Below, in pieces: positions 1 to 26,391 of a DNA stretch of 26,391 nt. Position 1 is the stretch's first letter, and each line of letters begins with the position of its first letter. The notes under the pieces were generated by a model. The model worked only from the letters and a program-made list of their open reading frames with translations. It did not search any database and was not told the DNA's origin. Source of the stretch: a virus; the IMG/VR virus record IMGVR_UViG_3300021517_000018, positions 1 through 26,391 of that record; one strand, written 5' to 3'. A program made the position numbers and the translations under genes.

Positions 1-178
1 CCGGTGTGCTGACGAGGGAGAGCATCGGCTTGCCGGAGTCGTTCTTTCGTCCACCACCATCGAGCATGACTGCCGGGCTGGCTGTACCGGTACACGGTCC
101 TCCAGCGCGGCACGAGCACGAGGGAGCGCACGCGCAGAGGTATCCGGGCGGCATGGGCTTCGGGAGGTGGCAGCTCAT
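1..178 (-). CDS. DUF5664-like (dATP/dGTP diphosphohydrolase-type) protein, N-terminal part
   Basis: Partial gene running off the left edge; 59 residues are visible. The start is well supported: ATG overlaps the TGA of the preceding gene (ATGA), and a near-perfect AAGGAGG lies 9 bases upstream. Residues 43-59 read GRKNDSGKPMLSLVSTP, which resembles the conserved G-x-K-x-D-x-GK-P-x-L-x-L-(x)-P opening of DUF5664 proteins, some of which hydrolyse dATP/dGTP in phages that change their nucleotide pool. Residues 1-37 are unusual for that family: six cysteines (3, 15, 17, 21, 23, 29) among Pro, Gly and Ser. An internal ATG at 67 would remove this extension but has no ribosome binding site. Family assignment rests on a short motif; the catalytic part lies outside the window. 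Confidence 0.6.
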   Translation of the reverse strand, partial: MSCHLPKPMPPGYLCACAPSCSCRAGGPCTGTASPAVMLDGGGRKNDSGKPMLSLVSTP

Positions 179-615
179 CCGGGCGTCCCTCCTTCCGGTG
201 CCAGCGCTTCGGGCGGTGGCTCCCAGCCCGCGCCCTCGCGCTTCTTGTAGTACCACTGCCGGAACAGAGCGAAGAGAGTCCCCTGCATCATGTTCTCCTC
301 CTCCGTGACGAATTCCCCCTTCTCGACCTTGCCCAGCTCCGCGAGCAGGCACTCCGCGAGCGTCACGCTGCGGCTGGCGAGCGCGCTGGCGGGCGCGTCG
401 ACCATCTCGGGATTCGCGACGAGGCGGAGGAGGATGTCCTTGCTGAGCGTGCGCAGCGAGCTGAGGCGCTCCACGAATTCGGCAGCGCGCTTCACGGTCG
501 CCTCGTCGGGCGGGGGCTTCTGCTTCGACATCTCGCGGTCAATGAAGTCGAGCAGCATCTCCGCTCGAACGCTCATGTAGTCGCCGGTATCGGCGCGCAC
601 TTCGAGACCCTTCAT
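175..615 (-). CDS. hypothetical protein, mostly helical
   Basis: Encodes 146 residues, start ATG with AAGGAG about 9 bases upstream. The start overlaps the TGA of the UDG-like gene by 4 bases and the stop overlaps the start of the DUF5664-like gene by 4 bases, so it is translationally coupled on both sides. The sequence is charged and predicted helical (for example a stretch around residues 35-65, then LAECLLAELGKVEKGEF near 88-104), with a Pro/Glu-rich C-terminus ending PEALAPEGGTPG. No signal peptide, membrane segment or catalytic motif is visible, and I do not recognise the family. The neighbours suggest a role linked to DNA or nucleotide metabolism, but that is only inference. Confidence 0.8.
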   Translation of the reverse strand: MKGLEVRADTGDYMSVRAEMLLDFIDREMSKQKPPPDEATVKRAAEFVERLSSLRTLSKDILLRLVANPEMVDAPASALASRSVTLAECLLAELGKVEKGEFVTEEENMMQGTLFALFRQWYYKKREGAGWEPPPEALAPEGGTPG

Positions 616-1133
616 GTCTTCTTCTCCTTCTTGCGTGGTTTGGACTTCTTCTCCTTCACTTCAGGTACAGGCGGCAGCTTCTTCAGCTCCTTGAAGAACC
701 CGCTGAACTTGCCGATGCCCTTCAGCTTGTTCGTCATCGCGTAGAACGCCCACTTTCCCATCGCGAGGATGCCGGCGCTGGGATGCAGGTTCAGCAGCTC
801 CTTCCGCAGCCGCGGAGCGCAGCAGTCGACAGCTCGCTTCGCTTCGGAAGCTGACTTGGTTAACGGCAGGCAGAGCGCGCTGTTCGTCACCCAGATTTGG
901 GAGCGTGGGAGCGCAACCTTGTTCGCTTCGCAGCCGGCTTCCCAGAGCCCCGCGAGGCGCGTGCCGGTCGCTCCGACGAACGGGCGGAGCTGCTTCACCT
1001 CGTTCTTGCCGGGGTCCTGCCCGAGCCAGCAAAGCATCGCTCGCTTCGGACCCTCGGGCGGTACGGGCGTCTGCATCTTCCTCGGGCAGAGGTCGCAGCG
1101 AGCCCCGTGCGCGCGCGGGTCGTAGCGCTTCAC
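612..1133 (-). CDS. uracil-DNA glycosylase superfamily-like protein, Fe-S type, C-terminally short
   Basis: Encodes 173 residues from a GTG start that overlaps the TGA of the upstream gene (GTGA). The protein resembles family 4/5 uracil-DNA glycosylases, which excise uracil from DNA: C13-x2-C16 near the N-terminus, the water-activating/uracil-binding type motif LGQDPG (37-42) followed by PFVGATGTRL (51-60), WVTNSALCLP (81-90), and a Cys pair C104/C105, so that C13, C16, C88 and C104 could bind a 4Fe-4S cluster. LAMGKWAFYAM (123-133) fits the central beta-strand/helix. What should follow, the C-terminal HP(S/A) catalytic loop, is absent: after about residue 152 there is only a Pro/Lys-rich basic tail. 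It may be inactive as a glycosylase or work differently, for example as a DNA-binding or inhibitor-type homologue. Confidence 0.75.
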   Translation of the reverse strand: MKRYDPRAHGARCDLCPRKMQTPVPPEGPKRAMLCWLGQDPGKNEVKQLRPFVGATGTRLAGLWEAGCEANKVALPRSQIWVTNSALCLPLTKSASEAKRAVDCCAPRLRKELLNLHPSAGILAMGKWAFYAMTNKLKGIGKFSGFFKELKKLPPVPEVKEKKSKPRKKEKKT

Positions 1134-1411
1134 GGTTCAGCTCGACGCTTCAGCATCTCGTCCGCGACGAGGTACGCGTGCTTCGCCATGTCCTCCGGCG
1201 AGCGGTTGCCGCTGAAGCTGCTCGCGTTCAGCGCAGCGATGGCGAAGATGTCGCGAGCGCTGAGGTCGTCAACCACCATCGTCATGTTCACCGGTAGCTC
1301 GACGCGCTCGACTCGCGGACTCGGCTTCAGCTCCGCCAGCTCCTGAAGCGTCTTCGTTGCGCGAGCTGCTGCCTTGCTGCGACGCGCTTTCTTGCTGCTG
1401 AACTTCGCCAT
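1130..1411 (-). CDS. hypothetical protein with basic N-terminus
   Basis: Encodes 93 residues starting MAKFSSKKARRSKAAARATK. I chose ATG at 1411 because AGGGAGAAG lies at the correct distance; a longer in-frame reading up to 1480 would overlap the neighbouring gene and carries no better start. The first 25 residues are strongly basic, suggesting nucleic-acid contact; the remainder (VERVELPVNMTMVVDDLSA, then a helical segment) has no recognisable motif. The stop overlaps the GTG start of the UDG-like gene, so expression is coupled. Function unknown. Confidence 0.75.
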   Translation of the reverse strand: MAKFSSKKARRSKAAARATKTLQELAELKPSPRVERVELPVNMTMVVDDLSARDIFAIAALNASSFSGNRSPEDMAKHAYLVADEMLKRRAEP

Positions 1412-1413
1412 GT

Positions 1414-1710
1414 TCACTTCTCCCTGTTTCGCGCTGCGTGGTACTTCGCTCTGTAATACGCCCGCCGCTTCTCCAGCCACACGGGGTCCTTCTTCATCTT
1501 CGCGTAGAACTTCCGCGACTCGTTCCGGGCGCGCTCTCGGCGCTGCTCCTGAAGCTGCTCGTCCAGCGGGTCACCCTTCATGGCGACGCCGAGCGCTCGC
1601 GGACTATGGCGTCCAGGTACGGCACGCCACGTCCGCAGAGCCTCGACCAACAGCTCCCAGTTGCTCCCCCCGGTCATCCCGGGGGGCAGGTCATCTGGGT
1701 TTACGTCCAT
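1414..1710 (-). CDS. hypothetical basic helical protein
   Basis: Encodes 98 residues. The C-terminal two-thirds (from about residue 50) is a highly charged Arg/Lys/Glu helix with several tyrosines (FYAKMKKDPVWLEKRRAYYR and onward), resembling small phage proteins that contact nucleic acid, but no named family was recognised. The N-terminus is Pro/Gly-rich. It begins 4 bases after the TAG of the preceding gene and ends 2 bases before the next start, so it sits inside the same leftward transcript. The ribosome binding site (GAAGAAG) is weak, consistent with coupling. Confidence 0.7.
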   Translation of the reverse strand: MDVNPDDLPPGMTGGSNWELLVEALRTWRAVPGRHSPRALGVAMKGDPLDEQLQEQRRERARNESRKFYAKMKKDPVWLEKRRAYYRAKYHAARNREK

Positions 1711-1714
1711 GCTG

Positions 1715-2629
1715 CTACTTCTTCGACTTCTTCTTGCTGCCCTTCTTGGCAGCCGCCTTGGCCTTCTCCGCGGCCTGCTTCGCTTTCGCCTTCTTCACGG
1801 CGGGCGAGTCCAGCTCGGAGCCCTTCTTGGACTTGGCCGGCTTCTCCTCCGGCTCCTCCTCGGTCTCCTCGGGCTCGGACTCCTCGGCTTCCTCCGCCTC
1901 GTCCGACTCCTCGGTCTCCTCGCTCTCGTCGTCGACTTCCTCCGCCTCCTCGTCCTCGTCCTCGGACTCCTCCTCGGCTTCTTCGTCTTCGGAAGCCTCC
2001 TCGGACTCCTCCTCGGACTCGTCCTCCGAGCCCTCGTCCTCGGACTCGTCGCCGCCCTCGTCATCGCTCTCCTCGCCCTCCGCCTCCTCCGTCTCCTCGT
2101 CCTCCGTCTCCTCGGCGTCGTCGCTGGAGGAGTCCAGCTCGGCGTCGGGCGGGAGCCACTTCGCGACCTTGTTCCGGTCTTCCCCGTTGTACGAGTCGCC
2201 CGCGAGGTACGCGCGCAGCTCGACCTCGTTGTCCTCGATGTACTGGAGCAGCTCGTCGACCGCCTTCATGTTGCGCATCACGGTCGGGTCGTTCGGCTTC
2301 TTCTTCGGGCCGCTCTCCAGCTTCAGCTTCTTCGGGTAGCCGGCGGCGTACGCGAGGAAGGCGATTTTCTGCAACGAGAAGCCCGGCGACAGGGAGGCGA
2401 ATTCCACGACCTCCTTCTCGTTCCCGGTGATTTCGTCCTCCGTGTTCAGAATCTTGAACACGAGCATCCGGTTCGGGTAGCTCTTGGGGGACTTCTTCCG
2501 CCACCCCTTCGGCCCCGGCCTCCCCTTCGACTTCAGCGCGAGAGCGTACGCGCCATCATCGACGGGGAGTGACTGCGTGGGCTTCTGGCCCGGGTTGTAC
2601 TCGATGACCTTCGCTTCACCTTTCGGCAT
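1715..2629 (-). CDS. putative ssDNA-binding-like protein with acidic and basic tail
   Basis: Encodes 304 residues. Residues 1-162 look like a compact domain: a beta-rich part (GAYALALKSKG at 26-36, MLVFKILNTEDE at 55-66, EVVEFASLSPGFSLQKIAFL at 73-92) followed by helices. This layout and the position directly after a Sak4-like ATPase resemble DUF669/single-strand-binding proteins of phage recombination modules; that is inference, not a motif match. Residues 163-262 are almost only Glu, Asp and Ser (with some Ala, Thr, Gly), and 263-304 are Lys/Ala-rich, giving an acidic then basic tail. Acidic tails in phage SSBs recruit partner proteins; the extra basic end is unusual. Start ATG follows GAAAGG about 9 bases upstream. 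Confidence 0.75.
   Translation of the reverse strand: MPKGEAKVIEYNPGQKPTQSLPVDDGAYALALKSKGRPGPKGWRKKSPKSYPNRMLVFKILNTEDEITGNEKEVVEFASLSPGFSLQKIAFLAYAAGYPKKLKLESGPKKKPNDPTVMRNMKAVDELLQYIEDNEVELRAYLAGDSYNGEDRNKVAKWLPPDAELDSSSDDAEETEDEETEEAEGEESDDEGGDESEDEGSEDESEEESEEASEDEEAEEESEDEDEEAEEVDDESEETEESDEAEEAEESEPEETEEEPEEKPAKSKKGSELDSPAVKKAKAKQAAEKAKAAAKKGSKKKSKK
1844..2143 (-). repeat. low-complexity GAG/GAC/TCC codon repeat (acidic tail)
   Basis: About 300 bases composed almost entirely of Glu, Asp, Ser and Ala codons (GAG, GAC, TCC, GCC) encoding residues 163-262 of the preceding feature. The repetition is irregular rather than a strict tandem array. It creates long false open frames on the other strand that read as Ser-rich protein. 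Such DNA is prone to slippage, so length may vary between relatives. Confidence 0.8.
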
Positions 2630-2726
2630 GACTTGCTACCTTTCGTTTGGGTTGGACAGCGTGGGATGCGGTTTCGCATTCAACTGCGAGGGAGCTTCAC
2701 CGCAAACCTCCCCTCGTACACTCCGC
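2630..2726 (-). other. 97-base gap with possible leader peptide
   Basis: This gap separates the Sak4-like gene from the putative SSB gene, wider than usual for this operon. It contains GGGGAGG followed 6 bases later by GTG AAG CTC CCT CGC AGT TGA, a possible six-codon leader, and the real ribosome site of the SSB gene (GAAAGG). No terminator-type hairpin was seen. The leader is weakly supported. Confidence 0.3.
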
Positions 2727-3533
2727 CTACTTCTTCTTGAGCGGCGGAGCCACCTTCGTGGTCTGAAGCTTCTTCTTGATGCCGCGCACCTCGGCAAGCA
2801 TCTTCCCGAGGTTGGCAGGGTACGGCGACGGGAGTGCCCAGCGGCTCTTGCAAATCCAGTCGCCGGAGCGGTCGAGATGAAGGAGACCCTTCCACTTCTT
2901 CTCCAGCTTCCCGGTCTGCTCGTTCTTGACCGTGACCATCTTCGAAGTCATGCGCGCGATGATGTCGCACTGGCCGGGCATCCACTGCTTCGCCTTGCCC
3001 TGGAGGAACGGGCGACCTTCACCGCCGTCCTTCAGCGCTTGACCGCCCATCGTGTCCTCGTAGGTGGGTTGCGCCTCCCATGCGGTGAAGATGATGCTCT
3101 TGCCGTACTTCTTCACCGTGTCATTGCAGGTCATCTCCAGCGTGCGGAAGTTGGCGAGCACCTCCTGCCAGCCTTCGAACCCGAGCGCCTTCTCACCTTC
3201 GCCGTCGCTCAGGTAGTTCACGAGCTGGCCGCACATCACGGAGAGCCCGTCCACGGTGATGACCGTGACCGTCTTGTCCTGTCGGAGCTGCCGCACTGCG
3301 GAGGCGGCTTCCTCCACCGGGTTCTGCGAGTCGAGCAGCGCCACGCGAGCGTTCGGCGCGACCTGCGCGATGGAGTGCGCCTCGCCGGGCTCGGGAGTCA
3401 CCCACGCAGCGCCCTCGCCTTTCCCCTCCGGCGTGAGCGTGAGCGCGAGTCGGGACTTCCCGACGCCGGTTTCACCGTAAACGAACGCGTAGATGACGCC
3501 CTTCAGCAGAGCGCCGGCTGTGGTCAGCTTCAT
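2727..3533 (-). CDS. RecA-fold ATPase, AAA_24 / Sak4-like
   Basis: Encodes 268 residues, ATG with AGGGG 8 bases upstream. Walker A is GETGVGKS (20-27) and the Walker B strand is TVITVDG (90-96, D95). A later segment (IIFTAWEAQP, then the GGEGRPFLQGK region and CDIIARMTSK) matches the order seen in AAA_24 proteins, which include the Sak4 phage single-strand annealing/recombination ATPases. The expected role is ATP-dependent annealing or strand exchange in the cytoplasm with a phage SSB and exonuclease; here the putative SSB is immediately downstream and a PD-(D/E)XK nuclease two genes upstream, supporting that role. The stop is TAG, followed by a 97-base gap. Confidence 0.85.
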   Translation of the reverse strand: MKLTTAGALLKGVIYAFVYGETGVGKSRLALTLTPEGKGEGAAWVTPEPGEAHSIAQVAPNARVALLDSQNPVEEAASAVRQLRQDKTVTVITVDGLSVMCGQLVNYLSDGEGEKALGFEGWQEVLANFRTLEMTCNDTVKKYGKSIIFTAWEAQPTYEDTMGGQALKDGGEGRPFLQGKAKQWMPGQCDIIARMTSKMVTVKNEQTGKLEKKWKGLLHLDRSGDWICKSRWALPSPYPANLGKMLAEVRGIKKKLQTTKVAPPLKKK

Positions 3534-3538
3534 GTTTG

Positions 3539-3552
3539 TTACCCCTGGGTAA
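3539..3552. promoter_or_regulatory. small palindrome overlapping the ribosome binding site
   Basis: TTACCC and GGGTAA arms separated by two bases lie just upstream of the Sak4-like start codon. In the gene orientation the sequence contains AGGGG, the only plausible Shine-Dalgarno for that gene, so pairing of the arms would hide it. It might be a translational or transcriptional control site; it could also be chance. Confidence 0.35.
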
Positions 3553-3596
3553 ACGGACAGCGACGTGGACGAGCAGCGGATGTCACCGCTCGGTTA

Positions 3597-4097
3597 CTAC
3601 TCGAAAGGCGACTTGAGGGAAACCTGGAGCGGGAAGAGGAGCTGACCACGACCCATCGCCCAGCGCAGGCGCTGGAGCAGCGCGGCGAGCGCCGGGTTGC
3701 TGAAGTCGATGCGGTCGGTGCCGCGCTCCTGCCCGACCAGCGGGCAGCCTTCGGTGTGCTCGGGGACGTTGCCCGCGTGGAACATGCACTGCTCGAAGCG
3801 CACCTTCTTGAGCGGTGACTCGATGACGTAGATGCCGTTCGGCTCCTTGCGCGTGAAGATGACCGGCAGCTCCTGCCCGAACTTCGGGCTGTGCCGAAAC
3901 TCCACGCTGTACGTTCCGTTCGGGATGCAGCTCCGTCCCTTGTCCTTGACCTCGTCACCCAGGAACTTGTCCTCCAGCGTGTAGCACTGGAAGCCGCGGT
4001 TCCCTTCGTCCTTGGGGTTCAGGTACAGCTCTCCGATGGTGGACTTCTCGGACAGCCATCGCCGCCAGAGGTACAGCTTCAGCATGTCGTTCGTCAT
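3597..4097 (-). CDS. DUF5675 family protein
   Basis: Encodes 166 residues. The arrangement is characteristic of DUF5675: ELYLNPKDEGNRGFQCYTLED near 23-43, CIPNGTYSVEFRHSPKFG (57-74), YVIESPLKK, then FHAGNVPEHTEGCPLVG (105-121) with the H-A-G-N and G-C-x-L-V-G signature. The H...GC pattern resembles the catalytic pattern of L,D-transpeptidase-like folds, so a cell-wall or amide-acting role is possible, but the family's function is not established. It sits between the nuclease gene and the Sak4-like ATPase gene, which is surprising for a wall enzyme. The stop is a tandem TAG TAA. AAGGA about 10 bases upstream supports the ATG. Confidence 0.85.
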   Translation of the reverse strand: MTNDMLKLYLWRRWLSEKSTIGELYLNPKDEGNRGFQCYTLEDKFLGDEVKDKGRSCIPNGTYSVEFRHSPKFGQELPVIFTRKEPNGIYVIESPLKKVRFEQCMFHAGNVPEHTEGCPLVGQERGTDRIDFSNPALAALLQRLRWAMGRGQLLFPLQVSLKSPFE

Positions 4098-4117
4098 TGG
4101 CGCAGGTTCCTTCTACT

Positions 4118-5065
4118 TCACATCCAGGGTGGAACTTCCTTCCCGGGCTCCGGCTTCCACTTGATGACCGGAGTGCCGTCCTCGAATTCGTAGCCAAGCG
4201 CGCCGTCGCGTCCCTTCGTGCAGATGTCGCGGTAGCTGCACGGACCGTACGGGCGCGTGCAGTTCAGCCGGCGCTCCGGGCTCGCGTTCCAGTCGATGAG
4301 GGACGACTGCATCACCCAGGTCGTGAAGTCCTTGCGGAACCACGAGAGCGCGTGCTGCACAGCATCCACCGCGAGCACCGCACGCGGGTAGCAGCGAGCA
4401 GCATCCGTGTCCGTGGCCTTCTTCACCACGTCGTAGAGCAGCCCCTTCAGCGGGCCGAAGCGCTCGACCTCCTTCTTCGACCAAAGCGCCATGTAGAGCA
4501 GCGGCTGCCCGTGGAGCGCGTAGTTGTCCATGACCGCGTTCGCGGACTCGGAGGTGCTCTTGCACTCCCCGATGTAGATGTTGCCGCGCCAGCGCTCGAC
4601 GGAGTCGAGCCGTGCGCCGCGCCACGCCCACTCCGGCGCTTCCTTGGTGAGCCCACGTGGCTCCAGCTCGTACTCCACCGCTAGCACCTCGGGCTTCGGG
4701 AGGAGCTTCCAGTGCTTCACGTACCCCTCGAAGGTCTTCTCTGCGATTCCGAGCGCACGCTGCGGCATCGGGCGGCGCGGGTACTTCGCGTCCCACGCGT
4801 CGCGGAACGCGCGAATCTGCTTCTTCCAGAGGTCGCCGCTGTACTTGTCGTTCAGCCACTGCGCGCGAGCTGCGTGCATGTAGAGCCCGACTGCGAAGTG
4901 CATCGGCACTTCTTCGCCGCGCAGCAGCATTCGGCGGACGCGTGCGAACTGGTACTCCTTCCAGCAGTGCGCAGCTCCGGGCTCGATGTTCGACCAGCCC
5001 TTCGCAGTGCTCTCCAGCTCCAGCTTGAGCAGTTTCCCTGGGGTCAGCTTCGTGGGCATGGGCAT
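4118..5065 (-). CDS. PD-(D/E)XK nuclease with Cas4/AddB-like cysteines
   Basis: Encodes 315 residues starting MPMPTKLTPG. I chose ATG at 5065, 4 bases after the upstream stop and about 11 bases after GGAGAGG; a GTG at 5107 would add 14 residues but has a poor ribosome site. In this numbering the nuclease core is visible: D154 (GARLD), E167-x-K169 (GECKS) and H-G-Q-PLLY (Q187) like motif IV of RecB-type nucleases. C34 plus C269, C276 and C282 (C-x6-C-x5-C) match the split four-cysteine set that binds a 4Fe-4S cluster in Cas4, AddB and related exonucleases. Likely a 5'-3' or end-processing exonuclease working with the Sak4-like ATPase and SSB-like protein downstream. Confidence 0.85.
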   Translation of the reverse strand: MPMPTKLTPGKLLKLELESTAKGWSNIEPGAAHCWKEYQFARVRRMLLRGEEVPMHFAVGLYMHAARAQWLNDKYSGDLWKKQIRAFRDAWDAKYPRRPMPQRALGIAEKTFEGYVKHWKLLPKPEVLAVEYELEPRGLTKEAPEWAWRGARLDSVERWRGNIYIGECKSTSESANAVMDNYALHGQPLLYMALWSKKEVERFGPLKGLLYDVVKKATDTDAARCYPRAVLAVDAVQHALSWFRKDFTTWVMQSSLIDWNASPERRLNCTRPYGPCSYRDICTKGRDGALGYEFEDGTPVIKWKPEPGKEVPPWM

Positions 5066-5069
5066 GAAG

Positions 5070-5471
5070 CTACCATCCTCTCCGCGCTCCGGCTTCGGCA
5101 GCCTCACGCTCTATCGTCTTGCGTCGTTTGGTCCCGCGGTCGCTTCGACCGCGGGCTTTCCACAGCATCCCGGGCCGCTCCACCAGTCGGTCGAGCAGGT
5201 TCTGAAGCACCTCAACGACCGCGTCCTGTTCCTCCGCGGTCAGTGAGCTGCCGTCGACCACTGCTCCACCTTCTTGGAGGAATGGGCGGGGGTTCTTAAC
5301 CGCCCATTCCAGCCCGTTCTTCATCGCCAGCTCCACCGCGCTCGTCGCGAAGACGCTGATGCGTGCCTTGCGCTTTCGCTCAGCAAGTCGGAGAGCAAAG
5401 CTGCTCGCCGCTCGCTGAGCTTTCGCGTGGTGCATCGCGCGTACGTCGGCGGGTGTGAGCTGGCGAGCCAT
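5070..5471 (-). CDS. hypothetical basic protein
   Basis: Encodes 133 residues, starting MARQLTPADVRAMHHAKAQR. It is rich in Arg, Ala and Glu, mostly helical, with a basic C-terminus (KARGRSDRGTKRRKTIERE). The central part (SLTAEEQDAVVEVLQNLLDRLVE) reads as an amphipathic helix. No family recognised. ATG overlaps the preceding TGA by one base (TGATG); the gene ends 4 bases before the ATG chosen for the nuclease, so the pair is probably co-translated. Confidence 0.75.
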   Translation of the reverse strand: MARQLTPADVRAMHHAKAQRAASSFALRLAERKRKARISVFATSAVELAMKNGLEWAVKNPRPFLQEGGAVVDGSSLTAEEQDAVVEVLQNLLDRLVERPGMLWKARGRSDRGTKRRKTIEREAAEAGARRGW

Positions 5472-5938
5472 CAGATGATGCCGCTCGCCGCCAGCTTGTT
5501 CTCGACCTCGGCGGTGAGCACACGCGCCTGTTCGGCAGCGTCAGCGCGCTCCTTCTGGAGCAGCGCCTCCAGCTCCTTGATGCGCGTCTGCTGCTCGCCG
5601 CCCGCCTGCGTGTGGGCGGTAATCATGTCGCTGAACGACTGGCACTTCTCGAACAGCTCCTTGTTCTGCTCCGCGAGCATCAAGAACTTGGGCTTCAGCT
5701 CCGCCAGCTCGCGCTCCTTCTCGGAGGCGTAGCGTTCGGTCTCGCGCATGTCGTGCGCCATCTCCGCTCGCGCACGCCCCTGCTGAAACGCCCAATCCAA
5801 CGCCTCGTTGATTCCGTGCAACCCCATGCTCCGCTCCATCGTGAGTGCTCCGTTCACTGCATCTGCGAGGCGCGTGTTCGCCATCAACCTGCGCCCCAGC
5901 CTCTCCCTCTTGTTCTCATCCGGTGCTGCCATGTTCAT
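5471..5938 (-). CDS. hypothetical coiled-coil protein
   Basis: Encodes 155 residues from ATG at 5938, which forms TGATG with the helicase stop and has AGGGAGAAGAG upstream; a GTG three bases earlier is possible but less likely. Residues from about 55 to the end are a long heptad-like helix rich in Glu, Lys, Ala and Gln (for example ETERYASEKERELAELKPKF and RIKELEALLQKERADAAEQA), predicted to form a coiled coil. No catalytic motif. It may be a small accessory or scaffold to the SNF2-type helicase encoded just upstream, but this is only from position. Confidence 0.75.
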   Translation of the reverse strand: MNMAAPDENKRERLGRRLMANTRLADAVNGALTMERSMGLHGINEALDWAFQQGRARAEMAHDMRETERYASEKERELAELKPKFLMLAEQNKELFEKCQSFSDMITAHTQAGGEQQTRIKELEALLQKERADAAEQARVLTAEVENKLAASGII

Positions 5939-7602
5939 CACTCTTCTCCCTTCGCGCGTGCTGCTGCATACATCTTTTCGAGGACGTTCTCCACGTCCGT
6001 CTTCGTGAAGCTCAGCGCTTTGTTCAGGTCGACCTTCGCGCTTTCACTCGTCCCTGCCAGCGCCATCTGCTCCTTGAGCTTGTGCTTCATCAGGTCCACG
6101 AAATACTGGTCGCCGGTTCCCTTCGCGACGATGAAGCGCACGGTGATGGTGCCCGTGTTCCCCATGCGTGCAGCGCGGGCGAGCCCCTGTCGAATCTCGT
6201 CGGGACCAAACGGCAGTGCTGCGAACGTGACGCACTTCGCCCACTGAAGGTTCGCGCCTTCCTTCAGCGAGCCCAGCGTGGCGATGACCATCGGCAGTCG
6301 CTTCGCGACGCTCTCGCGGTGAACGTACTCCGCCACCTTCGCGAGTCGCTTGTCCGCGTTGGCGACCTCGCTGTGGATGAGCAGCGGCTGGCACTCCTTC
6401 GAACGCACCGCCTCCACCAGCTCAGAGGCGTGCTTCTTCGTGAGCGTGAACACGAGGCTCGGGATGCCGGCACCAACCTCGTTGCGCAGCAGGTCGATGG
6501 TCGCCTCCATCTTCGCATCCGCGAGAGCCTCCGCGTACCGCATCAGCGCGACGCCTTTGACGAGGAAGCTGCGGAGCGCTGCGTGCCCCTTGCGGACCTC
6601 CACCCAGGTGGTCTGCATCTTCGTCTCAAACGGGCGCTCGTTGTTCGGGATGTCGTCCCACGTGCGGCGGTACGCGAAGAACTTCATTCGCTCGCGCAGC
6701 TCCGCCTCGTTCGAGAGCTTCCCCGGCACCAGATAACCGAGGTCGTTCTCGGAGGCGCTGGCGTACCTGCGGATGAAGCTCTTGTAGTTGCCGAACGCGC
6801 CCGGCTGAATGAGGTTCAGTACCGGGTGCAGCTTCGCGGCGTTGTTCACCAGCAGGTCGCCGGTCAGCGCGATGCGGCCCGCGGCGAAGGTCGCAGCGGC
6901 GTGAACGGACTCCGTGCGCTCGGTCTTGTACCCGCGGAGGTTGTGCGCCTCGTCGAAGACGAGCAGGTAGCTCAGCCCCTGCTCCTGCATGAAGTCCATC
7001 GCGCGCTCAGCGTCGTGGTAGTAGGCGACCACCCACGGTGCAACGCTGCCGGCGTACGGGTCGCCGTACGTGCGGTGCTTGTCGCCCGGTCGCATCTCCA
7101 GCACCGGAGCCGGCGCGCGCCCTATGTCGAAGCTCTCCGTCCAGCGGCGAATCTCGCTCGTCCACTGCGGTCGGAGGAACGCAGGGCAGAGCACGAGCTT
7201 CGCGTGCTTGTGCCACTGAAAGGTGCAGGCAGCAGCGACAGCCTGCACGGTTTTCCCCAGCCCCATGTCGTCGTGACAGAGCGCGCCGTCTTCAGCAACC
7301 CGAGCGAGCTTGAACGCGCCGACCTGCTGGAACGGAGCGAGCTGCGACTTCGGGAACAGCGGCTCCTTCATCGCGGTGTTCGGTGGCGTGTAGCCCTCTG
7401 CGCCGAAAACCTTCGCGACCGTCCAGAGCGCGTGGTCTTGACCTTCCACCTCGCCGGTCTCGTGGTCGACACGCGCGCCCGGGATGTTTCCCACGCGCCC
7501 CTTCTCGCCGGGCGTGAGCGCACGCTTCATCGGGCGGAGAACCCCGTCCACGTACTTGAACAGCGGCGGGAATGGGCCGAAGCCCTTCGTGGCGGGCTTC
7601 AT
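5938..7602 (-). CDS. SNF2-family DEAD/DEAH superfamily 2 helicase
   Basis: Encodes 554 residues. Helicase motifs in order: Q-type region before residue 100, motif I DDMGLGKT (111-118), motif Ia around VLCPAFLRPQW (137-147), motif II VFDEAH (215-220), motif III TGDLLVNN (247-254, where most relatives read TGTPxxN), motif IV region LVFTLTKKHASELV (383-396), motif V GSLKEGANLQWA (444-455) and motif VI QGLARAARMG (472-481). This matches phage SNF2-like proteins, which translocate on double-stranded DNA and are thought to help replication, recombination or displacement of bound proteins. It overlaps both neighbours by one base. Start ATG at 7602. Confidence 0.93.
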   Translation of the reverse strand: MKPATKGFGPFPPLFKYVDGVLRPMKRALTPGEKGRVGNIPGARVDHETGEVEGQDHALWTVAKVFGAEGYTPPNTAMKEPLFPKSQLAPFQQVGAFKLARVAEDGALCHDDMGLGKTVQAVAAACTFQWHKHAKLVLCPAFLRPQWTSEIRRWTESFDIGRAPAPVLEMRPGDKHRTYGDPYAGSVAPWVVAYYHDAERAMDFMQEQGLSYLLVFDEAHNLRGYKTERTESVHAAATFAAGRIALTGDLLVNNAAKLHPVLNLIQPGAFGNYKSFIRRYASASENDLGYLVPGKLSNEAELRERMKFFAYRRTWDDIPNNERPFETKMQTTWVEVRKGHAALRSFLVKGVALMRYAEALADAKMEATIDLLRNEVGAGIPSLVFTLTKKHASELVEAVRSKECQPLLIHSEVANADKRLAKVAEYVHRESVAKRLPMVIATLGSLKEGANLQWAKCVTFAALPFGPDEIRQGLARAARMGNTGTITVRFIVAKGTGDQYFVDLMKHKLKEQMALAGTSESAKVDLNKALSFTKTDVENVLEKMYAAARAKGEE

Positions 7603-7865
7603 CAGTCGAGCCCGGTGTTCGGTGGTGCAGTGCGGAACAGCTTCGCGATGCGCTCGAACGTTTTCGCCATCTGCTCGCGACAGCTCTGCGACTTCGGGAG
7701 CCAGAACGCCACGCCGCTTCGGTCGTCGTCGAGAGGCGGATGGCGCAGCTTGCTGGAGGAGTGCGGCATCAGCATCGCAGCGTGGTACTCGATGCCGGTG
7801 TTGGACTTCTTGACGACGTGCTGCACTTCGCTCGTCAGCTCTTGGCTGTAAATGTTGACTCTCAT
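7602..7865 (-). CDS. hypothetical protein
   Basis: Encodes 87 residues starting MRVNIYSQELTSEVQHVVKK. I chose ATG at 7865: AGGGAGAGAAG lies upstream and it overlaps the stop of the next-upstream gene by 4 bases; a longer reading to 8045 enters that gene. Mixed alpha/beta composition (GIEYHAAMLMPHSSSKLRHP, then DRSGVAFWLPKS, then a C-terminal helix). The pattern is similar to small phage proteins of unknown function found beside helicases, but I do not recognise a named family. The stop overlaps the ATG of the SNF2-type gene (TGATG). Confidence 0.78.
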   Translation of the reverse strand: MRVNIYSQELTSEVQHVVKKSNTGIEYHAAMLMPHSSSKLRHPPLDDDRSGVAFWLPKSQSCREQMAKTFERIAKLFRTAPPNTGLD

Positions 7866-8062
7866 TTCTTCTTCTCTCCCTGTTTGAACGGCAAGTACGG
7901 CTGTGCGACGTGAAACCTGTATCCGCTGCTCAGCTTGCCGGCACCGCACCAGCTCATGCTGCCGGTGTCCCAGCACATGCGGCGCTTGGTCGACTCCGGC
8001 ATCTGCTTCGGGACGGGAATCGTGCTGCCGCCGCAGAGCTGGCACGGCTTACTCTTCGGCAC
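7862..8062 (-). CDS. small Cys-rich (zinc-binding-like) protein
   Basis: Encodes 66 residues from GTG at 8062, which has GGAGG six bases upstream; the longer reading starting at 8104 would overlap more of its neighbour. CQLCGG near the N-terminus and later single cysteines (MCWDTG, WCGAG) make a possible zinc-binding site. The C-terminus is basic (PFKQGEKKK). It overlaps the upstream gene by 14 bases and the downstream gene by 4. Function unknown; perhaps a nucleic-acid- or protein-binding accessory factor. Confidence 0.72.
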   Translation of the reverse strand: MPKSKPCQLCGGSTIPVPKQMPESTKRRMCWDTGSMSWCGAGKLSSGYRFHVAQPYLPFKQGEKKK

Positions 8063-8282
8063 GCGTGACCTCCACCAGCTTCCCGTCGTGGTCGTACGTC
8101 CCAAGGAACTGCCTTCCGCGCCAGCACTCGATGCGGTAGTGCTGCACGCCGATGCCGGTGTCTGCGTGGTCGTCCTTGATGCACCGCACCCCAGCCAGCA
8201 GCTCCATGAACGCGCCGCAGATGTGCAGCTCGGATTCCTCGGGCTCGACTAGCACGATGTACTTGGCCTTGGATGCGCTCAC
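8049..8282 (-). CDS. hypothetical small protein
   Basis: Encodes 77 residues from GTG at 8282, overlapping the stop of the RepA-like gene (GTGA) with GGAGG about 6 bases upstream. Reads as a compact alpha/beta protein: KYIVLVEPEE, a helix ICGAFMELLAG, then HYRIECWRGRQFLGTYD and a charged end. Small proteins of this style are common in phage early operons; no function can be assigned. A longer frame to 8393 starts inside the ATPase gene and is less likely. Confidence 0.75.
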   Translation of the reverse strand: MSASKAKYIVLVEPEESELHICGAFMELLAGVRCIKDDHADTGIGVQHYRIECWRGRQFLGTYDHDGKLVEVTRAEE

Positions 8283-9043
8283 GGTTTCCTCCACGTCCAC
8301 TGCCGCGCCGGGAAGTCCTTGTACTCGGACGTGTAGTAAAGCCCCCCGGTCGGAGACTTGTTCACGAGATGTCCCGCGTCCATCATGCCCCACAGCGCCG
8401 ACGTGCCTCGGACACGGTTGAATGAAGCTCGGTCAGACGCTCGTCCACCACCAGACTCGCCGCCGCCCTTGTTCATGTGGTGGACCAGCAGGCAGCAGCT
8501 CCCCACCTCCAGAGCTGCGTCGCGCAGCGGGATGAACGGGCGAATCATTCGCGGGTCGTTCTCGTCCTGAGAGTGCGCGTTCACCAGTGGGTCGACCACC
8601 ATCAGGATGGGCTTCAGCGTGAGCATCAGCTCCACCGGGTCGCACCCGCGCTGTGGCTCGTCAACCTGCCAGTAGTGGGCGGTCTTCGCCATTACCACGT
8701 GCGTCTCACGCGGCTTCAGCGGTCGCTTGAGGATGCGTTTCTCGTACATCACGCGCAGTCGCCCGGCTGACTGCTCATACGCGATGTAGAAGACGGTCCG
8801 CCGCTCCTTCGCGACCACGGCTTTCTTGCCGTACCGGAAGTTCGGCACTGGGTGCCCGTCACCCAGTGCCGCAGCCATGCACATCGCGAGCGTGGTCTTC
8901 AGCGTCTTCGCTTCACCGGCCAGCAGCACCATGCCGGGCAGCAGCAGGCCGGGGAGAATCCACCGCGGCGGGTCAGGGTTCACTCGCGCCAGAGGCACGA
9001 GCTTGCTCTGCCACCGCTCCCACGCTTCGAAGTGCTCGCTCAC
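8279..9043 (-). CDS. RepA-like RecA-fold ATPase (AAA_25)
   Basis: Encodes 254 residues from GTG at 9043. The P-loop is GEAKTLKTT (43-51), with the usual Gly before Lys replaced by Leu. A Walker B strand ILMVVDPLVNAHSQ and the signature LLVHHMNKGGG with RVRGTSALWGMMD near the C-terminus match the RepA/AAA_25 group of hexameric RecA-fold helicases or loaders used in plasmid and phage replication. Its likely role is replicative helicase or loader, since no DnaB-like or primase gene is present here. It follows the gene at 9048 by 4 bases. Confidence 0.88.
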   Translation of the reverse strand: MSEHFEAWERWQSKLVPLARVNPDPPRWILPGLLLPGMVLLAGEAKTLKTTLAMCMAAALGDGHPVPNFRYGKKAVVAKERRTVFYIAYEQSAGRLRVMYEKRILKRPLKPRETHVVMAKTAHYWQVDEPQRGCDPVELMLTLKPILMVVDPLVNAHSQDENDPRMIRPFIPLRDAALEVGSCCLLVHHMNKGGGESGGGRASDRASFNRVRGTSALWGMMDAGHLVNKSPTGGLYYTSEYKDFPARQWTWRKP

Positions 9044-9047
9044 GCGG

Positions 9048-9443
9048 TCAGTCTTTCTTCGGGTTGCCGGTCTCGTCGAGCCCTTCGATGACGGGCTTGT
9101 CCGATTCCGCCTGCCGCAGAATGTCCTGCGCCGTGCGCCGCGCTTCCTCCGCGCTCACGCTGTCCGCTGCCACGTCGGGCGCGTAGCGGATGGTCGCCGC
9201 TTTCTTCTTCTCGGCGGGCGTCTTCGCCTGCGCGATGTGCAGCAGGCTCATCGTGATGGCGACCGCGAGCGCCTCTCCGTTGCGGTTGACGAACGCGACC
9301 TGCTCACCGGTCAGCCGGTCCTCCGGCAGCGTGCCCACCGTGCTGTCCTCGATGACCAGCATGGTGATGACGCCGTCCGACTTGCGGCTGAAAACCTTCG
9401 CCTTGGTCATCAGCCGAACCACTGTCTCTCGTACGTTGCTCAT
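9048..9443 (-). CDS. hypothetical protein
   Basis: Encodes 131 residues with AGGAGAAGC at 4-9 bases before ATG. The N-terminal half is beta/alpha mixed (VITMLVIEDSTVGTLPEDRL, EALAVAITMSLLHIAQ), the C-terminal part is helical and charged (EEARRTAQDILRQAESDKP). It resembles small phage accessory proteins with an alpha/beta fold but has no diagnostic motif. Its stop is 4 bases before the GTG of the RepA-like ATPase, implying joint expression. Confidence 0.75.
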   Translation of the reverse strand: MSNVRETVVRLMTKAKVFSRKSDGVITMLVIEDSTVGTLPEDRLTGEQVAFVNRNGEALAVAITMSLLHIAQAKTPAEKKKAATIRYAPDVAADSVSAEEARRTAQDILRQAESDKPVIEGLDETGNPKKD

Positions 9444-9467
9444 GTGCTTCTCCTGTTCCTGCGTGGG

Positions 9468-9692
9468 TTACAGCTCGATGTTCTCCAGCGCAGTGACGAG
9501 CGCATCGCGCTCCTCGTCCTCCTGCTGGTTCAGCGCTTCGAGAGCGTCATCGTCGACGAACTGGTAGTAGAGCTGCCGGAGCGTCATCCGATATCCGGCG
9601 TTCTGGTACTCCGCGACTACTCCGTTCGCGCGAGCGATGATTTCCAACGTCTCAGGCTTGAAGTTGATGTCTTGGAACTTCTGTCGTGCCAC
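9468..9692 (-). CDS. short Spo11/TopoVI-A-like N-terminal module
   Basis: Encodes 74 residues from GTG at 9692, with AAGGAG 8 bases upstream. The segment IIARANGVVAEYQNAGYRMTLRQLYYQFV (residues about 18-46, described here in pieces: I-I-A-R-A, then MTLRQLYYQFV) matches the opening of phage and bacterial proteins related to the Spo11/Topoisomerase VI A subunit, which normally continue for 200 or more residues into a TOPRIM domain. Here the reading frame ends after a Glu/Asp-rich tail at residue 74, and no continuation is seen in other frames. It may be a regulatory fragment, a degraded copy or a small helix-turn-helix protein. Confidence 0.68.
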   Translation of the reverse strand: MARQKFQDINFKPETLEIIARANGVVAEYQNAGYRMTLRQLYYQFVDDDALEALNQQEDEERDALVTALENIEL

Positions 9693-9716
9693 GGCGCAGA
9701 CTCCTTGTTGGGGCTG

Positions 9717-9806
9717 TCAGCTCAACAGCCAATGAAGGGTGGCGATGATGACCACCCAGATTGCGACGGTTAACAGCGCATCTACCACGTGTTCTCGGAA
9801 GGTCAC
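9717..9806 (-). CDS. 29-residue single-span membrane peptide
   Basis: A small gene not obvious at usual length cut-offs. GTG at 9806 overlaps the TGA of the upstream gene (GTGA), and it ends TGA at 9717, 24 bases before the next start. It begins MTFREHVVDALL, then a continuous hydrophobic stretch with VAIWVVIIATL, ending HWLLS: one transmembrane helix with a short charged N-terminus. It has little ribosome-site signal of its own, so translation would depend on coupling. It could be a membrane-acting peptide or a helper of lysis or exclusion. The evidence is the overlap, hydrophobicity and the absence of anything else to fill the 110-base gap. Confidence 0.5.
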   Translation of the reverse strand: MTFREHVVDALLTVAIWVVIIATLHWLLS

Positions 9807-10006
9807 GACACGAACCGCTTCAGCGTCGCGCGCAGCATCGTGCGCGTGCGGCTGTACTTGCGGAGGTGATTCGGGCTCCGCTTGTAGTGGGCGCGGACGA
9901 ACACCGGCTGGGCGGCGGAGGTCGGGAGCTTCAAGCGAACGCAGTCGCAGCTATAGGCGTGACCGTTGAACCCCAGCCCGAAGGGAGCGCGCTTCTTGGT
10001 CGTCAT
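9803..10006 (-). CDS. small basic protein
   Basis: Encodes 67 residues with GAGGAGACGCCACC before ATG. The protein is strongly basic, with a single C-x-C (YSCDCVRLKLP) and an Arg/Lys-rich helix at the C-terminus (HYKRSPNHLRKYSRTRTMLR). Such composition suggests nucleic-acid or ribosome contact. No family recognised. It lies 12 bases after the stop of the larger upstream gene and overlaps the 29-residue membrane peptide. Confidence 0.68.
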   Translation of the reverse strand: MTTKKRAPFGLGFNGHAYSCDCVRLKLPTSAAQPVFVRAHYKRSPNHLRKYSRTRTMLRATLKRFVS

Positions 10007-10018
10007 GGTGGCGTCTCC

Positions 10019-10657
10019 TCAGACCTTCTCGATGCTGAGGCTCTCGGACTTCTGGAGCCGCGCCTCGTCGATGACCTTGGCCGGGTCCGCCTTGGGCATC
10101 TTCTCCTTGATGATGGCGATGGTCATCTGCTCGTTGTACTCGTACGTGGTGACCGGGTTGCAGAGCTTGAGCCAGTCGACGCCGAGCTTCTCCGCGAGCT
10201 GCTTCACGTCCGCCATGCCGGGCGCGTTGCCCATCTTGTGGCGCTGCACTTCGCGCTCCGCCTTGTACGTCTCGCCGCCGTAGTCGAGCACCAGCTCCGT
10301 TAGCGGCTCCTTCACGCGCTGCCCGTCGCGCTCGACCTCGTGCTCGCGCATGTGCTCCTTCAGCGCGGTGTTCACCATCTTGCGCATGTCGTCGATGGGC
10401 TTCTTCCACAGCTTGTCGATGATGTAGTAGCCGGCCTGCATCATCGGGAGCGTGACGTGCTCGCCGCTCAGCAGCGAAGCGAAGTTCTCCATCGCCTTGA
10501 TGACCGCGTCGCTCGCGGCCTGCATCTGCTGCGCGCGAGTGAGCTTCCGCTCGGGCTCCTGCTTCGTGAGCGCCGAGCCGACGTAGTTGGTCGGCTTCTG
10601 ACCTGCGGCGCGGGCGGTGACAGTCTTGGACGGCTTCTCGTTCTTGGGGTTGCTCAT
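10019..10657 (-). CDS. hypothetical protein, first gene of a leftward unit
   Basis: Encodes 212 residues, ATG with AGGAGACC upstream. The N-terminus (about 45 residues) is Lys/Thr-rich and probably disordered; the rest is helical (AMENFASLLSGEHVTLPMM, KKPIDDMRKMVNTALKEHM) with a beta segment (PLTELVLDYGGETYKAEREV). No catalytic motif seen. One of the four operator-like palindromes lies 25 bases upstream of the start, suggesting this gene begins a regulated segment. It is followed closely by four small genes and then the RepA-like ATPase. Confidence 0.78.
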   Translation of the reverse strand: MSNPKNEKPSKTVTARAAGQKPTNYVGSALTKQEPERKLTRAQQMQAASDAVIKAMENFASLLSGEHVTLPMMQAGYYIIDKLWKKPIDDMRKMVNTALKEHMREHEVERDGQRVKEPLTELVLDYGGETYKAEREVQRHKMGNAPGMADVKQLAEKLGVDWLKLCNPVTTYEYNEQMTIAIIKEKMPKADPAKVIDEARLQKSESLSIEKV

Positions 10658-10682
10658 CTGCTGGTCTCCTGACCACGTTTGC

Positions 10683-10703
10683 CGGTTGGCACCATGCCCA
10701 CCG
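10683..10703. promoter_or_regulatory. operator-like palindrome, copy 1
   Basis: Imperfect 21-bp palindrome (plus strand arms CGGTTGGCA and TGCCCACCG around a short centre) 25 bases upstream of the start of the leftward gene at 10657. It aligns base for base with three further copies at 13086, 13736 and 15098. Symmetry of the arms, and conservation in non-coding DNA, suggests a protein-binding operator or a conserved 5' leader hairpin. Confidence 0.6.
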
Positions 10704-10817
10704 GGTGCTGCTGAAAGATGCGCCCGGGTTCACGCCTTACCGGGCATGGCGCTAGTACGGGGTTCGAGCCTGCTTTCGCAGCTACCGGTCATTGCCGGCC
10801 ACCCGCCTTGTAGACCT
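10704..10817 (-). other. hairpin-rich gap between leftward genes
   Basis: Between the HNH gene and the gene at 10657 the minus strand can form several short stems: CCGG with loop CAATGA and CCGG, CTGC-GAAA-GCAG (a GNRA loop), and CCCGG...CCGGG. There is also a 43-codon open frame ending in a TGA that overlaps the next ATG, but it has no usable start codon. It is too GC-rich to be confident. It could be a structured leader or a decayed gene. Confidence 0.35.
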
Positions 10818-11204
10818 TCAATCCTCTGCGGCGCTCACGCGCCCTTCCTTCCGCCTCGCCACGCCGTCCATCCGATTGCACGGACGGCACGCAGGGCGGA
10901 GCTTCACTCCCCGCTTGTACTCCTCCACGTAGCGGTCGACGCGGGCGTCATACCGGAACTGCTTCGCGCGCCAGCGCTTGCCGCGTTCGTGGTCGACCTC
11001 CAGCTCAGAAAGGCGGTGCGTCTTCCCGCAGATTGCGCAGTGCGGCTTCGCCGTCTTCGACTTCTTCGCCTTGAACCGGTCGAGACAGAGCTGCCGAATC
11101 AGCTCCCGGTGCAGCTTCTTCGCGCGGCGCATCCGGCGCTGCCGGTACTCCCTGCGCTGCTCCGGCGTCGTTCGCTCGCTGTACGGTTTCTGCTCTCGCG
11201 TCAT
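10818..11204 (-). CDS. HNH endonuclease-like protein
   Basis: Encodes 128 residues from ATG at 11204 (a GTG 12 bases earlier is an alternative; neither has a strong ribosome site). A basic N-terminal helix (residues 10-50) precedes an HNH fold: C56-x2-C59 (CAICG), E-V-D71-H72 (the catalytic His region), and LRPACRPCN (C106-x2-C109, N110). Zinc-binding CxxC pairs flank the core as in many phage HNH proteins. It could be a homing nuclease, a packaging-associated nuclease or a defence nuclease; it is far from the terminase genes, so the packaging role is less likely. Confidence 0.85.
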   Translation of the reverse strand: MTREQKPYSERTTPEQRREYRQRRMRRAKKLHRELIRQLCLDRFKAKKSKTAKPHCAICGKTHRLSELEVDHERGKRWRAKQFRYDARVDRYVEEYKRGVKLRPACRPCNRMDGVARRKEGRVSAAED

Positions 11205-11221
11205 CGGTGTGCTCACTCTGC

Positions 11222-11244
11222 CTGTTCGTCCACCACCCGTCAAG
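11222..11244. repeat. duplicated 23-base element, copy A
   Basis: On the minus strand this reads TTGAC then GGGTGGTGGACGAACAG. A nearly identical copy (one base inserted and one substituted) lies at 13125-13148. Here the TTGA includes the stop codon of the lipoprotein gene, and the element fills the gap upstream of the HNH start. It may be a promoter-like or translational element, or the trace of a duplication. Confidence 0.5.
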
Positions 11245-11422
11245 GGGCGAATCGCCACCCGTCGTCATCGCAGCACCCGAAGTCGATGCACGCGTTGTCG
11301 GAGCTGCGACGTTCACAGCAGCGCGGGTACTCGCACGCCCAGCTCAGCGTGCCCGCGTCGAGTGCGGCGGAGCTGTTCGCCCCGCCACACGCCACCACCA
11401 GCATCAGGACGAGCGCGCGCAT
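11240..11422 (-). CDS. small Cys-rich lipoprotein
   Basis: Encodes 60 residues. ATG at 11422 (TGATG with the previous stop, GGAG 8 bases upstream). The N-terminus MRALVLMLVVAC is a short signal peptide with lipobox V-V-A-C, so C12 would be acylated and the protein anchored in a membrane. The mature part has seven further cysteines (C31, C35, C36, C44, C50, C51 among them) and many Asp/Arg residues, suggesting disulphide bonds in the periplasm or at the surface. Unlike the Rz1 lysis lipoproteins it is not Pro-rich. Superinfection exclusion or host-surface function is possible; unknown. Confidence 0.72.
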   Translation of the reverse strand: MRALVLMLVVACGGANSSAALDAGTLSWACEYPRCCERRSSDNACIDFGCCDDDGWRFAP

Positions 11423-11982
11423 CACTTCAGCTCCTGCACGCCGTCGAAGTTGATGTTCACCACGCCGTGTTCGGTCATCTCCACGAGCGTACGGAGCTTG
11501 ACCTTTGTCTGCACGAACAGCTCGACTTCCTCGCCCATGAAGCGCTCAATCCAGAGGCGCAGCACGACCTGCCCTTCACCGTCTCGCAGCTCCACGGAAC
11601 GCGGCAGCTCCTTGAGGTTCAGCGCACGCAGCTCTGCGCTCAGCCCCTCGATACGTGCGGCGTGGTCACGCTGCGCTGCGGCACAGCGCTCAGCCGCTGC
11701 GGCGTCAGCCTTGGCGCGAGCGCGCGCCTTTTTTGCGTAGCGCTGCACCAGCTCCTGCACTCCCTCCTCTGCGGTCTTGCCGTTGTAGTTGAACCAGACG
11801 TGCTCACCGTACCCGTAAGCGCGCTTCTCCCACTTCAGGTCTAGCTCAGTGCGCCACTGGAATTCACCGTAAACGCGACGACCCTGCTGGACGATTCGGT
11901 ATCGCTGGGGAATCGTGACGTTCATCGTGCGGCACGTCGCCTCGAACATCTCTCGCAGGTTCGGAATCTTCGGGGTGCTCAT
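11422..11982 (-). CDS. hypothetical coiled-coil protein
   Basis: Encodes 186 residues, ATG with AAGGAGAAGCC upstream, overlapping the preceding TAA by one base. An N-terminal alpha/beta part (RYRIVQQGRRVYGEFQWRTE, GEHVWFNYNGKTAEEG) is followed by an Ala/Lys/Arg-rich helix about residues 75-120 that may form a coiled coil, and a beta-rich C-terminal part (EGQVVLRLWIERFMGEE, VVNINFDGVQEL). No enzymatic motif. Next downstream is the lipoprotein gene. Confidence 0.75.
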   Translation of the reverse strand: MSTPKIPNLREMFEATCRTMNVTIPQRYRIVQQGRRVYGEFQWRTELDLKWEKRAYGYGEHVWFNYNGKTAEEGVQELVQRYAKKARARAKADAAAAERCAAAQRDHAARIEGLSAELRALNLKELPRSVELRDGEGQVVLRLWIERFMGEEVELFVQTKVKLRTLVEMTEHGVVNINFDGVQELK

Positions 11983-12287
11983 TAGGGCTTCTCCTTCCTC
12001 GGGTGTTCTCCACGGCTGATGCTCAGCAGCGCATCAACCCAGCTCGTGTCACCGGGCATGGTCTGCCACACCCGGGACACCTCCTCGTCTTCTTCGCGCG
12101 ACACGACGCCCACGAAGTCGCCAGCGCTGGAGCGGTTCTCCCAGATTTTGCGAGCACGCTGCGGCGTCAGCCACGTCGGCTCGAATTTCTTCTCGCCCCT
12201 CGCGTTGCAGCACAGCTCATCATGCTTTCCGGTGCGGTCGAACGAGTCGCACGCCTTGCCTAGCCAGTTGTTGCAGTTGCGGCGCAT
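11982..12287 (-). CDS. hypothetical protein with conserved MPGDTSWVDAL-type motif
   Basis: Encodes 101 residues, starting MRRNCNNWLGKACDSFDR. The C-terminal half (RARKIWENRSS, SREEDEEVSRVWQTMPG, DTSWVDALLSISRG) follows a pattern (V-W-x-T-M-P-G-D-x-S-x-x-D-A-L) that I recall from small phage and plasmid proteins of unknown role. Cysteines C5, C13, C26 and C27 could bind metal. GGAGGAGAGC lies upstream of the ATG. Confidence 0.75.
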   Translation of the reverse strand: MRRNCNNWLGKACDSFDRTGKHDELCCNARGEKKFEPTWLTPQRARKIWENRSSAGDFVGVVSREEDEEVSRVWQTMPGDTSWVDALLSISRGEHPRKEKP

Positions 12288-12290
12288 GGC

Positions 12291-12776
12291 TTAGCTCTCC
12301 TCCCCGTCGTACATCACGGTGTACTCCAGCACGTCGCACGCGGGGTGACCCCAGAGGTCGCACGTGTGGCTGAAGTAGCTCTCCCCGTCGCAGCTCACGA
12401 TGCGCCCGGGAGCCACGTAGTCCTCTGCCGCCTTCAGCCACTTCATGTCGTCGTCTTCCAAGCCGCTCACGTCTCCGTTGATGAGGGCGCTGGCGAGGTA
12501 AGCGGGCAGGGTTACCGTCTCCGTGCGCCACTTGCGGTTCGGTTCCTTGAAGCCGTACCGCTCGCACAGCGCGTCGTAAATCTCCCGCCCGTTTTCGGTG
12601 AGCGTCTCCGTGCTGAGGTTCGGGCGGGGCTTGAAGCCCAACCGCGAGAGCTGCACGGAAGTCGCTTCGCGCCGTCGAGCGTTGCTCGGACGCTCGCGTA
12701 CCCACCCGCCACTGTTCCAATCCCATTCGAGGCAGGCATACGCTTCGCAGATGTCGAACCGGTCGAAGGTAGGCAT
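12291..12776 (-). CDS. conserved phage/plasmid hypothetical protein
   Basis: Encodes 161 residues starting MPTFDRFDICEAYACLEWDW. This opening, the middle segment LTENGREIYDALCERYG and the end (SCDGESYFSHTCDLWG, DVLEYTVMYDGEE) are recurrent in phage and plasmid accessory proteins whose function is not known. Six or more acidic and Cys residues occur near the C-terminus. RBS GGAGAG before ATG. Its neighbour at 12780 belongs to another recurrent accessory family, so the cluster looks like a mobile accessory gene set. Confidence 0.75.
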   Translation of the reverse strand: MPTFDRFDICEAYACLEWDWNSGGWVRERPSNARRREATSVQLSRLGFKPRPNLSTETLTENGREIYDALCERYGFKEPNRKWRTETVTLPAYLASALINGDVSGLEDDDMKWLKAAEDYVAPGRIVSCDGESYFSHTCDLWGHPACDVLEYTVMYDGEES

Positions 12777-12779
12777 GGG

Positions 12780-13067
12780 TCAGCTCTCCACCGTGAAAGC
12801 CGCGCGCGGCGAGGTGCTGCCATCCGCTCCGCGCGGAACGCAGACGTACACGTATGCTTCGGAGTTGCTTCGCGGGAGCGAGCCCTCGAAGAAAGCCCCG
12901 CGCCAACCGAGTTTGCGCGCCAGCGCCAGCGCTACGAGCCGCGCGTTTGCGGACGGCTCGACCGCGTAGTCCTGCGCGAGCGTGACGCTCCCCGCGTCGC
13001 ACTTCGCACGCCAGCGGGAGCCGCGGGTGTTCGTCGGCGGGATGTACTTCACGGTAATTGCTTGCAT
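12780..13067 (-). CDS. conserved phage/plasmid hypothetical protein (MQAITVKYIPPTNTRGSR type)
   Basis: Encodes 95 residues from ATG at 13067 with CGGAG upstream. The N-terminal block MQAITVKYIPPTNTRGSRWR and the following beta-rich part (KCDAGSVTLAQDY) are typical of a small conserved protein found in many phages and plasmids, function unknown. A longer frame reaching 13241 crosses an operator-like palindrome and lacks a ribosome site, so I reject it. One palindrome copy lies 18 bases upstream of the start. Confidence 0.78.
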   Translation of the reverse strand: MQAITVKYIPPTNTRGSRWRAKCDAGSVTLAQDYAVEPSANARLVALALARKLGWRGAFFEGSLPRSNSEAYVYVCVPRGADGSTSPRAAFTVES

Positions 13068-13085
13068 GTGTCTATCTCCGTTCAG

Positions 13086-13106
13086 CGCTGGACAACATGC
13101 CCAACG
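13086..13106. promoter_or_regulatory. operator-like palindrome, copy 2
   Basis: Arms CGCTGGACA and TGCCCAACG around a three-base centre, 18 bases upstream of the start at 13067. Same element as the copies at 10683, 13736 and 15098. Confidence 0.6.
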
Positions 13107-13117
13107 TGGCAGTGCAG

Positions 13118-13147
13118 CTCTTAGCTGTTCGTCCACCACCATGTCAA
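13118..13147 (-). promoter_or_regulatory. candidate leftward promoter within repeat copy B
   Basis: On the minus strand a perfect -35 TTGACA (13142-13147) is followed after 18 bases by TAAGAG, a weak -10 (3 of 6). It precedes the operator-like palindrome by about ten bases, so a transcript would begin near 13111. The weak -10 keeps confidence low. Confidence 0.35.
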
Positions 13148-13148
13148 G
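13125..13148. repeat. duplicated 23/24-base element, copy B
   Basis: Minus-strand reading CTTGACATGGTGG then TGGACGAACAG; partner of the element at 11222-11244. It overlaps the candidate promoter and lies in non-coding DNA. Confidence 0.5.
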
Positions 13149-13149
13149 A

Positions 13150-13165
13150 TGCGAGCGCGCTCGCA
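13150..13165. promoter_or_regulatory. 16-bp perfect palindrome upstream of the TTGACA
   Basis: TGCGAGCG followed by CGCTCGCA, a perfect palindrome immediately upstream (in the minus orientation) of the TTGACA hexamer. A stem GCGCGGC / GCCGCGC also lies at 13178-13201. Together these mark 13068-13221 as a compact control region. Confidence 0.45.
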
Positions 13166-13221
13166 CCCTCACAAAGTGCGCGGCGAATCGCCCAGCCGCG
13201 CCGTGGGTTCGGAGAGAAAGG

Positions 13222-13455
13222 TCAGTCGAAGTCAGGGTCACTGCTGACGGGCTTGCCGAAGCGGTTCAACCCGTAGAGAAAGAACCCCGGGTTGAGAGAG
13301 TCGCTGCTGGTCTCCGCCCAGCGCGCCTCACCCGAGATGAACCCCGCGACCACGGCTTGCTTGACGGCGTGATAGTCACCCTCGAACACTTCCGGTGAAG
13401 TCCACACGCTGCCGTCTTTCTGGCGCTGCTTGAGCACGTACCGGTAGGCGTTCAC
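13222..13455 (-). CDS. hypothetical protein
   Basis: Encodes 77 residues from GTG at 13455, which overlaps the preceding TGA (GTGA) and has GGGAG 9 bases upstream. The sequence has a beta-hairpin-like character (YRYVLKQRQKDGSVWTSPEVF, AVVAGFISGEARWAE) and ends in an acidic tail PVSSDPDFD. Function unknown. Confidence 0.72.
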   Translation of the reverse strand: MNAYRYVLKQRQKDGSVWTSPEVFEGDYHAVKQAVVAGFISGEARWAETSSDSLNPGFFLYGLNRFGKPVSSDPDFD

Positions 13456-13715
13456 AGCGTGAAGCTCCCGTGAACGAGGCGGCGCTTCGCCACGTGGCTG
13501 GCGATATTCACCGCCATCAGCGAGTCAGCCGCTTCCACTGCGGCGAAGTCGATGCGGTCGCCGTCGACCGCGTGTGAGCCCCGCTTGCCGTGTTCCTCCG
13601 CCGCCTGCCGCGCGAGGTCGAGCGCGCTCTGGAGCGTCAGCTCCGCAGGGTACAGCGGCATGACGTGCTGATGCCCGTCGCGGTACGTCACCACCACAAA
13701 AACCTGATTCGTCAT
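13452..13715 (-). CDS. hypothetical protein
   Basis: Encodes 87 residues from ATG at 13715 (MTNQVFVVVTYRDGHQHVMPLY); a longer frame to 13748 lacks support. Ribosome site GGAGAGACGA. An operator-like palindrome lies 20 bases upstream. The N-terminus is beta-rich, then a helix (ALDLARQAAEEHGKRG), and the C-terminus is basic. No family recognised. Confidence 0.72.
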   Translation of the reverse strand: MTNQVFVVVTYRDGHQHVMPLYPAELTLQSALDLARQAAEEHGKRGSHAVDGDRIDFAAVEAADSLMAVNIASHVAKRRLVHGSFTL

Positions 13716-13735
13716 TCGTCTCTCCGATGCCGCAC

Positions 13736-13756
13736 CGCTGGTCACCATGACCAGCG
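13736..13756. promoter_or_regulatory. operator-like palindrome, copy 3
   Basis: Arms CGCTGGTCA and TGACCAGCG, perfect 9-base arms around a three-base centre, 20 bases upstream of the ATG at 13715. Same element as 10683, 13086 and 15098. Confidence 0.65.
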
Positions 13757-13766
13757 GGCAGGGCGA

Positions 13767-13788
13767 AGCGGCGAGGTAGCTCGCCGCT
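13767..13788. terminator. hairpin after the DUF932-like gene
   Basis: AGCGGCGAG and CTCGCCGCT form a perfect 9-bp stem with a 4-base loop, just downstream (minus sense) of the DUF932-like gene. There is no following T run, so if it ends transcription it does so weakly; it may instead cap an mRNA end. Confidence 0.4.
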
Positions 13789-13803
13789 CACCCTGCTGTC
13801 AGC

Positions 13804-15069
13804 TCACTTCGGCCAGCCGTTCATCAGGACTTCACCGGACATGCGCTGAATACGGAGCGTGTCTTCCCAGCTCCGTTTCTCGCGCGTGTCCGCCGCCACG
13901 ATGGCGAGCGCTGCGGCGAAGTGCGCGGCGCTCCCGTGCGGCAGCGAGCGGAGGCGAGCGTCATCCGCGATGACCGCGGCGAGCGCCTTGACCAGCTCCG
14001 GTTCATCGCCCGCGGGAACGCCCGCTTCCTGGAGCGCGTCAGCGAGCACGCGCACCGCGAAGTCATCGGCCACAGTCGCCTTGCACAGAGGGACGAGCGC
14101 CGCGAACACCTCGCCGCGTGCTTTCTCCCACCGCTCAGCGAGCACGCGCGAGCCAGCGAGCGCGACCTCGATGTCTGCCGCGATGCGTTGCTGCGCAATC
14201 TCGCCGCGCCGTTCCTCGCTGATGCGGTTGCCGCTGCTGGAGCTGTAGCGCGGCAGCGTGTGACGGCGGCGAGTGGTCGCACTGTTCTCGGCGGCGAGAC
14301 GCACGATGCGCTCGTACCGCTCGCCGCTGGGCATGACCACGGTCGCGTCGAGCACAGCGAGGCGGAGCGCCGCGGAGAATGAAAGCGAGGCGCATCCCGT
14401 TTCGCTGTTCTGGAGGTAGAACGAGAGCGCAACGTCAGCGTTGCCCGCGTCCAAGTCGAAGCTGCCGTGAGTCACATCCCAGCCGCGAGACACGCGAGCG
14501 CGGACCGGTGTCTCGTCAAGCTCTGAAATCACTTTGAGCACAGCAGCGTCATCGAAGTGTTTCAGCGAGTGGCGACCGCTGACGACCGCGCGGATGGCGG
14601 GGTTCATGCTGCCGTTTGGAGTGCGAGCGCGGAACATGCGGAGGATTCCTTCCTCAGTGCGCGGGCGCTGCGAGGTGCGGACCACGTCCGCCCAGCCATG
14701 ATGACGCGTGAGCGGTGAGAGCCAACGCAGGGCGTTGGCGACACCCGCGGGAGCGCCCTGCGCACGCATCAGCGAGACGAGTTGAGACCACGCATGCGGC
14801 GTGTAGCAGGCTCCGCCCTGCCCACGGACCAATGCGCCATCGCGGTGGTCGACGCTGAGAGAGTGCAGCGAGCTGATGGGCACGTCGCGGAGCTGCTGTT
14901 CCTCGATGCGCTCCGACCACTGCCGCATGACCTCGCTGAAGTCCCCAGCGGGGACGTAGACGGCGGGGCCTTCATGCGTCAGAGCGGCGTCGAATTCGAA
15001 CGGCTGACGAGTGAGAGCCGCTGCCACAGCGGCGGGCGGCGGGGGAACGGCGCGAAGTGCGGCAGTCAT
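13804..15069 (-). CDS. DUF932-like phage protein, first gene of the leftward arm
   Basis: Encodes 421 residues. RMFRARTPNGSMNPAIRAVVSGRHSLKHFDDAAVLKVI (about 141-178, recognised by the A-V-x-S-x-R-x-x-x-x-x-D pattern) and the later SETGCASLSFSAALRLAV block fit the general layout of DUF932/phage-plasmid proteins, whose role is unknown. The N-terminus is Ala/Pro-rich and the C-terminal third is helical. As the gene nearest the divergent control region it is likely the earliest leftward product. GGAGAGACC precedes the ATG, and an operator-like palindrome lies 28 bases upstream. The family call is moderate: the motif match is by eye. Confidence 0.7.
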   Translation of the reverse strand: MTAALRAVPPPPAAVAAALTRQPFEFDAALTHEGPAVYVPAGDFSEVMRQWSERIEEQQLRDVPISSLHSLSVDHRDGALVRGQGGACYTPHAWSQLVSLMRAQGAPAGVANALRWLSPLTRHHGWADVVRTSQRPRTEEGILRMFRARTPNGSMNPAIRAVVSGRHSLKHFDDAAVLKVISELDETPVRARVSRGWDVTHGSFDLDAGNADVALSFYLQNSETGCASLSFSAALRLAVLDATVVMPSGERYERIVRLAAENSATTRRRHTLPRYSSSSGNRISEERRGEIAQQRIAADIEVALAGSRVLAERWEKARGEVFAALVPLCKATVADDFAVRVLADALQEAGVPAGDEPELVKALAAVIADDARLRSLPHGSAAHFAAALAIVAADTREKRSWEDTLRIQRMSGEVLMNGWPK

Positions 15070-15097
15070 TTCCAGGTCTCTCCGATGCGCAAGGCTC

Positions 15098-15118
15098 CGC
15101 TGGGCACCGTGCCCAGCG
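15098..15118. promoter_or_regulatory. operator-like palindrome, copy 4
   Basis: Arms CGCTGGGCAC and GTGCCCAGCG, perfectly paired around a single central base: the most symmetric of the four copies. It lies 28 bases upstream of the DUF932-like start. Confidence 0.7.
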
Positions 15119-15146
15119 CGCTTGCTGCCGCAGCGCTAGTGCAGAA

Positions 15147-15175
15147 CAAATACCAGCGCCACATGACACACGCAA
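15147..15175 (-). promoter_or_regulatory. weak candidate leftward promoter
   Basis: On the minus strand TTGCGT and TATTTG are separated by 17 bases, with TGG forming an extended -10 before TATTTG. Each hexamer matches consensus at 3 of 6 positions. A transcript would start near 15140 and carry the palindrome in its leader. Confidence 0.3.
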
Positions 15176-15246
15176 GTGCGCAGACGTGTTCGGAGTGCGA
15201 GTGAAAACTGCAAAACATGATGACATAGCTTCCCGTGCCAAGGTGC

Positions 15247-15260
15247 GAGCATGCATGCTC
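15247..15260. promoter_or_regulatory. 14-bp palindrome within TGCATG repeats
   Basis: GAGCATG followed by CATGCTC is a perfect palindrome; TGCATG recurs near 15268 and 15315. A possible binding site for a regulator or initiator. Confidence 0.4.
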
Positions 15261-15525
15261 CACATGGTGCATGCGCGCTGCAGTGCTACCAGGGCGCATG
15301 GTCGAGTGTCCGAGCGTGCATGACGGGCGCTGACGTACGAGCGCCGGGCACCCGCTGCCGCCGCTCCCGCGGCGTGAGCAGCGGCGCACCCGTGCCGCAC
15401 CGCTCACGGCGGAGCTTCGCCCGCGGAGCGGGCGGTGAGCACCCGACACCCCTCCCGCGCCGCGCACCCCACGCCCTGGGCGGTAGCCCCGGGGCGCGGG
15501 GGCGGGAACGCGAGCCTTCACTCCG

Positions 15526-15551
15526 CGCGTGCGCGCGTGAACGCGCACGCG
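15526..15551. other. hairpin in the control region
   Basis: CGCGTGCGCG and CGCGCACGCG form a perfect 10-bp stem around a 6-base loop. No following T run. Confidence 0.45.
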
Positions 15552-15570
15552 ATGACCCCCGCCCCCTGCG

Positions 15571-15589
15571 AGCCCCCCACCGGGGGGCT
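15571..15589. other. GC hairpin in the control region
   Basis: AGCCCCCC and GGGGGGCT pair perfectly around a 3-base loop. Very stable, no T run; function unknown. Confidence 0.45.
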
Positions 15590-15619
15590 GGCCGGGGGCC
15601 GTATAGGTCCGCACCTTGG

Positions 15620-15649
15620 TTGACCCCTCAATGCTCCATATCCTATACA
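15620..15649 (+). promoter_or_regulatory. rightward sigma-70-type promoter
   Basis: TTGACC (15620-15625) and TATACA (15644-15649) with an 18-base spacer match the -35 at 5 of 6 and the -10 at 4 of 6 positions, in a local AT-rich stretch inside GC-rich DNA. It would start transcription near 15656, about 70 bases before the first rightward gene, and should drive at least the regulatory genes. Confidence 0.65.
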
Positions 15650-15674
15650 CACCACACACCACCAACATCACAAC

Positions 15675-15703
15675 ACCCTAGCCCCCCTAGAGGGGGCTAG
15701 GGT
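15675..15703. promoter_or_regulatory. strong inverted repeat just upstream of the first rightward gene
   Basis: ACCCTAGCCCCC and GGGGGCTAGGGT form a perfect 12-bp stem with a 5-base loop, ending 20 bases before ATG and within the predicted leader of the rightward transcript. It has no T run; it may be an operator, an attenuator or a leader stabiliser. Confidence 0.55.
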
Positions 15704-15723
15704 TGGAGCCACAGGGAGGAAAG

Positions 15724-16320
15724 ATGAGTGAGAGAGAACAGAAGGGCTACAGCGTGTTCGGACACCCGGGCACTCGGTTCAAGGTCAAGAAGATGTCGGA
15801 CGGGAAGTGGGGCTGGGAGGTCTACGCGTGGAAGAAGGTTCTCGTGGACGGGACCGAGGACACGAAGGAGGCAGCGGAGAAGGCGATGATTCGCGCCGCG
15901 GGGAAGGTGCTGCTGAAGACCGCGAAGCAGGGCGCTGACCGCTCGAACCTCTACAACAAGCTGAAGGGGTTCTGCCGGAAACGCCCGTGGCTGAGCATCT
16001 TCGTGTTCGACGCCATCGTGAACGACATGGACCTGAGCACCATCATGGAGGCGGCGGCTGAGGAGGAAGAAGCTCGGCACGCCGCTGCGGTGGAGAAGCT
16101 CGGCATTGAGCCGCTGGACCTTCACCCGCTGGCGAAGCCGGCGAAGAAGGTCGCGGAAGCCATCTGGGAGACCGTCGAGAAGCTGGGCTGGGACCGGCAG
16201 CGCGTCGACCGCTTCGCGCGTGACTACCTCGGAACGGCGTACAGCAACCCGGAAGCAGCACGCCCCATCGAGGTGGATGCAGGAAAGAAGAAAAAGCGCG
16301 AAGCTGAAGGCGAGGAGTAA
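15724..16320 (+). CDS. hypothetical protein, first rightward gene
   Basis: Encodes 198 residues beginning MSEREQKGYSVFGHPGTRFK with a strong AGGGAGG site. The N-terminal part is alpha/beta (KVKKMSDGKWGWEVYAWKKV), then a long helix-rich region (RKRPWLSIFVFDAIVNDMDL, EAAAEEEEARHAAAVEKLG) and a basic Lys-rich tail. It is followed after 3 bases by an HTH gene and is likely co-expressed with it. I do not recognise the family. Confidence 0.75.
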   Translation: MSEREQKGYSVFGHPGTRFKVKKMSDGKWGWEVYAWKKVLVDGTEDTKEAAEKAMIRAAGKVLLKTAKQGADRSNLYNKLKGFCRKRPWLSIFVFDAIVNDMDLSTIMEAAAEEEEARHAAAVEKLGIEPLDLHPLAKPAKKVAEAIWETVEKLGWDRQRVDRFARDYLGTAYSNPEAARPIEVDAGKKKKREAEGEE

Positions 16321-16323
16321 ACG

Positions 16324-16635
16324 ATGGGACGTGCACAGGGCACGAAGCACAACTCGGCGTTGGCGGTGTGGCTGAACCGCGTTGGGATGACGAGCCGCGA
16401 GTTTCAGCGGCGGCTCGGAGACAAGAGCATGAGCCGCCTCTCGCGGTGGCTGTCCGGGGAGGAATTCCCGGGGCTGCCGATGGCGTACGAAATCGAGCGC
16501 ATCACGGAGGGCGGCGTCCCGATGGAAGCGTGGCTCGCGAGCAAGGGAGCACGCGCCATCCTGAAGACGATGCGCGACAAACAGCCCGAGGAATTCCGCC
16601 CGGCGAAGGACGACCTAGAAGACGCGGAGGAGTAA
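16324..16635 (+). CDS. YdaS/Cro-like helix-turn-helix regulator
   Basis: Encodes 103 residues. The helical DNA-binding domain is about residues 12-68: ALAVWLNRVGMTSREFQRRL, then SMSRLSRWLSG and AYEIERITEGGVPMEAWL. This matches the YdaS/Cro-type layout (L..V..S..EFARR-G, recognition helix, A-x-x-IE-x-T-G-G-x-V). Such proteins act as phage repressors or anti-repressors. It is a plausible ligand of the four palindromes upstream of leftward genes, but that is inference. GAGGAGTAA supplies both the previous stop region and ribosome site. Confidence 0.78.
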   Translation: MGRAQGTKHNSALAVWLNRVGMTSREFQRRLGDKSMSRLSRWLSGEEFPGLPMAYEIERITEGGVPMEAWLASKGARAILKTMRDKQPEEFRPAKDDLEDAEE

Positions 16636-16841
16636 TGCACTGCTCGTTCTGTAGTGACCTGCGGCTTGTGACGAAGGTCGAGTACGAGCCACAGCTCCCT
16701 GACCTCTTCGTGCCGACGCACATCACGCCACAGACCTTCAAGATTCGCACGGTGAAGATTCCGTGTCCGGTCTGCGCGTGCGCTTTCGCGCACCGCCCGA
16801 AGCCGCTGTTCCCGATGAGAGCTGCACGAGGAGTGAACTGA
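16635..16841 (+). CDS. small zinc-finger-like protein
   Basis: Encodes 68 residues, ATG overlapping the previous TAA (TAATG) with GGAGGAG upstream. It has CSFC (C3, C6) near the N-terminus and PCPVCACAF later (three cysteines), consistent with one zinc ribbon. The surrounding sequence is mixed and basic at the end. Function unknown; small Cys-rich proteins often accompany phage regulators. Confidence 0.72.
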   Translation: MHCSFCSDLRLVTKVEYEPQLPDLFVPTHITPQTFKIRTVKIPCPVCACAFAHRPKPLFPMRAARGVN

Positions 16842-17563
16842 TGGCGCTGCGCGAAGGAGCTGAACGGTTCTTGAAGTGCCCGCGGAGGCACCCGCTGCCG
16901 CACCGTGTGCAAGGACGCGGGCGCTGCACGCCAGACGAGTGCTGCGAGAAGCGCGGCGGAGCCCACTCCGCGGTGAGGGAAGCGAACAAGCTGGGGCCAG
17001 ACGGTGGGAAGAAGACACCCGAGGCAGTCGCGTACGCGGAGGAGACGGAGCGGCTGCTGGACGCTCGCGGGCGCATGGCTGCATGGGACGACGTTCACCC
17101 GCTCCCGAAGCCGGCGACCGCGCCTGTCTTCAAACAGGGCGATTCGGTGTTCAAGTACCTGCGCGAGCGCACCGCACAGGCAGCGCCGCTGGCGCTGGAG
17201 CGCATCATCCGCAAGGCGCTGCTGGTGCCGGGACCGGCTGGCGACGCGGCAGCGGACAACATCCTGGACCGCATGGGCTTCACGCGGCGGGGAGACGCGC
17301 CAGTCGAAATCAACGGTCCGGTGAGCATCATCAACCTGGACCCGAGCCGCATTCCGCTGCTGGCACAGAAGACGCAGGTGAAGCAGATTCAAGGTGAAGT
17401 TCTCACGCGCCGTACACAGGGAGACGTGCATGGAACTGGAGAAGAGGTTTCTGGTGAAGAGGAAGGGGGAGATGGTTTGGCTGCCGGCGAAGGAGCTGAC
17501 GGAGCCGGAGCTGGTGAAGGAGTACGAGAAGCTGAACCGGAGGAGGAAGGGCGGAGTGAATGA
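16841..17563 (+). CDS. terS: probable small terminase subunit, with N-terminal Cys cluster
   Basis: Encodes 240 residues starting MALREGAERFLKCPRRHP (TGATG overlap with the prior gene). Cysteines C13, C29, C34 and C35 with nearby His suggest a zinc site. Residues about 115-150 (ALERIIRKALLVPGPAGDAA, then NILDRMGF) follow the helical pattern A-x-x-x-L-x-x-L ... AA-x-x-ILDR-x-G seen in many small terminase subunits that recognise the phage packaging site. Position just before the large terminase genes supports it. The last about 45 residues are Glu/Gly-rich and overlap another gene in a different frame, so the true C-terminus is uncertain. The name terS is an inference. Confidence 0.55.
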   Translation: MALREGAERFLKCPRRHPLPHRVQGRGRCTPDECCEKRGGAHSAVREANKLGPDGGKKTPEAVAYAEETERLLDARGRMAAWDDVHPLPKPATAPVFKQGDSVFKYLRERTAQAAPLALERIIRKALLVPGPAGDAAADNILDRMGFTRRGDAPVEINGPVSIINLDPSRIPLLAQKTQVKQIQGEVLTRRTQGDVHGTGEEVSGEEEGGDGLAAGEGADGAGAGEGVREAEPEEEGRSE

Positions 17564-17636
17564 CGTGAAGTTTCTCGTCGCTGAACGAGAGCTGGAGCGT
17601 CGCGCTGCGAACAGCATGGAGGTGGGGCTGTGCTGA
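17430..17636 (+). CDS. hypothetical small charged protein overlapping terS
   Basis: Encodes 68 residues from ATG at 17430 with AGGGAGACGTGC upstream. It reads MELEKRFLVKRKGEMVWLPAKELTEPEL and is Lys/Glu-rich with well-behaved codons (mainly GAG, AAG, CTG), so it looks like a true gene although its first 134 bases overlap the 3' part of the preceding frame. It ends TGC TGA, overlapping the next GTG. Helical; function unknown. If the preceding gene is truncated in nature, this could be its natural successor. Confidence 0.72.
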   Translation: MELEKRFLVKRKGEMVWLPAKELTEPELVKEYEKLNRRRKGGVNDVKFLVAERELERRAANSMEVGLC

Positions 17637-17926
17637 AAATGGTGAAAATGCTGACGGATGAACAGCTCAACCCGATGCGAAGGGGAGCCCCGCTGCTCGC
17701 TGAAGCGTATCGTGCGCTGCGGAATCAGGTGCAAGAGGTGATTGCGCCGATGCTGGCGGCGAGCACGGAGAGCCTGAAGCTCGCGCGTGAAGCATTGCAG
17801 AAGGAGCAGGCGCGCGTGAAGGAGCTGGAGTTACAGCTCGACGAAGCCAAAGCCGGATGGAAGGATGCAAGCGAAGCTCGTGACGCGGCGTGGGCAGAGA
17901 TTGAGGGATTGAAAGAACGCCTGTAG
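17630..17926 (+). CDS. hypothetical coiled-coil protein
   Basis: Encodes 98 residues from GTG at 17630, GGAGG upstream, overlapping the previous gene by 7 bases. Residues from about 40 on are a heptad-type helix (ALQKEQARVKELELQLDEAKAG). Located between the small and large terminase genes; it might be a packaging accessory, but there is no motif. Confidence 0.75.
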   Translation: MLKMVKMLTDEQLNPMRRGAPLLAEAYRALRNQVQEVIAPMLAASTESLKLAREALQKEQARVKELELQLDEAKAGWKDASEARDAAWAEIEGLKERL

Positions 17927-17937
17927 TCTGCCGCTTC

Positions 17938-19419
17938 ATGCGGCTGTCCCGAATCGAGAAGATGCGGCTGGAGTCTCAGCCGGTGCTCACTGCGCAGCAG
18001 CTCAGCTCCTTGGAGGAGCTGGCTGCGCAGATGATGGGTGGACCCCTCCACAAGACGCAGAGCGAGTACATCTTCTATGACGACAAGGTGAGCTGGCTGA
18101 CCGGGCCTATCGGCACCGGCAAGACCGCCGCCGCAGTCGCGCGGATGACGATTCCCGCGCTGTGCTTGCCCGGCAGCTCGTGGTTCGTCGGGCGCGCGGT
18201 GAAGTGGACGCTCGAAGAGACGACCCTGAAGGAGTACCTCTCCATCTGGTCTAGGTTGGGTCCGGGGCTCATCGTCGACAAGCAAGAGAGCCCCATCATC
18301 AAGTATTGGCTCGCGCCGGCTGTGCCCTCACCGGACGACGGCAAGGCTGAGCCGGTTGAATTCATCTTCCACAGCATTGACGACCTGGAGAAGCTCGGCG
18401 GCACGGCGTTCACCGGAGTGGAGGTGGACGAAGCGAACGAGATTACCCAGCAGCAGGCTGCGACGCTGGACGCGCGTCTCCGCAAGCGCCTGCGGTGGCA
18501 AAAGCAGCCGGTCGGACCCTTCTACCTGAACTTCGTGAGCAACCCGGTGCGCCGCTCGCATTGGCTGCACAAGATGTTCTGCGGCGAGGAAGACTGTGAC
18601 CCGGTGCCCTGGGGACGGAAGTTCCTCGCGGACAAGAAGGAGAACGAGGCGAACCTCCCGCCCGGCTACTACGAGGACCGCGCCAAGGGCATGACACCGG
18701 AGATGAAGCTGCGCTTCATCGAGGGGCAGTGCGGCCCGGACCCGGCAGGCGAGGGTGTGTTCGTGCAGGAATGGGATAACAACCTGCACGTACGCGACGG
18801 GCTCGCGAAGAACTACACGCGTGGCTTGGGAGGCATTCGCGGGTGGGACTTCGGGCGGCGGCGTCCCGCGTGCGTTATCGCGCAGAAGCAGCGCAATGGG
18901 CAGGTGTGGCGTCTGGCGGCGCAGATGGGCAACAACGAATCGCTGGAGAACTTCGGGCGCAAGATTCTGGCGCGGTGTGGAGAGCAGTTCCCGGGCATCA
19001 CGTCTTGGACGGACTTCTGCGACCCTCACGGCGACGCGAAGCGAGACGTGTCCGAGCAGACCAGCCTCGACGTGCTGCGCAGCTTGGGTGTCAATCCGCG
19101 CTCGCGGCACCACAGCATCGCGACGCGGTTGGAGCTGATGAGCAAGGGGCTGACGACTCTCGTCGACAAGAAGCCGCGCAGTCTCTACGACCGTACGAAC
19201 TGCGGTCTTTTGATTGAAGGTTACGGCGGTGGTTACTGCTGGCCCCCGGCGAGCCCTACGACCGGTGCAATCAAGGACAAACCGCTCGCAGATGGGTGGT
19301 ATGAACACCCGATGGACGCTGACGGATACATTGAAGTTGGGCTTGCAGGACCGCTCGTGGATACTTCGAAGTTTCCGACGAAGCTGCACAAAGTGCGGAA
19401 CCCGTACACGGGCCGCTGA
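17938..19419 (+). CDS. terL: terminase large subunit
   Basis: Encodes 493 residues. The ATPase half has Walker A GPIGTGKT (56-63), Walker B strand VEVDEANE (161-168, D164, E165) and a coupling motif around NFVSNP (198-203). The nuclease half carries RGWDFG (D304) and FCDPHGD (D362, D366), acidic residues expected in the RuvC-like fold. The C-terminal GYGGGYCWPP and YEHPMDADGY segments are typical of the terminase tail. It drives ATP-dependent packaging into the prohead and cuts DNA. No ribosome site precedes ATG at 17938; ATG at 17962 with GAGAAG is an alternative. Confidence 0.9.
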   Translation: MRLSRIEKMRLESQPVLTAQQLSSLEELAAQMMGGPLHKTQSEYIFYDDKVSWLTGPIGTGKTAAAVARMTIPALCLPGSSWFVGRAVKWTLEETTLKEYLSIWSRLGPGLIVDKQESPIIKYWLAPAVPSPDDGKAEPVEFIFHSIDDLEKLGGTAFTGVEVDEANEITQQQAATLDARLRKRLRWQKQPVGPFYLNFVSNPVRRSHWLHKMFCGEEDCDPVPWGRKFLADKKENEANLPPGYYEDRAKGMTPEMKLRFIEGQCGPDPAGEGVFVQEWDNNLHVRDGLAKNYTRGLGGIRGWDFGRRRPACVIAQKQRNGQVWRLAAQMGNNESLENFGRKILARCGEQFPGITSWTDFCDPHGDAKRDVSEQTSLDVLRSLGVNPRSRHHSIATRLELMSKGLTTLVDKKPRSLYDRTNCGLLIEGYGGGYCWPPASPTTGAIKDKPLADGWYEHPMDADGYIEVGLAGPLVDTSKFPTKLHKVRNPYTGR

Positions 19420-19481
19420 GAAGTTGCACGTCGGCTCGACTCCACATAGCGTCAAGTCAACTCTTTTCGGAGGTGGTTCAC

Positions 19482-19910
19482 ATGGGTGTCACTGCAATCG
19501 CGAACGCGTTTCAGGACCAAGCGCAGCGCGACATTCTCAACCTGCTGTTCGACGAGCTGACCGCGGTGCGCAAGATGCTGGGTGCGGCCACGGGTGGCAC
19601 TGGCGCTGGCGCGCTCGTCGGGTCCGAGACGTACGACACGGCGAACCTCGTGGACGGGGCGGGTGCTACGTCGACCGGCGCGACTGTGACCGGCGCGGCG
19701 CTGGGTGACCTCGTGCTCGGCTCGATGAGCGTGGACGAGGCGGGCATCACCGTCACGCACTACGTGAGCGCTGCCGACACGTGCAAGACGCGCATCCAGA
19801 ACGAGAGCGGCGGTGCGGTGGACCTCGCGTCCGCGACCATTCGCTACCTCGTCATCCCGTCGCGCGCCGTCGCGCAGGCGCTGGCGGCGATGCTGCTGAC
19901 GAAGACGTAA
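19482..19910 (+). CDS. small structural-type beta-rich protein
   Basis: Encodes 142 residues, ATG at 19482 with CGGAGGTGG upstream (the apparent GTG start earlier lies in the ribosome site). After a helix (about residues 1-38) the rest is Gly/Ala/Thr-rich with beta strands: GDLVLGSMSVDEAGITVTHYV, then TCKTRIQNESGGAVDLASATIRYLVIPS. Such proteins are often small capsid-decoration or head proteins placed between terminase and portal. It is followed by a strong terminator, so it ends a transcript segment. Confidence 0.68.
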   Translation: MGVTAIANAFQDQAQRDILNLLFDELTAVRKMLGAATGGTGAGALVGSETYDTANLVDGAGATSTGATVTGAALGDLVLGSMSVDEAGITVTHYVSAADTCKTRIQNESGGAVDLASATIRYLVIPSRAVAQALAAMLLTKT

Positions 19911-19944
19911 GCGCTGAGCGATTCCCCCCTTCGCTCCGCAGCTT

Positions 19945-19989
19945 GAAGCCCCCGCGCGAACGGACAGCCGCGCGGGGGCTTCGCTTTTT
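19945..19989 (+). terminator. Rho-independent terminator
   Basis: GAAGCCCCCGCGCG and CGCGCGGGGGCTTC form a 14-bp stem around a 10-base loop, followed after GC by five T. It ends the transcript of the packaging genes ahead of the portal gene. Confidence 0.9.
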
Positions 19990-20006
19990 GAGGTACGGTG
20001 CTGGGT

Positions 20007-21977
20007 ATGGCCTACGGCGACCAGCAGAAGGCGGTGAAGAACTACGCTGAGAGCGAAGAAGTTCGCGCTCGCGTGAAGAAGGAAATCATCCCGCTCATGG
20101 ATGAGTGCCGGCAAAGCCGCTCACAGTTGAACTTTGACTGGGCGCGCTACCACAAGGCATGGAGCAAGGAGCACGAGTTTCAAGCCTACCAGGGCAAGTC
20201 CAACATCTACATACCGGCGACGAAGAAGGTCGTGGAGACGCTGGTCGCGCAGACCGTCGCAGCAACCTTCCCCGGCGACGAATTCTTTGCCGTGGAGCCC
20301 GAGCGCGACGAATACGGCGCGATGGCCGCTGACGTTCAGGTGCTGGAGCAGAACCGCGCTGAGGACGCGAAGATTCGCCAGCACGCCGAGGCGTACTACC
20401 GGCAGCTCTTTATGAAGGGGAATTCCCCCGCGCGCATTCACTGGAAGTCGAAGAACTACTCGACCGTGAAGCGGAAGAAGGCGGTGGAGAAGGAAGACGA
20501 GCTGTACGGCTTGCTGAAGAAGCCGGAGCTGGCGGTGGGCTACGAGGGTCCGTGCTTCACGCCCATCCCGGTGGAGAACTTCTATGCGTGGCCGGCGACG
20601 GCGAACAGCTTGGAGGACGCTGACGGCGTCTTCGAGGACTTCACGAGCACGAAGCGCGACCTGATGCGGAAGGCGGCGCAGGGCGTGTACGTGAAGTCAG
20701 AGTGTGAAGCCGCTGGCTCCGCGGTGAACCCTGAGAAGGAGATGGCGGACCAAGCTCGCCTCGCGTCGCAGGGCATCAGCCCGCCGCAGGCGGAGCAGAC
20801 CACGGTCAAGTACGTGGATTGCTCGCACGTCTTCTGCGAATTCGACCCGGATGCGAAGGAAGAGGAGGCGGAGAAAAACCCGCGCCCCTTCTGCATCACA
20901 GTGACGAAGGATGGGAAGGTTCTGCGCGTGGTGGAAGCGCACTACACGAGCCCGGGCGCGTGTCACCCGTACGTGCTCGGACGACTCGGGCAAATCGTCG
21001 GGCGGCTCTGGGGCAGCGGCACGGTCGAGGACATCTATCCTCTTCAGCTCCTGCTGAACGACCAAGTGAATCAGGCGATGGACATCGCGACTTGGGTTCT
21101 GAACCCGGGCATCGTGAGCAACCCGAACGTGCTGATGACCGCGGTGACCGAATTCGAGCCCGGCTTCCAGGTGCTCGCGACGGACATCAACAACGCGTTG
21201 AAGGAGTTTCGCCCGCCGCAGGAGATGATTCAGAGCAGCGCCGTGCTGATGACGCAGACGCAGAGCTGGCTGAACGACTTCGGCATGGCTCCTCCGGTGC
21301 TGCAAGGTGGAAGCGCTCCGGGCCGCGCGTTCCGCACGGCGACCGGCATCGGCACTGCGCAGAAGAACGCGGAGACGCCGCTCCAGCAAATCGTGCGGTC
21401 GCAGGAGACCGACACGTGGCAGCCGACGATGAAGCGCTTCTGGGGTCTCGACCAAGTCTTCGCGAAGGACCCGGTGGTCATCTCCGCAGGGGGTCCGTTC
21501 GCGCTGGCGGCGAAGAAGACCATCAATCCGATGTCGCTGTACGGCGACTATCGCTTCCGATGGAACGCCTCCACGCAGTTGATGAACGTGCAGGTTCGCG
21601 GGCAGCAAATCATGCAGGCGTTGCAGGTGCTGGGGAATCCGCAGACGATGCAGGCGCTGATGCAGTTCGGCGTGCGTGTGAACCTGATGCCGCTGATTCA
21701 GCGGCTGCTCCGCGACGTGTTCGGCTTCCGCGACACGGACAAGATTCTCGTGCAGAGTCCGCAGCAGCCGCCGATGCCGGGCATGCCTCCGCCGCAGCCC
21801 GGCGCGGAGCCGCAGCAGCCGGTGCAGGACCCCGGCAGCTTGAACGGCGCGCAGCCGGGTCTAGACCCGAGCGGTGCGTTCGGAGCTGTGCGGCAGGAGG
21901 CGAATCTCCTCGCTGCCGGCGAGGGCGAGAACAACCTGCCCGGCGAGGAAGAGGAGCCCGACCCGTTCCTCAGTTGA
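20007..21977 (+). CDS. portal / head-tail connector protein
   Basis: Encodes 656 residues from ATG at 20007 (MAYGDQQKAVKNYAESEEVR); a GTG at 19998 is an alternative with GAGG closer. The long helical/beta mix, position between terminase and scaffold, the region FNNDQVNQAMD-like (LLNDQVNQAMDIATWVL), and the Pro/Gln-rich C-terminus (QQPPMPGMPPPQPGAE) fit large portal proteins of podoviruses that form the dodecameric ring through which DNA passes. No sharp enzymatic motif exists for portals, so the call depends on gene order and size. No close ribosome site spacing decides the start. Confidence 0.8.
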   Translation: MAYGDQQKAVKNYAESEEVRARVKKEIIPLMDECRQSRSQLNFDWARYHKAWSKEHEFQAYQGKSNIYIPATKKVVETLVAQTVAATFPGDEFFAVEPERDEYGAMAADVQVLEQNRAEDAKIRQHAEAYYRQLFMKGNSPARIHWKSKNYSTVKRKKAVEKEDELYGLLKKPELAVGYEGPCFTPIPVENFYAWPATANSLEDADGVFEDFTSTKRDLMRKAAQGVYVKSECEAAGSAVNPEKEMADQARLASQGISPPQAEQTTVKYVDCSHVFCEFDPDAKEEEAEKNPRPFCITVTKDGKVLRVVEAHYTSPGACHPYVLGRLGQIVGRLWGSGTVEDIYPLQLLLNDQVNQAMDIATWVLNPGIVSNPNVLMTAVTEFEPGFQVLATDINNALKEFRPPQEMIQSSAVLMTQTQSWLNDFGMAPPVLQGGSAPGRAFRTATGIGTAQKNAETPLQQIVRSQETDTWQPTMKRFWGLDQVFAKDPVVISAGGPFALAAKKTINPMSLYGDYRFRWNASTQLMNVQVRGQQIMQALQVLGNPQTMQALMQFGVRVNLMPLIQRLLRDVFGFRDTDKILVQSPQQPPMPGMPPPQPGAEPQQPVQDPGSLNGAQPGLDPSGAFGAVRQEANLLAAGEGENNLPGEEEEPDPFLS

Positions 21978-22010
21978 CCACGGGAGTAGTGGTGGGCGAA
22001 GCTGCGCCGC

Positions 22011-22403
22011 ATGACAGGGAAAATCGAAGGGCTTCCAGACGACTTGCTGACTGCTCCCCCCGACAAGCGGCAGACGTCGCTTGAAGCGGCGATTGAGCAG
22101 GTGGACAAGGTTGACTTCTCCACGAAGGAGAAGCGCGCCGAGCTGAAGCGCCACATCACCACGCTGCGCGACTCCGTGGTTTGGAGCGTGTTCCGCGCGC
22201 AGCTCATCGAAGCGGAAGCTCAAATCGAAGCGTTCATCCGAGACAGTTCGAGCCCCAACGAGCTGCTGAAGTGGAGCGGCGAGCTGAAGATGGCGCGGAA
22301 GATGAGAGAATGGCCGGAGCTGACGTTGAAGCGAATCGCCATGATGGACGCGCAGGAAGAGAAGAAAACCAACAAGGAGAAGACCGATGCCGAACGAAAA
22401 TAA
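22011..22403 (+). CDS. hypothetical helical protein between portal and scaffold
   Basis: Encodes 130 residues. Mostly helical and charged (EAAIEQVDKVDFSTKEKRAE, LKRHITTLRDSVVWSVFRAQ, ELTLKRIAMMDAQEEKKTN). It overlaps the scaffold gene by 17 bases. Position suggests a minor head or assembly factor. The ribosome site is weak, so coupling from the portal gene is possible. Confidence 0.72.
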   Translation: MTGKIEGLPDDLLTAPPDKRQTSLEAAIEQVDKVDFSTKEKRAELKRHITTLRDSVVWSVFRAQLIEAEAQIEAFIRDSSSPNELLKWSGELKMARKMREWPELTLKRIAMMDAQEEKKTNKEKTDAERK

Positions 22404-23121
22404 CCAGAACCCGCCCGGAGTCTCGGACCTGCCGACTGGGCAGCAGCCCCCCGCTCAGCAGCCGCCCGCGGGTGGCGACCTCGCCGCTCGCCTCGCTGCG
22501 ATGGAGCAGCGGGAGAAGGAGTGGCAGGCGAAGGAAGGCCAGTACATCGAGGCGCTGAACAAGCTCGCGGAGCGCGTGCAGGCGACCGACAACGACGGCG
22601 GGCGGAACCAGCGCGAGGAAGCGCCGCCCGACTTCGACCCGGAGACGAACGCCATCCTCGAACGGCGCGTGAGCGAGCGGCTGACGCCGCTGGAGGAGCG
22701 CCTCGCGGCGCAGCACGACCAGCTCGACCAGATGCTGTTCATGCAGCAGGCGGCGGCTGCCGGCGTTTCGCCCCAGGAGGTCGCGGAGGCGGAGTCGCAG
22801 TTCCAAGCGTGGCAGGCCAGCGGCCTGCGCACGGTCGTGGTCGACCCGCGGACGAAGCGGCGCGTCGAGAAGGTTCCGACGCGTGCTGAAGCGCTGAAGT
22901 TCGTGCTCGGCGGAGGAGTCTTCGGTGCGCGCATGAAGGAAGCGCCGCAGAAGCAGGTGCAGGCGCTCCGGCAGCAGCTCCTCGGCACCGCCGCGTTCGA
23001 GAACCCCGCCGCGGGGTATCGCCCGCCCAACACCGGGCTCAACTTCGAGGAAGTCGAGCAGAAGCCGCTGGACGAGCGCATCAAGCTGCGCGAGGCGGCT
23101 CTCGACAAGACCGGTTTCTGA
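22387..23121 (+). CDS. scaffold protein
   Basis: Encodes 244 residues, ATG with AAGGAGAAGACC upstream. It is Gln/Glu/Ala-rich with long helices, a Pro/Gln-rich N-terminus (QQPPAQQPPAGGDL) and a C-terminal basic segment (IKLREAALDKTGF), the usual composition of phage scaffolds that guide capsid assembly. It lies between portal and major capsid and is followed by a terminator. There is no sequence motif for scaffold, so the assignment is by position and composition. Confidence 0.78.
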   Translation: MPNENNQNPPGVSDLPTGQQPPAQQPPAGGDLAARLAAMEQREKEWQAKEGQYIEALNKLAERVQATDNDGGRNQREEAPPDFDPETNAILERRVSERLTPLEERLAAQHDQLDQMLFMQQAAAAGVSPQEVAEAESQFQAWQASGLRTVVVDPRTKRRVEKVPTRAEALKFVLGGGVFGARMKEAPQKQVQALRQQLLGTAAFENPAAGYRPPNTGLNFEEVEQKPLDERIKLREAALDKTGF

Positions 23122-23167
23122 AGTTCGGCGGTCAAACCCAGCAACGCTGGCTAGAACTGAGACCGAG

Positions 23168-23210
23168 CGAAGGGCGGCGAGATTAGACACCTCGCCGCCC
23201 TTCGTGTTTC
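23168..23210 (+). terminator. Rho-independent terminator
   Basis: CGAAGGGCGGCGAG and CTCGCCGCCCTTCG form a 14-bp stem with a 9-base loop, followed by TGTTTC. It separates scaffold from capsid. In the 99 bases that follow no clear promoter was seen, so capsid expression may rely on read-through or an unrecognised promoter. Confidence 0.8.
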
Positions 23211-23309
23211 TGGCGCACGCTGACGCGGGAAAGAGCCGCACCGACCTTTACACGCGTCAGAGGAGCTGCTTAGGCTTCTCCGCAACTCTTTCCCCCGGAG
23301 CATCGCGCC

Positions 23310-24578
23310 ATGCCGAATCTCTCTACTGTCTTCACGAACGACCAGAACCGCTGGGTGGGCGACAAGCTCATCAGCCGCTCGATGCTCATCCACAAGTTCC
23401 CTCAGCTCTGCGAGGACGTGGAGCTGGAGGACGGCAACGGGAAGACGGCGAACTTCATCCTGTACAACCGGACGGACATCCCCCAGACGCCGCTCTCGGA
23501 AGGCGTGACGCCGGTCGAGACTCCGATGACCATCAGCACGGTCTCCGTGACGATGGACCAGTGGGGTCTCTACATCACGCTCACCGACGTGGGTCTGTTC
23601 ACCACGAAGCACCCGCTGCTGAACGCCGCCATCGAGCTGCTGGCCGACGCCATCGCGCGCGTGCAGGACTACACGATTGCCGACGTGTTCAACTTCGGCA
23701 GCACGAACAAGCAGTTCTGGGACGGCACTCGCGCCGACCGTTCCGCCATCACGGCGACCGACGTGTTCAAGAAGGAGGTCTTCCTGAAGGCGGCGGTGAC
23801 GCTCCGCAACAGCGGTGCGGGCGAGCGGAACGGCGACTTCTTCATCGCCGTGTGCGACCCGAACGTCGAAGCCGACATCGTGAACGAGACGAACGGCTCC
23901 TCGTTCACCGGGTACTCGCTGCTCCAATCGCACAGCGGCAAGGTCGAGAAGGTCGAGAAGGGCACCGCGGGTGCGTGGCTCGGCTTCCAAATCATCCGCA
24001 CGAACTTCATCCCGGTGTTCACGCGCATCACCACCGTGACCTCCGCGAACTTCGTCGGCGGCACGGGCGGCGCGCTCGCCTCCAGCACGAACCACTTCAT
24101 CAAGGTCGTGCGCCGCTCGAAGCAGCGCGGCTTCGGGGAGGGCATGACGGTCGAAATCACGAAGGCGACCGGCGCGGGCGAGACGCGGCTGACGTTCACC
24201 GCGCCCTCGACCTCGGGCTTCTCCTACGACGTGTACATCGGCACGACGACCGGTGACTCGAACCTGCGCCTGTACGTGCAGGGCGTCGACCCGAGCGGCG
24301 TCGTGAACATCGACTCCGTGCCGACCAGCGGCGACGTGGCTCCGACGACGCCCGCCTCGGGCGTCTCCGTCCACCCCATCTACATGATGGGCAAGGAGGC
24401 GGCGAACTGGGTGAAGGCGAGTCCGCTGACGCAGAAGGGTCTCGTCACGCAGCCCAGCCCGAGCGACTCCGACCCGCTCGTTCAGCGCCGCAAGGTGGGC
24501 TCGAAGTACATGGCGAAGGCGGGCATTCGCCGGCAGGCCGCGCTGCTCATCGTGGAGCTGGCGTCGAACTTCAACTGA
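23310..24578 (+). CDS. major capsid protein, N4-gp56 family
   Basis: Encodes 422 residues, CGGAG 9 bases before ATG. The segment TPLSEGVTPVETPMT (60-74), then STVSVTMDQWGLYITLTDVG (76-95) and HPLLNAAIELLADAI (101-115) is the recognised N4-gp56 capsid signature, and GKEAANWVK plus a C-terminal MAKAGIRRQAALLIVELASNF fits the family end. Residues 240-350 are a Gly/Thr-rich beta segment (SYDVYIGTTTGDSNLRLYVQG), likely an inserted surface domain. It forms the icosahedral shell together with the scaffold. Confidence 0.9.
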   Translation: MPNLSTVFTNDQNRWVGDKLISRSMLIHKFPQLCEDVELEDGNGKTANFILYNRTDIPQTPLSEGVTPVETPMTISTVSVTMDQWGLYITLTDVGLFTTKHPLLNAAIELLADAIARVQDYTIADVFNFGSTNKQFWDGTRADRSAITATDVFKKEVFLKAAVTLRNSGAGERNGDFFIAVCDPNVEADIVNETNGSSFTGYSLLQSHSGKVEKVEKGTAGAWLGFQIIRTNFIPVFTRITTVTSANFVGGTGGALASSTNHFIKVVRRSKQRGFGEGMTVEITKATGAGETRLTFTAPSTSGFSYDVYIGTTTGDSNLRLYVQGVDPSGVVNIDSVPTSGDVAPTTPASGVSVHPIYMMGKEAANWVKASPLTQKGLVTQPSPSDSDPLVQRRKVGSKYMAKAGIRRQAALLIVELASNFN

Positions 24579-24585
24579 ACATAGA

Positions 24586-24608
24586 GCACTCACCACCCTG
24601 TTGAGTGC
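24586..24608. other. short hairpin preceding the capsid terminator
   Basis: GCACTCA and TGAGTGC pair (7-bp stem, 9-base loop) just before the main terminator at 24616. It may add stability to the capsid mRNA end. Confidence 0.45.
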
Positions 24609-24615
24609 GCGTGGG

Positions 24616-24655
24616 CGAACGCCCGGCATCGAAAGGTGCCGGGCGTTCGTTTTTT
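24616..24655 (+). terminator. Rho-independent terminator
   Basis: CGAACGCCCGGCA and TGCCGGGCGTTCG form a 13-bp stem with an 8-base loop, followed by six T: the textbook form. It ends capsid transcription. Confidence 0.93.
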
Positions 24656-24702
24656 GGGTAGCGTGGCCGCTCACTCACGCAGCGCTTCACAGGAGGAAGC
24701 AC

Positions 24703-25305
24703 ATGGGCATGTTTGGAGAGAAGAACAAGAAGTCTGGCGACTCGGCACGGCAGGATGAGGAGAAGGCGCGCGCGCAGGACCAGCGCGCTGGTGACGAGGC
24801 GGCGGTGGACAAGAACGCGCAGCTCCCCGCGCTGGTGGAGGGGGCGGTCGACCGCGCGAAGGAGGCGGGCGCGAGCGAGGAGCGCGTGAAGTTCCTCGAA
24901 GCGCAGCTCGAAAAGCTGACGCGGGTGGTGGAGAGCCTCCAGAACCAGCGGGAGACGGACGGCAAGCTCAACAAGGGCGTGCGCCCCGAAGACCTGCTCC
25001 CGAAGTACGTGCAGTGCGGCACGTGCGGCCAGTACCTCAAGGTCTGCAACGGCAAGCACGTCAACGCGCGCGTGCTCCCGTGGGCGAGCGAGAACATGGA
25101 GGGCTTCAACGGCATCCAGCGCAACGGGGTGAACTACTTCGGCGTCTGCGTTGTGCCGGCCGCGATGTATCAGAACATCATGTGCGGCGTCGCGAACTAC
25201 GAGACGATGAAGCGGAAGTCGCGCTTCGACCTCGGCAAGATTCGCGGCTGGGACAAGGAAGTGCGGATGGCGGAGGCTCAGGGCTTCACGCTGACGCCAA
25301 ACTAA
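24703..25305 (+). CDS. coiled-coil and Cys-motif protein downstream of capsid
   Basis: Encodes 200 residues, with a perfect AGGAGGAAGC before ATG. Residues 1-75 are charged and helical with a coiled-coil (SEERVKFLEAQLEKLTRVVE). Near residues 104-117 there is CGTCGQYLKVCNGKH (C-x2-C...C...H), a possible zinc-binding site, followed by a more hydrophobic C-terminal region. Position and the strong ribosome site suggest a structural or assembly protein; no named family. Confidence 0.75.
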   Translation: MGMFGEKNKKSGDSARQDEEKARAQDQRAGDEAAVDKNAQLPALVEGAVDRAKEAGASEERVKFLEAQLEKLTRVVESLQNQRETDGKLNKGVRPEDLLPKYVQCGTCGQYLKVCNGKHVNARVLPWASENMEGFNGIQRNGVNYFGVCVVPAAMYQNIMCGVANYETMKRKSRFDLGKIRGWDKEVRMAEAQGFTLTPN

Positions 25306-25317
25306 CTGGAGGACACG

Positions 25318-26049
25318 ATGGGCACCTTGACGCACGCGGAGCTGGTCACGGAGGCGCTGGAGCTGGCCGGCAACACCGGGCTCACTGCGCGTGCGCAGGT
25401 GTGGCTCGGGTTGGTCCTTCGGCACCTCAACGAGAAGTTCTCGTTCCCCCAGCTCGCGAACCTGAAGGCGGTCAAGGTCGTGACGGCGGGGACGAGCAGC
25501 TTCAGCGTCGGGCGAGACGCGAGCGCAGATGTGCTCGCGTCCGTGCAGGTGAACGGCATCGACCGTATCCTGATGGCGGCGAACGATGAGCTGGACTCGG
25601 AGTGGGAAGACCTCATCATCGAGTACATGCCGCGAGTCTCAGGCGTGGCGACCGGGCTCGCAGCCTCGTCGGGGCGTCCACGCGTGGCGATTGTCGAGAC
25701 GGACAATCAGGCGAACTTCGACGTGACGCTCGCACCGTACCCGGACGAAAGCTATCGGCTGCTCATCATCGCCAACTCGCTGGGGCTGAATCAGGCGACG
25801 TACAGCGCCGCAGTCGTGAATCCGTACCCGGATGACCTGACGGTGTTGCAGGGCATCTACGCTCTCGCGCTGAAGCATCAGCAGGACGAGCGAGCGCGCG
25901 AGGAGTGGGAGAAGTTCGAGGACATGGCGAAGAAGGACCGCGTGAGGTACGGCAACATGAATCACGCGAATTCGAAGGTGACGCTCGGGGGGCCGCACAA
26001 GCGGCGCAACCCTCGCGACCGCGGCCCGGGGTGGATGGGTCCGGTTTAA
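25318..26049 (+). CDS. head-tail adaptor / tail tubular-like protein
   Basis: Encodes 243 residues, CTGGAGGACACG before ATG. Helical N-terminus (LTHAELVTEALELAGNTGLT), a beta domain (VVTAGTSSFSVGRDAS, DVTLAPYPDESYRLLIIANS) and a long helical C-terminus (EEWEKFEDMAKKDRVRYG): the helix-beta-helix layout of podovirus connector or adaptor proteins (for example T7 gp11 or P22 gp4 type). The call is from gene order and shape rather than a motif. Confidence 0.65.
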   Translation: MGTLTHAELVTEALELAGNTGLTARAQVWLGLVLRHLNEKFSFPQLANLKAVKVVTAGTSSFSVGRDASADVLASVQVNGIDRILMAANDELDSEWEDLIIEYMPRVSGVATGLAASSGRPRVAIVETDNQANFDVTLAPYPDESYRLLIIANSLGLNQATYSAAVVNPYPDDLTVLQGIYALALKHQQDERAREEWEKFEDMAKKDRVRYGNMNHANSKVTLGGPHKRRNPRDRGPGWMGPV

Positions 26050-26058
26050 GGAGACGCC

Positions 26059-26391
26059 ATGCCGGTAGGCTATTCGAAGGTGAAGGATTGGAAGGGCGTC
26101 AACCTCACCGACCCTGCGACGGAAATTGGCGATGACGAGCTGGCGTGGGCGCGCAACTGCTGGAGCAAGTCGCGCGGGTACATCACGCCGCGCCCGGTAC
26201 AGCGCGTCTACGAGAAGCTTCGCAACTCCGGTACTGGGCTGTTCGATGTCGAGACCGCGCTGACCGGGCTCTACTTCCCGAACCCCGATGACCGCGCTTT
26301 CGAGGCAGGGCTCTACAACTTCATCGACGCGAAGGGCGCTCACCACGTAATCATGTACGTACCGTTCGTCGACGAACGGTACGTACATGAT
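26059..26391 (+). CDS. tail/stabilisation-type protein, N-terminal part
   Basis: Truncated by the right edge after 111 residues; AAGGAG lies before the ATG. The opening (VKDWKGVNLTDPATEIGDDE, ARNCWSKSRGYITPRP) follows a pattern seen in podovirus proteins that stabilise packaged DNA or form the tail: G-x-N-L-x-D, D-D-E-L, R-N-x-W. The last 14 codons overlap the perfect palindrome, so the visible C-terminal end may not be natural. Confidence 0.65.
   Translation, partial: MPVGYSKVKDWKGVNLTDPATEIGDDELAWARNCWSKSRGYITPRPVQRVYEKLRNSGTGLFDVETALTGLYFPNPDDRAFEAGLYNFIDAKGAHHVIMYVPFVDERYVHD
26350..26391. repeat. perfect 42-bp palindrome at the right edge
   Basis: The last 42 bases are a perfect inverted repeat with no loop, centred at 26370/26371 (half-site begins ATCATGTACGTACC and ends GTTCGTC). 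It ends exactly at the window boundary and lies within a coding frame. It is either an assembly fold-back or a genuine hairpin or terminus. Confidence 0.95.

Follow-up and report, generated by a model that had tools for sequence, protein, structure and literature searches.

The window analysed here (26,391 nt) covers positions 1–26,391 of the record IMGVR_UViG_3300021517_000018, from a bacterial virus known from environmental DNA only. Four of its leftward genes, all on the minus strand, lie behind a copy of a 21-bp near-palindrome. The copy at 15098–15118 precedes a 421-aa gene (13804–15069), whose product matched nothing in Pfam or PHROGs at E 0.1 and gave an unusable AlphaFold prediction (pLDDT 34). 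The copy at 13736–13756 precedes an 87-aa gene (13452–13715), followed by the gene 13222–13455. The copy at 13086–13106 stands before a 95-aa gene (12780–13067) of PHROG 3199 (function unknown), the first of a block that runs down to 10818, and the copy at 10683–10703 before a 212-aa gene (10019–10657). A gene for an HTH protein, recognized below the Pfam cut-off, lies near the copies at 16324.

Leader hairpins of the leftward genes

All four 21-mers were found where an earlier note had placed them. Pairwise identity among them was 16–18/21, and orientation relative to the gene was identical in 4/4. The arms given in that note, CGCTGG-N-CA and TG-N-CCAGCG, were exact for the copies at 13736 and 15098 and inexact for those at 13086 and 10683. 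The arms are near-palindromic, as it had described; symmetry does not extend to the full element, on which the loop imposes one orientation. The weight-matrix search proposed there was run on the window and gave 27–29 bits for the four copies and 13.6 bits for the best unrelated site. On the reverse complements of the four copies, the matrix scored 12–24 bits.

Read as leftward mRNA, each copy formed a stem of 9–10 bp closed by a three-base loop, C-A-[UGG/CGG/UGU]-U-G. The distance from the 21-mer to the leftward start codon fell within the 18–28 bases reported earlier in every case. Hairpin S4 (15097–15119, minus strand) has the form CGCUGGGCA-CGG-UGCCCAGCG and lies 28 nt 5′ of the ATG at 15069; an outer stem GCAAG/CUUGC is possible around it. 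Hairpin S3 (13735–13757, minus strand) has a perfect 10-bp stem with the loop UGG, 20 nt 5′ of the ATG at 13715. Directly 5′ of S3 is a second hairpin (13758–13796, minus strand; borders taken by eye from the dot-bracket), with a long stem and a single bulged U. Hairpin S2 (13085–13107, minus strand; loop UGU) has nine pairs, including two G-U, and lies 18 nt 5′ of the ATG at 13067. Hairpin S1 (10682–10704, minus strand; loop UGG) has nine pairs and one G-A mismatch, 25 nt 5′ of the ATG at 10657. S1 and S2 were absent from the MFE folds of their 98-nt leaders; in the former, an upstream segment paired with S1 instead.

A strict form of the hairpin (CA-YGK-TG with at least 6/7 further pairs), defined after the sites were known, occurred four times on the minus strand of the window and not at all on the plus strand. 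In order-1 Markov controls (n = 200), its mean was 0.2 and its maximum 2. The copies stood out less in a looser test for palindromes alike at 14/21 positions or more, where the real maximum of 5 was equalled in 8/200 controls. According to our own gene calls, the leftward leader gaps headed by copies measure 654, 160, 154 and 88 nt, and the leftward gaps without a copy 110, 97, 83, 63 and 35 nt. No sigma-70 promoter was found between 10500 and 15800.

Two further matches were discarded. A fifth copy at 9737–9757 (10 bits) lies inside an open frame, VVDALLTVAIWVVIIATLHWLLS*, upstream of 9692, which probably encodes a small membrane protein. The match at 25316–25336 overlaps a rightward gene at its start (25318) and was dropped as chance.

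Copies in relatives and covariation of the stems

The sister phage G002, whose terminase is 74% identical to that of the window virus, carries three leader hairpins (H1, H2 and H3), two of them at syntenic places. S1 and H3 are each flanked by homologs of the 10818 gene on one side and of the 212-aa gene (52% identical) on the other. S3 and H2 each come after the 421-aa gene, whose 55% identical homolog belongs to the block that H1 heads in G002, and each directly adjoins a second hairpin with a bulge (at window 13757 and L006 11264, respectively). H3 (L006 12611) begins directly after a TAA stop codon. All three G002 loops share the core CAUGGCG. Their outer arms (AGGTA, CCGCC and TCGCA) are unlike one another and each is complementary to its partner arm, with one C-A mismatch in H1. 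At the loop, all three have A-C in place of the A-U of the window. In the window and G002, the 3′ edge of the hairpin lies 17–28 nt ahead of the start codon, upstream of a Shine-Dalgarno-like stretch. One copy is present in L031, a more distant phage, 41–44 nt upstream of a start; a short further hairpin was seen downstream of it.

The four window copies, the three from G002 and the one from L031 were aligned as equal-length hairpins (n = 8). Paired bases filled 91.3% of the cells, a count inflated by the fact that the G002 and L031 copies had been noticed partly because they form hairpins. The earlier note had taken leader positions with compensatory arm changes as support for its claim; under the same selection bias, double-sided changes were found in 7/10 pairs, with 17 further pair types. 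For paired fraction, double changes and pair types alike, at most one of 500 shuffles reached the real value, and paired cells dropped to 26–48% in slid controls. The C-G pair adjoining the loop was invariant over the eight copies. The core CATGGYG occurs 20 times in G002, and at least 6/8 complementary flanking pairs were found around three of these, exactly the leader copies; the background rate of seven pairs or more was about 0.9% in this test. When the hairpin cores of G002 were counted without bias, the result was not significant by itself: CATGGCG had three copies, as had the unrelated CGCTGCG, and three copies were reached in 11/40 controls.

These comparisons bear on the main proposal of the earlier note, that the copies are repeated DNA operators or stoperators; the repressor binding them would be a phage protein, for instance the HTH protein at 16324. 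The window arms are similar and nearly palindromic, the half-site letters are roughly the same in all window copies (16–18/21), and the HTH gene is nearby. G002, however, has retained a homolog of the HTH protein (51% over 91 residues), yet its sites lack common half-site letters and share the centre only. Operators are improbable because the copies within that one genome carry three different outer arms. Because the arms covary, H3 follows a stop codon and copies abut second hairpins, the elements are better read as intercistronic or 5′-leader RNA stem-loops. The positions of L006 12611 behind TAA, and of L006 11264 and window 13757 against hairpins, also leave little or no room for a promoter. 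The leader hairpin, which the note had offered as the main alternative, is supported by compensatory arm changes, a conserved loop, a fixed orientation and the location of the G002 copies in leaders.

A model built from all eight copies (R1) was searched over 87 loci (1.19 Mb, some loci overlapping), with which whole-record searches agreed. It gave 26–33 bits on its own copies and nothing else above 19.8 bits, the score of the complement of S4. R3, a model restricted to the window copies, recovered 1/3 G002 copies (H2, 20.9 bits, with a match inside a G002 coding gene close at 19.1) and missed H1, H3 and the L031 copy; it scored 14–27 bits on the complements of the window copies. Relatives had been surveyed by terminase alignment (best 80 of 211) and by a portal scan (11 loci). 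Only two genomes, the window virus and G002, carry sets of copies. Nothing above 16 bits was found in seven other long relatives (G006, G008, G009, G004, G005, G012 and MW202477.1), and R1 had no match in the 8-kb fragment of L118 (portal 75%). Besides G001, which is the same virus, the scans for relatives brought up the 421-aa gene in G002 only. The same holds for the 212-aa gene in viral_contigs; a homolog of it at 29% identity is present in MW202477.1. Bacterial genomes were scanned twice (36 and 68 pattern stretches), and no relative was confirmed among them. Rfam gave 0 matches above the gathering threshold in the window, L030, L031 and L006, and E-value searches of window 10500–15800 and L030 1000–7000 gave matches far below threshold only. 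No tRNA was found by scanning the window and 10 loci.

Possible functions of the hairpins

Since the relative keeps the tip of the element and spells the stems differently, what is recognized is probably the folded RNA and not a DNA binding site. The explanation we favour by a modest degree, on sequence comparison, is that the four copies are cis-acting RNA stem-loops whose loop is read by a trans-acting factor that tunes early cistrons. The hairpins would be part of leftward (early/replication) transcripts, downstream of the preceding gene or promoter and ahead of the Shine-Dalgarno sequence in each of the four cases. Comparison between the genomes supports an element that is maintained as a hairpin: its apical core, C-A-Y-G-K-Y-G, stays constant, and changes on the two sides of the stem compensate each other. 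The factor recognizing the loop could itself be an RNA, or an RNA-binding protein encoded by the phage or its host. From a site at about −20 to −50 relative to the start codon, it would adjust how ribosomes load on each early cistron, how fast the cistron decays, or both, and a shared factor would make the four blocks respond together. That the four leftward segments form one control set, as the earlier note had it, is made plausible by the conservation of the loop.

A less probable explanation is that these are general hairpins of leaders or intercistronic gaps, serving the protection or processing of mRNA through an RNase III-type cut or a stable 5′ end, with no specific loop binder. Hairpins with unrelated loops do recur before start codons in this phage group, as in the rightward leader at 15675–15703 and its G002 counterpart; L030/G006 has nine 65-nt three-helix intercistronic elements, and S3 and H2 abut a long hairpin soon after a stop codon. 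Against this, the window and G002 have the loop and its adjoining C-G pair in common while their stems differ, and stems of 9–10 bp are short for RNase III. The energy model gave no advantage to UGG, CGG or UGU, a point of little weight as other triloops had identical values.

There is a small chance that the AUG of the loop (ACG in S4) opens a short leader frame ending at the downstream start, which would couple translation of the two. The frame opened by the loop AYG stops at −8 to +11 of the downstream start in 6/7 window and G002 copies (at +5 for H2), against 1/14 stops in this range for the other two frames. The S1 and S4 frames overlap the gene start as ATGA, and the S3 frame is in frame with its gene. 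This pattern was, however, seen post hoc and the range was set from the same data. No clear Shine-Dalgarno sequence precedes the loop codon, which lies in a GC-rich hairpin; moreover, S4 has ACG, the L031 frame continues to +188 and the peptides are not conserved.

N4-type hairpin promoters go with a phage-encoded RNA polymerase, and lambda-type nut sites combine boxA, a boxB with a GNRA-like pentaloop and the N protein. Set against the boxB pentaloop, the hairpin loop was read by eye as AUGGY. Such hairpin promoters, antitermination RNA (boxB/put) or intrinsic terminators are, taken together, very improbable here. The hairpins do repeat at early leaders, and the tandem layout of S3 and H2 recalls HK022 put as described in the excerpted text of PMC9378689; put, however, lies there after early promoters, whereas S3, H2 and H3 sit between genes. 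As for a polymerase, the RNA polymerase domain PF00940 had no match in five records, although the controls were silent too, and no polymerase domain was found in eight further G001 proteins. The terminator reading was rejected: no T run directly follows the stems of the four window or three G002 copies, read directly, and none of the three terminator-like sites in the window is one of the four hairpins.

Relation to known systems

The closest systems found in a search of open-licence texts were SAS/ESAS, put and those in a T4 review. In Cluster K mycobacteriophages, SAS/ESAS are repeated inverted-repeat elements that stand upstream of the starts of some of the non-structural genes (PMC3203893, in excerpt). 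ESAS resemble the hairpins in being short inverted repeats, in one main orientation, just before starts. Their half-sites are 17-bp repeats of imperfect conservation, mostly 4–13 bp apart, their consensus differs between subclusters, and in the excerpted part the authors report little support for RNA pairing (PMC3203893). Here, by contrast, the spacer is a fixed loop with a conserved core and the arms vary in compensation. A genome-wide consensus of 17-bp halves, mostly beside the SAS GGGATAGGAGCCC, was not seen, as the outer arms differ within G002 and the loop is fixed. The 13-bp SAS, with up to three mismatches, occurred four times in the window against a chance mean of 7.6, and none of these was beside the hairpins. 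In the covered literature, the mechanism of SAS/ESAS is still without a test (PMC3203893, in excerpt). The comparable set described here, with base-pair covariation and a nearly constant loop, points to control at the RNA level.

In phage T4, control is likewise exerted on mRNA near the GGAG Shine-Dalgarno of early genes; RegB, however, cuts GGAG itself, and a leader hairpin that recurs with its loop conserved is not described in the excerpted portion of the review (PMC3014915). HK022 putL/putR are early-transcript RNAs with two adjacent stem-loops, comparable to S3 and H2, but they are about 70 nt long, with bulges and a triplex, and there is one per early promoter (PMC9378689, in excerpt). 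The repeated unit here is one 23-nt hairpin, and an adjoining second hairpin was observed at two copies, S3 and H2.

More tentatively, we propose that an uncultured podovirus-like clade has a dispersed RNA regulon, in which the shared-loop hairpin would switch early blocks together after transcription; sister phages might follow this layout with other hairpin modules, such as the nine 65-nt three-helix elements of G006, and the loop may hold the start of a leader frame. Should the loop be read by a protein of the phage, the two would make a new RNA–protein pair, usable as a regulator. The RNase III sites of T7 are hairpins between a stop codon and the next ribosome-binding site, repeated along the early genes, with longer irregular stems and without a common loop. 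The L030 elements resemble these sites more than the window copies do.

Leader hairpins of the window

Four copies of a near-palindrome, placed by an earlier note at 10683-10703, 13086-13106, 13736-13756 and 15098-15118, were confirmed in the window. Read on the leftward strand, they are hairpins with a stem of 9-10 bp and a loop of three bases (S1, 10682-10704; S2, 13085-13107; S3, 13735-13757; S4, 15097-15119; all minus strand). The corresponding weight matrix gave 27-29 bits on the four copies versus at most 13.6 at other sites, and 12-24 bits on their reverse complements. The strict hairpin form was counted four times in the window, whereas 200 controls averaged 0.2 and never exceeded 2, in a test devised once the sites were already known; a looser palindrome-cluster test was weaker, its real value being reached by 8 of 200 controls. 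S1 and S2 were absent from the MFE fold of their whole leaders. S1 is hidden there because a segment located 5' of it (10740-10752) is complementary to its core, which could be a switch or chance.

A promoter-like string, TTGACR-N4-RGTGGACGA, is common to the window minus strand at 13147, upstream of S2, and to locus L006 of the sister phage G002 at 12158 (plus strand), upstream of the homolog of the 10818 gene. One base shorter, it precedes the 10818 gene itself (window minus strand, 11243), which lies upstream of S1.

The virus and the copies in its relatives

The 26,391-base IMG/VR record is the entire window and is probably a fragment; a 42.4-kb contig (G001) is the same virus, with two query proteins 100% identical. 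Gene content (SNF2 helicase, AAA proteins, uracil-DNA glycosylase, family A DNA polymerase) and matches of the terminase and portal proteins to annotated phage records identify a tailed phage. The terminase of MW202477.1, deposited as a podovirus, is 49.5% identical. The protein encoded at 1715-2629 (304 aa, its C-terminal part very long and rich in Asp and Glu) had no match in a Pfam search at E 0.01.

G002 (terminase 74% identical, other matched proteins 29-84%) carries three leader hairpins. H1 (AGGTAGCGCATGGCGCACTACCT) heads the leftward cluster, like S4 in the window, and is separated by one small gene from the homolog of the 421-aa gene found behind S4. H2 (CCGCCGTGCATGGCGCACGGCGG) comes after that homolog, as S3 comes after the 421-aa gene, and H3 (TCGCAGTGCATGGCGCACTGCGA) precedes the homolog of the S1 gene (212 aa, 10019-10657). 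No counterpart of S2 was found in G002. The distant phage L031 (terminase 42%) has a single hairpin, whose stem is 13 bp and whose core is likewise GCATGGTG. Comparisons drew on the two genomes with hairpin sets, the window virus and G002, plus the single L031 copy. The hairpin was present in 3 of 13 records searched, G001 counted; no match above 16 bits was obtained in G004, G005, G006, G008, G009, G012 and MW202477.1, nor any hairpin match in the fragments G003, G010 and G011 (7.7-9.7 kb). A model from the window copies alone found only H2 among the sister copies, at 20.9 bits versus 19.1 bits for a coding-region match. An unbiased search of G002 for repeated hairpin cores gave three copies, not significant by number alone; another G002 core and 11 of 40 controls also reached three.

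In L031, the minus-strand stretch at about 1268-1140 ends in a T-arm-like GGGTTCGACTCCC plus an acceptor-like complement; ARAGORN called no tRNA in it.

RNA element or DNA operator

Across the eight copies, both sides were changed in 7 of 10 pairs and G6, C9, A10, G12 and G15 were invariant, pairing statistics that are generous because the relatives' copies were recognised partly through being hairpins. The core CATGGYG occurs 20 times in G002, with complementary flanks in the three leader copies only (7, 8 and 8 of 8 flanking pairs, versus at most 5 in the other 17). Hairpin orientation, set by the loop, is the same in all copies. H3 lies immediately 3' of the TAA ending the 10818-gene homolog. 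S3 and H2 each adjoin, with zero spacer, a second long hairpin; these two have unrelated sequences and one bulged U each, 8 and 7 pairs from the loop. Taken together, the pair changes, the three G002 arm sequences, the fixed orientation, the position of H3 and the tandem hairpins are consistent with an intercistronic RNA element. Of the two readings in the earlier note, the leader RNA hairpin is therefore favoured by covariation, orientation and placement; the repeated DNA operator is disfavoured, since one arm sequence per genome would be expected and G002 shows three.

The product of the 10818 gene looks, by eye, like an HNH nuclease; its Pfam search was without match, and in MW202477.1 the homolog bears the annotation PacI-type endonuclease.

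Possible roles and other leader repeats

Comparison of the aligned copies shows a hairpin and loop kept in form, from which we infer a loop-specific factor. In the window and G002, the hairpin 3' edge is 17-28 nt upstream of the start codon, close to the 5' limit of the region that a ribosome binds; a factor bound there could hinder or aid ribosome loading. The main rival is that these are general stabilising or processing hairpins, because hairpins are widespread in the clade. Thus, contig G006 (locus L030, minus strand) has nine 65-nt three-helix elements before leftward genes, at 6458-6395, 5992-5928, 5539-5477, 5128-5064, 4864-4802, 3028-2964, 2483-2419, 1881-1819 and 1453-1381. They are intercistronic, immediately 5' of ribosome-binding sites, and comprise an outer stem (often GTTGAG/CTCAAC), a short GGG/CCC stem, an internal loop and a variable hairpin. 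A model trained on eight copies found one further copy. Covariation in the alignment is strong (14 of 19 pairs doubly changed, in a structure derived from that same alignment). The element had no Rfam match, and only weak matches (14.4 and 10.7 bits) in the other nine records searched. A less likely explanation of the window-type hairpins is a leader frame running from the loop AUG to the gene start: this frame ends at the gene start in 6 of 7 copies versus 1 of 14 for other frames, but the pattern was noticed post hoc.

No Rfam family matches the hairpin element. The closest published pattern found was SAS/ESAS of Cluster K mycobacteriophages (PMC3203893), whose role, according to a later survey (PMC12699233), still requires verification. 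The window hairpins are like SAS/ESAS in position but are without the sequence features that define them, and their RNA covariation sets them apart.

In MW202477.1 (locus L028), a repeated GACCTCTCA-N3-TTGGAGTA-like motif including the Shine-Dalgarno sequence precedes early genes (leaders of 7107, 8178, 11114 and 12137; looser at 18707 and 6320, minus strand). It is a start-associated repeat, in a relative, unlike the window hairpin. On the window plus strand, a 12-bp hairpin, ACCCTAGCCCCC-CTAGA-GGGGGCTAGGGT, is located at 15675-15703, 20 nt upstream of the first rightward gene; in G002, the hairpin 19 nt upstream of the homolog of that gene is also 12 bp but unrelated.
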